From Macrolepiota albuminosa (lineage: Eukaryota > Basidiomycota > Agaricomycetes > Agaricales > Agaricaceae): a stretch of 64,000 bases of DNA. This document shows positions 1 to 64,000 of the stretch, in pieces (the first letter of the stretch is position 1; each line of letters opens with the position of its first letter). The position numbers and the translations under genes were made by a program. The DNA lies in the NCBI GenBank assembly GCA_027475525.1, contig JAMWFC010000049.1, positions 497,297 to 561,296 of the forward strand. Direction: 5' to 3'. The notes beneath the pieces were generated by a model. It saw only the letters and a list, made by a program, of their open reading frames with translations. It had not been told where the DNA came from and made no database searches.

Positions 1-2
1 TA

Positions 3-80
3 GAACGCCTGACAAGGACATTGTTAACCGAGCGTGAGTTGGAGAAATTGAAAAACAGCTTTTGGACATACCAAGCCTAA
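3..80 (+). CDS. 3' end of an unidentified gene (partial)
   Basis: A short frame is open from the window edge to a TAA at 78-80. It encodes about 25 residues rich in Leu, Glu, Lys and Arg with an amphipathic helical look (…TERELEKLKNSF). It could be the last exon of a plus-strand gene that starts outside the window. A competing reading uses GTCAGT near 89 as an intron donor, in which case the gene would run further. No family is recognisable and the call rests only on composition. Bases 84-663 hold no other reading frame I can support. Confidence 0.22.
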   Translation, partial: ERLTRTLLTERELEKLKNSFWTYQA

Positions 81-663
81 AAACACAGGTCAGTGAGTAC
101 GCATCATCTAAGTTAACAGGGGATTCCCAGTCGTTCGAATATGGAACGCTGAAAGAACTCACAAGACGTATCGGTCATCAGGAGGAAAAATCATGGATGA
201 CATGGAGCAGCTTTAGACCTGTGGAGAGTCGTTCTGGATTTTGAACTGCATGCAGTGCAATACATCGCTCCGATCACGCCAACTGCCGCTTTCTTCACAG
301 GACGTATACAGCATTTGAATCAAAGATGAGTGCAGTACAGATACAGATTATAATTAGATGAGAAGGTGCACTGCATTATGATACAATAATGGAGCTGTAC
401 ATAAGTTATGTAGGCTATTCACCAGGAAAGGTCCTAGTCTGGATGGAAAAGGTGGTGTAAAAACCATCAGATTGGCTTGCTGTGATATACCAGTACTACG
501 ACGTATCTAAAATCAAAAGAGGCAGATGCAGTCTTTATGAAGGGCGCCGAAGACACCCTAAGCAGTGGTCACATCGGCGTTACCTGGGGGTGCGGCTTTG
601 GTGGCATAACGCGGCAAAGTCTCGATTGGCTTGGAGATAAAATATCCTAAAGATCGTTGGTCA

Positions 664-1748
664 TTAGCGGGATGGGATAGATGTCAACCTGAACCCACCA
701 TTCCGGCCTGCAGCCTTTTCACCCTGTCTTCCAAAACCAAAACCGGTCTTCAAAGAACTTGTTGGCGACGCATGATCGTTTCCAGTGAAAATGCTCGAAA
801 CAACCGATGACGCAGCAGAAGTTGCCTTCGACGTCGCAGGACGTACATCGACACCAGCAACATGTGTTGGTAGAGCGCTCTTAGCTTGTTCGCGCCAAGA
901 GGTCAAAGAACGCTTGGCTCTAGCGGATTGCCGCCAAATTAGCCCTACTAGAATGTTAAGACAGCCGATTGAGAACAAAAAGAAGGCTGCAACGAGTGTG
1001 AAGGTATCAACACGATGTGAGAGGATAGCAGCCCCAATCCTATGAGGTCCAAGCTCATCAAAAAACGATGAGGCGTAGGGAAGGGAAAACTTACAAGCAT
1101 TGCATGATGCCTAGAGGTCCGAGACCAAAGCCTTTGCCTAATACAGGGAAATAGTAATCAAAGAAGCGCGATGGCCACCCAAATTCTGACATGATAAGCA
1201 GGATGCTCTGGCCGATAATCAACAACCTGTTAAGGACAGCCCAGAATACACCGGCTGGCTGATTGGGCACCGTGCTTCCCCTTCAAAACCGACCATATAC
1301 AATATAAGGAAGAGCTTTAAGTAGATCGAGAGAGATATCATACATGATATAATCCATGTCTGACATATAAACCGTTGAATTGGGGCCACTAGATGCTGTC
1401 GCAGTGGAATTGGAACCCGAAACATCAGCAGAAACAAAACGGTTGACGGCTTCAATATCGTGGACAAGAGTCACAATGTTGCTGGCAAAGACAAGGATGA
1501 GCGCGATAATGCTTATGGTGCGAACACCATTGAGACCAATAAACGTGTCTGGTTTGGAATCATTCTAGGTTAATGAAAAGTAAACTGGACATTACTAAAG
1601 CTCGGTAACTCACAAGCACGAGGAGGCAGCATTGAACAACAATGACGAGAAAGGCAAAACAAACTAGGTGCACAGCACCGAATGGGAAGAACAACAGGGG
1701 AAAAGGAGGGTGGTAGCTGGCAGACCAAAGAAAAGGATACAGGGCCAT
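664..1748 (-). CDS. Four-helix membrane protein, DUF7598-like
   Basis: Spliced exons (stop side first): 664-1039, 1095 to about 1284, about 1328-1564, and an upstream exon that starts at or before 1748. The protein has hydrophobic segments around …GLNGVRTISIIALILVF…, …AVLNRLLIIGQSILLI…, …GLGPLGIMQCL|IGAAIL… and …LVAAFFLFSIGCLNILVGL…, followed by a Ser/Ala/Gly-rich basic cytosolic tail. The conserved core GSTVPNQPAGVFWAV is characteristic of a basidiomycete membrane family that I believe is DUF7598; its function is unknown. Introns have clean GTAAGT or GTATGA donors. The N-terminus is unsure: a small exon beginning ATG at 1960 with a good GTAAGA donor is an alternative start. It runs in the same direction as the MUN gene upstream. 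Confidence 0.6.
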
Positions 1749-2307
1749 TTGTCATTCATGTTCTACTTAAGTAGGACCACGAGGCTTGACCGACGTTGTC
1801 CAAGGTCGAGCGCCCTCATTGTTCTCCAAGTCAACGGTACAAGAAGTCCGCTCATTGTTCTTTGTTTTTTGTCAGAATCACGTGAGCGCATTTCAGCCTC
1901 TCTCCTTCCTTTACTTTCTGCACAATAAGGTAAGAGTATCTTACTTTTAGTAGTCGACATAGCGACCAGGCGAATGGACGTCGTCGGAGAGCTTGTGCCT
2001 AGATGTCTGCTGGAGTTACCATGGACCCTAACAAGCTTCTCTCCATGTGCTACTTTTTCTGGGCATGTGCAAGAATTGCCTTGTACTCAGTTCAATCGGG
2101 TAATCCTACGGTCACTGCGACAACAGGTAGAATATGATATGTATGACAACAACAAACTTGGAATACAATGTCCCTTCCCAAAGTCTAGACAAGGTTCATA
2201 TACTTGGCGTGTGAACAGTACTAACAGATATATCGTAAGAGGTATCAGGAGGTATCTTCAGAAAGCAGAGGTTGATGGATGAGGGCAGCAGTACAGATAG
2301 TGGAATA

Positions 2308-5300
2308 TCACGAGTCAGGTAATGGAGGAAGTGATGGTACTTGGCTTGCAGGCCGATTTATTGGTCGCTTCAGCTTGCGCTGCTCAAGCTCCCTGGCGCG
2401 TTTCTCCTGTTCTGCCTGCATGGCACTCATAATTTGTATTTGCTGCGCAATGAACTCCGATGTGCCCGTTCTAGATGACGATAGTGATCAGACCGAGCGA
2501 TACCATATATAGCTCAAGGGACTTACCGCATACGAAGAATTCTCAATATGGTCTCCTCGCTTGTGGCCTCCTTTTCCTGTCGCTTCTCCTTCTTGCGTTC
2601 TCTGATGGTACCCAAGTTCCTTTGCGAGTAAACACTCTTCGCGCGTTTCTTTATCATGCCGGAGGACTTCAGGCCCTGCTGCATCATACGAACACACTCT
2701 TCCATGAGGTCATCCCTAAAAATAGTCAACAGGCGCGCTTTGAACTCAGAGTAACAAATTCTACTCACGTGTGCCAATCATAGTACAATCGAACAGAGAG
2801 TACGTCGCGGTACTTCTGGTTCTGCAGAATCTCTAGAGGTACTGGTCCTTCGCCTCCTGCATAGAAGTAATCCTTCAGGAACTGAGGAAGAAATAAGCGT
2901 GACTTGTAGAGAAAGAGTGCATTGGCCATCATACCTTTAGCCACTTGAACACAATGTCAACCTCTTTTTCACTCATCGGCTTCATGTCACTCGAAATATC
3001 GGACAGAGGCGGTATCAGTAGTTCCTCTAAAACGGTCAATATCTCTTTCCAGACGCGCGTCATCACCATCTCCTTCGCCGAATCGCTCAGATACGTGTTG
3101 AGCGTCTGAAGATTGGCCTCAAGGTAGTCGAATAGCGGGAGTATAGCCTGTTCAATTTCCACATCCGTCATCTCCTCAGGTCGTACCCGTGGTTTCTCAT
3201 TCTGAGGGAGTGGGATCTGGACCTCGTTGTTAGCCGTCCCCATGGTGGAGCGATACAGTGCTGTCATGTTGCCAAGGGCCTTGTTATAGTCTAAGGTTAA
3301 ATTTCCAGGTTTCAGGAGGCTCTTCACAACAGTACGGGACAGGCACTGTCGGACAAATGGCGACATCTCATGTGACCATGTGAGTAACTAGCGACATCGT
3401 CACAGTTCGTTGAAAGAAAAAATACCTTGTCAATAAAGATTCGAAGCATGTCTCCCTCAGCTCGCTTAAGTGAACGGAAAGCCCGTCCGAAGAAAAACCG
3501 GATATCGTCCTTCTCACCTTCCATACTTACGCGAATCAACACCCGCCCATGTGGCTCCAGATTCATCCACAGTTCGTGTGCAAGGAAATCACCGAATCTT
3601 CTTGTGTCGAGGCAGAGGTACGCCCGTCCGACAGTGTCGTGTTTACCCACCAGAGCTCGGTCACGCACGCTAACCATTAACCACAACTCCTTCTCCACAG
3701 ATATGTCAAAAGATTCTTCCCCTGCGTACGTCATTGTCAGAAATTCACTGAAAACGACGTGTGTCCGAAGACGAACGTACATCGTGGATTCAATGTCTCG
3801 TAGATCGTCCTTGTCTTCGCAAGACGGTTGCCATCGGGATCGCTGAGCGTGACGAAAGTATCTAACTTCGCTGACGGGCTACTATCCAAGGGCACGAGGC
3901 CCTCGGCAATCACGATCTTTACCGTGAACAAGAATTTATCGCGTTCCACTTTCTCCGGTAGCGGTGGTACATGTTTCGTCACCGCTTCAGCCATCTTATC
4001 TACCTCCATTTGCGTGTACATGTTATCGAGCAGCTTCCGCGCTGCTTCGATGTTATTAAGCTTGACACACGACTGTGGCTGGAAGTTAAAGGGTTCGATT
4101 CGTTTTTCCCCTGTTACCGCAAGCTGTTTAGCTTTTTCAAGCCACGCTGATGATTTTTGCGGCTGGATGTAGTCCATCGGTCGCGGAAACATCTCCGCCA
4201 TGAACATCGATTCGATGCTCCGGCAATACTGTTCAACAGTTTTGGAGAGGGTCTGAAAGACAACAGTAACATTAGATATGGCGTATAACACATTATCAGT
4301 CCAATGTCATGATAATTACCTTGGAAAGACCTGTGAAAAACCGTGCATTCTGATACTCATCCTCCCATTCCAGATCCTGCAGAAAATTGATTGGACTTCG
4401 GAGAGAGTCGAAGAGATCAACAATCGAGGAACTGTGCCCTTCTGACCCTTCAGCTTCAAACTATATGAGGATCAATGAAAAGCTGTCAAAAATGTTGGCA
4501 TCAAAATGCATTTCAAAATACCTTGTCTGCAGCGATAGCCTTAAATAACTTGATGAGCTCCACTAGAAATGCAACAAAAAAAACGATAATCACAGCTTGG
4601 ACCCATTGTTCTGTTTTGCTGTCTGTATTGATAAGCCATTGCCGGACATAGGGCTCGAAAAAGCCAGTGATGTTGAAGGCAATTACCCCTCTGCATGCCA
4701 GCTTACTCCAATTGAACTCAGATAGAAATAGAGGACATACTGTGGCACAAAAGCGGCATACATGCCGAGCAGGGTCCTTGACCGACGGTAGAGGGCGAAG
4801 ATATCTTGGATGGGGACATCTGGTGTCGGACCATTCATAGATGATTCAAAGAGGCGCCTCTGAGAATTCTGTAGATCTACTATGAGATGTGGAACTGTGA
4901 TTTCAACGACGAGCGAAACAATATCAAGTTGTCTAAGAAAAACAACAGTTAACCAAGGAAGCAATGATATACAGAAATTATACCCTAATAATGGTTCAGG
5001 GAATCTCTTATCAAGGAGTTTTGCTGATTTCTCAAGCTCATCTGTCATGAGAAGCAAGGGTAGCGCACGATTGACACCGGGTGCCTTCTGCAGTTCATGC
5101 ATTTTCAACTCGTAGAAATGGGCAGATACTTCTCGTATTCGTGTCTGGACATCTAAAAGCCGTGCATTAATGTCAACATGATATCTCTCCACGAGGCCGC
5201 TATCCCGAACTTGTTCTAGGATAACAAGATAAGGTTCGATTTCGGAAGGTTTGAGGTTAGGTAATGCATCCATGGCATGATATAAAGAGGAGAGGAAGAT

Positions 5301-7214
5301 ATTAAAGAGCGATGCATAGATACGACAGAGGTATTCTGACTATTGAAAAAACAATTAGCCAGGTAAAAGCATATCCGAGATAAAAAATTTACGTCTTGGA
5401 CCGGCCAATTCTCTACTTCCGTCTCATGCATTATTTTCATGACATTTGAAAGCGCTTCGGGTACACATTCAAGTGGTACGTCGTTTCGTTCGTAAAACTC
5501 TTTCACTAAGTCCAAGAAACAAGTGACTCGGTAAGAGTGGCCTATTCGCCATCGTAATGCACATTCGTTGATGAGCTCAAGATGTGGGGTAGATAAGATC
5601 CCAAGAGAGACTTCGTCGTTGTCATCTACTTCAGGGCTCATCATAACCTCTAGGTCTGCCACAAGACAGTATTCAAGTAGTCGCCGATAGTATTTACGAG
5701 GATTGGGGGGTATGAATGTGAAGTGATGGCCGACGGGAAGCTCTTCTTCATCGTCACCATCTGCTTGGTCAACGTGTAGAGACCTTCGGCTGGAAATTGA
5801 TGCATGGCGGGTGGCCGTGCCTCCAGGAGAGTCTACAATATATAGTGATTCCCGTCGCGGATTTGACGTTTGATAAGATAACGTTACTTCTGACGTTGTC
5901 GATTTGGCCAGCTCTGGATTGAATTGAACCATGATAACCATTAGTTGTTGTAGATGTGTGGTTTCAAGTGTTTTCCAGTGATTCCACGCGGCCTCACTAT
6001 CGAAGTCTTCTCGTCGTCCGGGAAATGGTGCACCAGCGTTTATATTTTTCAAGCACGTCTGTTGGGGTTGAATCAGATGTGCGATACACCAAGATATAAT
6101 CATCTTACCTTAAGATCGTTCATAGCTGCCTGAGCACACGATCCAGGGTGAGTTACCGTGCATGATGATAATCGATGCAAAAAAATCTCACCTTTTCCGT
6201 GACGACTTGCCCCAGCCTTTGATCAATTTCTTTTTGTACGACAGGCTCAGACAACTTAAATAGGCTAGCAACAGTTCGCACTAGTGACATATCCGCAATG
6301 TTTGAGCTCATAACACCAACACTGGAGTCACGATCGCGCGAAGGAGAAGCAGAGTCGTAACCTGAATCGCTGTAAGTTTGCGTGGGCGGAGCTAGTTTTG
6401 CAGTGTATGTATCGAGGCGAGAAAGAAGCTCCGGAGATACATGATTAACATTCCGTAGACATTCCCGGAGCATCTTCACAAACTGTGCAATGTGATTGTT
6501 GAGCTCAACCTTCCAGCCGTCTCCACTGAGAGAAGGCTCCTTTTTGAGGACCGCTGTAGCATGAGTAGCAAACAACAAGATTAGCTCCTCGATCTTCCTG
6601 TTCTCTTTCATTTGACGTTTAAAACTGTCGTTCATGAATTGATTATAGAATTTAGCCATCGTCCTTCGTAGCAGTTGATCCGAGTAGCTTTTGACGTGTA
6701 AGTCCCAAGTTCACGTATATTGGAGACACAATCGCGCACCCGGGGTCCTTCCCCATCGAGATATTCTGCAGCTTGAGTTCTAGGACTTTTAGCAACTTTT
6801 CCGGAAACTTGACACTCTTTGACCCATCTCTAACATCTCTAAATATCTCACCGATTGAGAAATTTGATAGAGCTGAAAGTCGAGAGGAATGTTCCCGGTC
6901 CCGGATCTCTGTCGTGGAAATCTTCGGCGTCGTATCGACTGCCTTGGGAAGCAGGAGGTAGCCCAGGATACTGGTCAGTATATGAGAAGGATAACGCATC
7001 GTAGATAGGCATAGCACTCACGCTACGCGAAGAACATATCTGCGATGAAGTGAGAAGAGAGAGGCCGACAACGGCAGAGGTGATGTACGCACTCTAATAG
7101 ATCCTCCTCAGTGACCCGATGCTTTGAGACTCGCTTCTCTTGAGAGTAGCTGTCATAGCTTCGGCTTGACATGAACCAAGATTGCTTTAATGTAAGGAGG
7201 GAATGGCCTAACAA
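2308..7214 (-). CDS. MUN/C2 domain protein, fungal Munc13 (UNC-13) relative
   Basis: This many-exon gene encodes a MUN-domain protein (DUF810 type) of the class that includes S. pombe Ync13/Git1, thought to prime or organise secretory-vesicle fusion at the cell tip. Exons with consistent phase are 2308-2470, 2527-2715, 2769-2881, 2935-3387, 3426-3721, 3781-4252, 4320-4460, 4522-4539, 4594-4690, 4741-4932, 4984-5339, 5393-6058, 6109-6129, 6192-6687 and 6740 to about 7000, plus an N-terminal exon near 7023-7214. Order: helical MUN region containing …GFFEPYVRQWL…, then a C2 domain (…KIVIAEGLVPLD…, …DPDGNRLAKT…, …LNPRW…, …LWLMVSVRDRALVGKHD…) and a C-terminal MHD2-like helical domain, ending in a basic tail. 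The C2 calcium loops retain several Asp residues. The exact start is uncertain; an alternative ATG lies at 7172. Confidence 0.82.
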
Positions 7215-8703
7215 CAGGAAGCGTTGGGATGAGACGTATGGTTCAGGAGAAATTCCCTTGTCACGCCCATCGACAGTGAATCATCAAAAGTAAACAAGCT
7301 TCTTGGCGTTCACTACCATGATCATTTCAACCACCGACCACGGGAGGTCGAAGTAAACCCCGCGTACATAGAAAAGGAGTAATGAGGAAGACCGACATAC
7401 TCCCCTCCACTAGATCCGTAGAGACAGGTAACCAACCCACAGCCCACTATGATAATAAACACGACGTGCACCAGCCCCTACAAAAAGAGCCATATGACTA
7501 GTCGAGGAAAACCTTGTATCGCCGCATGCTACATAGACGCGACACGGTACATACGACATACCCAATACCGCGCGTAGAATACAAATATTCTCTACTCCCC
7601 GCTTCTTAGCTGGCTTGTGATATAAAACGGGATCATCATTCATTCATAATGATTTCGTTTAACCTCTGCTGTCCAGTGCTAGCTAGTTCGCGTATTTCTG
7701 CTATATTTACTCTTATCAAGTGCTCGCGAACAAGTTCCAACGTTCACATCTCACCCGAGTTTACTATCTTGGGAAGTCACTATACTCCGAGACTTTTCGC
7801 CATTCCTTCAAACGACGCCATAATCAAGTTGCTCGGTGTTCATGTCAAACAGCCGCCTCAACTTGTTTATACCCCCGAGTTGACTTTTTACTTCCGTTTA
7901 TCTGCTTTTCACACTCTGATTTATTCGCTCGCCTGCCGAAGAATATCTCGGAGGTCACCGGTCACCGCTCGTGTTGGTGTTCTATTCAGTTCATCAGTCC
8001 ATATCTATGAAAAAAGGTCTGCTATTATGCAGTACAGGCGCTCCGCGACGGCTTTTCTTAGGCTACTATAGAATTGGCAAGTTCAAGACAGATTAGTCTG
8101 TCAGACCCTAGTAGCCTAAAATATCCGGAGAACTTTCCAGGTTGCCAACATTATAGTCTGCATTCTGGTTCGTGAAGCGTAAACGATTAATCAATATATC
8201 TATGCGTTTCATCGCGAACATTGACTGCATGATCCATCTTGCTCTTAAGTATGTATTCACTATTCTGGGAATCTGGAAAGCTACGAAGAACAATACTAGA
8301 TAACGATCTCATCGGAGCTTGAACAAAAGATGAGGATTAACATCAGTAAAGTTAGAAAAAGGTTACGTCTACTCATGCCAAAAACTTTCACTCGCGAACT
8401 TACTACACCGTCATGTTGAACAAGTCACTTTTCCCAATGCAAGTGACATGACATAGGGTTGACTGAAGTGCGTCCAATCGCAAATGCAGTTGTCAGACAT
8501 TCACAGCGTGTGTAACATATGATGTGAACTAAGCAAGTGAAGGAGAAAGAACTTGTTGATGCTCTTTCTGTAGGAAGGGTTGTGGGGCAGTTTAAGAAAA
8601 GAAATTCAATCAATTGTTTGTCAAGGGACGTGTTCAGGGAACAACATTGTTTCTGGATGGAGATGATTCACCTGTTATTATCAGTTTCCTGAGCTGGTGA
8701 AGG
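7215..8703 (+). other. Gene-poor stretch
   Basis: No exon chain with plausible protein composition was found on either strand. A 140-codon open frame at 7649-8071 (+) has no domain, unusual composition and no splice support, so I do not call it. The stretch presumably holds the promoter of the MUN gene and ordinary spacer. Confidence 0.4.
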
Positions 8704-9255
8704 TCAACACAAGATGGCCGTACAATCCAAGGATATCCATGGGGCTAATTCACAGCTTGTTTTAGATGAGTTGGGGCCTAAAGTAAGGAACCTGGGAGTG
8801 GAAACATGACATTGAGGCAGGGGTGGTGCCAGTACAAAAGGAGAAAAGTGATGAAGCAGTGGTAAATGATTTGGCACAACAGCAGGCTGAGGCAGGACAG
8901 GCGCCATATTAATTGTAAGATGCTGATACACATCATCTGCCTGAGCAGCGACAAACTGCTGATGATGTAACATGGGAAAAGTTATATTCTCAAGTGGTCC
9001 AGGAGCTCCAATTATTGAACCTACCTGAGGTATGAATGGCTGATCACATATCAGATCAATAGGGAGAACGAGTTGTGAAGCCAACACCAACAGAGGAGCT
9101 GCTTGTTGCAAGATACCAGGGATAGGTTGATTGTTCATCAATACAGGATAGCAGGGCCACTCACTAGTCTTGGATTCTGTGATGTCACTGACAAGACAAT
9201 GTCTTTTTATGCGGTGAAGGTGGTAGATACACATCAAGTTCATTCTCCTTGACAT
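8704..9255 (-). CDS. Hypothetical ORF rich in Pro, Leu, His and Gln
   Basis: An uninterrupted frame of 183 codons encodes a hydrophobic, Pro/Gln/His-rich protein (segments such as …PGILQQAAPLLVLASQLVLPIDL…, abridged here, and …LLHHFSPFVLAPPLP…). I recognise no domain. A second open frame on the same strand at 9279-9494 might be an upstream exon. The lack of family resemblance, paralogues or clear splice signals makes a chance ORF or a decayed mobile-element gene equally possible. Confidence 0.22.
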   Translation of the reverse strand: MSRRMNLMCIYHLHRIKRHCLVSDITESKTSEWPCYPVLMNNQPIPGILQQAAPLLVLASQLVLPIDLICDQPFIPQVGSIIGAPGPLENITFPMLHHQQFVAAQADDVYQHLTINMAPVLPQPAVVPNHLPLLHHFSPFVLAPPLPQCHVSTPRFLTLGPNSSKTSCELAPWISLDCTAILC

Positions 9256-9494
9256 CTGGGTGATCGTGCTTGACTTGTTCAGCAGCAGTAGCAGCAGCTT
9301 GCATGACCTGGAGAAAAGTTAATCTTTTTCCAAGAACCCAAGAGCAGAACTAGACCAAAGTCATTATTGTGTCTGTCTGTTTCAGTACCAAAAACGTGGA
9401 CACATCCCATTGCTCCCTGTTTCCTGACATCAGTGTCAACATCAACAAAAGAGACCCAAGATGAAGATAAAACACACAGAATCAAAATGTTCAT

Positions 9495-10387
9495 AACTTG
9501 TAATAGTTTTTTGACAGATATAGCATGATAATGTGCCGCAAGAAGAGCATATCATCTTGTTGCTCGACAACATGGGTACAACAGGCCGCGATGTCAGTTC
9601 AGAGTTCTCAACAGTTCTGCAGCTTCTCGGAGTTCACGGTGCTTTTGAATTCAAGAAAAAAGTGAGCTTTGATTCTTGTACTCTCAGTAAGTGTCTCCGA
9701 TTCAATCCAGGCGGAGCCACGCTCTCACTGAAGAAGTCACATAATTGGGGGCGAAAAGTATGGTGAAAATTCGGTTGTGTCCATAAATGTCAAGGCTACA
9801 TACAGCAGAGTTAATAGGTGCAAGGCTATTCTTGATGTACGCACACATGTACTACCCAGATCTCTAAAAGCTATCATCAAGCCGAATCACTCGTACGCGT
9901 CTAACTTCACATGGAAACCCATGGGGGGATATCAAGGCATATAACGAGATTGTTATCTTTGCCAGCTATAGTGGGGTCAGAATGGTATCGGGCCTTCACT
10001 CACATCGTGACGTTGATTCTGTGGAAACTTGTATTGTGAAAGGTTCCTCCAGGTTTGCCGATCCGTGCCTAGGGGGGTGCAGAGACCAGCCTCCTTGTTT
10101 TACACTCGGACAAGTATGACGAGACATGTACACCATTGAATCAAGTCGAGTGATAATCTATTTGTCCACTTCCTGACCTTTTCATTAATTCACGATATAA
10201 GGTTAACACGGGTGCCTGTCTGTAAAAACGCGTCCTGGAAAATCATTGTCACGTGACCAACATTTCGACGTGTCTGCCACGACATCGACTATTTGGCGTT
10301 TCATTTACAACCCAGTCCTTGATCTTCTTTTACTTAGATGCTGTTTGACGCTACTCAACGACCTCTATAATCTGCACTCTAATCATC
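9495..10387 (+). other. Spacer and LHS1 upstream region
   Basis: No convincing coding sequence. The last 150 bases before the LHS1 start carry a CACGTGAC E-box-like site near 10249 and an ACGTGTC motif near 10267, followed by a pyrimidine-rich stretch (10311-10335), a usual fungal core-promoter feature. Confidence 0.35.
10246..10290 (+). promoter_or_regulatory. Possible UPR/E-box elements of LHS1 promoter
   Basis: About 100-140 bases upstream of an ER chaperone start codon are a palindromic CACGTG core and a CGACGTGTC motif. Fungal and metazoan unfolded-protein-response bZIP factors (Hac1/XBP1) bind ACGTG-core sites, so these are reasonable candidates. This is inference from motif and position only. 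Confidence 0.25.
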
Positions 10388-13300
10388 ATGCGAATTATGC
10401 GTTGTTGGACTCTGCTTTCTCTCTTGGCCTTAGTTCCGCAGGGGACTTGGGCTTCGGTCCTGGCAATTGACTACGGAACTGACTGGATCAAGGCCTCATT
10501 GATGAAGCCGGGCTTGCCGTTTGACGTTCTACTCAACAAAGACTCCAAGAGAAAAATTCAGGCTGCTGTAGGGTGGAAGAACGGTGATCGTTTGTTTGGG
10601 TCCGATGCGGCTGCAATGGTACAAGAGCCATCCTGTTAGAAGAACCTTGCTAATTCCATTTTCAGGCCAGCAGATTTCCCTTGGATGTATTTACAGCTCT
10701 AAAGCCTCTTCAAGGAGCACCATTCGACTCAGACACCCTCTCATATTACACCAAGATTTCACCAAGTGAAGTGTTCGAAACTGCGCGCAAAACCACTGGT
10801 GTCAAAAGAAGCGATGGCTCAGAATGGAGCGTCGAAGAGCTGGTGGCCATGCAATTCGCGTATGTTAAAGAGCTGGCTGAAGCTGTCGCAGAGGAGAAGG
10901 TGCGAGATGTTGTGATCACGGTTCCTCCTTACTACTCTCAGATGGAACGTGACGCGATTGTGGATGCAATTGAGATTTCGGGACTCCGTACTCTTGCTTT
11001 GATCAATGACGGGACTGCTGTCGCTGTCAATTATGCCATGACTCGTACATTCAACGCTCCTGAGTACCACATCATTTATGACGCCGGTGCATCATCTATA
11101 GTGGCCACAATTGTGCAGTTCACTCCTGTTGATCCCAAGAGTGCTTCGGCTGGAACGCACATAACTGTCACTGGAGTTGGGTATGATCGTCACACTGGTG
11201 GTATCGAGATGGATAAACGCTTGCGTGAGATGCTGGTAGAAACGTTTAATACGAAGCACAAGAAGGATATCCGTAAAGACAAGAAGGGTATGGCGAAATT
11301 GTGGAAAGAAGCTGGGCGCGTGAAAGCTATTCTCAGTGCCAATACGGAAGCTAACTCAGCGGTAAGTCATCTTTTCTCAGAGCAAGTTGCGGGGTTTTTC
11401 TGAGTTGTAACACATAGGTCGAAAGCTTGGCCTGGGATATTGACTTCCGTACCAAAGTCTCAAGGGCTGACTTTGAACAAGCATGTGACGACCTCAAGGT
11501 TAAGTTCGTTCGACCAATTTTCGATGCACTACACGTAGCGAACCTTTCTTTGGTATGGCTATTTGTTGCGTAGTGTCTTAATCATTCAATACCTGTTATA
11601 GGATGACATAACTTCCGTGCTCCTTGTCGGTGGCACGACTCGTATGCCTCTGCTTCAAGAGGTTGTCAAGACAGCCGTTGGAGCGTGAGTCTATAAAAGG
11701 GCTCAATTGGCCTAGACTTTTATTGAGTTTCAATTCCAATCAGGGAGAAGATTGCACAAAACGTCAACGCAGATGAGTCCCCTGTCCTCGGTATGTATTT
11801 TGTTCTCCGTGTAGAGCTTTTCTCTGACATTCATGAAGGCGCTGCGTTTTACGGAGCTAGCCTTAGCCGTCAATTCAAAACCAAGAACATCAAAGTAACT
11901 GACATTAACCTCTATGACGTTGAAGTCAGCTATTTTGCTGCTCCAACAACATCTCTCAGCCGCCCCAGGAGCATCAGCACTTTAATCTTCCCGGCTGGTT
12001 CTAAAGTTGGCACCAAGAAAACTTTGACTTTTAAACGCAAGGAAGACTTTTCGCTTTATTTCGATTACAAGCAGGTCGTTGTTCCGTGAGTTATCTACTT
12101 TCGCTTCCACGAGACATGCTTATGTGATATATAGAGGATATCCCCAGCGGATGTTCGAGTCTCAAATTGTTGGTGTCAGTGAAGCCCTTGGAAATCTGAC
12201 GGAGCGTGGAGCAGTCGATCCTGTTGTGAAGGCGACCTTGATGCTGTCTGATTCTGGATTTGTTTCGGTCTCTGAGGCAGTCGCATATGGTGAGATTAAG
12301 GATGATAGCTTAACAGGTTGATACTCTTAGCATATTATGGTCTGACTTCACGCTGATTTGTATTCATAGGAAAATTGAAGGGGCTTTTTGGTGGTGGAAG
12401 TTCTACAGATCAGTCTGACCCTTCGACCGAGAATGTACCTCCTCGAGAGACTTCAGAAGCAACCTTTTCATCGTCTTCCTCATCTTCTGCTAGTCCCATG
12501 CCGTCGGCCAACGAAACCGAACCAGAGAAAAAGAAGGTCGTTCCTAAGGAGGATACAGTCAAGTTGAAAATAGTTACTACTTTCCCTATCATCCCTCCTA
12601 TGACTGTCGATGAGAAGAAAGAAGCAAGATCCAGGTAAGTGTTGCATTATGTCTGGCCTTCGCTCTTCCATGATCGATCCTTTAGGCTGCGTGCCATTGA
12701 CCAACAGGAGGCTGCCAAAACAAGGAAGGATGAAGCTCGCAATACTCTTGAGGGCTATCTCTATCGCCTGCGTGACCTTCTTGACGAGGAGAATCGGGAT
12801 ACTCCCTTCAAAAAGTGTTCCAAGGCGTCGGAACGCAAGGAGATCACGGAGAAACTTGAAGCATCATTCACTTGGCTTCACGAACATGGGGACGTCGCAG
12901 AGACGTCACAATTCCTCGATAAGCGTATTTCGCTTGAGCAAGTTTTTTCTTCCTACCTGAACGAATGCCTTTTTGAACTGTCTTTTACAGAGCTCTGGAG
13001 AGACCGATTGTCCATCGTTACAAGGAAATCGAAGCCTTCCCTCAAGCCCTCAATAACAGTCAGATGTGGAATTGGAGTACTCGCCTATTCCTTACGGAGG
13101 CGAGACAAAACTTGACTGCTGAGCTCGAAGCCGACCTTCCTTCAAAATGGACAAAGGAAGACCTCGACTCTCTTGAGAAAGCATTGAGAGAGCACGAAAC
13201 GTGGCTCTCAACTTGGGTTGAGAAGCAGAAATCCGTTCAGCCGAATGAAGATCCAGTCATTGAAACCGCCGAAATGAAAGCTCGAGCCAAAGTGCTGGAG

Positions 13301-13510
13301 ACGGCCTTGATGAAGCTCTACAAACGAAAGGTGCCAAAGGCTAGGAAGTCAAAGGTTACAAGTTCTGCTGCCCCAGAACCAACGACTCAGGTGGAGGAAA
13401 ATGTCGAAGAGAATGGTAATGAACCTCTAATGAAAGATGCAGAGACACCTCCACTAGGACAGGAGGACGCACAGGAACCTCTAAGTGTGCCAAAACATGA
13501 TGAGCTCTAG
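10388..13510 (+). CDS. LHS1: ER-lumenal Hsp70-like chaperone, Lhs1/GRP170 (HYOU1) type
   Basis: The gene encodes the large ER Hsp70 that acts as nucleotide exchange factor for Kar2/BiP and assists protein translocation and folding. Exons: 10388-10618, 10666-11361, 11418-11552, 11602-11684, 11744-11790, 11839-12085, 12135-12316, 12370-12634, 12686-12924, 12993-13510; all joins keep frame. A signal peptide (MRIMRCWTLLSLLALV…) precedes the nucleotide-binding motif VLAIDYGTDWIKASL. The ATPase domain holds …VVITVPPYYSQMERDAI…, …LALINDGTAVAVNYA… and VLLVGGTTRMP. A beta domain follows, then a long Lys/Glu/Ser-rich insert and helical lid typical of GRP170. The protein ends KHDEL, with HDEL as the ER-retrieval signal directly before TAG at 13508. 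The family, location and length all agree. Upstream ACGTG elements suit UPR control. Confidence 0.93.
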
Positions 13511-14896
13511 GTCATAGACAGTAGGATAAACAATTATAGAAGACGAGAATATGGTCTGAAATGGAGACCGATGTCTTTCTGAGCTTCAAGGATTGGTTTC
13601 TCCGTCGTCCTTGTGACTACTTCGGTTTTGGAGTCACGAGTCCATAAAATGTGCGCACTGTAAAAATGCAGTTGTTTAAGTAGTATCTTTACCGAACTAC
13701 AGGAAAGCGAAGGGTCCAACCTTACTTCAAGTTGTACCAGGGTCAATCTTGAACTTTGGTCGAGTCCTTTCATGTCCAGGTATCTTCGTCAAGGTTAAGT
13801 CAAGATCCCTTGCTCGTTCGATCTGCCACTAGCTAGTGAAATTGTTATCGATCCTTGTGCCAATGAACTTGCAGTAGAAATCAGTTTGATTAGTCACAAT
13901 CTAGCAACGTACACTCAGAACGTGTAAACGGAACTGAGGGTACATTAGGTGTTGTCCTGTATATGTAGGCCCGACGAACAAAGCGATCGTGGCCCTTACT
14001 TTAACCCTGATGTATGATGGTGTGGCACGGTACCCTTCGTGTCTTCACACTCGTCACCTCCACGGCCACTCCAACAGGTAGTCCTGTTTTCCTCTTCTAG
14101 GGAGTCATGGAAACAATTTTATTCTTATTCGACAGGCACTACTGATCTCAGAATCACGCCACAAAATATTACACATGTCATGATATTGGTAAATGTTATG
14201 AAAAAAGTCCTCTTGGACTTCACCGTTTTCATTGATGTCAGTGTTGAATTCCGATCTAGATAACGCAGATACTCGTAAGTATCCAATCTACGGTACGTAT
14301 TAGTATTAATATCCAAAGTTCAATGGTATGATTCAGCCCACCCTCAGTCTGCGGATAATGAACTGAGGGTGGCCCTTGGGGTAAGGGGATATATATACGA
14401 GTACGACTGCATTGTTCTGTGTATGACAATGAACCAAATGATCAAATCGTTCGTCGGCCATAAGAATAGAAAATCGGAGACTGCAGGTATCGATTACTTC
14501 ATGACCCACGGTTGATCCAGAAATGGCATGGTTATATTTGCAATTATTGACGGAATTGCTAATTGCAGGTTTAAGGTTTTTTTAACGTTTGTCTTTATAG
14601 TCACAAAGGCACGCCTTTCGCGTCCATGAATTGGCAGCATTTCTTTGTCCTCGCCGCTCGTCACTGAACAATCATTGAGATTTATTTAAGAAAAAATTCG
14701 AGAAGGAAGGTTTACAATCTTGACCCGCGTCGTGTTTCACCGAAGAATCACTTTAGAAGGTTTCACTCACGCGTCGTTCGGCCACAAAATGTCTTGCGAT
14801 TTCCGGTGGGCTTTTTGTGAACTCATGCTATGCACTGAAAGCTCTTTCTGAGGCAGACAAGTGGTGTACGCGTTTCTGGGGTTCGTTATCCTACTA
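13511..14896 (+). other. Spacer between LHS1 and RBR ligase
   Basis: Only short, unsupported frames are present. The end nearest LHS1 should contain its 3' UTR. The region around 14767-14860 may contain the first exon of the RBR gene, which I could not place. Confidence 0.4.
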
Positions 14897-16457
14897 ATGG
14901 CGACCGTTGTCAGCCTAGCTGCACCCATAGTCCTTGGGTCTCCTTTTTTCTTATCAAACGAGAGAGAAACATCAGATAGACTTTTGGACAAAGTCAACGT
15001 GTATTTCAATCGCATTCTTGAGATCATACCTGATATGAACGAGGATCATCTGTGGTCTGTCATTCGAAATACCCTCTTGAAACACAAAGATGCGAGTCTA
15101 GAGCACGTTGTCGACACTATTCTTGAGAAAATTGGAGATGAGGAAGACGAACGCCAACACGTCGAGTGTGGCTGTTGTTTCAGTGCATTTCCCTTTGTAA
15201 GTCGTCGCTATACTTTTTGTGCGTTCTCGAAAAAAATACCAAAAGTCGCTCAGGAGGAAATGGTCCAGTGTCCTGAGACTCATTTATTCTGCAGTTCATG
15301 TATGAACAAGCACGCGTCTAACCTGCTGGGCTCACACAATCCTGATATTCGGTGCATTGACCAATCTGGATGTGTTTCGTTGATATCAGCATCAGAGCTC
15401 CAGCGCTTCCTGTCGCCCAAGATGCTGGATCTCTGGGAACGTGCACAATCGAGGAGAGCTCTCGAATCTGCAGGCCTAGAGAACCTTCATTATTGCCCGT
15501 TCTGCGACTGGGCTTGTATAATCGAGGGCCAATTGACTGGAATTTTGATATGCAGAAACAAAGCTGTATGCGGTCGTTCTAGCTGTATCAGATGCGGCAA
15601 GCTGGTACGTTCTTTCCTGGTTATCCTCTATCCTCTGTCTCTCTCTTTTTCTTGGCTCAGCGGTTGATCCTAGGATCACCGTCCCCACATGTGCAATGGT
15701 ACAGACGTTAATGAAATGAGACGTCTTCCACTGCTAACTGCTAACGCTTGTAGATCAACTAGAAGGAAAACACCGCGTTGACGAAGCGATGAGTGTGTAC
15801 ACGCACCCAAGATCCCCAAGCTTCGAATGATGTACTCACATATTTCTCTAGGCGACGCACTAGTAAGAAACTGTCCCGGATGCAAGAAACGTGAGTCCCA
15901 TAAACAACACTAGCGTAGGTGTGGCGCTGACCAATCTTCATGGCAGCTTTCATCAAAGAAGCCGGGGTACCAACCTCTCCATCCATTATCCATTCTCAAT
16001 CACTCAAGCCTATTTTGTTTTTCAAACGCAGTGCAATCGTATGAGATGCCCATATCCAGAATGCAGGACTGAATCATGCTACCACTGCCGCGAAGCCATC
16101 ACAGGGTATAGCCATTTCGACAGAGTACGTATACATTTCTTATCCCGTCTTTTCCACAACGCAAAAGAAATAACCTACTCCCAAATATTTTTTCCTTAGT
16201 CTGTCACCGCAAAACCAGGGGAACTCCGCAAGGGCCATGGAATCTGTCCTCTCTGGGATGAAGGTGTCGTCGAGGAGCGACATAAAGTCGAAGTCAGTCC
16301 GTTTCTTAAAAATAACTTCAAAAACGAGGCAGAGGCAGGATTAACCGATAATTCCCAACCCCCACAGGTCCGCATCGCCGCTGAACAAGCAAGACGAGAA
16401 TACGAACAGAAACATACTACGAGAGTGTCCAGGAGGTGGTGGCGGAGAAGGAACTAG
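14897..16457 (+). CDS. RBR E3 ubiquitin ligase, RNF216/TRIAD3-like
   Basis: RING-between-RING ligases pass ubiquitin through a Cys thioester on RING2. The reading chain runs from about 14897 to TAG at 16455-16457 with at least seven introns, for example GTAAGT at 15197, GTACGT near 15604, GTGTGT near 15790, GTGAGT near 15890, GTACCA near 15966, GTACGT near 16123 and GTCAGT near 16291. RING1 has CGCC…CPETHLFCSSC; the IBR part has HYCPFCDWAC…CGRSSCIRCGK and …HRPHMC; RING2 has RNCPGCKKPFIKEAGCN followed by MRCPYPECRTESCYHC. The linker …KHRVDEAMSDALV… and the tail …GHGICPLWD… match the RNF216 group. N-terminal helix …ILEIIPDMNEDHLW… is also family-like. The true start is probably in an upstream exon; the ATG given is the first in this frame. 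It converges with importin beta. Confidence 0.82.
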
Positions 16458-17388
16458 GATTGAATTGAATTCTTTCTCTTTCTAAAACTGTTTTCTTTTT
16501 TTTTGGTATTATTGTGTACAATTCTTTTTCCGTTTGTTGTTGTAATTCTTGGGATGTTCTGCCAGTGGATGGATGGATGGATGGATGGAGATGAAAAGAT
16601 AACTAACTGTTGATGCTTCCAAAATCAAACCCAAAACCAATCAAAAACAAAAGAGAAAAGAGAAAGAAAGAAAAAAAAAAAGAAAAAACAAATCCAGCAA
16701 AAAAAAAGGGATCAAACAGATGCATGCACGTGTGACAGAGAGAGGACAAAGAGAGCCAAAAAAAGAAACAAAAACAAAAGAAGGTGCCAATGGTTATCAG
16801 GATTTCAAACGATATAGGGGATACACGGGTGTGGGGTAATTTTGGTCTGCTAAATGTGGGACCGACAAAACTGTATGATAGAGAGAACGCAGGCGATGTA
16901 AAAAAAAAAGGTAGACAAGTCAAAAAAAAAAGAAGGAAACTTGAGCGGGGAGAGGGGGCTGCAAAAATCCAAACCGTAACAACAACAACAAAAAAGGGGG
17001 GGACAAGAGAGACTAGAGTACTAATACTAATGGAACCTTCGTCTATGTAGTGGGTGGGGCATTGCGCATGCAAAAAAAAAAAGATCGTGGATCATGGATC
17101 ATGATTTCATGATTAAAAAAGACGTGCCTCCTTCAGAGTGCGTTGAGTGTATGCGTGAGATTGTAAAAAAATTGCATGCAAAACAAGAGAAGAAAAAGAA
17201 ACGATGAGAGTATATAGAGAGAGAGCGCGCGCGCACGAGAGAGAGTGTGTGGTGATAATGAATTGTAAGGGAGGGGAGCGAGCGAGCGAGGGGAGGTAAC
17301 AGGACCGCTGTGAGATATAAAGAAAGCAATGAAAGAAAGAAAGGAGATATAGAAGACCGAGAAAAAGCTTTGCTTGAAAATAGATGTC
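16458..17388 (+). other. Convergent 3' spacer with low-complexity DNA
   Basis: This stretch lies between two converging stop codons and is dominated by A-runs, GA/GC dinucleotide tracts (about 17216-17250) and a GGAT tetranucleotide run (about 16566-16588). It should hold both 3' UTRs. Long open frames here are products of low complexity and are not called. Confidence 0.6.
16566..16589 (+). repeat. GGAT tetranucleotide microsatellite
   Basis: Roughly six copies of GGAT (TGGA) in tandem in the 3' spacer after the RBR gene. It is a plain microsatellite with no visible function. Confidence 0.8.
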
Positions 17389-20300
17389 TACTGCGTCGCC
17401 GTCTTCACCATCTGGAAACAAAAAAAAACACACACATCAGCATCGACATCGACATATCAGAGAGAGGATTCACGTACCTCGCGGGCCCAACGCATGGTCT
17501 TCTTAGTCTCAGGAGGCATACGGTTCTTGGACCGCAACTCCGAGGCGATCCACGGGTGTAGCAATATCTGCTTGAGTTGTCCTCCAGGGAAGGAATCTGC
17601 AAGATCTCCAAGGAGACCGTAACACAGCCGCATAAGGGAGTCGGTCCTCTCGTCGTCAGCGAGGCATCTCTGAATGAGCCCGAGGATATCTTGCGCATAT
17701 GGTAGTATGATTTCAACTAGAGGACACAGACACAACTCATTGAGTGCGGGTGTCCATTGAAAGGACAGGAAGCTTATACGCACCTTTGGGAGTCTTCTTG
17801 AGCCCAGTCACAATACCCGTATACGCCTCCAAAATACCCTCGCGCAACTGACCAACATAATCTACAAGATCATAATCCAGCTACAACAACAAAACTCCCA
17901 TGAGCGCCCGACAAAAAAAACCCCACAAGAACGAAAAAAAAAGAAACAAAAAAAAACATACAGGATTCGGCTCGACCGCACCAGCCTGCTTAAGCACAGC
18001 CATCGTAGTCTCCAAAAACGGCCCAAACAACTGTCCAATCGCAAGGGCGATATCGCCAAAGCACGACAACACGCTGATCTTCACGTTCCTATTCAGCACC
18101 TCGCTCTGCAGATTCTCCAGGAGAACAGTCATGAAGGGCTCCGCGTACGGCGCACTCTGCTCGCCGAGCGCGCGCGAGATGTCCCCGATGATGCCGACGG
18201 CGACCGTGCACAGCTGCGTGTCCTCGTGGGCCTTGAGCGCGGGGTACAAAAAGGGAAGGAAGGCTTGGATGTATGGTGCAAAGCCTGCTTCGAGGGCTAC
18301 AAGGGAGAGCAGTGTTAGAGCAGTGAGACGAGGGATGTATTGGACGTCGTCACTCACCAGATGCCAGAGATCCAACGACGAGGAAGGCATCTTCGAGGAC
18401 AGTCGAAGTTTTCCCTGCAGCTTGGATCAGCTGCAGGACAAGAGTCATGACACGATCTGATAGCGGCTGTATGCCTTTTTCAAGCTTCCGAATGACGGCC
18501 TACAGAAAAGGATATACAACGTTCAACAATCATTGACAAAAAGAAAACTCACAATGACGACGCTGCAAAAGTTACTCTGGAGCTCGTTCCAGTTATTTCT
18601 ATCATCAACACCGATAATCTGGTTCTAAAGCGAGGATATCAGCTCCCTATCTGCGCATCGTCTATGAGAGACATACCTGCATAGCCAAGAGGCGCTCCAT
18701 ACGATCAAGAATCGTCAAGAGTGTATTTTGCACAACAACAATGGTGTCGGTTGTCGCATGGGAAAGATACGACGTGATAGCCTCGTACGCCGACGTCCTA
18801 AAGTTTGACTCGTTGCTCGCACTATCCCAAACGAATCAATCACAAGAAAAAAAACCATAGCGTAATAACCCACCTCTCCGTCACACGCAACAATGCCTGC
18901 ACGACGCCTTCATAATACGGTGACAACGGTCCGCTCCCCGGACGTTCTGTCTCATCCTCATAATACAGCCCATACTGATCCGCCAAATTCATCAACGCCC
19001 AACAACAATTCGCCACCACGCGCGGAGAGTCGCCGAGACCGCTCACGAGGGCCGAAACGAGCGGATGGAGATGGACATCGGGCTTGATGCACGAGATCAG
19101 TAAATCGCATATCCTGCCGAGAGTCCACGCGGTGGTGTCCTTGACGTGGGCGTTGGGGTCGGTCATCATGTCAATCAGGAGGGGGAGGGCCTGGTCGACG
19201 AGGGGCGTGAGGACGGCAGGGTCTGGGCCCTCGAGGATCGAGCCAAAGGTCATGACTGCCGCCTCACGCTGGTGCCAGTCCTCGGCCTTGATGTGGGCCT
19301 CGATAAAGGGTATCACGGCGGGTACGATGCCGTCCTGCACGGCGCCTGCGAGGAGAGAGAGACACGTGCCTGCTGCCATGGAGACGTTCCATTCGTCGTC
19401 TTCGGCGTCTTCTTCTTGCTTGGTGAGGAGGTGGAGGAGGACGGGTATGATTTCGGGCAGGGCGATCTTGGCAAAGTGCTTGGATTCTGTTTCAGGGGTT
19501 TCGCCGTAGTCTTGAGCCTGGTGGAGTATCTAACAAGGTATCATTGAACTGAAAGAAACGAGACGGACCTCTTGAGCTTCAAGGGCCAGGTCGACCTCTT
19601 CTTCGCAGACTGTTGACCAAAACTCGACGGCTTGGAGTGCTACTCGCTCGTCTGCGTGTTTCATTCCTACAACGGTGAGCTAGAAAAAGCATGGTGAGAC
19701 AACATGAGCAATAAAGGGGGGAACACATACCCCAAAAAGAGCCTGCTCCATGTAGAGCGCCATCTTATCATAGTACAAACCCATGATGCGGACTAGACAC
19801 TCGAAAGCGCCTACTTGAACAGAAACGGAAACGTTCTGAGTTGCTTCGCAGACGACCTGCATGATGTAGTTGCGCTCGCCCTGGGAGAACCGAAAAAAAA
19901 AAAGTCAAGATCAAAGAAATTGGACACCAAAAAATCAACACGACGGACCTCACGCTCAAAGTTTTCGCGTACGAACTCGAGAGAGTTGTAGAGGGCATGT
20001 ATAGCAGCGAGTTGGACTTCGGTCGACGACTCCTCCTTGCGGGCGCCATGTATAACGGCGGTCAAGATTTCGTTTGAACGGAGACTGAGGATTTCGGGTT
20101 TCTAGAGGGATCGGATGAGAGAGAGACAGGCGTGTATTCAAAAGGACACGTACTATGGTCTCGCAGATGAAGCCGATTGTCTGAAGGGTGGAGATTTTGA
20201 GATTTGTGTTGGACTGATTATTGACGAAGCCCAGGAGGAGCTCGATGAGCTCTGGCCAGTGGCTCTGGGGGAGTTCTACGGCGGCGATAGCGGCGACGAC

Positions 20301-20788
20301 TGTGGACGCAAAGTTTCCGGCCTTTTGCGAGGCAGAGCCGAGAGTGAGGAGGGCATCCTGCTTGATCTTGGCCTTTGTTTCGTTGGGGAGACTGAGCCAC
20401 CTGCTGGAGTACTCTTGCTGGCGAGCATTGTCCTGGAGAGCGGTGAGGAAAACTGGTAGAGCACGGGAAAGAAAGGAGAGCGTACACGGGCGGAGAGGGC
20501 GTTCTTGAGAGCGAGACCTGCGGCGTTGCGGACATGAAGGGGGCCATCCTCGCCCGCGAGGACGGAGGAGAGCATCAGCATGTACTGGGGCTAGGAGACG
20601 ATGAGGACTGGGACGAGGGGGACGAGTGAAACGACGACGAACGTAGTTCTCGCGTGCGGCGGACTCGAGCTTTGCGGTTGCATCCTGGCGCGTGGTGGCG
20701 TCTGTGAGAGTCAGTGCTTGTACGGGGACGCGTGAGAGCAGGACTGACCGGGAGAAAGAGTGTTTGCGAGGAGATCAGTGGCGCTCAT
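17389..20788 (-). CDS. KAP95: Importin subunit beta-1 (karyopherin 95)
   Basis: Kap95 carries importin-alpha/NLS cargo through nuclear pores and binds RanGTP. The start ATG is at 20786-20788 ([13 protein letters not shown], with the typical N-terminal helix) and the stop is at 17389-17391 after a tiny last exon (…MVKTATQ). HEAT repeats run through the whole length: …[20 protein letters not shown]…, …[20 protein letters not shown]…, …[14 protein letters not shown]…, …[16 protein letters not shown]…, …[18 protein letters not shown]… and …[19 protein letters not shown]… near the C-terminus (actual text [18 protein letters not shown]). There are roughly a dozen introns, all short. Length, order and conserved acidic loop region agree with the fungal family. 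It is divergent from LSM7 with 60 bp between start codons. Confidence 0.93.
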
Positions 20789-20848
20789 AAGAGGAGATCG
20801 TGGACGTCGTGAAGAAAAAAAAAATCAAAGCCGACAATCACAAACACA
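20789..20848. promoter_or_regulatory. 60-bp shared divergent promoter, KAP95/LSM7
   Basis: Only 60 bases separate the two start codons. The interval contains an A-run near 20815-20825 and no TATA box. Both transcripts must therefore start inside this stretch or inside the neighbouring coding region, so 5' UTRs are very short or overlap. Confidence 0.6.
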
Positions 20849-21310
20849 ATGGACCGCGTCACTCCACGCCACCGTCCCGGCCTCGTCCCCGCCGCCTTTG
20901 CCCGTCGCTCTCACGCCCCACAGCCTCCCCCAGACAAGCCCAAGCGCGAGGCCATCCTTGATCTCTCCAAGTACGCCAACAACCGCATCCGCGTCAAGTT
21001 CACCGGCGGCAGGGAAGGTCTGCACCACCCTCTCCTTTTTTTCTCTCTTTCTAACCCCATTCCAGTCTCTGGCATCCTCAAGGGCTATGATCAGCTCCTC
21101 AACCTCGTGCTAGACGACGTCGAGGAACAGCTGCAGGGTAAGATCCTCCTCGATCAGCGTGCGTGTGGTGTACCAACGACCCAACCAGAACCCGAACCAC
21201 ACACCCGCGCACTCGGCCTCGTAGTGTTGCGCGGTCCCACAATAACCCTTCTCAGCCCCGTCGACGGCTCCGAAGAGATTTCCAACCCCTTTGTAAACCA
21301 AGAAGAATAG
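20849..21310 (+). CDS. LSM7: U6 snRNA-associated Sm-like protein LSm7
   Basis: LSm7 is part of the Lsm2-8 ring on U6 snRNA and the cytoplasmic Lsm1-7 ring that promotes decapping of oligo(A)/oligo(U)-tailed mRNA. Three exons: 20849 to about 21017, about 21067-21137, and about 21190-21310; introns use GTCTGC and GTAAGA donors. A Pro/Arg-rich N-terminus of some 30 residues precedes Sm motif 1 (ILDLSKYANNRIRVKFTGGRE / VSGILKGYDQLLNLVLD, split here) and Sm motif 2 (LGLVVLRGPTITLLSPVDG). The short tail ends in EISNPFVNQEE before TAG. The extended N-terminus relative to yeast is common in basidiomycetes. It converges with the TUTase gene. Confidence 0.92.
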   Translation: MDRVTPRHRPGLVPAAFARRSHAPQPPPDKPKREAILDLSKYANNRIRVKFTGGREGLHHPLLFFSLSNPIPVSGILKGYDQLLNLVLDDVEEQLQGKILLDQRACGVPTTQPEPEPHTRALGLVVLRGPTITLLSPVDGSEEISNPFVNQEE

Positions 21311-21665
21311 ATTCACAATATGCACATGTTTCTTTTCCTATATACACAAAACCACCATCGTACAGGTAGCTATGGTAGTCAAAAAAAAACGAGGGGTTGT
21401 GGGGATAGCGACAGTAAGGAATGAACGGGGGCATAGCTATGTGTGTGTACTGTACGAGCGACGCAAGCAGAGGGGTGTAGGTAGTATTACGCTTCCAAGT
21501 CGGGCATTCCAGCAGCAGCAGTACATATATACACGTCGCTTCGAGGCACATAATACATTTCAAGTGCTTTGAGCAGGACGACCGTGTGTGTGGCGGGGGT
21601 GGGTGGGGTACGACGAGCCCAGCCAAAAGGAACAGCAAAAAAACAAAATCACGCCAACAAACACA

Positions 21666-24600
21666 TCAGCTCTTCGCATCCACCGTCAAGCCCTCCCCAG
21701 CGTCACTCCCCCCTTTCCCTTTCCCCTCCTCCTTTCCCTCCCCATTCTCCCTGGGCCTCAACTGCACAGGCCCAGGCACAGCAGTCGGCGGCGGCGAAGG
21801 AGACCGCGGCGACGGAGACCTCGAAAGCGACGCAGCATACCCCGCAGACGAAGGCGCCGGCGAGCTCCCATTCGACGCCGCAGACGACAAATGCGGCGAC
21901 TGCGACCCGTCATCTTTCGGCGATGACGATGCAATAAACATCCTCGCTTGGCCGGCCGGCGGCTGCGGCGGTGGCGATCGTGACCGCGACCGCGATCGCA
22001 CAACAGCCTTTGGCATACGACGGACAGTCGGTGATGGTGTGAATGAAGACGATGTGGACGGTTCTAAAGGCGGCGGCGGTGACGGCAGTGACGGTGGTGG
22101 TGGTGGTAGTGGTGGTGGTGACGGTGAGCTCTCGCCATTAGGCGGTGGGGTCGGCGTAGCCCCTGTAATAGTTGATGTCGAAGGATGGCCGTGCGGGTAC
22201 AAGTACATAGCAGGCGTCGGAGTCTCCGGGCCAGAGCGTCCAACCTGATCAGACGGAACGTTCGCATACGCATGTGGAGTCAAGGACATTATCGATGCAG
22301 GCATAGTGGGCGGGAAGATATCGTTCGGGATTAGCGTGTTGACATTATGATACGGGTGTGTATGATATTGCGATAGGAGGGACGAATGTGATCCAGGGTA
22401 TATAACGTTCGGGCGCGGCGAGCGCGGAACGGTCGTTTGATAATATACAGTTGAAGGCTCAATGAAACTCGAGGGTCGTTCGACCGAAGAGTCGGGCGAC
22501 GGCGGTAATGGCACGGACACGCCAACAGGGGTCCCAGATGAAGGCCACATCGGTCCACGGCCTAGGCGCGGCGAGCCTCCTATAGGTCGCCTAGAGCTCT
22601 CGGACCGGGACGAAGGGGATACTGGTGAATCTTGAGGAACGAGGGGAGAATGTCGGAATGAAGCTGGGGGCGTATCATTCGGTCTATGATAGCGAACTCG
22701 ACCACCATGCTGGTTTCCAAGCGTGGGCTGGGGTATTCGAAACGTATTATCACGTACATGCCACGATGGTCGGCGTTGCGCCCCAGACCCATTCATAGTC
22801 GATCCCTCAGTATACGAACGTACCGAAGTCACATCATCCGACTCGGCAGCGTCCGAGCGATTCTCCTCGTCCGTCAGAAACTCGCTAGAGGAAGAATAAG
22901 AGGACTCTTTTTCCCTCCCATCGGTCGAAGATGTAGCCAACTCTAACACTTTTCCCAGCTGGCTCTCAAACAAAGTATGATCTGCCGAAGGCGCCTCGGC
23001 AGGGGGCGGGCTCGTCCATTTGCTCCGTTTGGGCGCCATATGCTCTGGCATATGCTCAGGTGGTGGAGGTCGGATCGATACAGCATGCCGCGGTCCAGGC
23101 TCAAAAAATTTAGTCGGTGGGGATAATCTTTCTGGTGGAGGCCCGCCTTTGGGCCGCATAGATTGGCTTCCAACGGTATATGGCGTCTGAGGGGGCAAGG
23201 ACGGGCGAGAAGGAACAAAAGGTGGAGCGGAGACAAGATCTTCGTCCTTGCGTTCCTCACAAAGCTCAGCAAGTGCAGTAATAGCGCGTTCTGGCCGCGC
23301 AGCTAGCACGCGAGACGCACGCATAAACTCGCCGCGTATCTGGGGACAAGGATTCAGTTCACATCGTAATAATCAAGTAGAAACACATATACTCACAGTA
23401 TAAAGACCATCTTTGGTCACACAACGCGCAACGTTATAATCAGTTTCAAAAGGATCCTATCAATCAGGTAAACATCGAGATGGAAGGCTTTCCAAAAATC
23501 TCAGCATACATACCTCTATGCAAAACCTATTCCTTTCCCTAGCATCATTATACCGACCACCTGATAACTGACGGCGGCGTAAGCCAAGAACTTTTAATAA
23601 AGAAAAAGGAGGTATGTACGTCATTTTGCCAGCCCTTCGACTCCTTCTTCAAGAGACCCGCCCGAATGGATGCAACACCGGTGTTGTAAGGAAAGTCACG
23701 GGAATAGTAACGGAAGAAATCGATTAACCTTAAGTTGCCTGTTAAGTCTTCTATCGAAGCTGTCGAAGATCATTGACACCTACAATCCAGCCACAGTTTC
23801 CGTGTTATCGGAATGCCACCGTTGTCTTAGAAGCTCAATATCATCAAAAAACCAAGTATTATACCCGTTGATATGGGTATCTTCCTGTGACGATTGTGAG
23901 ATACCTGCGAAAAGCTGAGATATCCAAAGACGTACCGTTGATATTGGACGCAATGGAGGCATTTGTTGGAGATTGGGAAGCACTGGGGGATTTTTGACGT
24001 GGACAAGGAAATAAATTACAAGTAACACATAACCATAAGATGAGAGAGTTCCTTTGTACGGAGAGTTTATTTTTCTGGCGAGCGAGATTACTTGGGGTAT
24101 ATGATATCTCTTGAATAGGGTCGTACCTCCGTTTACTCCAAACTTTCACTGGATGGGAAAATCTCAGAGACCGAGTCCAGACACAAGTTCAAAGGCTCGA
24201 CGTACGAAAGAGGACCAATGTCCGGACACGAGTCGGGTCAATCATGGCATAGCACATTAAGAGACGCGTGTTCTCTAGCGCAAGTCTATTTTCGAAGCCG
24301 ATATCACAAGCGATGCCCAATGGAAGCCCTGGTGATGGGTCGAGGGAGAGTTTCACTATTGGTATACGTGCATGGGGGAGGGGCTTGACGTGGAACTTGG
24401 TCTCTGTAATGAAATTAAATGAAAGGAAGATGAGAAAGAGCAACCATTGGTGTACGCACCACGCTCGAGGAGGTCCCCCAGCATAGTTACTAAATCGGTC
24501 GCGGCTAACCGCTCCTTAGAATCTATTAGGCAGCATAGGTCCATGTCTATCAAGAAAGATAATTAAGTGGTCCTGTCAGATCCGTGGACGTTTCACTTGC

Positions 24601-24956
24601 CAGAGTTGCGCAGGCTGAAGCCGTTGGCTGTACTGCCAAAGGACAAAAGGCGGCTGTCTGGCTCGATTGTGCGGATAAGTCGCTCGAGCAATTTCCTAAC
24701 GTCCTCCTTGACGGCCATCTCCTCTGGCGTAGGAAGGAGCTGGATCACAAAATCGAAGAGACACTGAATTTCCTAACGTCCTCCTTGACGGCCATCTCCT
24801 CTGGCGTAGGAAGGAGCTGGATCACAAAATCGAAGAGACACTGGAGAGCTCGACGACGAAGCGCATCTTGGTTGCATGTCGTCGTTGCATGGGAGGTGAT
24901 GTGGGAGCCTGAACATCATGAAAGTGTTGCGGGCTCATAGTCTGTGTATGGGCCAT
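21666..24956 (-). CDS. Terminal uridylyltransferase / non-canonical poly(A) polymerase (Cid1-like)
   Basis: Cid1-family enzymes add U or A residues to RNA 3' ends and so mark mRNAs for Lsm1-7 binding and decay. The nucleotidyltransferase core has the helix-turn motif LSFGSTANGFSLRNS followed by DMDLCCLIDS (the metal-binding Asp pair), and the third Asp in GIACDIGFENRLAL. A PAP-associated domain follows (…GYVLLVIYFLVHV…, …LLIDFFRYYSRDFPYNTG…, …IEDPFETDYNVARCV…). The last exon (21666 to about 23340) encodes a long Ser/Pro-rich disordered tail with an SR-like stretch. One intron appears to use a GC donor (GCAAGT near 24584). The 77-bp duplication at 24690-24843 interrupts the frame; with one copy the core reads through. 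The start is placed at the first convincing ATG and could be further upstream. Confidence 0.85.
24690..24843. repeat. 77-bp exact tandem duplication in TUTase
   Basis: Copies 24690-24766 and 24767-24843 are identical and directly adjacent. It shifts the TUTase frame just upstream of the catalytic motif. See the finding on 77-bp duplications: an unmerged assembly overlap is the likely cause. Confidence 0.95.
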
Positions 24957-25031
24957 CTCTGCTGTCCGATAGCTGGTGTCCACTCGAGGACTCGAGGGAG
25001 ATGGGGACTGGGCCAGGATTGAACTGATCAC

Positions 25032-25549
25032 AGTGCAACCTGGTTCCTTGCCGTTTATTCGCGCCTATTATACTCTTGCCAAATAAAGAAGCTCGGATTC
25101 ACGTTTTGTCTCCTCTTGTTCTTTCACAATCTTTTTATCTATCTGCTACACAAACAATCGACCAAACTTTTCTCATCATCCCTAGAGAGCGCCTCAACTC
25201 CATACCTGGCGTCGTTCGCTAGCCTTGATTATCACGGGCCGAGAGCACGATCCCACAGTCTGATCTCCGCCGGGGGTTTCAATCGGATAAGTTGTTTGGC
25301 GCGAGAAATGCAGACTCGTATATAGTTTGGATTCCCTGAAATCCTTATATGACGCATGTGTAAGCCGCCACGAGGACATCAGTCGAAGACGGCTTGACGG
25401 CTGAGAGAAGTGCTGCCAGGAATTTACTGAACTTAGCATCCCTCAGAATCTAACGCTCTTTGCCGAGTATCGGATTCATGTCCGCCGCAATCCATACGTA
25501 CGGACTGTCATGATGTGCGGAATGTAAGTAACATGAAGATTATACTTCA
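25032..25549. other. Spacer upstream of TUTase
   Basis: No supported gene. Part of it must serve as the TUTase promoter; pyrimidine-rich tracts near 25108-25140 are on the plus strand. An upstream, non-recognised first TUTase exon could also lie here. Confidence 0.35.
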
Positions 25550-27120
25550 GTCCACGAGCATTTCTATCGTATCGGTACCGCTGTGACAGGCAATGACTCT
25601 TGAAGTCATCATGTTCAAACTCGGGAACCGATATGTGGGTGTCAAGAGATGACAATGCGTAGAGACAGCAAGAATGATACTTGGGGTTCGTAAGGATGTC
25701 ACCGTCCGTCGTATCAAGCCAACCATCTGCGGGACAGCCTCATCAGTTAATCGATTTGCGATATTTCTCTTTGTGTTCTGTTCTGGGTCATGGGTCATCA
25801 GAATCGAAGGCTTCTTTGACACAGACATCGGTCTGAGTTCATCATCTCTATAACAGAATCCACAATCAAAAATAACATATGTAGCAGCCAATCGTTGGTT
25901 CACAAGTTTACGATCCACATCAAAAGTGCGCTCCAACACAGACAACGATCAAGATACGTTCCTGACACTTGACTCCAGGTGAACACAACATCCATGACCT
26001 CGCCACAACACAAAATCCTGATGCTTCGTGATCCGTTCCTGACACTTGACTCCAGGTGAACACAACATCCATGACCTCGCCACAACACAAAATCCTGATG
26101 CTTCGTGATCAGACTTGATCCATGACGTTTCGAAATTTCGACTTTGAATGAAGAAAGTTCAGAGGTATTCACAGTCAGACTCACCAGCTGATCCCGGAAC
26201 CAATTACAAGTGAGGTTGGGTGCCGTTAGTAGCATACAACGATGTGGAATATACAGAACACGTACATCATATGCAAACCTCAGAGATCAATCAGAGATTG
26301 ATGAAGTACTTACCGTTCATGTCGTAAATAATTACAAGATCGGGCTCCTGGAGAATAAAATATGCATCTGTTTTCAAGCCATGAAAATTAATCTCCCTCT
26401 GACCGACAGATTTTTCCATTCAAGAAACACATGTTATTGCTGGCTTTTGAATCGCAGGTAAACGATCCTCTCTAGTGTCTGCTCATCGCGCTCGACAATG
26501 GTGATATACGTATCCACGGGACGCCAGATTTCAGGCCCTCAAAGACACTCACGTGTACCGCACGTCTTTCTTTATTACACAATTGAAGTCAAGAAGGCGA
26601 ATATCATCTTTAGTGACCATGAAGTTTAAGTCTGGGATATCGCGTGAACAAAATCGTCCTTATGCATCTCTCGCAGGCTCTTCCGGATTCTGTCGTATGA
26701 TGCTGCCTTGAAGCAGTGTTGATCTGTTTATAAATCCAATTCGTCGTAGATGTAAAAGCAATCTTTAACCTACCAAAACTAGCCAGCCAACAAAACCTCT
26801 CAAATGTTGGGCAGCATCGATTGAAGCACAGAACTCGTGAAGATCCCTGAGTAATGATGATGAATTGACGCTAAGTTCATCAACATCAGTTTTCAGAGGA
26901 CTCAAGAAGGATTGTAGATGGGGCATCACCAGAGCTGGATAGTGAATGCCTGCTTTTATTGCGATAAAAGGTGCCGAATAAGGGGAACAAAGTTATGGTT
27001 CACAGCCTTGGAAGCTGCACTTGCGTATTGTCGCATGTCCATTAAAGCTTTGGCAGCGGCGGGAGTAGTATCGACTTGCTTCAGCCTTTGAAGAAGCAAG
27101 AATAGATTATCCAGGGTTGG
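25550..27120 (-). pseudogene. Kinase-like gene remnant
   Basis: Several open segments on the minus strand have protein-like composition: …LDNLFLLLQRLKQVD… (near 27110), …ALVMPHLQSFLSPLKTDVDEL… (near 26930), …SLREMHKDDFVH… followed after a one-base slip by DIPDLNFMVTKDDIRLLDFN (about 26660-26590), and …TYVIFDCGFCYRDDEL… (about 25880). The slip lies exactly where fungal kinase-like proteins have a catalytic-loop HGD motif, and LLDFN then resembles the DFG/DFD segment. The frame break, uncertain splicing and a 77-bp duplication at 25957 suggest a pseudogene or misassembled gene. Family assignment is tentative. Confidence 0.35.
25957..26110. repeat. 77-bp exact tandem duplication
   Basis: Copies 25957-26033 and 26034-26110 are identical and adjacent. 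It falls inside the kinase-like remnant on the minus strand. Confidence 0.95.
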
Positions 27121-27367
27121 TGCAGATTGAGGATGAGCTGGAATATTTTTTGAACCGGCTGCGACAGATCAATTCAAGGCAGCTACGCTGGAAACAACGG
27201 GGACAGTAGTTTTGAGGCAGACATTCATGGGACTTCCGGGCAGCAAAGCAAATAAGGGTACTCGGCATAGATTGGAATTGAATGTCGGTGGTCCAATCGG
27301 GATGTGTGTACCTGTTTTGTTCTCTTGTCGAAGATGAAATGTTAATCTCAAAGTGTTTCCCTGACTT

Positions 27368-27521
27368 TTGCTGGGCAGACTCATTGTCTAGTCGGCCTGT
27401 ACTTCTGCGTCTCAAATACATGTCATGTCTTTCTTCGTGCGATCTTGCTGGGCAGACTCATTGTCTAGTCGGCCTGTACTTCTGCGTCTCAAATACATGT
27501 CATGTCTTTCTTCGTGCGATC
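27368..27521. repeat. 77-bp exact tandem duplication at PAN3 5' end
   Basis: Copies 27368-27444 and 27445-27521 are identical and adjacent. They cover the likely start region of PAN3, which makes the start codon hard to assign. Confidence 0.95.
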
Positions 27522-30367
27522 CAGTCCTCCGCCATAAAAATTGTCGACCCAAACACTCAGGACGAAAAGACCGCGACTCAGGCGACTCCTACTAAGAAGG
27601 GTTAGTTTACTTCCATACGATCATTAGTTATTTTGACTTGTGAACCGCATAGATACTCGTGCAAAACAGCAGTGTAGAAATGTTGTAATCCATGGGTATG
27701 AATTTCTATCATGATCATGGTAGAACAAAGTAAATGCCGTAAGGATAGCTACTGCAGATATCAGGATACTTGTCCGTTTGCCCATCCATCGGTATGCTGT
27801 TGAACTTCATTTGAACATGTTTTTTGAATCGCTACACCACAGTCAGAGCCTTCTGCTCCCACGTACGTTGGGCGTCTAAATCTTTTCGCGTTTTAATTGA
27901 CTAATTCCTCCTAGTTCTCCGTCCCAACCGACCACGGAAGGTCGCACTTCGACAATTCCATCTCAAGCCGTCAATGCACCAGTTTTCGTTCCGAGAGCTG
28001 TTGCTGGTGTTGCGACGCCCCCGCCGCCCTCTGGTTCGACAGCTTCCGTCACGCGAGTGCACCAGTTCTATTATACAAGGGTTAATGATTCACCCGAATT
28101 GCAGGTCTATTGCCACGCCTGAAACAGAATATTCAGACTATGACTACGAGGCTCAAGAACAGTATCACTCATACGTCCATGCTGGTGGTGAAGAAGCTGA
28201 CGCTAACTTGACGGAGCAAATGACAGAAGTACGTTGCTGAATCACTCATACGTCCATGCTGGTGGTGAAGAAGCTGACGCTAACTTGACGGAGCAAATGA
28301 CAGAAGTACGTTGCTGATCCTGTTATAATTTTGCAGATCATGCTCAGAGAATCTGTTTTCTCAGCTGGATATAGGGTTCTATGACGACAGTCAATACCCT
28401 GCATATACAGACTACGACCCTCACATCCTTGATGCTAGCTACTATCCCACACCTCCGGTTTATTTAAGACAGCCAGTATGTCACGTATCTCGCCCTCTAT
28501 TCTTTCTAAACGGATCTTCCTGCTGTATAGTTGGACTACCATCTTTACACTCCTGTTCCTTCAGCCAATTTCTTGCCAAGCACATCGGACAGCCATTTTG
28601 TACCATCGTCTCATTCTCTCCGGCAACTTCTTCAAACGCGCAGTGAGACGACGCGCCAAATCGCCCCAAGTGGTACATGTTCTAATTTTCCTATCATTTA
28701 AAATCTTGTGGCTCATACATATTACTCAGGCTTAAACCTGCCCGAAGAACTACAAGGTTATCATACTCTCGTTCCTCTCGAGCCTACCACTGGTGACCGT
28801 AGGAAGCTTGGGAACTGGCATTCGACAGTATATCGTGCAATCAATTCGACGGACGGCCTGCCCTACGCGCTCCGGCGAATTGAGAGTGAGCCAATCCAGC
28901 CACTCGTCTCTGTCTATTGAACACCATTCGGCAGACTATCGGTTGATGCATCAGTCGGCATTCGACGCAATCGAGATATGGTCCAACATTCGCCATCCTA
29001 ACATTGTCTCGGTTAAGGAAGCGTTCACCACCCGGTCGTTCAACGATGATTGTAGGCCGCGAGTCGCATTTCACGTCGTGGAGGTTGACTGACACGTCTA
29101 ATATAAATCAGCTCTAGTTTTTGTACATGCGTACCATGCGGATTCTCAGACGCTTTTTGACGTGCATCTGAAGCCGAAGCCACCAAGCATGCATTCTTAT
29201 CAACACGGTCGATCTTCTCATTTGCAAGCTCATCTCCCGAAGATCATCCCTGAACGTACCATTTGGTCCTATATAGTCCAGATTGCCTCTGCTATCAAGA
29301 AAGTCCACGAATTTGGGCAGGCTGTGCAAAACATTGACGTTACAAAGATCCTCCTTACTGGTCAGAATCGGTAATACCCACTTCCGACATAAGTAGCCGT
29401 TCCTCATTCGCCCCCTAGAGTCCGAATCAGCTGTTGCGGGATCATCGACGTGCTGATGCACGACACGATACAAGATATCGTGATGTTACAACAGGAGGAC
29501 CTTAACATGTTTGGACGCCTCATCTTTTCGTTGTGCTGTAACAACATCACGGCAACAAGCGGTCAAAATATTCAGAAGAGTTTGGATTTCATTGGCCGGA
29601 ACTACAGTGCAGATTTAAAAGAAGTCGCTATGTGGTTTACCAGTAGGATGGCACCCATTCGTGTGAGTGGTATTTATTGATTTTTGCAGATTTAAAAGAA
29701 GTCGCTATGTGGTTTACCAGTAGGATGGCACCCATTCGTGTGAGTGGTATTTATTGATTTTTGCAGGAAAGAGTGCTTACTGTGCCCCAAAAATTACAGA
29801 CCATTAATATGTTCCTTGACAAAATTAATGCAAGGGTTGTCTCAGAAATGGAAGAGGCTCTCAAGTACGTTCCTTTGGATAGTCCTTCCGAAGCCTATCT
29901 CATGCACGGACAGTGGTAACGATCGGTTGGAAAACGAACTTTTGAGCGAGCTTGAGAACGCCAGACTCGTGCGCTTGCTTTGCAAGTTTGGCTTCATTAA
30001 CGAGCGACCCGAGTATGCCTGTCCAGATATTATGTTCCATCACTGACATTGTCCTCGTAGGTTTGCCCGTGAACCACGGTGGTCGGAAACGGGTGACCGT
30101 TACATCATTAAGTTATTCCGCGACTACGTTTTCCACCAGGTTGACGAGCGTGGTAATCCTGTGGTTAATTTATCTCATGTCCTGACTTGCTTGAACAAGG
30201 TTTGATATTGCTGTGTCTGTCGTCCACATTGCCTCACATGACTTACTCCTCTCCAGCTAGATGTCGGTACGGATGAAAAGATAATGCTTGTCGCACGAGA
30301 CGAGCAATCTTGCTTGATAGTTAGTTATAAGGAGATCAAGCATTGCATTGAATCAGCGTTCGGGTGA
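27502..30367 (+). CDS. PAN3: PAN2-PAN3 deadenylation complex subunit PAN3
   Basis: PAN3 is the pseudokinase adaptor that dimerises, binds poly(A)/PABP and recruits the PAN2 deadenylase. After an N-terminal exon with …[14 protein letters not shown]… comes the CCCH zinc finger [11 protein letters not shown] / [16 protein letters not shown] split by an intron near 27700. The PABP-binding Pro/Tyr-rich region follows (…[16 protein letters not shown]…). The pseudokinase domain reads …[20 protein letters not shown]…, …[20 protein letters not shown]…, …[15 protein letters not shown]…, and the C-terminal knob …[20 protein letters not shown]…, …[20 protein letters not shown]… (each abridged), ending KHCIESAFG with TGA at 30365-30367. 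The start is unresolved: the ATG at 27502 is out of frame with the next segment because of the duplicated junction. Further 77-bp duplications at 28164 and 29608 also fall in it. Confidence 0.88.
28164..28317. repeat. 77-bp exact tandem duplication in PAN3
   Basis: Copies 28164-28240 and 28241-28317 are identical and adjacent, within the exon encoding the linker before the pseudokinase domain. The second copy ends inside the following intron. Confidence 0.95.
29608..29761. repeat. 77-bp exact tandem duplication in PAN3
   Basis: Copies 29608-29684 and 29685-29761 are identical and adjacent. Each copy contains the end of an exon (…[14 protein letters not shown]) and its GTGAGT donor, so splicing from the first donor to the acceptor after the second copy would hide it. 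Confidence 0.95.
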
Positions 30368-31202
30368 GTCTCTTACTCGCTTTATTTGTTATGGCCTGCT
30401 TATGCTAGCCACTTAGTGACCTTGCGCGCGCCGCCACTAAACGTTAAACAATGACATGTCACATTATATGTGGCCTTGAGGTTTATAAAATGGGTAGAAT
30501 CAGAAAAAGACTCGGAAAATATTATGAAAAACATGACTTGCTGCTCTAAAATCTGTGATGGTCTCGTTATGAGTTCCAGTCCATTTTGGCATTACTGACG
30601 ATCCCTTTATGAGGACCGAAGAATGACGCTACCTTGGTCCGTCCTCATTACATACGCCACTGAAAGTATTTTATCTTTATCATGCGACCATGAATTTCCT
30701 ATTAATATTTCCTGCCCTCCATTCTTCTGTCTGATTCGTGGTTTGACGATTCGTTGCCTTTTCTACATCCGTCTATGGCGGCCTGCGACAGTCCCGGTCC
30801 ATATACATGGGACGTGGATAGAATTTGATAGTTCCTGGGACGTGAATAGAATCAAGGTTTTGAGTTATGCCCGGTCCATATACATGGGACGTGGATAGAA
30901 TTTGATAGTTCCTGGGACGTGAATAGAATCAAGGTTTTGAGTTATGCATTGGTGACATTTGGGAATTGTAGATTGGCCGCGGGAGTCAACTCTTACGGCA
31001 TATATAGACGAATGTTTTAAGCGACGATATCAAGGCGTTGTTGCGGGGAGAATAAGAGACATGAGACCTGAAGTCATAAGAGAGAGTGGTTTTGGCTCGA
31101 TGGTACACTGATACAAATTAATATTGCCTTGCAAGCCATCCGTTTCATATATAACACATGTGACTAGCCAGAAACTCCCCATTGGTCATGATAAACGCTG
31201 TA
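30368..31202. other. Spacer downstream of PAN3
   Basis: No supported gene. It includes the PAN3 3' UTR and a 77-bp duplication at 30793-30946. Confidence 0.45.
30793..30946. repeat. 77-bp exact tandem duplication, intergenic
   Basis: Copies 30793-30869 and 30870-30946 are identical and adjacent and lie outside recognised genes. Confidence 0.95.
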
Positions 31203-31805
31203 TTAGATAATTATACCGTGATTATGAAACCCTGTTATCGCTATCTGCCAGTGTATGCCGCCCATCGGCGTCAACGCCGTATTCGAGGCAGCTAAAAGTG
31301 CAACGATGGCTCCACGCCCAACGATCTTCAAAATTATCTCTAGGGCATCGTCACAGGCGGCGATCATGGCCTCGAGCTCTGGCATTCGCTCTCTTCTGCG
31401 AATGACGAAAGCGCGCGGTTTACTACTCCGAGTTGCTTTCAAATCCATCAGATGAACCCAAGACTTCGGCGCGGGATAAGCACAGAGTGGCTCTAATACG
31501 TGCGCGAGACCAAAAGGGTGTGTGCGACAAGGCGAAAGACAATGCGGGTAGGGAATGGAACATGCCGTAGCTGGCATGGGGACCAAGAAAGTTGATTGTT
31601 TTGTCTGTCCAGAGGATGTCCATCGAAAGGTAAGTACTGTACTCCTTGATATTCCTTGACATCCGCATCGATCAACTGCTGAAGGGCAAAGGTCATAGAT
31701 GTCAACGTGAACGCAAGTACTGTTCAGGCGCCCAGGCCGCGGACTAACAGGCGCTTCGATTCTGTAACTCTTTGGAGTAGAGTTAGTCTGTATGATCTTG
31801 ATCAC
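31203..31805 (-). CDS. Hypothetical ORF, possibly one exon of a larger gene
   Basis: A 200-codon open frame whose middle part (…MPELEAMIAACDDALEIILKI…, abridged, and VGRGAIVALLAASNTALTP) looks like helical protein, while the N-terminal half is less convincing. Overlapping minus-strand frames at 31423-31705 (…FALQQLIDADVKEYQGVQYL…) suggest that a spliced gene could use pieces of more than one frame. No family is recognised. Bases 31806-32683 hold no gene I can support. Confidence 0.25.
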   Translation of the reverse strand: MIKIIQTNSTPKSYRIEAPVSPRPGRLNSTCVHVDIYDLCPSAVDRCGCQGISRSTVLTFRWTSSGQTKQSTFLVPMPATACSIPYPHCLSPCRTHPFGLAHVLEPLCAYPAPKSWVHLMDLKATRSSKPRAFVIRRRERMPELEAMIAACDDALEIILKIVGRGAIVALLAASNTALTPMGGIHWQIAITGFHNHGIII

Positions 31806-32683
31806 TTTAAATCCGGGTCGTGCGGCCCTCAGGGTGAACTAAATTCAGTCAGGGGCCAGGGCGCGCAGTTACGAAACAACTGCATTCAGGGGTAGCACAG
31901 TCCTTCTGTACAATGCAAGCGAAGCCGCGGTGCTTGAAATATGCAGAAGCATTGGCGTACGAAATGGAAGTAAAGGCAGAATGTAATTCACACTTGGATC
32001 GTAAATCCTTTGAATGGGTCGGGCAAGCACTGGTGCCATGAGGTGTGAAATGATAGCGGCTCATTCAGACATAGTCCTTGATTGATGGTCCGGCCTTGAG
32101 CTCCTTGGGCAGATAGTCAGACCAGATGAGCTTCGAGCGGTTATTGTATCGAGCGCGGTATCGATTTCTTGTTATTAATAGTATTGTCAGTTTTCAGGCC
32201 TGGTGACCTAGTGAGGTCAATGAAACGGCAATTCTAAAACTCAATCAAGAAAAGAGGTTTAGGAGTAGACAATGAAAGGTCGAAGGAAAAAGATGGTTTC
32301 AGTAGACCGTACACGTGAAAAAAAAACACGTAACGCCATACCACAAGAATAAAACGAAACATACGAGCGATTCAGCCAGACAGACCTGGGTTGGCCTTAA
32401 TGATGCTTGTGGAGGATACTCAGACATGCAGATATCTGCGCCTCGTCGAGGCACAACGCTTCAGCGTCTTCCGGTCTGTTCGTATATAGCTCACCTCTAG
32501 TCGAAACAAGCTTCAAAGCCAATTGTAGTAACAGAGTGGTCCAAAAAGTGCTATTTGTATTTCATCAGCATTGATGTACTTATACCCTGCCGCCACACTC
32601 ACACTCAGCTCTATCATGGTCACCATCAAAACAAACGACGCACCTAAAGGTCACTTCCCCGTGATTGTAATGTATCATCCACA

Positions 32684-34152
32684 TCACATCACCCCCAAAC
32701 TCGCCTTCAACTCGGCCGCCAAATCATCCATCCCCTCGTCCTCCGGTTTCAAATGTTTTGCCTCCTGCAAACACCTTACGCAACTACACTCCCCGAATCC
32801 CCACGCTTGCAGTTCACGCCTACGTCTCCGGACATCCATCTCCGGATTCACATACGTCACGAAGAGCTCCTCCCCTGCGACGATAGAGCGTTTGGCAATC
32901 AACGTGATGCGGGATAGAGCTGTGCGACGGTCGTTATGTCGAACTGATACGTTTGGAGTGCAGGAATGATTCAGGTGCGAGTGAAGGGTATATAAACCAC
33001 CGTGCGACTCCAAGTCTGGTTTTTAACGTGCATATAAGCCGCCATGACGCGACGGTACAATTAAGGGAGAGTTTACTCACTTAGACTCATTTTCCCGAGG
33101 CCCCTGAGGAATCCGTCATAATCGAAAAGTGCTTTTTCGATGACGGGGTTGATGGGTTTCTTTAGTATTTTTGCAAGGCTTTTCTGATCTGCTGGGTTCT
33201 TGGGCGACCGGAAGGCTTGCAAAAGTACTGCGTGGGCTTTCTTCCAAGACTCTCGATCTGGTTCAGGTGCTCCCGATCTGCAAACTGTTCGCTATCATTG
33301 TTAGGTGCACGCAAGACACAATTGCTTACACGCTAAAACCATACTTATAACGCTCTTCGAGGCCAAGCTCTGCAAGTCCAGCTACAACTTTCCAATCACG
33401 ATCTTCCTCTTCCACGCTACGTTGGCCTGAGAGTAAAATGCGGGATGTACATTGTGAAAACGCGTGAAGAGCCATCCACTGTGTTTCCTTGATCATTTTA
33501 AGGAGTGGTATGCATCCTGGATTCTGAGAAGAACATAAAAGCGGATGGTGCTTGGCGGAACGCGACAAGCAGAGGCGATTGCAGAAACGAATCGGACAGT
33601 GCACGTGAGACGAGGACGAGGCGGGGCAAGGCTGCGTCAGAGGCGACGACATGTCGAGAGGAGTTGAGCAATAGCCACAGGCAGCAGACGAAACCTGTAG
33701 GTCATAAATCTCCCTGCCCACAATGAATTACAATACAAACACAATGCGAAAGGAAAAGCCTCGCACCATTCAGGAGCAAGTATGAAGGGATCCTCTTTCC
33801 AAATTGTCTCGCCTTCCTCGATATCCTCGGTCGCCACTAGACCCTTTCCCTTTCGTTTATCGTAATATCTAACTTGCACCTTGCTTGACCACTTTGAGAT
33901 ATCCAGATCAGGAATGAGGCGCGACGACGGGTAGACAAAGTCTGTTGCCTGAGGGCTAGGCGTATCAAGGATGAGCCCTTCACTCTGGAGAACCTTGCGC
34001 GTGCGCTTCTCGCTGACAGTCCAGTCAGGGTAGCTAGCCAGCAAGATCGAATGTGTTTTGACGATGCCAAGGCTGGGATATCTGGTTTTTAGCGCCACTA
34101 ATGCGGCTCTAAGATCGTCCTCAGAGGGGGATATCTTTGTATGGGGAGACAT
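32684..34152 (-). CDS. SET5: SET-domain lysine methyltransferase, Set5-like
   Basis: Set5 methylates histone H4 tail lysines in yeast and belongs to the SMYD-like group with a split SET domain. The start ATG at 34150-34152 opens MSPHTKISPSEDDLRAALV, and a winged-helix-like N-terminal part (…YPDWTVSEKRTRKVLQSEG…) precedes the SET N half (…YYDKRKGKGLVATEDIEEGE…). A Cys/His cluster (CGYCSTPL…CPIRFCNRLCLSRSAKHH) takes the place of the MYND-type insert. The SET core NHSCTPNVSV and …GEELFVTYVNPEMDVRRRR… are complete, and the post-SET Cys …FGECSCVRC… is present. Introns include GTGCGA at about 33769. The stop is at 32684-32686. It is divergent from UBP6, with about 213 bp between starts. Confidence 0.88.
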
Positions 34153-34365
34153 GTGGCGCAATGGACCGAGGATGGCGTGATGGTGCGGGCGCTCAAGTGG
34201 AGGAGTCACTCCCAAACGCGTGATTGTGAATAAAATTGTGATCGGAACGAACATTTTGTGATGGCTTTAGATCTATACAGTGCCAAACAGCGCGGGAAGG
34301 TGCAGCCAAGCAGGGACACACACGACGCGGTGCTTGAGACTTACGCGTCGCCTTAAGTGCATACT
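34153..34365. promoter_or_regulatory. Divergent promoter, SET5/UBP6
   Basis: The 213-bp interval between the two start codons must carry both promoters. No clear TATA box is visible. Several short ATGs occur in it but none in frame with good context. Confidence 0.5.
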
Positions 34366-36804
34366 ATGGCTCCCCTTGCTGTGCATATCAAGCACGCTGG
34401 AAAAATCTATGATCTCTCTCTCGATCCCGCTCTCCCTCCAACCGTCTTCAAAGATGCCGTCTATCATGCCACCGGCGTCCCCGTCGATCGCATGAAGGTC
34501 ATGGTCAAGGGTGGCGTGCTCAAGGTAGATCCAAGTCTTTCTTGTCCCATCTCGACTCAAGTTTTGTCGAAAGGACGACTCGTCATGGCAAAAAATCGGT
34601 CCCAAGGATGGGCAAACTTTCATGGTCATTGGAGCCGCTGGTGAACTCCCGAAGCCACCGGCAAAGCCGACCGTCTTCCTCGAAGGTACGTCAACAAAGG
34701 TGAAAACTTTCAGACTGGTGAACTCCCGAAGCCACCGGCAAAGCCGACCGTCTTCCTCGAAGGTACGTCAACAAAGGTGAAAACTTTCAGATGCTCACAC
34801 GTTGCTGCAGATATGGGCGATGAGGAGCTCGCTGAAGCTGTAATATCTGCGTTCCACCTGGCCACATTATTCTAACATGTTTCTAGCTTGCCAAGCCAGT
34901 CGGCCTTCGCAAGTAAGCATGCTGGATCTTTTACAAAGATCGGAAACTGACTATCAACTACAGCTTAGGCAACACCTGCTACATGAATGCCTCTGTACAA
35001 GCTTTGCGCGCTATTCCCGAACTCCAGGTCGCTCTCACTGCGTATGTCATCATGCCGCTTTTGTTTTCGCGGACTCGTGGTTATGATTATGTAGCCCCTC
35101 CCTTCAATCAGCAACGCCTCTCCCTGCTGCCCTTCGTGATCTTTACGCCAACATGTCGCGTACATCAGACACTGTGACACCCGTGGCTTTCCTATCCACT
35201 TTGCGTCAGGTCACTTTTCAACGATCTAAAGTCGCGTCCTCACCATTGAATTTCTTCGTCAATTCTAGGTCAATCCCCAATTTGCGGAGATGGATCGCTC
35301 GGGGAAACAATTTGGAGGATCATACGCGCAACAAGGTATTGTTGTGCTTCGGAATGACGTCATCGGCTCACTTTGTTGTCGATGATATACAGACGCCGAA
35401 GAATGTTTTGGACAGATCATCAACACTCTACGAAATGTTCCTGGCCTTAATGGCGATGGTTCTTCGTCTGGTACGTCTCCACAAGCGACGACTGACGTGA
35501 AGAAGTTCGTGGAGCAGTATCTCATGGGAGCGATGCGCAGGGAGTTGAGTCGATTGATTTCATGAAAGCAAGAGTTTGACCGACGACCTGCTTGTCATAG
35601 ACTGACTTGTGATGAGGCCCCAGAAGAACCGGCGTCAGTTACGACGGAAAATGTACTCAAGATTGAATGCAACATTAATATCACTACAAACTTCTTGCTA
35701 ACTGGCATCATGAATGCACGTCGTTCACATCAACCTTACTATCTCTCAACATACTCACATCTTATTCTTTTAGTCTCTTGATCAAAAAGTCGAGAAACGC
35801 TCTCCTTCTCTCGGTCGCGATGCCGTGTATTCCCAAAAATCCCGTCTAACAAGGCTACCGGGTTACCTCTTTGTACATATGGTCCGTTTCGCATGGCGAC
35901 AAGACATCCAGAAGAAAGCGAAGATCATGGTGCCTTCTTTCTTCTTTCCAACTGTCCTAGAACCTCTCACTAAAAATCTGACCTTCAGCGCAAAGTGAAG
36001 TTCCCTCTCGAGTTCGACGCCCTCGATCTCGTGACGGACGATCTCCGAGCGAAACTGCTTCCAGCCAGCCGCAAGCTAAAAGACATCGAGAAGGAGCGTA
36101 TGGAGCGACGCAAAGTGCGTAAGAGGACGAAAAACGCGCCTCCACCCACCTCGTCTACCCCTGCACCCGTAGCCACCACTGACGTGGAGATGGGCGACGC
36201 GACGGCTGTACTAGCCGTTGGCGGTCCTACTTCGGATGCGGTCATTGAGAAGGGGAAGATCGTTGCTGGTGGTGAGTTGGAGGACGAGAGCGTGTATCGA
36301 GCAAAGGAGAAGGAAGAGCTTGAGTCCCTTATCAGTGAGGATGTGAGACGCGATATTGGTGCTAGCATTAGTGGGCTATACGATCTCGTCGGTTCGTCTA
36401 CCCTATATGTCTCCGTCATGTCGTGTTTCGCTGATCATTGGACCATATAGCGATCGTCACACACAAAGGACCTGCAGCCGACGCCGGCCACTACATCGGT
36501 TTCGCCAAGAAGAACGTCTTCCACCCCGCCAAGGGATCCACCCCGAAACCTACTGGAGCTCCAGATGCTAGTGAGGGGACCAGCACACCCATCCCCGCGA
36601 TGGAACTTGACGAAGATGATGAGGATTGGTACAAGTTTGATGATGACAAGGTCTCATTATTCCCCAAGGAGAAGCTGAGCACGCTTGATGGCGGAGGTGA
36701 GTTTTTATGCGTATATCGTCGTGTGGCCTTCTGAGCATGCTGATCGGGATATAGGTGAGGATTCATCTGCCTATGTTTTGGTTTATAAGAGCAGAGCGAT
36801 TTGA
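34366..36804 (+). CDS. UBP6: Proteasome-associated ubiquitin carboxyl-terminal hydrolase 6 (USP14/Ubp6)
   Basis: Ubp6 trims ubiquitin chains at the proteasome base. The protein opens with a ubiquitin-like domain (MAPLAVHIKHAGKIYDLSLD…), which docks on Rpn1. The USP catalytic Cys box is GLRNLGNTCYMNASVQALRA (near 34970), the Gln-Asp-Ala box …QQDAEECFGQI… is near 35330, and the His box ADAGHYIGFAKK is near 36480, so the catalytic triad is present. A Lys/Arg-rich and Pro-rich insert (about 36060-36260) lies between boxes. The C-terminus …WYKFDDDKVSLF…AYVLVYKSRAI ends at TGA 36802-36804. Many short introns interrupt it. The 77-bp duplication at 34638 lies across an exon end and its donor, after the ubiquitin-like domain. 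Confidence 0.92.
34638..34791. repeat. 77-bp exact tandem duplication in UBP6
   Basis: Copies 34638-34714 and 34715-34791 are identical and adjacent. Each includes the exon end …PAKPTVFLE and a GTACGT donor. Confidence 0.95.
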
Positions 36805-37080
36805 GGGGTGGACTCTGTCTTTAGGTGCTTTTTGAGGAGCCAGGGGTGGGTATGTTCGTGTTATGTAGCTTTTGAAATAAAGTGGTTCGAGATATTGAAT
36901 AAATTGTGTACAAGTCAAGAATATTTTTACCAGAGGGCCCCCGGGATAACAGAACTTAAAGCTTCGAGCCACCATATGTCTTTCATCAGGAATGAAAGCA
37001 GAGGGAAAATATGATTTTGAAATGTCTATTCTTACATTACAACGAGGACATCATTATGTCCCGTTTACAAATTCTGTATT

Positions 37081-38040
37081 TCAATCGTAAAACACGAGTG
37101 CCCTTAACTCAATAGACTCTCGCAAGGGTGTCCCTTTTGGAGTTGTAGGATCCTCAAATCCTGTGTGGGGAGTAAAGACAGCGACGCTTCCGTCTTGGGT
37201 TGAGTCGAAGCTAAGCAATGATGTAATTGACACATCACACACAATCAATTATTCAATACGCTGCTTACCATTTAATAAAAATAGCTTCCTCTGGTGTCAC
37301 ACCATAGAAATACTTCCACCTCTGATTTGGATTGTATTTTATCCCATATGTCTCGCCTTCACGGTCAGGATAAATGAGCGCCACAGGAAGTGCGTCCTTC
37401 TTTGGGTCAACGCTGTTGTAGTCGCATAGAGCAAGAGGCCAATCAATCACTGGGTGGCTTATGGGACGCCAGAGGTTGATGATTTGGAAGCGACGGCGAA
37501 GAAGGTCTTCCGCATCCTCGGGGGGGAGGTGACGGCGTACTCGTGCAATGGAAGACGCCGTCGTCTGATCAACATGAGCCTGTGAGACTGGCTGACGCTT
37601 ATCTGGTGCGTCGTCGACCTCTCCAGGACGATGGCGGCGAATGGCTGAGGGTATCGGATTCGAGGTCCAACCATGACAGCTCCACAATACTCACTGTGAT
37701 CGAAAAATACTACCCTGCTGGCTCCGGTGACCTTCTTGATCAACTCTGCACTTTCCGGATAGTATTCCCGCTTGATTTCATCGTCATCCGTAAAGGTGGT
37801 ATGTTTAGCAGGGTGATATACAATTTGGAAGCCAGTTTTGTCGAGCGAGGCGAAATCTTCTTTTCCACGAAGGTTCTGGATGACGACTTCTTTCTCTTCG
37901 CGCTCGAAGTTTCGAACTCGATCCGCCACACCGCCTGCAGCGTTCACTTGATTGATCGACTGGAACGCACGAACACCATCAGGTGGTTGAATAAAGAACG
38001 TGAGTTTAGCGGTGGTCGAGACAGGAGATGCGGATGCCAT
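37081..38040 (-). CDS. CmcJ/AsaB-like non-heme iron oxygenase (GA4-desaturase-type family)
   Basis: The protein belongs to the fungal family related to bacterial CmcJ (cephalosporin methoxylation) and fungal AsaB/NvfI, putative hydroxylases or desaturases of secondary metabolites. Three exons: start ATG at 38038-38040 (MASASPVSTTAKLTFFIQPP), GTGAGT donor near 37700, second intron 37207-37268 approximately, stop TGA at 37081-37083. The signature …VTGASRVVFFDHTIRRH… carries the presumed iron-binding His/Asp segment, and …AHVDQT… provides another. …RFQIINLWRPISHPVIDWPL… and the C-terminal …FTPHTGFEDPTTPKG…RESIELRALVFYD are strongly family-like. No biosynthetic cluster genes are adjacent, so the substrate is unknown. 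A decayed paralogue lies 2 kb upstream. Confidence 0.85.
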
Positions 38041-39180
38041 GGGTTCAGACGTCTCTAAGGACCAGTGCGTGGGAGTGGGAGAACAAACGGGAGCCTTTAT
38101 AAGACTGCGAGAGTATCTGATCGCTAAGCGCAAGCTGACATGAGAGTTGCGTGCTCTCAGCTCTGCTGAGTAACTCACTTCTTTGCGGAACAGCTGACCG
38201 TATCCAGCTTCCCACCCGGGAGAATCGTTAGAGATCCAAAGTTCAAATCAGTGTCCCATGAAGATTTGCAGTGCCATTTTTGTCAACGGCAACGGAACTG
38301 CGAACTGATTGTGCTCTCGGCGTTGACCGCTTCTTTCGGGACTGGCCGCTTTGATAAACTTCGTCCACCTGGAAGTAGACATCCACAGGCGACTATAAAT
38401 CATCTCAGGCAATTATAAATCATCTCAAGCAATTATAAATCATCTCAGGCAATTATGAATCATCTCAGGCAATTATGAGGCAACCTCTTCCCCAATCGCG
38501 TTGCAATTCTCCCGAACGACGCCTGTCCCGTCTGATCCGGTTCCTCTCGATGACATCACGCCAATCACGTCAAGGATTTTCAGTCAAACGCCAAAAAGAG
38601 CGTTGCAATCAATCCTCCATAATCCATACGCTCTGTTATCAGGGATTTTCTGCACCATCAAGGTTGTTTAGCACTGACTTTCTATTAAGCCCATACTATA
38701 GGTTTCAGTAAGGTGTATAATCCATAATTATCCAAAAATATTTTTTATGTGATTTGAAATCAGATTCTAGAGGGGCGGTAAAGTGCTCTGATTGTAGATT
38801 TGTCGGTAGACGTAATAAACTGTTTTCCTCACCAAAAGGTGTAGTCTTCAGTTGACCAGACCGTCAAAGTCCTGCAGGTAGTGAGCAGAGGGTTTTAGGA
38901 CAGTTCAAATTATGTGACGAGAGCCTCTAGTATGGCTGAGGGTCACGGCACACTTAGATTCCACGCTGAGAACTAGGATAAAAATTATTGTGAACAACTA
39001 CTGTACAAAACATCGGTTAAGTCTTATAGAGGTAACTAAGCTACAGTATCGCTAACGAGGCTATATTAAATGATACTGTGAGTGTACATAATCCGTCCCT
39101 CACGTAGAGCATCGTTTGCGTCATCCTCGACTTGTATGTCTAGGTTGCGATCAGATGCGATGAGGGGTTTGAGCTGACGC
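38041..39180. other. Spacer with a 20-bp minisatellite
   Basis: No supported gene; holds the promoter of the oxygenase gene and the short minisatellite at 38388-38478. Confidence 0.5.
38388..38478 (+). repeat. 20-bp minisatellite, about 4.5 copies
   Basis: The unit reads approximately AATCATCTCAGGCAATTATA and is repeated with single-base variants (GACTATA, CAAGCA, TTATG). It lies about 350 bp upstream of the oxygenase start codon. Confidence 0.85.
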
Positions 39181-39552
39181 TCATGGTTTCGGGTTTTGGG
39201 AGGCATCTACAAGCCTTCCCACTTTTTTCTCACAACCATTCCACTTCTGCTCGCGACTATCCACATCTTCTCGCAGCCACCCCACTTCTGCTCGCAGCTT
39301 TTTCACCTCTGCTGACAACTCTCCCACCTCTGCTGGCAGCTCTCTCACCTGTTCTCGTAGCTCTCCCATATCTATTCGCAGCCTTTCCACATCTATTTGC
39401 AGCCCTGCCATCCACCTCGCACGCACTTCACTTATCATGTCATTCATTGTCGCGGCGAACTGTTGGGTGGTATTTCTTTTTGGTTTTGCCGTGAAGGCGG
39501 AGAAGAGGCGAGTTTGGTTGATGACTATGGAACCATGGAATCGAGCAATCAT
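39181..39552 (-). CDS. Small coiled-coil protein with 21-bp heptad repeats
   Basis: A 123-codon frame starts at a true ATG (39550-39552). From about residue 50 it consists of heptads of the type VxxLRxE (…ERLRIDMGELREQVRELPAE…, …VGELSAEVKKLRAEVGWLRE…), a clear coiled coil. At DNA level this is a decayed 21-bp repeat, visible on the plus strand as recurring CTCGCAGC/CTCTCCCA blocks at about 39235-39410. Similar short coiled-coil ORFs are frequent in mushroom genomes, often near mobile elements. Function unknown; it may be a genuine gene or an expanded repeat that happens to be open. Confidence 0.45.
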   Translation of the reverse strand: MIARFHGSIVINQTRLFSAFTAKPKRNTTQQFAATMNDMISEVRARWMAGLQIDVERLRIDMGELREQVRELPAEVGELSAEVKKLRAEVGWLREDVDSREQKWNGCEKKVGRLVDASQNPKP

Positions 39553-39770
39553 GGGGGCCTGACAAACTTGGATACGACCTATATGGTGGAGCTATGACGA
39601 CTTGACGCGGGTCATGCCGAATGTCTGTCCAATCCTTCCAACGTGACTACATAATATACCAACTCCTTGACTGAATCGTCCGGCCTTTAAACCCTGTGCT
39701 TATTATTCCTTTACATATGATAGCGATCAGAACAGACTCTTTCAGTTGAACGTGATCGCGCATTCGACTA

Positions 39771-40440
39771 AAGTTGGAGAGGCTCACCATTCAACAAGAT
39801 AGCCTCACCAAGCGTCACGTTGTGGACGTACTTCCACTTCTGATCAATATTGTATCTGACCCCGAACGTTTCTCCTTTGCAGTCGGGGTAGATAAGTGCA
39901 ATTGAGATCGTGTCCTTCTCGGAATCGAGCTCCCATAATTGTACAGAGTCAGCGGCCAGTCTGATGTGGGATGAGAGATGGGTCGCCAGAGGTTGATCAT
40001 CTGAAATCGTATTTTCAAGTATTAAGTAGCTTAGACGCCTCGTTCGCGTGAAGGTGGCGATGGATTCATGCAACTGAGGTCTTGGTGGTCTGGTTGACAT
40101 GGGCATGGGATTCTGCTGATGTTTGGCAGGGCAGTTCGTCGATCACACCCGGTCGGCGGCGACGACAGATCATTGCGACAAAATAGTGTCGAATTTTTTC
40201 TGACAATCAGAGGAAGGAGAGGGATATTCACGAAGATTATAACCCGACCAGCACCTGTCACGGATTTGACGAGTTGCTCAGGTCAATAATCGCCCTGGAT
40301 TTGAGCACCATTCAGAAAGATATTATGCTTAGCGGGTTGGTAGACAAGTCGGAAGCCCTCAGAGTCTAATAGGATGTCGCCTTCCTTCCCGCGAACGTTT
40401 TCAATGATCATACTGAGACTCATAGGGATTTTCTCCATTG
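39771..40440 (-). pseudogene. Decayed CmcJ/AsaB-like paralogue
   Basis: Segments match the intact oxygenase at 37081-38040 in order but in different frames: …NVRGKEGDILLDSEGFRLVYQ… and PAKHNIFLNG (about 40400-40300), …VTGAGRVIIF… (about 40260), RFQMINLWRPISHPTSDWPL (about 40000) and …DTISIALIYPDCKGETFGVRY… (about 39880), …QKWKYVHNVTLGEAILLNGE (about 39800). The FFDH iron-site segment is disrupted and at least two frame changes are needed. It is best read as a pseudogene from tandem duplication. Confidence 0.75.
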
Positions 40441-41992
40441 GCGTTTATGTGAATGTAGGCATTTTCACTGGGTGTTTCTAAAGAAACAAGAATTTTGATC
40501 GAGCTTCTGACTGTGGATGAATTTCAATAGTCATAGCTATGGAAGTCAAAGGTGAACGTGCTGGTGGTAGTTAGGTTATATCCTTTACACATCAGGCGTC
40601 CAGTCTGATAATACAGCGATTAGTGACAGGGTTATAGATCATCCAGAGTTACACATCTCAAGGACCTTGGAAAAAGTCAGGTAACAGACAGATATGGCCA
40701 GATAAACACTCAGTCGTGTGGAAAGCAAACCAAAAAAAAGTCCATGGCAGGTAGCAGATAATCGATGAGAGGTAGTGATTACGGGAAATTGTTGAGCTGT
40801 AGCGGAATCGAAATTTTATATGATTTCGCAGGGGATAGTCTGGTGTCATAACGCCACCTGGGTTGAGCACGAGCTTATATATTATAGGCGGACGGAACTG
40901 AGGCAGTCTCTTCTGAAGGGGACACATTCGGTGGCCACCTGAACATCGAACCGTCACAGCAACTTGGGAGTAAAAAAACATTCAGATTGGGACCAGGTAG
41001 CACATCGGTGGTGAAGAACTCGAACCTAAACGATACGTAATGTCACTTATTGATTGGCCGGAGGAAATTATTTCATGCCCTGAAAAGAGTACATTGTCGC
41101 TCTCGAGGTAGCAGGCCTTTTGCGTCTTTCGTGAAAAATGCAATGAACTGGCGAGTACGAGATCCACCATCCACAGAGGCATGGCCAGAAAAGCATATCA
41201 AAAGTGTTTGTCTCTATTAAGATACAAGGTACTCAGACACGAGACAGTCAGAGTTTGGCTAGCCTGAGAGACCCGAGATGACAAGTTCTTCAGAACATAT
41301 ACAGATCGAAATCCGTGAAGGTCAGGGAAAAGGAGGAACAAGTCTATCTCCGAACTGGTGAGCCCTCGCCTTGGAATAACAAGAAAAAAATCGTATGAAT
41401 ATCACCCGGCTAGATGGGTAAAAGGCATGGTAAAAGACTTCAAACTTTGAGCGAAGTTCAGCCCGGACACCACCTGATGTTTGAGAAACACTTGAAAGGC
41501 GTTTGGGATTGCCATGAGTACCCGTGACAAATTGTCAGCATAGATCAAACATCCGAGACGATACATGCTCGACTTTGAGATTACGAGAGTGGGCGTCGAT
41601 AGTAGGAAGGGCACATTATCATAAGATAGCGCCTGCGCGCAAGAATGTAATTGCAGTCTTCGTCATCTTGAACGGCTTCGCAATGGAGTATCTAGTCATC
41701 CTCGAATGCTTCGAATACAGAATTATGATCTAGTCCATATTTCGCCTTTTTCGTCAGGCTTGAGCATCTAATGCCAATGTCAACGTTTTTCACTGCAGCT
41801 TCTAAGGACTTTCAGTGCGTCATTAGTGTCTTCGAAATATGCAATCTGACAGCGTTTACCCGAGAAAGAAGTAATGGAGAATGTAGTAAGAAGTGATGTT
41901 GTGACAGAAAAAAAAACAAATTTGCTGCAAATAGGAAGCACGAGACTTTGAAATGGATCAATGCCGAGAAACTCTCAAGGTTAACAACCACC
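40441..41992. other. Gene-poor spacer
   Basis: Short open frames exist on both strands (for example 40658-40981 and 40982-41182 on minus) but none shows a domain or a persuasive exon chain. The last 200 bases should carry the promoter of the RING-CH gene. Confidence 0.4.
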
Positions 41993-43897
41993 ATGGATGA
42001 CAGACGAGATACATCACGGATACCTACTATCCATGATCTTCGAGTACGTGGCATTTCCGATGTTCAGATTCAGACTCTAACACCTGACACTTCCTCAGGT
42101 CAAGTTTTGTTACATTTGCCAAGAAGAAGAACTTTATAATGCCCGTACGCCCCGTTTCCGTGAACAAGTATTAATCTTCTGACTCTTTCATAGCTAATAA
42201 CCCACCACGCGCATGGACGCACCCCTGTACCTGCACACTGATAGCTCATGAGTCCTGTCTCCTACGCTGGATACAAACTTCTCAAGCAGACGCGAATCGT
42301 ACAGCCAACGCCTTGAAATGCCCCCAATGTGGCACCAAGTATGAGCTCATCAGCAAACAACCACAAGTCCTACGTCTTTTAGGATTTGGGAATCACATCC
42401 TGCAGCGAGCAGGCCGGATTGTCACGTTAGTTGGGGCCGCTGGAATGGTCGGAGTCTTTGCCTCAGGTGAACAGTCGAATGTCTGTGATACGTAATGCTG
42501 CTGACCATATCTACCTCAGGTGTCTATGCAATTGCGACAATATATGGCTCATGGGCGTTGAAGCAATTCATCGGCCGGGAGTACGTCTTTTTGTTACTTC
42601 TGCCTGTTTTATCAGCTAACTTTGGACTCAGGATGCACACCCTGCTTCTATCTGATGACCCTAATGTATGGCGCTGGACAACTTTTGTCAACCTTCCCAG
42701 TATTCCTTTTGCTCTCATACTCGCCCGTTTTCAACCGCCTCGTCTCATACCTTCCATAATCCCGATCCTTCTCCTATGGCCCCCCATACCGCCCATCCAC
42801 GTTCGCGAAGTGCTCGCCTCAAACAAATCTACCATACCCTTCTCCCCATCTTCCTTTCTGCCTGCAGACCTGCGAATCTCGCGCTCCTGGTCTAGTGCTT
42901 TATGGAGTTGGCCGCCCACACCCGCATTGTTTGGGCTTATCCTCGTTCCCTTCGTCCGTTTTGTATATAGGAAAGCGTGGACACGCCTTCAAGTTTGCGT
43001 GCTCGGTTCCGTACCACCTAGTGTCCGGAACGTTGACGATACCATTGTCTGGGACGGATGGCCCGTAGTAATCCGTATTAGAAGGGAGAACCAGGATAGA
43101 GCTGTCCAACAACAAGAAGGTCAAGCACGTGGTGAGAATCGGGACCAGCAAGAGCAGCAAGAAGGTCAAGCAGTAGAGCCCGCAGCACAGGGACAAGATC
43201 AAGGACTTCCTCATCCCCCAGATGAGATTCCCGAGCACGAAATTCCAGCGCTCGAGGCCGCGGAGCAGAATATTTCGGTCACGCGTTCTTCCCTTGGCCG
43301 ACGCATTGGAGGTGCCCTTCTTGTCCCTTGGATCTCTAACCGCATGGGAACTCTTCTCCTTGTGGTATCAAGACATTCGGCTATCCTACGACGAATCCTC
43401 GCGTTGCAGCCGCCGCTGCAGGGCAGCGCTACTTTTATACCAGGACGTACACAGACACAGGGACTTTTGGGCCAAATGCACAAAACATTAGGGATGATGT
43501 GGCAGTCGACTATGAGGAGCTCGTCTGCGTGGGTCGAGGCGGACCCTGTTTGGTAAGTACTGTATTTCCATGTTGTTCAGCAGGTTCAAAGAACGATGTC
43601 TTACTTTTTGTGTTCTTAGGTGGCGAAATGCACTTGGGTTGGGCCTCTTTGTCGTCGTACGTTTGTTTTGTTTTGTTATTCTCGATTAATCACTCTCGAT
43701 TCACATTGACCATGCAGGTAAAAGACGCAATTGAGCTACTGCACCTGTGGCTCGCCACGCGCGAGCTGGAGAGTCGTCATGTAAAAGATCGCAACTTCGC
43801 TGGTATTGATATCCGTGAGCTCGATCTTGTTCCTGGGTTCCTTCGTCCAGCTTCGGCACCTACGCTGCAGTCACAGCGTTCTCAGTCGCTGCCATAG
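41993..43897 (+). CDS. RING-CH (RINGv, MARCH-type) membrane E3 ubiquitin ligase
   Basis: A C4HC3 RINGv finger is encoded across two introns: CYICQEE…, then WTHPCTCTLIAHESCLLRWI and CPQCGTKYEL. It is followed by hydrophobic segments (…GFGNHILQRAGRIVTLVGAA…, …MVGVFASGVYAIATIYGSWA…, …LIPSIIPILLLWPPIPPI…, …LFGLILVPFVRFVYRKAW…), so the enzyme should sit in an endomembrane such as the ER. A Gln/Glu-rich linker (about 43100-43250) separates the last membrane region …VEADPVW / RWRNALGLGLFVV and the tail …KDAIELLHLWLATRELESR…. Start ATG 41993 (MDDRRDTSRIP); stop TAG 43895-43897. Introns include GTACGT near 42042, GTGAAC near 42158, GTGAAC near 42466 and GTAAGT at about 43553. Substrate unknown. Confidence 0.85.
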
Positions 43898-44869
43898 GGA
43901 CTTTGACCTCGCTCTGCTGATGATTTTTCGAGGCTGTCAAAGAAGCCATGTAATTGTCGCTCAGTGACGCGAATTCGTGATATTTAGCACGTTGTATACA
44001 CACCCCCAAGTTCAAACATAGTGAACCCTCTGAGGTTTGCTGGTTTTTGCAAAGGATGATCTATCTGGTTGAACATGCTGGTATCCAGAGTGATAGAGAG
44101 AGAACAGTGATAACAACCAACCCTACCTACCCAGTCCCACATGATTTTCCACGTCTACGTCACCGACAGTGGACAATAATTCCCGAAACACGCCCAACCC
44201 AACCTTATCTCTGAGTCGTTGCCGACTCGGAACCCATGATGAATCGTCCCTACACTTGACAATAGGAGCAGTATGATTCCTGCTTCTTGTACTTAAGATG
44301 TTTTGCTCAAATTTTAGTCCATATGTAAAGCAAGTGTAAAATGGCTCGAAGAGTACGATTCTACACGGCGGTACTGGGTTACTTCAAGCCTTCTTCATCT
44401 AGATCGTATCGGCCATTTATAATGGTCGTGAACATCTGACCAGGACTTGTGGCGCAGAATCTCGAATGGTTCGAAGCGGACAAAGTATGTCACACTTCCC
44501 ACGGATACAATCCTTGGATAACTATGCAGACATAGGTAAGTCATATTTGAAGGGGAAGTATATACGAATCAAAAGAAGAGATAAAAGTGAATTGTATGGG
44601 CTGTCCCCACCCAACAGCTTTTCCATTCATTGGCAGAATCTGGCAGAAGACTGCTCAGCCTCGGAGTGACCTAATCAAGGATGAATTCCAATTCTTTCCT
44701 AGTGAGTGTAACGAAAAATGAAAAATAATATGCTCGACGTGCGTCCTGCATTCCAGAGTCTATATATTATCTGATAAATTCGCAGTGACTGGACGATTCA
44801 AAAGAGCGGTTTTGCATCATGGAGAGGCTCAAGGGAGTCAACGGCTCGAAATTAATCATACTATGTGTC
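43898..44869. other. Convergent spacer
   Basis: The region lies between the stop codons of the RING-CH gene and NDUFA6. No supported gene. Confidence 0.45.
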
Positions 44870-45375
44870 CTAGTGTACGCCCGACGCAGCAGGAAGGACT
44901 TGTTGCTCGTCTCTGCCTAAGTGAAAGTCAAGCCAAGCATCACAAGCAACATGACATAACAACGCACCTTCGTAAAATCTCTGCAAGAACGTCTTTTGCG
45001 GCTGAGTCTGGGGCTTCAAGAGAATGCCCACAATATGATCCAATTGTTTCCAGCAATTCATCGTCTCTTGGTAGTCCTGCCGTTCCTTCAGGAGCAGTAC
45101 ATCAATAGCGCGCGGATCAGTCACGTATCGATTTCGTTCGAACCGTTCACGGATAGCATGCCGAATTTGTGTCGGGGAGACGTCCAAGCCATAGAGTTCG
45201 ACGATTTCTGGTGCCTATCCATCGGAGCAACTCGTGAGCTATGTGTGGGGTTTGATCGTGAGATGCGCACCGAACGGTACCAGTCACGGTAAAGCTGGAT
45301 AGCACGATGTCTGGCGTCGGCAGCACTGAAAGACGCACGGGTGGCCCGCGCGAGGCGAGCGGGAATTGTGGTCAT
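44870..45375 (-). CDS. NDUFA6: NADH-ubiquinone oxidoreductase B14 subunit (NDUFA6), LYR protein
   Basis: This accessory subunit of mitochondrial complex I binds the acyl carrier protein through its LYR fold. Three exons: 45271-45375, about 45011-45214 region, and a short last exon ending at TAG 44870-44872; donors are GTGCGC (45265-45270) and GTGCGT near 44965. The start MTTIPARLARATRASFSAAD leads to the LYR-type motif AIQLYRDWYRS, then …APEIVELYGLDVSPTQIRHA…, …RFERNRYVTDPRAIDVLLL…, …ETMNCWKQLDHIVGILL…. These match fungal B14 closely in length and order. The next gene is divergent with 164 bp between start codons. Confidence 0.9.
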
Positions 45376-45539
45376 CCTGAAGACTTTGGTCGTTTCTGGA
45401 CAAATATGGATACACAGTCTTGATGCAAATGCAAGTTTCAGAGTCCGCCCTCGCCCAATATAGAAAGGCGCGTACAAACAAGTTATCTTCTCTGACTCGT
45501 TTGCTCATCACCAGGTCTTCTCGTCCTTTGAATTTCACT
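45376..45539. promoter_or_regulatory. Divergent promoter, NDUFA6/PP28 gene
   Basis: The 164-bp interval between two start codons must hold both promoters. It contains pyrimidine stretches on each strand but no obvious TATA box. Confidence 0.5.
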
Positions 45540-46496
45540 ATGGTCCGTGGAACGGGTGAGATTAGTATTTATGCATCAGTTACTCAGTCTTCATCGGTGT
45601 ACAGGAAAGTTCAAGCAGAAGCGCGGTGGTGGGCGGAATTTCAGGTACTTTGCATACAACGATCGCCAGGATCTAATTTGAAAATTGATGCACAGTAAGA
45701 ACATGACTCTCGATGAAGATGGTCATGCTGTCGGTCGCAGTACTCTCCACGATCGAAGGTGAGACTGGGACGTCGAAATCAGGCTGGTCAAACCATCTCA
45801 TCGTGATATGTCTATCAGAGATCCTCGCAACAGTGATGATGACGAAGACGATTTGGAAGAGGAAGAGGAAGAGGAAGAGGAAGAAGAGGAAGAAGGAGAG
45901 GGATCTGAGGAGGAAACTCCAAACAATCAACATGGGGAGGAACTCTCGCGTGCAGAGCGCCGTGACCTAAAGAAGAAGCAGGCCGCAGAGAAGCAGGCCG
46001 CAAAGCAGAAGACTGCAGATGATGGGGACGAAGACGAAGTCTTGACCAATCCAAACCATGTCGAGAAGAAGCTGAACATATCTGATTTGGGGACATCGCG
46101 AGAGCTTACGAGGCGAGAGAGGTACGTTTCTATCTATGAACCTCATAGATGAAAACGAACTTTCTATCACAGAGAGGAGAAGGAGAAGAAGGAAGCGAAA
46201 GAACGATACTGGAAGGTCAGTAGGCATGCTCCTTCTCTTCTTTCCCCGGTTCTGACACAGGCGTCTGCGTCCTCAAAGCTTCATGTACAAGGCAAGACCC
46301 AGGAAGCTAAGACTGATCTCGCTCGTCTTGCTAAGATTCGCGCGGAGCGTGAGCAGGCTCAAGCAAAGCGAAAGGCCGAGGCTGAAGGCAAGTCAATCAA
46401 CGTGCTCATTCTACCACCCACTCATCCCTCCGTACAGCCAAGGCTGCGGAAATAGAAGCGAAGCGGAAGATACAAGTCAGCAGACGTGGTGCATGA
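45540..46496 (+). CDS. PP28/PDAP1-like casein-kinase-substrate phosphoprotein
   Basis: The N-terminus MVRGTGKFKQKRGGGRNFS (exon 1 joined to exon 2 across a GTGAGA intron) is diagnostic for the PP28 family (PDAP1/HASPP28). It is followed by a long Asp/Glu run (about 45840-45915), …EELSRAERRDLKKKQAAEKQ…, …NPNHVEKKLNISDLGTSREL…, and a basic helical C-terminus …ARLAKIRAEREQAQAKRKAE…, ending RRGA before TGA at 46494-46496. At least six short introns. The family is abundant, largely disordered and associated with translation and RNA in animals; the fungal role is not established. Low-complexity acidic codons (GAGGAA runs) make this part of the DNA repetitive. Confidence 0.88.
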
Positions 46497-46979
46497 CGCC
46501 GGTGTGAGAACTAATCATCCTAACTTGTACATGTACAACCTCAGAAGTATCTTGTGATATTAGCTTTACAACCTCTAAGACCTTATCGTGCTTTGCATTC
46601 CGAAGCAATTATCCGACTTGTGGCTGCACGTGCCCAATCTTCATGCTCTCTGTTGACCTCCCAACTGCACCCTTGAGGGTTGGAATATATCGCCACACCA
46701 ATGCTGTACTAATAGAGAACAAGAAAAATGCTCATTCAAATTTAGTCTTCCTGTAATTCTTGACATTGGAGGAGGCGTTTGGAAGAGTCAGCGTTTGCAC
46801 CACTGCAATTCGAAATTCTCTCTGCTTACAAAAAAATTGATCAAGTATATGACATCATTTTTTGGGACGCTGTCTGTTTCTGGTCATTGTGACCATAATC
46901 GTCATAATAAACAATTCGCGAGCCCCTTTTATCCTCGCTGCTTTTATTTTGAACTGAATCTTCGCCAACGCAGGCTTTT
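46497..46979. other. 3' spacer of PP28 gene
   Basis: No gene supported; composition is still like the gene-rich part of the window before AT content rises sharply. Confidence 0.45.
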
Positions 46980-47229
46980 GCCGAGGCCTGGCTGGAAGTG
47001 AAAAAAAATTTACGCGTCCTGATACACTACCATATTGCTGATCCTTATCCTAGTAGAGCGTACGTATGAAACGTAAGTTCAGAGTGCATCGGTTTTCTTT
47101 GTTCATATCCACCACTGTGACAGTGGTAATTACAAGAGACGAGAGTTTCAGCAGGTAAAGACTCCTGATTTAGTCACAAGCGTTACGAGGAAGTGGTCTA
47201 GTTCTCATCGGGAGAGACCATATTACTTT

Positions 47230-47432
47230 CACTGCTGGCAGTGAAAGATGTTTCCGCTGGAAAAAGTGTGAAAGAAACATGTTATACCATTTCCCACATG
47301 CCAATTCCTGACAGAAAAAGTCTTTAAACAAAGCAAAGTGCCTTTTTCTATCTGAAATCGGCACTTTGGAAATGGTATAACATGTTTCTTTTACACTTTT
47401 TCCAATGGAAACATCTTCCAGTGCCAGCAGTG
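47230..47432. mobile_element. 203-bp CACTG-terminated inverted-repeat element (MITE)
   Basis: A left arm at 47230-47294 beginning CACTGCTGGCAGTGAAAGAT pairs with a right arm at 47368-47432 ending …CCAGTGCCAGCAGTG, about 65 bp each with few mismatches. The spacer contains a second small hairpin (AAAGTGCC / GGCACTTT). Flanking trinucleotides are TTT on both sides. CACTR termini and 3-bp target duplications are hallmarks of the CACTA (EnSpm) superfamily, so this is best read as a non-autonomous CACTA-like MITE. No transposase is present. Confidence 0.65.
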
Positions 47433-47730
47433 TTTGTAATTTCTTATATAAGATGTGGTTTGTATCCTCTTTATTTACCAATTGTATGAGCTTCATTTAT
47501 TTCTTGTACATTTTTCTGACAAGTTTGAGCTATATACAACATTGGTGATGATTTTAGTCTGCATTTCATCTAGTTCATTTTTATCAGATTATGTATGATG
47601 TTTTCATTAATTATATCGGATACAAAGGACATTTGGTAAACGGTAATGACAGTAAAAATGATTTTGAACTGAATTGCGCCACTGATTTTTCCCTTGCAGT
47701 GTCTTTGTAGCTTCCCAACGTAAGCATACA

Positions 47731-48255
47731 CTAGATGCAGGGAACGATGTTTTTTTTCAGCAAAATAATGTAAAAATATGGTAAAAATAATCCAAATAGT
47801 TTTAAAATTTTATTTGAATGTTTCTGTCAAAAACGTTGAAAAAAATATTGTAATTGAACTTAAAATAGAATTTCAATGGTATTTGTAATAGAATTTGAAT
47901 AGAAATAAAGAAAAAAAATTATAATATTTATCAATTATTCTAAACAATGTCTTTATAATATTTTGGGCCAGAAAGTTGAAAGAATGTTTTAGCACTGGAT
48001 GCAGAGAATGATGTTTTTTTTAGTAAACAATGTAAAAACATGTAAAAATAATCCAAATAATTTTAAATCTTTATTTCAATGTTTCTGTCAAAACCATCAA
48101 AAAATATTGTAATTGAACTTAAAATGATATTTCAATGGTATTTGTAATAGAATTTAAATAGAAATAAAGAAAAAAAATTATAGTATTTATCAACTATTTT
48201 CAACAATGTCTTTATGATATTTTAGACAGAGAAGTTGAAAGAATATTTTAATGTC
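47731..48255 (+). repeat. Diverged 264-bp tandem repeat, two copies
   Basis: The block beginning ATGCAGGGAACGATG at 47735 recurs at 47999 as ATGCAGAGAATGATG, a spacing of 264 bp. The copies share successive AT-rich segments (TGTTTCTGTCAAAA, GAACTTAAAAT, TTTCAATGGTATTTGTAATA) with scattered substitutions and small indels. It is non-coding. Confidence 0.8.
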
Positions 48256-48446
48256 AGGAGTAATACTTCTATAAGGAAAAAAAGAAAAAAGTATTGAATC
48301 AGATCTACAAATATTTCTTGAATTTCTTTGAAATTATTTTTTAATATGCTTTTTTATTGTCATTGTCAAAAACAATGTAATAACAATCAGGGCCAATGGT
48401 TTAATTGTTTTTGGTGTCTTTTTACAATGTTCTGCCATGTAACAAT

Positions 48447-48982
48447 CACTGCTGGCAGCGGAAGCTAAGTTATAACATATATCTAATAGCAATATGTGAG
48501 AAGAGAATTGACTCAATCAGAGAGCCCCTGAGAGAGTTGATTTGAGAGTCACTAGTGACTCAATGGCAACACAAGTAGAGAGACAATGTTTCCATGACAT
48601 TTTATCTTTGAAAAATGAAATGTATTTTTTTTCTCATATATTGCCCTAAGAAAAAGAATAAAAGTATCTAAAAGAAAAATTCAAAGAAAGAGATTAAATT
48701 CTTCCAAGCCTAGTTCTATAAAAAATATAATTTCTATATCTTTGAGCAACATAGAAAGAACAATTATAAACATTTCCAGTATGTTTACACTGGCAAAAAT
48801 ATGGTAAAAATATGAATATGTGATATTATAATAGAAAACAGTCAGAAAATAGGTGAAGTTTTTCTCAACTTTTATACTAAGAAAATGCTTATGTATTTCT
48901 CAAGGGAACATGTCATAGAAGTTGCATAACATGTTTTTTTTTAAAAATTTTCCAAAGGAAACAGCTTCTGCTGCCAGCAGTG
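48447..48982. mobile_element. 536-bp CACTG-terminated element
   Basis: The left end CACTGCTGGCAGCGGAAGC and right end …GCTTCTGCTGCCAGCAGTG form terminal inverted repeats that match the termini of the 203-bp element at 47230. Flanking trinucleotides are AAT on both sides. The interior is AT-rich and non-coding. It is likely a longer non-autonomous member of the same CACTA-like family. Confidence 0.6.
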
Positions 48983-49818
48983 AATCAGAAAGTATTGTGA
49001 TTAATCTGTCACAATTTTCTTTGAATATTTTAATGCAAAAAATTTAGAAAGAAATTAAATGTAATAATACATTACTTTGTTTTGAAACATGCAAAAATAA
49101 ATCAAATAATCTGGACCATGTGCTTTAAAATATATAAAAGGAAAAGAAGTGTACCATGAAGATTTCTCCATTTTATAAGATAGAAATTTGGACATGTTTT
49201 GACAAACAAAGCATTAGTCTATAACAACCATAAAACTGCATATGTAACAAAATCAGCGAATAGCGACAATCCAAGCTTATTATACATACTCAAACTGCAG
49301 TTAAAGCTGCAAATACCATCAAAATAACTTACTAAGTAGTAGATCAGGTCTAAACAATATTTGGCTCCCCATTTTCTTCTCTATCTCATTTAGCCTTTTC
49401 TATATGCACATTCTCATGATTGATAGCATGAATGCTTGTTAGATGCAATAGAATCTTCTTGCTGTTTATAAGCTCTTGCTTTTCATCAAAACTCTCCAGC
49501 TCAGCCACTTCTCCACCACCATTACTATTTTATTTACAGGTCAATGGGAAGCAGGAATAAAAGATATTTCAAGATTTTATTCTGATTGTTTTGATAAATC
49601 TAATTTTCTGAGAGGAAAATAGTCAGGCATACTAAAAACACTCCATCAAAAGTCTGTTAAGAGTCATGTGTAATTAATAGTAATATATTGACTCTGAGTT
49701 GTCACATCTTGGTATTTACAGATCTATTATTTATCTGTTTCACCATCTTCTAAATTATTTTAAAATCTTTGCTATTTCAGCATCTTATTCTGCTCCTGTT
49801 TGAGTATCTATATAACAA

Positions 49819-49923
49819 GCTACGATTCGTGCCTTCGGCACGAATTTCGTAGCTCGTTGGGGGCTTCGCCCCCAAACCCCCCCCAACTAAGCCTCCACCC
49901 TAACCTCACTTTGTTCGGTTAGG
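49819..49923. repeat. Cluster of three short hairpins with TTC loops
   Basis: Consecutive inverted repeats: AGCTACGATTCGTGCC-TTC-GGCACGAA… (49819-49854), TTGGGGGC-TTC-GCCCCCAA (49858-49875), and CCTAACC…GGTTAGG (49898-49923). The last has the same plan as the stem inside each 60-bp satellite unit that follows. The cluster marks the sharp boundary from AT-rich DNA to satellite. Confidence 0.8.
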
Positions 49924-49944
49924 GCTCCAAGTATGTATAGAGAA

Positions 49945-49996
49945 CTCAGTGCTTAATCCCAGCCTCAACCTCACTTCGTTCGGTTAAGGCCTCGGT
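49945..49996 (+). repeat. 60-bp satellite, left remnant beside the retrotransposon
   Basis: The sequence from about 49945 (AACTCAGTGCTTAATCCCAG…) to the retrotransposon edge is a near-complete copy of the 60-bp satellite unit found after 62815. The element therefore inserted into the satellite array; the last five bases, TCGGT, are the target site. Confidence 0.85.
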
Positions 49997-50939
49997 GATG
50001 ACGCCCAAAGTTTGGTCAGCAACAAATGTAACAATTGTGTTACCGTACCAAGAGTGTGCGTTGGGCACGCTATAAGTGATTTGAGGAGTCCTGGGCAGGT
50101 CCCAGAGAACACGTCTGTGAAAAAGGAGAAAAGTCGGTAATGGAGTCGGCAAGTGTAAAGCGCTAAGGTAAAGCGCCTAGGAAAGAGCAGTAAGCGAACA
50201 CAGCAAAGGTAAGCGGCAAGAGCACGATAAGCTTAGCGAAGTCTAAGCGTCGATAATGCCTGCCGTAGTTGCAAGGCGCGAGTATGTCGAGTATTGGCGA
50301 ACGTCTGCAACTGCCGATGAGTTTGACGTTGCTGATCGTAGCGTAAATGAGCTCTTGAGCGTAAGGGAGACTGAGGAAAGGGGAGTAGTAAACTCTGGTC
50401 TATTGTTCTCTGATGATCATTGTACAAGTCGGTAAGTACTTTTATACTACAAAGAGTTCGCCGTCGCCAGTGGTCAAAGAGCGGTAAACTAGAAAATTTC
50501 ATAGGGGTAGCTCCAACAGTTTCAGATCCCTGCCGTCCATTCAAGACCCTTAGCGCCACCAGGCGGCAGATCGCGGTGCTAAACCATCAGTCCATCACCC
50601 TTCTGTCTGTCCAAAAAGCTAAACGATGCCAGGTGCCAAATCGAAGCGCTAAGCGGTGTCGGACGCCAAGGTCAAACGCCAAGCTGTCCGTCAGTTTTTG
50701 ATAGATGATCAGGCTTCTTGCTAAGCGCTGTCGTCAGTGACTGATGCCATCTGTCAGTTGTCATTCTTGCTGCCGTCGGCGCTATCATTGATCGGATCTG
50801 CTTCTTGCCATGTCCGGCCATCGGGAATGGCTTAAAATAGGTAGAACGCGTGCGCTAAGTTTGGAACGAGTGCGGCAAGGTTTCCGGAGCCGGTGCCGAG
50901 CCTGCCGTTGATGCGCCTAACCTGTATAGGGTCCTATCA
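49997..50939 (-). repeat. 3' LTR of the Gypsy element
   Basis: 943 bp, equal in length to the LTR at 61867-62809. In element orientation it starts TGATAGGACCC and ends …GGCGTCATC. About a dozen substitutions separate the two LTRs, all CpG transitions. CGGYAA-type hexamers occur about seven times on both strands. Confidence 0.93.
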
Positions 50940-50950
50940 TCTCCCCCCAA
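50940..50950 (-). other. Polypurine tract
   Basis: In element orientation TTGGGGGGAGA lies directly before the 3' LTR. Its position and purine content fit the plus-strand primer site. Confidence 0.8.
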
Positions 50951-51108
50951 CTGAAAAATTGACTGTCCTCAGTCACCAAATAAGGCTACCGTTACCGCTT
51001 TTGTGACCAGTGGTCCGTGCGTTCTTGAGATTTGGTTTATAGTCCTGGCGCATGAGTGTGGACTTCGTTTCTTCTCCCCATTTTTACCTGGCGCTCAATA
51101 ATATTAAA

Positions 51109-53504
51109 ATGTCTTTCCGCATTCCAACTCCGCCCCCCGTTCCCTCTCGCGAGGCTCAAGACGCTGCCTCTTCCTATATCGCCAAGGCCAACAACTTTAT
51201 CAAGCGCATCGAGGGTGTGGGCGCGGAGGCGCCTTCAAACTTGGTGATCGCGGTAATGAAGTTGTTGGAGCGCTGGTACGAAGTTCGTGTCCTTGGCGTA
51301 GGCTGGGACAAGGAGATCGAAGTGCGGGAGTGGTGCCGAGCGCGGTACGTTGATAATCTGGGGTCTGAGTGGCTGGGTCCCTTCTCTCGCTTTGTAAGTT
51401 TTTATGATTGCTTGCCGCGTCGCTAGCTAACTGATTCCCTAGGCGCCTCCTCCCGTTCCAACCATTGAGGACGAACTGGAGGACATCCTCTCTGGCGCCT
51501 TGCCAATGACGGTAAGCGCGCCAGCGCCTGAGTGAGTATCTCTAACTGTAATTTCTAACTTAGCTGTGGTCTGATCTATCTCCTCACAGCAAGCAAGAGG
51601 TGTTGGCGCCTCTCGCCAACCTGCAGGTCGATGCAGAGATGGCGGCAATTCGCGAGAGTGTGCTGGAAGAGGCCTCCCGTGACGCCAAGGAGAGGACCAA
51701 GGCGTTGGAGGAGCGAGAGGTCGTTGGCGAGTCTCTGGTTGTCAGCGAGAGGTCGCCAATTGCCAGGAGGCAGGTGTCTGGTGGAAAGGATTCCCGCGCC
51801 GGTAGTGCCCAAAGCCCAGCACTGCCGGCAAGCAAATCGGGCTCTCCGGTCAAGCCTGGCAAGACATTGAAAAAGAAGGTAAGTTCGTGCGTTGTTACCG
51901 CTGGCGCCTATCGCTTATCCCATTCTAAGTCTCGCAAGGCTGCTGCCCCTCGTTACACGGTAAGCTCGTTACGCCAAGGTACTTCTTCTGCTAACTAACT
52001 GGTTGGCAGGCGCCAACGCAAACCTCCTTTAGCAATGCAGAGCTGAAGGGTTTGTTGGTGGCACGACGAGATGAGGCGGTTTTGGACGAAGGAATGGAGG
52101 CGGGAGTGGTCTTGCCGGAGATGAAGGACAAGAAGATGGCAAGCCCAGCGGTACGACGAGAGTTCAAGGATTCTCAAGGAGCGGTAAGTACTTTGACTTT
52201 CCTTACCGCTCATGCTAACAGTCTTATAGTGCGACAAGTGCTGGGCCGACAACGACCCAGAGGGGTGTTGGTACCCCACTGGTGGCCAGCCCTGCTACCG
52301 ATGCGGTACGCTGAAGAGGGCGTGCACTCTGGACAGCACTAAGAGTTGTGAACGCGGTGGAGCTCCCGACACGGTAGTGGAGCGCACTTTCAAGCGTGCC
52401 ATACTCGTCAGGAGGGCGCGGGAGTTCGTCGAAGAGGAGAGGAAGAAGCAGGCCGCTGGCGATGTGGCCGCTATTAGCAAGAGTTCCCTGGCGCTGCCAA
52501 CGCGTCAAGGGGACGAAAACAAAACTGTTGGCAACCGTGGCGCCGGCGAGCGCCAAGGGACCACGGTCCCTTCAAAACGACAAGTCTCCTCGCCCGCCAA
52601 AGGGAAGGGCAAGGCTAAGCAGGCACGGGTAGAGTCTCCTCCCTCTGCCCCCGAAGACGTAGAGATGGAGGAGTTGGAGAAGGCGCTTGCCGCCAGTCGC
52701 TTACCGCCAAGGGATACTGAAGCCGGGCCCAGCAAGTTGCTTTCCCCCATTCACTTGAGAGGGGCTTCTCTGCCGGCCGCCGACAAGGACGACGCAGTAA
52801 TGGACCCGCCGCCAAGGGAAGAGCCTCAGGAGGCGGCACTGACGGCAGTGACAACAAGGGGAGAGGGAAGCCCTGTGGCTATGGCTGGTGACGAGGACGC
52901 AGAGGGGGAGCCAGACGAGACCTTGGCGACCCAGCGCAAAGGTGACGAGGAAGAGGCCCCCGCCAAGGAGGCGGTAGCGGGAGAAGGGGAGGGAGCGGCA
53001 GGAGTTGCCAGGGAGGAGCCAGAGTGGCACTGGCTACCTCCCTACGGTAACGTTGCCCCCTGGGACGTCTCTGACCCCGAGGACGTTGCCAGACTGGAGC
53101 CCAGGTGCCCTGTCATCGCCAGGGTTAGTCCTGCCTGGACCCCTCAGCCAGAGCCGACGGTCACTGGCAACGCTTTCCAGTGGCTGGGGCAGGATCTCGT
53201 TTACCCGGTCATAGCGCTAAATCCTCGCGAGATGCTGGAGCGGTATTCGAGGCGAGCGGCAACGATGGAGGCCACAATGAGTCGGGAGCGGGAACGAGTC
53301 CGAGGGCAGCTAATGGCGCTAAGGCTGCGCTACTCCAACCTTGGTCGCAGCCTTCGCGTTCTCCGCGACTACCAGGACGACTGCCAAGCCGCCATGGATT
53401 GGCAGACCGCCAATAATATCTTGCCGGGCGACCTCCTACCTCTGCGCGACTCTTCTTTGCCGGTATCGGATAGTTCCCTGCCGTTGGACGACGATAGCAA
53501 TTGA
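51109..53504 (+). CDS. Accessory gene of the retrotransposon, Zn2Cys6-like cysteine cluster protein
   Basis: Six exons on the strand opposite to gag-pol: 51109-51393, 51443-51531, 51590-51878, 51930-51959, 52010-52183, 52230-53504. All joins keep frame, donors are GTAAGT/GTAAGC/GTGAGT, and no stop interrupts the roughly 713-codon product. The N-terminal part (MSFRIPTPPPVPSREAQDAA…, …FIKRIEGVGAEAPSNLVIAV…) is helical and conserved-looking. Exon 6 begins with a cluster C-X2-C-X8-C-X8-C-X2-C-X6-C (CDKC … CYRCGTLKRAC), close to the fungal binuclear zinc pattern. A long Ala/Glu/Pro-rich disordered region follows, then a C-terminal helix …ATMEATMSRERERVRGQLMA…. It lies tail to tail with pol and must use its own promoter near the 3' LTR. 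DNA binding is inferred from the cluster alone. Confidence 0.82.
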
Positions 53505-53927
53505 GCGGACCTTAGCGTAGACAGGCCGCTTGTGTAAATATTTTATTTTCGTTACCGCCGTTTATATACTTTTTGCCGTTTCGTTTTGAAGTGAAAGAGG
53601 ATAAGTCCCATAATCTAAGTTAGCACCACAGCACAGAGTCAAGAAAGCACAGAGAGAGCAAGCGGCAAGTATTCTAAAGTAGGTTTTAGCAAGAGGAGTT
53701 GTAGGTGAGGGACTTAGACAAAATTTGAGGAAAAAGGGAACACTCAGTAAATCATCATGGCGAAAAACCCTTGGCAAGAGTTGCGCAGAGCGCTAAGCGT
53801 TGGCGACCCGCTAGCGCTGCGACTTGACTATGTAAGAAAATGTCTGTGGATATAGTACAGTAAGTATCGGCAAGAAGGATAAGTAAGGTAAGTAATAGAA
53901 AGAAAGAGCTTATCAATATAGTCTTTT
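53505..53927. other. Spacer between accessory gene and pol
   Basis: Non-coding 423 bp between two converging stop codons. It contains TTACCG, TTGCCG and two CGGCAA motifs, a density well above chance. Confidence 0.7.
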
Positions 53928-56900
53928 CTAATCATTTTCTTCTTCTTCCACTAGAGTCGGCAAGTCATCATCGTCTAGTAATTCGGTTTCTTCAAGTTCT
54001 CTCAGCTTGGCGGTGTCGATATCTAGCGCTTCAAGCGGCAAGTCAATGTGTTCTCTGGCGAGATACGGCAATAGGCGAAAGGCGGCAACAGGTCGATGCA
54101 GTACTGAACCATCTAATTCACAGAGCACGTAAGCGCCTCCACGGTTACGAGAGATAACTACCAAAGGTCCCAAATAGCGCGGGCGCATTTTCTTATTGTA
54201 TGATGTTTCAATTTTTGAGTTGCGCATAATCACTAGCGCTCCTCTCGGGAAGTTGTAATCTTTGATGGTAGCGCTGATAACGCCAACTGTGGTTGGGTGC
54301 GCTGGACGTATATGCAGTACAACGCCGTCTCCAGCGCTTGGCGTACGTAGTTGTGAGGAGTCCTGACAGGGTCCCGGTGTGCTCGAGTGGAGGTAGTAAA
54401 ACGATGCGCTAGATTGTAGCGCTTCGGGGGCTACCTGGCAGACGGTTAGTGTCGTGGTTTAGGCAAAGATATTGGAGAAAAGACGAGTAGCGCAGCGTAT
54501 TGTGCCCGTAAGTGGCACCGTAAACGATGAAGACGAGATAGACGGAGCTAGCGCCCGACTTAGTGACGAAGTCGGAGGAGGCTAGCGCGAGTTGAACGCT
54601 AAGTGTAACTGTGTGTTCGAGGGGTTACGATTCGTTGTTATATACATGAAAAGTAGCTATTTTATATACAGTGCGCTACCATGTTTGCCAAGATACAAGT
54701 CCATCTGCGGCGCCTCTCCTCGTGGTTTACTCTAACGGCGACCTGTCAACGGCGACCTTGTGCACATGGCTGACGGCGACCAACGGCGTTATGACCCACG
54801 GCGACCTGCGGTGACTCTATATTGACTTAGAGTTGTACGAGTCTGTTCACTTTTCTATAACTCCGATTGGCCAGGCCGTTCCGGGGTATGGTCGGAAAAT
54901 CCTCGACAGACGCCGTGAGCGCTAATGTCAGCGCTACTCATTGTATTAGTTCCTGTCCGGTCCAGATGTCGGATTTAAGTATATCCAGTGCCGCCGTCAT
55001 TGATCCCTTTAGACTTCTGATTGAAGTGCCTCGTCCAATGGCGGCGCCTGCTGCTGGCTCCTTCTGGAAGTGATCGGGGTTTAGTTATAGTCCTCTCCCG
55101 CCGTTGTGTTAGCGCTATACGTTATGAGCCTCCTTCGTCCTTGGGCTAGGTGAAAGGAGTGCGCTGTAGGCCTGGTAGCTAGGGGTTAGGATAAGTTTCC
55201 ACATCCTGTAGTAATTTGCCAGAGCTAGAGCTGCTCTATATTCCCAACTGGTCGCTAGAGTCCTGAATACGTCAAGTGTCGGTTGGCCTATAATGTCCCT
55301 TGATGCGCTCAGTCCGAGTAGAAGCCTATCAGCGCTATGCTCGGTCTCGAATCGTAGGGCTGCTTGGCGACGTGCGCTAAAGACTACCTCGTGGAGTCGC
55401 TCTAAATCTTCTTTCCTTCGCTGGAGATCAATAGCTCGTCTGGCGATAAGGTCGGTAGTCGCTAAGATACTGTTGGGGGCTGGCTGAAGGTAGGTCGCTT
55501 CTATAATGTCGGCAGGGAGTAACGGATGGGTGCCAGTAGCCGGATACTGTTGGGGGCTGGCTGAAGGTAGGTCGCTTCTATAATGTCGGCAGGGAGTAAC
55601 GGATGGGTGCCAGTAGCCGCATAATAGGGAGAACAACCCATGCGCTTACGAATGGTAACTCTTTCCCAGGGAGTAACGGATGGGTGCCAGTAGCCGCATA
55701 ATAGGGAGAACAACCCATGCGCTTACGAATGGTAACTCTTTCCGACCAAAACACTGAATACGTTGCCTCACTCCAACGAGACTCGTCGCCATCGACCGCC
55801 TTGAAGAGCGCTTGCCGAACGTCAAAGTGTGGTCTCTCTACCAGGCCATTGGCGCGCTTGTTGTAGCCAGATACTCGAATGTGATGGATATTGTATTTCT
55901 TGGCGAGGTAAGTTAGCGCTTTGATAATGGGCGCACCGTTATCCGTGACGATTTCTCTTAGCGCTCTCCAACGGCAGATGACGTCTTCAAATAGCCACTT
56001 GGCGACCGCCTCGGTATTTTCTCTTTGGAGCATTCGAAATTCAGGCCAGTGGATTAGCGAGCAACGACCTTGAATGATGTACTTGTAGCGACCAGATTTG
56101 GGCATGTGCATGGTATTGACGTAGATTTTGCTGAAGAGGGGAGCTGGCGTTGCAACGGTTGGCGGGATGAGCACTTGGGCATGTGCATGGTATTGACGTA
56201 GATTTTGCTGAAGAGGGGAGCTGGCGTTGCAACGGTTGGCGGGATGAGCACTTGGCGCGTTTGCTGAATTTGGCAGAGGTGGCAAGTCCTGATGTACCAG
56301 GCGATGTCGGCACTAGCGTGTGGCCACCAGAATCGTTCTAACAGAGAAGCTCGGGTAGCGTACAGACCTCTATGTCCTAGCTCGTCATGCATGGCGCGCA
56401 AGACTCGTAAGCGACTTTCTGGCTTGATGATCAGCTTGTGAGCGCCATCTCGATGTCGTCGCCAAAGTCGGTTGTCGGTAAAGAAGAAGCGGGTAGCATA
56501 GCGGATAAATTTCGCGTATTGTTCGTCGGTAAGGTCTGGGGGTCGCTTAAGGTCTCGTATCCATTGTTCAACTTTTAGCAAGCGACTGTCTTCCGCCATT
56601 GCCTTGGCGGATCGGGGAACGGCATCGTAGGTCAGGTTTTTGCTGTCTTTTCTTAGCGGATGGGGTTCCTGTACGACTTTTACTGGAGGCGAGTTTTGAC
56701 TGAAAATGCTTGCCGTATAGAACGTGAGGGGTGCGCTAAAGGTTTCAGGGCGGTAAGGGACAATGGGATGTAGAAGGATACTAGTAGGCTGTTGCCGTCG
56801 TAGTAGGGAGATTGGCTGTTGTATAAGGTGCATGAAACCATGTAATCGGTCGATCCAGTCCTCGAAATCGCTATCAGCTTGTGGGTCCACTGCCAGGTCG

Positions 56901-59123
56901 CCAGGCTGCCGTGGTCGCCTAGAGAGTCCATCTGGTCCGTGGAAAGAGCTCTTGACATGAACCAGTTCAAAGTGAAACATGAGGATGGCGACTACCCACT
57001 GGTTCATGCTAGCGGATGGCTGGATGTCGGGATTCTGCAGCATGCCTTTGATGTACCTAGCGTCGACTTCCACAATCAGGTTCCGCACGCCAATCAAATA
57101 CATCTTTAGCGACCGGAAGGCTTTGAAGAGTCCATAGAGCTCTAGCTTAGGCTGACTGTAGCGAGATTCCCGGTCGTTTAGCGTGATAGACCCAAAGCGG
57201 TTGTAGCTCCATAGAGCTCTAGCTTAGGCTGACTGTAGCGAGATTCCCGGTCGTTTAGCGTGATAGACCCAAAGCGGTTGTAGCGTCGCTGTTTCCGATT
57301 GTCGCTAAGGCATTGGCACAAGAAGTAGCGTTTAGCGTGATAGACCCAAAGCGGTTGTAGCGTCGCTGTTTCCGATTGTCGCTAAGGCATTGGCACAAGA
57401 AGTAGCCAATGGCAATGTACGAGGTATCCACCGCCAAGATAACAGGGTCGGCAGAGCTATAGTCGATAGGAACTAGGGGTTTGGCATCTTGTAGAGCTTT
57501 TATTAAGTCTCGTTGTGCAGTGACCTGGTCTGGCCCAAATTCAAAGGGCTTGTTGGCGCGGGTGAGTCGGTTAAGAGCATGTGCGCGATGGGCAAAGTTT
57601 TTGACGAATATCCTGAGAACACCAACGGTACCGAGAAAGGCGCGAACTTCAGATAAGTTGCGGCAAGGACCCCATCGCTCCAGGAGTGCTAAGCGAGACT
57701 CGTCGGGAACACGACCGTCAGGAGTGCAGATGTGACCGAGTATTTTGAACCTTGGCGCGCATAAGAGGAGTTTGTGGCCGCTAAAGGTACCACCGCTATA
57801 CTTCATACGTTGGAGAACTCGATTGAGCAGCTGGAAAAACTCCCATAGTGCTAAGCGAATGTTGGAGTTGTCGGGATGGGTCGCCGGTAAGTTGTTTACG
57901 AGTCGCCAGTCTTTGGGACCTTTGACGCCAACGTCATCAATGAAGCTAAGGACATGGTGTGGTATCTCGGGTTGGAGGATGAAAGTAATGTCGTCATGGA
58001 ATATGGGGACTGAGTTTGTCCAGCCCATTGGCAAGGTAACTAGGCGCAAGGCGCCAAACGGAGTTTGGAAAGTAGTGAGGTTGCGGGAGGAAGGGTGTAT
58101 TAAGCGTTCATCGTAGCCAACGTAGAGATCAAGGGTGGCGCCACAAATGCGCCCGGCAAAGGACTCGGCAAAGTGGTCAGGGAAAGGCGGTACGCCAGAG
58201 TGTCGTATAGTAACTCTATTCAGCGGCTCAAGACTGTGGACTATGCGTAGATTGCCGTTCTTTTTGAGGACGCAGAACCAACGGGAGCGGTAAGAACTAT
58301 TGGAGGGCTCGTAGACGCCAGCCTTGATCTTGGTCCTAATGATTTGGCAGACCTCGGCTTCAATCCCAGGCGGTAACGGTCGGTTGTGCTCAGTCCACGG
58401 CACGTGGGGAATGGTCGGGATTACGACAGGCGGGAAGAAGTCCGTATGTAAGCTGCCGCGTTCTGAGTCCTCCCAAGCAAAGGCTTTGTCTTGCTTAGCG
58501 ATAAGATCAGTAAGGACGTTCAACTCATCTTTGGTCAAAAATCCTGTGTCGTGCTCCTTGGCGAACTGCTGTTGGCGTTCCTTGGTAAAACGTCCTGTGG
58601 GCTGAAAGGGTGGCGGATTCGGTGATAAGGCCGGCATGTCGGCAAGAGGGTCGCCAATGATCTGGCGCTCGATTCTAAAGGTCTCGGGAGAGTGCGTAGC
58701 GATGGGTTTTGTTTTAAGCACAACTGGCTTATATTTCTTTTTAACTTGTACCCCTTTCCTTTTGGGAGCGTTAGCTTGGTTATACACAGATGTGGAAAGG
58801 GGAACTGTAGCCTGAGGGGTGGCAAGTCCAAGAACGGCAGGAGACGAGGCTCCAGGAAGGGTAGTGAGATACATATCGGTAGACGCAATATTTTGAAATG
58901 ATTCAGAAGCGGTAAGGTACAAGTAGGCAAGAGAGGAGTCGGTAATGTTTTGATTTTTCTGGGAAAGCTCTGCGTCGGTAGTGGGTAAAGTAGTTAAAAC
59001 ATCTTGGTCAAGAAAAGCAGTAGACATAACAGTTACAAGACCAGTTGAATGGTCATATTCCAGCGTTAGCGCTACATCTCCGTGATCGTCGCCAATCACC
59101 TCCTCGATGGTCTGTGAAAACAC
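53928..59123 (-). CDS. pol: Pol polyprotein: reverse transcriptase, RNase H, integrase (interrupted)
   Basis: From 59123 the frame gives RT (…GVYEPSNSSYRSRWFCVLKK…, …ATLDLYVGYDERLIH…, …LRLVTLPMGWTNSVPIFHDD…, catalytic box FIDDVGVKGP), RNase H (…VILAVDTSYIAIGYFLCQ…, later …LYGL/…), a H2C2 zinc motif (H…H…CHLCQ), the integrase core and a C-terminal …MRPRYLGPLVVISRN… segment ending at 53928. Five 77-bp duplications and a solo LTR (1,056 bp plus 5-bp TSD) break it. Frame arithmetic shows that all pieces fall in one frame once these are discounted, giving about 1,249 residues. The first catalytic Asp of integrase reads Asn (AAT at 56115-56117, VNTMHM); the second Asp (IVTDNGAP) and the Glu (NGLVERPH) are kept. 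The RT box FIDD differs from the usual YXDD. Confidence 0.85.
54271..54275. repeat. Target site duplication of solo LTR, left (GCGCT)
   Basis: GCGCT at 54271-54275 is matched by GCGCT at 55332-55336, immediately outside the solo LTR. Confidence 0.9.
54276..55331 (-). mobile_element. Solo LTR nested in pol
   Basis: The 1,056-bp insert begins GATAACGCCAACTGTGG, matching in plan the GATGACGCCCAAAGTTTGG edge of the host LTR, and ends CCTATCA as the host LTR does. It also shares a GAGGAGTCCTG segment near 54355. Perfect GCGCT duplications flank it. Pol reads …ETEHSA|TIKDYNF… in frame across the site without it. It is therefore a solo LTR from a related, different Gypsy family, inserted in the same orientation and reduced by LTR-LTR recombination. 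It has its own repeated motifs, ACGGCGACC (about 54735-54815) and TAGCGC/GCGCTA. Confidence 0.88.
54735..54815 (+). repeat. Interspersed ACGGCGACC microrepeats in solo LTR
   Basis: CGGCGACC occurs four times, with two partial versions, within 80 bp at irregular spacing. Such clusters in LTRs can be factor-binding sites, but none is known for this one. Confidence 0.7.
55466..55743. repeat. Two overlapping 77-bp tandem duplications in pol
   Basis: First pair 55466-55542 / 55543-55619; second pair 55590-55666 / 55667-55743. The second begins inside the first, as expected for a very short contig (about 124 bp) with a 77-base overlap at both ends. Confidence 0.95.
56098..56251. repeat. 77-bp exact tandem duplication in pol (integrase)
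   Basis: Copies 56098-56174 and 56175-56251 are identical. They span the segment with the altered first catalytic residue of integrase. Confidence 0.95.
57131..57405. repeat. Two overlapping 77-bp tandem duplications in pol (RNase H)
   Basis: First pair 57131-57207 / 57208-57284; second pair 57252-57328 / 57329-57405. Again a short intermediate contig is implied. Confidence 0.95.
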
Positions 59124-59185
59124 CGGTGGGGAGGCTCGTTGGCGTGTTGGTCGGTAAACTCCGGGGGCTTAGCGCGGGCGCCTTT

Positions 59186-61408
59186 TCATTGTCCCCTGGG
59201 GAACGTTGGCACCGTTCGTCGGATTCCGGAATTGGGGTCGCTAATTGTGAGGGTCGTTTCCTCGTTGGTAACTGTCTTGACGACAGATCGCACCAAGACG
59301 TTGAAGGGTCTGCCAAGTAGCAAGTCGTATGCTGGGGAACGTAAGATGTGTATCTGAAGATAAAACGTAATGTCGCCAAGGGTGCACGGCACATTCTTGG
59401 CAAGTCCTAGGGATCTGTCTACCGTGCCGTTAGCACTCTGCATATTTAGTATAACGGTAGAGTCGTAAATAAGGCCCAGATCGTTAGCGACTTCAGCTGC
59501 CATAGAAATAATCTGAGACCCGCTATCCACAATTGCCTCTACCTCGTGCTTATTGTCTACGGTTAGCGCAACTGAGCGGATAGCGTGTGATTCTTGAGCG
59601 ACGGTAAGAATTGCGGGGTCTTCTCCATGGTCTACTGACCTAAGATAGGTCTCGACCGGGTCCACAGAGGTGGCGTTAGCGATGGAGTCGGCAAGAGGTT
59701 CATCGGTGTCCAGAGAGTCGACGGTAACAGAAAAACCAGGTAGGGCATTGTCGAGGTCCTCAACCTCGGCAACGGTTGTCGCCAAGGGACGTCGAGGGGT
59801 AACTGCCGTCTTGACCTGGTTGCGGACGTCGGGAGCAATACTACAAAGTTCTTCTACTGACAAGGTGACGGCGGTCTTCATAATGCGGCTAAATACGTGG
59901 TTTGATTTTTCGATGTCGAAAATTGGCGCAGTAGGTCGGTAGCCACCCTCAGGACGTTTCTCGGGAGCGGCAAAATTTTGTTGCGTGGGAGCATGATAAC
60001 GGTCGGGAATCCCTGAATAGGAATGAAGGGGCGGCAAAGGCGGTTCGGGAGCGGTAGCGGACGACGATGGTTCTGGGTTAGTGGCTGGCGGAGCGGCAGG
60101 AGGTGCGGCAGGAGCAGGTGTCGGTAATTTGCTAGCGGGAGGCATCGGCTTGTATCCTTTGAGAGGTTGTTTGGGCTGCTTAACTTCAACCCCATCAAAA
60201 ACCTGGTTCTTCAGCGAATCCAACTCCTGTTGCAGCTTGGCGATACGCTCTTCCCGCGAGAAAGTAGGGCGGTCGCCAATGCTGTCGAAATGTAGGACCT
60301 CGTGAACCATTTGCTGTTGCGTTGCCTGTTCAGGGTCGGGGTTGGCGTTGCCGGAAAGCGTGCCGGTAACGATCTGTCCTGGGTTGCGCCTATGCCACTC
60401 ATCAACTCGCTCCTGGAAGGACTTCTTGTCTGGGTAGTTGGGAATGATGGCGCCAGTGGTGAGGACTATTTTGCCGTCGATAGCCCGTCGAATCCTTCCT
60501 TGCCGAATGTAGTTTTCTAGGGTAACGCAGCGTTCTCTAGTCATAGTGTGGCCAATTTCCCCACAGAAGTGGCAAGGGCCAGGTGCGGGTACGTTAGCGG
60601 GTCGGTTAGCAGTGAGGTTGGTGGTGATCATGGTTTCAATACGCGTCATAGCGGAAGCGACAGCGGCGGTAATAGCAGCATTGAGCTCCTCTTTCTTAAC
60701 GAAGTCGGCAACAGGAGGCGGGATGGGAATTATACCGTTAGTTCGCTCAGGTGGTGGGCTCGTCCTAGCGCGCTGTAGTCCAACGCCAGTGTCCGTTCCC
60801 TTGAGAACCCATTTACCGGCTTCAAAGACGTCGGCAACGTTATAGGGCTCGTCTGGGTGATGAGCCTGATGAACTATCTCTAGGCGACGAGCTATGCGAG
60901 TCCAAAGCGAAGTCGGGATGCCTTGTTGGAAGAGGCGACGTTCCTCGTTAATGTATAGCTTGCCGTTCTGTACTAACCACCTAGCGATCTTCTGGAACTC
61001 GCGGTAATACGTGGAGAATGCGCCAAGAGAGGAGGTGCCACTGTCGAATGATTCCTGTACTAGTTTCTGGAGCTCGTTTACCGAGTATCGGGTAGCCTCT
61101 TCTGCGCCAGGGTACAACTGGATCACTGCCGTCTTCCAGTCCTCATACGAAGCGCCTTGGGCTGGAACTGGCGGTGTGGCAGGGACAAAGGCGGCAAACT
61201 CGGTCAAACCAGTTCACGTCTCTGCCGTGTCATATGATACGTATCTTGCCGCGTACTCCTTCATCTGCCTGTGGTCGGTAATGTTACAATCCCTGAATAA
61301 ATACTCCAATTCCTTAAAATACTGGGATAGCTCCCGTGGCTTGGACTCGTCCCATTTCGGTGCCGAGAAGTGGTTGTGTGGCGGCATGCGCTGGACTTGT
61401 TGTTCCAT
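59186..61408 (-). CDS. gag: Gag-protease polyprotein with one in-frame stop
   Basis: The ATG at 61406-61408 opens MEQQVQRMPPHNHFSAPKWD, continuing …LSQYFKELEYLFRDC…. A TGA at 61214-61216 interrupts the same frame, which continues with …LTEFAAFVPATPPVPAQG…. The capsid-like helical part (…FQKIARWLVQNGKLYINEER…) is followed by a zinc knuckle of the C-X2-C-X4-H type (CHFCGEIGHTMTRERC), Pro-rich linkers, and a retroviral-type aspartic protease with the active site EAIVDSGSQIISM and the flap/hydrophobic region …YDLLLGRPFNVLV…. It ends at TGA 59186-59188. RT lies in another frame about 20 bases further on. The premature stop is compatible with CGA to TGA, a CpG transition. Confidence 0.85.
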
Positions 61409-61733
61409 AGCGACTGTGTTGGCGAGTTCGGTTAGCGGTAGTGGGGAAGGGGTTCTAGGGATTGGCGACGGGGTAAGAGAGACGAGTTGTGAAAGAGGCG
61501 TTAGCGGAGTAATTGGGGTGATTGGTTGCGGTACGGTAAATGGCGACGCTAAGGGGTCGTCGGCGCTATAATTGAGGGAATGCGGGAAGAGATCAGGAAA
61601 TGCGTCTACAGTGGCGTTCTGTAGTTCCTGGGCAAGAGAGAGACCCGGTAAGGCACCAGGTGGTTGTGGGGTTGATGGGTGGGAAGGAGCTATGCCTTCT
61701 GCCGACTGGTCTAGCAGGCGGCGCCTACGCTGG

Positions 61734-61887
61734 AGACGGGTTTCTGGCAGAATTCTGCCCTAGAGATCCCTCGCGGTGGGCTCCAATTTGATGACGCCCA
61801 AAGTTTGGTCAGACGGGTTTCTGGCAGAATTCTGCCCTAGAGATCCCTCGCGGTGGGCTCCAATTTGATGACGCCCAAAGTTTGGTC
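61734..61887. repeat. 77-bp exact tandem duplication at PBS/5' LTR edge
   Basis: Copies 61734-61810 and 61811-61887 are identical. The duplicated unit contains the PBS and the first bases of the LTR, so a truncated second LTR edge (TGATGACGCCCAAAGTTTGG) appears at about 61789. Confidence 0.95.
61845..61862 (-). other. Primer binding site
   Basis: In element orientation TGGAGCCCACCGCGAGGG begins four bases after the 5' LTR. The leading TGG pairs with a tRNA CCA end. The implied tRNA 3' end (CCCTCGCGGTGGGCTCCA) contains a plausible T-arm/acceptor sequence. I could not assign the tRNA species. Confidence 0.75.
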
Positions 61888-62809
61888 AGCAACAAATGTA
61901 ACAATTGTGTTACCGTACCAAGAGTGTGCGTTGGGCACGCTATAAGTGATTTGAGGAGTCCCGGGCAGGTCCCAGAGAACACGTCTGTGAAAAAGGAGAA
62001 AAGTCGGTAACGGAGTCGGCAAGTGTAAAGCGCTAAGGTAAAGCGCCTAGGAAAGAGTGGTAAGCGAACACGGCAAAGGTAAGCGGCAAGAGCACGATAA
62101 GCTTAGCGAAGTCTAAGCGTCGATAATGCCTGCCGTAGTTGCAAGGCACGAGTATGTCGAGTATTGGCGAATGTCTGCAACTGCCGATGAGTTTGACGTT
62201 GCTGATCGTAGCGTAAATGAGCTCTTGAGCGTAAGGGAGACTGAGGAAAGGGGAGTAGTAAACTCTGGTCTATTGTTCTCTGATGATCATTGTACAAGTC
62301 GGTAAGTACTTTTATACTACAAAGAGTTCGCCGTCGCCAGTGGTCAAAGAGCGGTAAACTAGAAAATTTCATAGGGGTAGCTCCAACAGTTTCAGATCCC
62401 TGCCGTCCATTCAAGACCCTTAGCGCCACCAGGCGGCAGATCGCGGTGCTAAACCATCAGTCCATCACCCTTCTGTCTGTCCAAAAAGCTAAACGATGCC
62501 AGGTGCCAAATCGAAGCGCTAAGCGGTGTCGGACGCCAAGGTCAAACGCCAAGCTGTCCGTCAGTTTTTGATAGATGATCAGGCTTCTTGCTAAGCGCTG
62601 TCGTCAGTGACTGATGCCATCTGTCAGTTGTCATTCTTGCTGCCGTCGGCGCTATCATTGATCGGATCTGCTTCTTGCCGTGTCCGGCCGTCGGGAATGG
62701 CTTAAAATAGGTAGAACGCGTGCGCTAAGTTCGGAACGAGTGCAGCAAGGTTTCCGGAGCCGGTGCTGAGCCTGCCGTTGATGCGCCTAACCTGTATAGG
62801 GTCCTATCA
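61867..62809 (-). repeat. 5' LTR of the Gypsy element
   Basis: 943 bp, same length and ends as 49997-50939. In element orientation this copy drives gag-pol. It keeps some CGGCAA motifs that the left copy has lost by CpG transition (for example CACGGCAAAGG versus CACAGCAAAGG). Confidence 0.93.
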
Positions 62810-62814
62810 TTGGT
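62810..62814. repeat. Right target site duplication (TTGGT)
   Basis: TTGGT matches TCGGT at 49992-49996 except for a CpG to TpG change. All satellite units carry CTCGGTAATC here, which supports TCGGT as the original target. Confidence 0.85.
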
Positions 62815-64000
62815 AATCGCAACTCAATGCTTAATCCCAGCCTCAACCTCACTTCGTTCGGTTAAGGCCTCGGTAATCGCAACTCAATGCTTAATCCCAG
62901 CCTCAACCTCACTTCGTTCGGTTAAGGCCTCGGTAATCGCAACTCAATGCTTAATCCCAGCCTCAACCTCACTTCGTTCGGTTAAGGCCTCGGTAATCGC
63001 AACTCAATGCTTAATCCCAGCCTCAACCTCACTTCGTTCGGTTAAGGCCTCGGTAATCGCAACTCAATGCTTAATCCCAGCCTCAACCTCACTTCGTTCG
63101 GTTAAGGCCTCGGTAATCGCAACTCAATGCTTAATCCCAGCCTCAACCTCACTTCGTTCGGTTAAGGCCTCGGTAATCGCAACTCAATGCTTAATCCCAG
63201 CCTCAACCTCACTTCGTTCGGTTAAGGCCTCGGTAATCGCAACTCAATGCTTAATCCCAGCCTCAACCTCACTTCGTTCGGTTAAGGCCTCGGTAATCGC
63301 AACTCAATGCTTAATCCCAGCCTCAACCTCACTTCGTTCGGTTAAGGCCTCGGTAATCGCAACTCAATGCTTAATCCCAGCCTCAACCTCACTTCGTTCG
63401 GTTAAGGCCTCGGTAATCGCAACTCAATGCTTAATCCCAGCCTCAACCTCACTTCGTTCGGTTAAGGCCTCGGTAATCGCAACTCAATGCTTAATCCCAG
63501 CCTCAACCTCACTTCGTTCGGTTAAGGCCTCGGTAATCGCAACTCAATGCTTAATCCCAGCCTCAACCTCACTTCGTTCGGTTAAGGCCTCGGTAATCGC
63601 AACTCAATGCTTAATCCCAGCCTCAACCTCACTTCGTTCGGTTAAGGCCTCGGTAATCGCAACTCAATGCTTAATCCCAGCCTCAACCTCACTTCGTTCG
63701 GTTAAGGCCTCGGTAATCGCAACTCAATGCTTAATCCCAGCCTCAACCTCACTTCGTTCGGTTAAGGCCTCGGTAATCGCAACTCAATGCTTAATCCCAG
63801 CCTCAACCTCACTTCGTTCGGTTAAGGCCTCGGTAATCGCAACTCAATGCTTAATCCCAGCCTCAACCTCACTTCGTTCGGTTAAGGCCTCGGTAATCGC
63901 AACTCAATGCTTAATCCCAGCCTCAACCTCACTTCGTTCGGTTAAGGCCTCGGTAATCGCAACTCAATGCTTAATCCCAGCCTCAACCTCACTTCGTTCG
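62815..64000 (+). repeat. 60-bp satellite array, about 20 copies to window end
   Basis: The unit (AATCGCAACTCAATGCTTAA … CACTTCGTTCGGTTAAGGCC …) repeats with a period of exactly 60 bp and no visible variation up to the window edge. Each unit contains the inverted repeat CCTCAACC / GGTTAAGG around a TCACTTCGTTC loop. It is non-coding. The array continues beyond the window, so its size is unknown. Confidence 0.97.

Follow-up and report, generated by a model that had tools for sequence, protein, structure and literature searches.

The window, a 64,000-nucleotide stretch of contig JAMWFC010000049.1 of Macrolepiota albuminosa, contains a Ty3/Gypsy LTR retrotransposon at 49996..62809, in which the hexamer CGSYAA is dispersed over both strands at about one site per 72 bp. 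The 3' LTR in gag-pol orientation (49996..50939, minus strand; 944 bp) has TG...CA borders and 15 CGSYAA, and the 5' LTR (61866..62809, minus strand; also 944 bp, with the same TG...CA borders) has 16. The target-site duplication reads TCGG on the left (49992..49995) and TTGG on the right (62810..62813), a single C>T difference; exact 4-bp duplications flank 13 other copies. The gag gene with its aspartyl protease (59186..61759, minus strand) has one in-frame stop near 61214, and the frame of pol (reverse transcriptase, RNase H and integrase; 53928..59168, minus strand) is broken in this copy, at least in some places at exact tandem duplications of 77 bp, which resemble assembly artefacts. Pfam matches on the minus strand follow the order protease, RVT_1, RT_RNaseH and Integrase_H2C2, the RVT_1 match being weak (E 0.00055, 20.1 bits vs a cut-off of 29.6). 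Between pol and the 3' LTR lies an intron-bearing accessory gene antisense to gag-pol (51109..53504, plus strand; start and exon borders are approximate, taken from ORFs alone), which is separated from pol by a spacer (53505..53927) containing 7 CGSYAA vs 0.9 expected.

The last long exon of the accessory gene (52230-53504) opens with a cysteine cluster of the form CX2CX8CX8CX2CX6C (52230..52325, plus strand). Twenty-two homologues of the accessory protein were found, all Termitomyces proteins, and the median dN/dS of the exon (0.11 in 240 pairs) indicates that the protein is under purifying selection. The codon tests on accessory loci used 23 of 30; the other seven have no long ORF that fits the cluster pattern. 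Accessory proteins in other Termitomyces genomes have clusters of other types, such as that of P0007. An earlier sequence-only reading of the element described the product as Zn2Cys6-like, a fold that is not confirmed. The cluster resembles the fungal Zn(2)-Cys(6) factors (PF00172) in having six cysteines in two CX2C halves, and CGSYAA begins with CG, but the first half of a Zn(2)-Cys(6) cluster is usually CX2CX6 and there is no Zn_clus match: the family is absent at E 10 from window positions 52230-52640, P0001, P0007 and L043, and sub-threshold matches occur only in L044 (E 0.044) and L045 (E 0.36). P0001 has one unrelated sub-threshold Pfam match; the accessory exon of the window matches no Pfam family at E 0.001, and its first 137 residues match none at E 10. 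The AlphaFold2 model of P0001 (23 sequences) is of low confidence, with a mean pLDDT of 54.6 and values below 50 at residues 55-82 and 84-100, thus over nearly the whole cluster.

The sequence-only reading had also proposed that CGGYAA recurs throughout the element, and the enrichment is real and larger than claimed. Positions 49996-62700 contain 80 CGGYAA against a mean of 13.3 in dinucleotide-preserving shuffles, none of 200 reaching 80, whereas the host flank (1-47500) contains 32 vs 33.0 (50 shuffles). The tallies given for the left LTR (about 7), the spacer (4) and the accessory gene (about 16) agree with our counts of 7 (49996-50880), 4 (53505-53927) and 16 (51041-53504), and the chance expectation of about one per kb for the four hexamers is correct; gag, credited with more than 10 per kb, has slightly fewer (23, or 8.9 per kb), and pol has 21. 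However, CGGYAA covers only two of the four hexamers with the strongest enrichment in the element, CGCTAA, CGGTAA, CGGCAA and CGCCAA, which together make up the wider word CGSYAA. One LTR plus the internal region (11,870 bp) holds 161 CGSYAA vs 26.1 (sd 4.7; 200 shuffles, maximum 39), while the host flank shows no excess (70 vs 69.2; 60 shuffles). Among about 1 million degenerate hexamers CGSYAA ranks first in the window element (161 vs 26.2), where the best score is 18.4 vs 4.3 as the top in 25 shuffles, and in three other copies, L039 (158 vs 23.2), L040 (165 vs 24.2) and L041 (161 vs 23.1). The sites occur in coding and non-coding DNA alike (LTRs, spacer, accessory gene, gag and pol), the antisense accessory gene being as dense as the rest of the element, and their spacing is irregular (gaps of mean 72.5, sd 65.3 bp). 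Paired half-sites were considered and rejected: motif pairs have no strong fixed spacing or orientation.

Codon bias does not suffice to explain the sites, as had been argued from the sequence: coding CGSYAA number 118 (eight ORF pieces summed, with a 256-bp overlap between two of them) vs 29.6 (sd 4.7), with a maximum of 47 in 1000 synonymous shuffles. In L039 and L040, where pol is an unbroken ORF of 1264 aa, the count is 62 in both cases, vs 11.0 and 11.7 (300 synonymous shuffles). Comparison of element copies, suggested in the same reading, finds the sites conserved. Variation at fourfold columns is rarer within motifs (10/136) than within other CpG hexamers (117/510; Fisher p 1.7e-5) or elsewhere (102/380). 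Changes at motif positions 4, 5 and 6, counted in ordered, non-independent pairs, number 10/210, 6/326 and 0/60 vs 186/1237, 138/1280 and 151/882 in controls; position 3 changes at the rate of control CpG hexamers (8/72 vs 139/1212). Every one of the 8 position-3 changes in the pair counts is C<->G (controls 10/66), and every one of the 10 position-4 changes is C<->T (controls 95/131); these motif-preserving changes are not relied on as proof of selection, the distinct columns numbering one and two, respectively. In the LTR a small control class, CGYASA, is better conserved (56/56) than the motif (922/1082). The decayed form TGSYAA is common (21 per copy) and poorly conserved (0.405 kept). Accessory segments at 60, 69 and 62% identity maintain 12-16 CGSYAA per kb and have in common with the window 4, 9 and 6 of its 27 accessory sites. 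Shared descent alone is hard to fit with this turnover and with the fourfold-site tests, and CGSYAA appears to be under selection for preservation.

A sister lineage in the same genome has a different leading word, the palindromic RGCGCY, and a different cysteine cluster; the cluster is nearly identical across the four CGSYAA elements read. RGCGCY occurs 67 times vs 14 in L047 and 50 vs 11 in L046, and GCGCTA 47 vs 6.2 and 31 vs 4.6; the excess in L047 pol holds against a synonymous null (46 vs 11.7 strand counts), and L047 retains 3 of the 48 CGSYAA sites of L039 pol. Neither word is confined to one lineage: each remains somewhat in excess in the other. GCGCTA is above chance in the CGSYAA lineage (36 vs 7.8 in the window, 12 vs 2.2 in L040 pol), partly by overlap with CGCTAA, and the sister lineage still has CGSYAA at about 4 per kb, with 7 vs 2.5 in one ORF piece of L043. 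In L043 the second motif is weaker (GCGCYA in the accessory exon, 5 vs 2.5, not significant). Motif and protein are connected by a single contrast, between two lineages, and it is not a clean one; L042, a fragment with Ns beside a transposon, is excluded from the lineage comparisons, and L048-L051 from the motif counts. Among gapped trinucleotide pairs, also rejected as candidates, the top pairs of the CGSYAA lineage mostly spell CGSYAA, and GCTN7AGC of the sister lineage is weak.

Enrichment was predicted to be absent from unrelated elements, and four Copia controls indeed have no excess of CGSYAA or RGCGCY and no cysteine-cluster ORF (ORFs of at least 120 aa, four longest per 5.7-kb stretch). 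Copia elements were chosen because L044 and L045, Gypsy elements of another clade, carry an antisense cysteine-cluster ORF of their own. L044 and L045 have no conserved dispersed motif, which runs counter to a simple gene-motif rule: their pol has a weak word bias (5.8 and 4.1 vs 2.8-4.0 in Copia), fourfold sites give no sign of its conservation (67/145 vs 357/753), and YCCSGGR, a candidate third motif in L044, was rejected because it is not conserved in comparison with L045.

Several explanations would account for the motif without self-recognition. Codon usage or an RNA-level signal (packaging, splicing or export) is highly improbable: some sites do lie in gag and pol, and the strands are less even in the LTR (11/4) and the accessory region (22/13), but an RNA motif is disfavoured because the strands are near-equal in pol (33/30) and gag (22/18), and the synonymous shuffles, the enrichment of LTR and spacer, the equally dense antisense gene and the palindromic word of the sister lineage all contradict this origin. 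Mutation or conversion could instead make the motif without selection, through lower CpG deamination in its context, reverse-transcriptase bias or patchy gene conversion. The CpG within the motif, the abundance and poor conservation of TGSYAA, and the CpG transitions that make up 6 of the 10 variable fourfold motif columns agree with this; reduced change at the non-CpG positions 4, 5 and 6, a CpG observed/expected ratio of about 1 in the window element and different leading words in sister lineages of one genome speak against it, and we regard it as quite improbable.

Integration targets CpG: 16 of 20 left flanks end in NCGN and 4 in NTGN, and 11 of the 14 complete target sites have an NCGN 4-bp duplication (the six further left flanks are without a usable right flank). 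The window copy and L003 are inserted inside CGGTAA and CGGCAA, as would be expected if motif copies were landing sites for new copies through integrase preference or tethering. Only 2 of the 14 complete sites match CGSYAA, however, so that the target is CpG and not CGSYAA as such, and being a target would give the carrier copy no benefit, leaving selection on the sites unexplained; an integration-linked motif is thus improbable. The same preference exposes a CpG-dense element to self-integration, and the sites span its whole DNA form, so a bound motif might protect reverse-transcribed DNA, or mark it for nuclear entry, with no action on chromatin. CGSYAA covers at most 161 of about 821 CpGs, and CGSYAA sites were themselves among the integration targets; such a role seems remote. 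The motif evidence fits equally well a host DNA-binding protein (transcription factor, insulator or chromatin factor) for which the element is filled with sites, the accessory protein having another role; DNA binding by the latter is putative, its cysteine-cluster fold being unconfirmed. A host reader is nevertheless unlikely, since different words in two sister lineages of one genome would call for two readers or a dual preference, and CGSYAA is at chance in the host flank.

Enriched and conserved, the motif therefore seems to be a double-stranded DNA signal that is under selection and spelled differently in each lineage, and it is very probably a protein-binding motif. The explanation we favour, with a probability of roughly one half, is self-marking by CGSYAA with a reader of the element's own and an anti-silencing effect. 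The element would mark its own DNA with double-stranded CGSYAA about every 70 bp, and a sequence-specific DNA-binding protein would read these sites. That the element encodes the reader is slightly more likely than not. The likeliest reader would be its antisense cysteine-cluster protein, which is under purifying selection and has a cluster shared almost unchanged by the four CGSYAA elements read and altered in the RGCGCY lineage. Dense binding would keep a copy from a silent state, either CpG methylation or heterochromatin, and a copy that keeps its sites would be transcribed and leave more offspring; anti-silencing or self-activation as the effect of the motif is put forward tentatively. More tentative still is the general form of the proposal: a self-recognition code written over the whole sequence of an LTR element, synonymous positions included, with about 160 sites per copy, and read by the element's own antisense-encoded protein, where code and protein may change together and sister lineages may address themselves and not each other.

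The parallel with the VANC proteins of Arabidopsis VANDAL elements, drawn in the sequence-only reading, is a parallel of logic only: a dense family-specific motif is common to both, and the layout is not. VANDAL elements, as described in the accessible portions of PMC5735166 and PMC10398659, likewise combine an accessory gene with a short, dense, family-specific motif (here judged on few other families), differ in motif between related elements and set element against host. They are DNA transposons, and the text available of PMC5735166 places VANC motifs chiefly within tandem repeats of non-coding DNA, with a single orientation, the VANC21 motif having nine bases; the window element is an LTR retrotransposon with a six-base motif in coding and non-coding DNA, on both strands and irregularly spaced. 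VANC proteins and the accessory protein, compared by profile only, show no sequence relation in Pfam scans. Antisense ORFs between pol and the 3' LTR, alike in position and orientation to the accessory gene, have no known function according to the available part of PMC7264820, which mentions no element-wide motif; in the window the gene occurs together with a conserved motif, and its product includes a conserved cysteine cluster. In fungi, DNA transposons that carry TET/JBP dioxygenases are thought, in the portion seen of PMC12730594, to counter DNA methylation enzymatically, and the likeness to these mobile elements lies in an anti-methylation role that is putative for the window element; no TET/JBP domain is among the Pfam matches of six window ORF pieces. 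No report of a fungal LTR element with such a motif was among the matches listed from the open-licence literature.

Should the element itself encode the reader, an LTR retrotransposon would possess sequence-specific self-recognition, which among mobile elements has to our knowledge so far been described only for a plant DNA transposon. A possible role would then also emerge for antisense ORFs located between pol and the 3' LTR. Because the sites extend into coding DNA, where they are preserved at synonymous positions, selection across the whole element is open to direct measurement, and the two sister lineages, each with its own leading word, allow a direct test of binding specificity and of how it evolves.

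The element under study (49996-62809) is a Ty3/Gypsy-type LTR retrotransposon with 944-bp LTRs ending in TG...CA, in a genome of 100.1 Mb and 129 contigs (window at G000:C114:497297-561296). Its gag-protease and pol genes lie on the minus strand, and an accessory gene (51109-53504), antisense to gag-pol and encoding a cysteine cluster, is sited between pol and the 3' LTR. The sequence-only reading reported an excess of CGGTAA, CGGCAA, TTACCG and TTGCCG in this element, which was confirmed (80 in 49996-62700 versus 13.3 in shuffles), the same words being at chance in 47.5 kb of host flank (32 versus 33.0). CGGYAA is part of the word, but not all of it: the top-ranked hexamers are CGCTAA, CGGTAA, CGGCAA and CGCCAA, so that the word is CGSYAA (S = C/G, Y = C/T, either strand). 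CGSYAA ranks first among approximately 1 million degenerate hexamers (score 18.4 standard units, against a peak of 4.3 in 25 shuffled versions of the element), with 161 occurrences in one LTR plus the internal region versus 26.1 (sd 4.7) in shuffles, and stands at chance level in the host flank (70 versus 69.2 expected). Every part of the element is enriched: LTR (15 versus 2.1), spacer (7 versus 0.9), accessory region (35 versus 5.5), pol (64 versus 11.8) and gag (40 versus 5.5). CGSYAG is likewise in excess (76 sites), with a weaker preference than for CGSYAA. Flanking bias is weak (G or T before the word, G after), and spacing is apparently irregular (mean 72.5, sd 65.3 bp).

Codon usage does not explain the sites, as that reading had held: they fall in all three frames, and eight ORF pieces contain 118, versus 29.6 (sd 4.7, maximum 47 in 1000) in shuffles holding protein and codon usage, a few sites being counted twice because of a 256-bp overlap between two pieces and the inclusion of 77-bp duplications (six duplicated units within the pieces carry four motif sites). 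Seven of the eight pieces were never matched in 1000 synonymous shuffles; accessory exon 1 was matched in five. The unbroken 1264-aa pol ORFs of two related copies gave 62 versus 11.0 (L039) and 62 versus 11.7 (L040). A motif acting in RNA was set aside since site orientation is even in pol (33/30) and gag (22/18); the balance is weaker for sites of the LTR (11/4) and of the accessory region (22/13). Nor is CGSYAA the integrase target, being present in only 2 of 14 complete target sites, whose 4-bp duplications are exact in 13 cases and differ at one position between the two copies in the window. NCGN accounts for 11 of these 14 duplications and for 16 of 20 left flanks (NTGN for the other four; flanks from L001, L003-L005, L007, L008, L056-L075, L084, L091 and L092), and the integrase favours CpG.

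Exact 77-bp tandem duplications occur at thirteen places in the window (24690, 25957, 27368, 28164, 29608, 30793, 34638, 55466, 55590, 56098, 57131, 57252 and 61734) and again in 17 fetched loci of at least 3 kb, including L002, which overlaps the window; the identical period at every site indicates an assembly artefact. In the window copy the pol frame is broken close to some of these duplications; pol ORFs of 1264 aa occur in other copies. A 60-bp satellite, arrays of which are present on many contigs, surrounds the element (49943-49995 and 62812-64000), its right-hand array carrying one CGGTAA per unit. The adjoining 47501-49500 is AT-rich (GC 0.24-0.29), and 48001-49500 is almost without CpG.

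The sites are conserved, apparently by selection. Across 30 accessory loci (L009-L038) the CGSYAA pattern is kept in 73.6% of comparisons, CGSYAG in 70.5%, TGSYAA in 40.5% and sixteen permutations of the CGSYAA letters in 39-68%. In gag and pol of four copies (window, L039, L040 and L041; lineage 1), fourfold sites differ in 49/1335 comparisons within the motif, 687/5018 in other CpG hexamers and 686/3999 elsewhere, these being ordered pairs and, like pairwise counts throughout, non-independent. Variable fourfold columns relative to L039 number 10/136, 117/510 and 102/380, respectively (motif versus other CpG hexamers, Fisher p = 1.7e-5). The ten variable motif columns comprise six CpG transitions, an A/G change at position 5 and three changes that preserve the motif (C/G once, at position 3; C/T twice, at position 4). 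Pairwise, five of the six motif positions vary less often than control CpG hexamers do; position 3 varies equally often (8/72 versus 139/1212), and its eight changes are all C<->G, yet very few columns supply them. Across the 23 accessory exons, the share of fourfold sites that differ is 16.8% within the motif versus 31.1% and 33.7%. Eight LTRs keep motif sites in 922/1082 comparisons, versus 0.76-0.79 for broad CpG classes; three small control classes are kept at 0.42-0.59, and a fourth, at 56/56, exceeds the motif.

The accessory gene of the window is 60, 69 and 62% identical to those of L039, L040 and L041, and shares only 4, 9 and 6 of its 27 site positions with them, but CGSYAA density is similar (14.4 per kb in the window; 12.2, 15.9 and 13.3; 0/200 shuffles each). 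Thus, density is renewed, not just inherited. Of the six accessory-exon pairs, three have a dS of 1.64-1.79, two are too saturated for a value and one stands at 0.43. In pol, dS is far lower (0.18-0.23 among L039-L041; 0.19-0.22 for the window reverse transcriptase against them), which indicates that the accessory module is older than the neighbouring pol; it looks to have been exchanged between elements by recombination. The accessory exon is under purifying selection (median dN/dS 0.11; 240 pairs with dS >0.05, 23 exons).

A sister lineage (L043, L046 and L047; lineage 2), with 66-70% pol DNA identity to lineage 1 (ORFs compared over at least 480 codons), favours another word. The best word in L046 and L047 is the palindrome RGCGCY (50 versus 11 and 67 versus 14) and in L043 GCGCTA (41 versus 6.3; RGCGCY 47 versus 14); L047 pol has 46 RGCGCY versus 11.7 (strand counts, synonymous null). 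Fourfold differences inside RGCGCY amount to 7/74 comparisons, versus 292/910 and 211/748. In aligned pol, L047 retains 3 of the 48 L039 CGSYAA sites; its own totals are 11 CGSYAA and 23 RGCGCY, compared with 8 RGCGCY in L039. CGSYAA nevertheless reaches about 4 per kb in lineage 2 versus 1.5 in host flank, and lineage 1 has a GCGCTA excess (36 versus 7.8; L040 pol 12 versus 2.2), partly because GCGCTA overlaps CGCTAA. The lineages therefore differ in leading word, not in presence versus absence. The cysteine cluster reads CDKCWADNDPE[GS]CW[YF]PTG[GA]QPCYRCG[TA]LKRAC in lineage 1 and C[DN]KCWSEN[DN]PEGCWFPTASLPCYRC[DN]ALK[RQ]GC in lineage 2. KDZ-like transposase ORFs, assigned by eye without a profile, adjoin a lineage-2 accessory gene in AT-rich DNA (L042, 6120-8555, reverse complement).

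In keeping with the sequence-only reading, four Copia controls (L052-L055), with no cysteine cluster among their four longest ORFs, lack the enrichment, at 0.9-2.6 CGSYAA per kb. Best-word scores against the synonymous null are 2.8-4.0 for Copia and 3.1 and 3.3 for two host ORFs, versus 9.8 for L040 and 6.8 for L047. Two elements of another Gypsy clade carry a different antisense cysteine-cluster ORF downstream of pol, Zn2Cys6-like in both (L044, 7636-8538, minus strand, CX2CX6CX14-15CX2CX6C; L045, 7884-8861, minus strand). Their pol word bias (5.8 and 4.1) is unconserved (67/145 versus 357/753), so that an antisense cysteine-cluster ORF alone does not predict a strong motif.

The accessory protein, previously likened to Zn2Cys6 proteins, has no Zn_clus match in Pfam even at E 10. 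All 22 homologues found are Termitomyces proteins, which makes Termitomyces or a near relative the probable host. The 23 aligned sequences have C59, C62, W63, N66, C71 and W72 in common (numbering of the homologue P0001). In the AlphaFold2 model of P0001, confidence is high chiefly over a C-terminal helix (residues ~311-373) and does not extend to the cluster, whose cysteine pattern suggests that it may bind DNA.

The facts would require a reader of double-stranded DNA, a gain for the copy bearing the sites, and a reader preference that varies between sister lineages. The accessory protein is a candidate reader, fitting by position, conservation and changed cluster, in one contrast between two lineages. 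Anti-silencing or self-activation may be the role that lets each copy profit from its own sites. VANC proteins, the anti-silencing factors of Arabidopsis VANDAL transposons, likewise benefit each copy through its own sites, although the anatomy differs from that of this element (PMC5735166, PMC10398659); fungal transposons with TET/JBP enzymes offer another proposed counter to methylation (PMC12730594). The comparison covers one genome, two lineages and a few elements read at length, mostly as 10-kb pieces, with copies taken from the best-scored places of genome searches. Because the lineages differ in leading word and not in presence versus absence, the odds of the boldest reading are put at 0.42, down from 0.45: this family may write a self-recognition code, read by its own antisense protein, with code and protein changing together across sister lineages.
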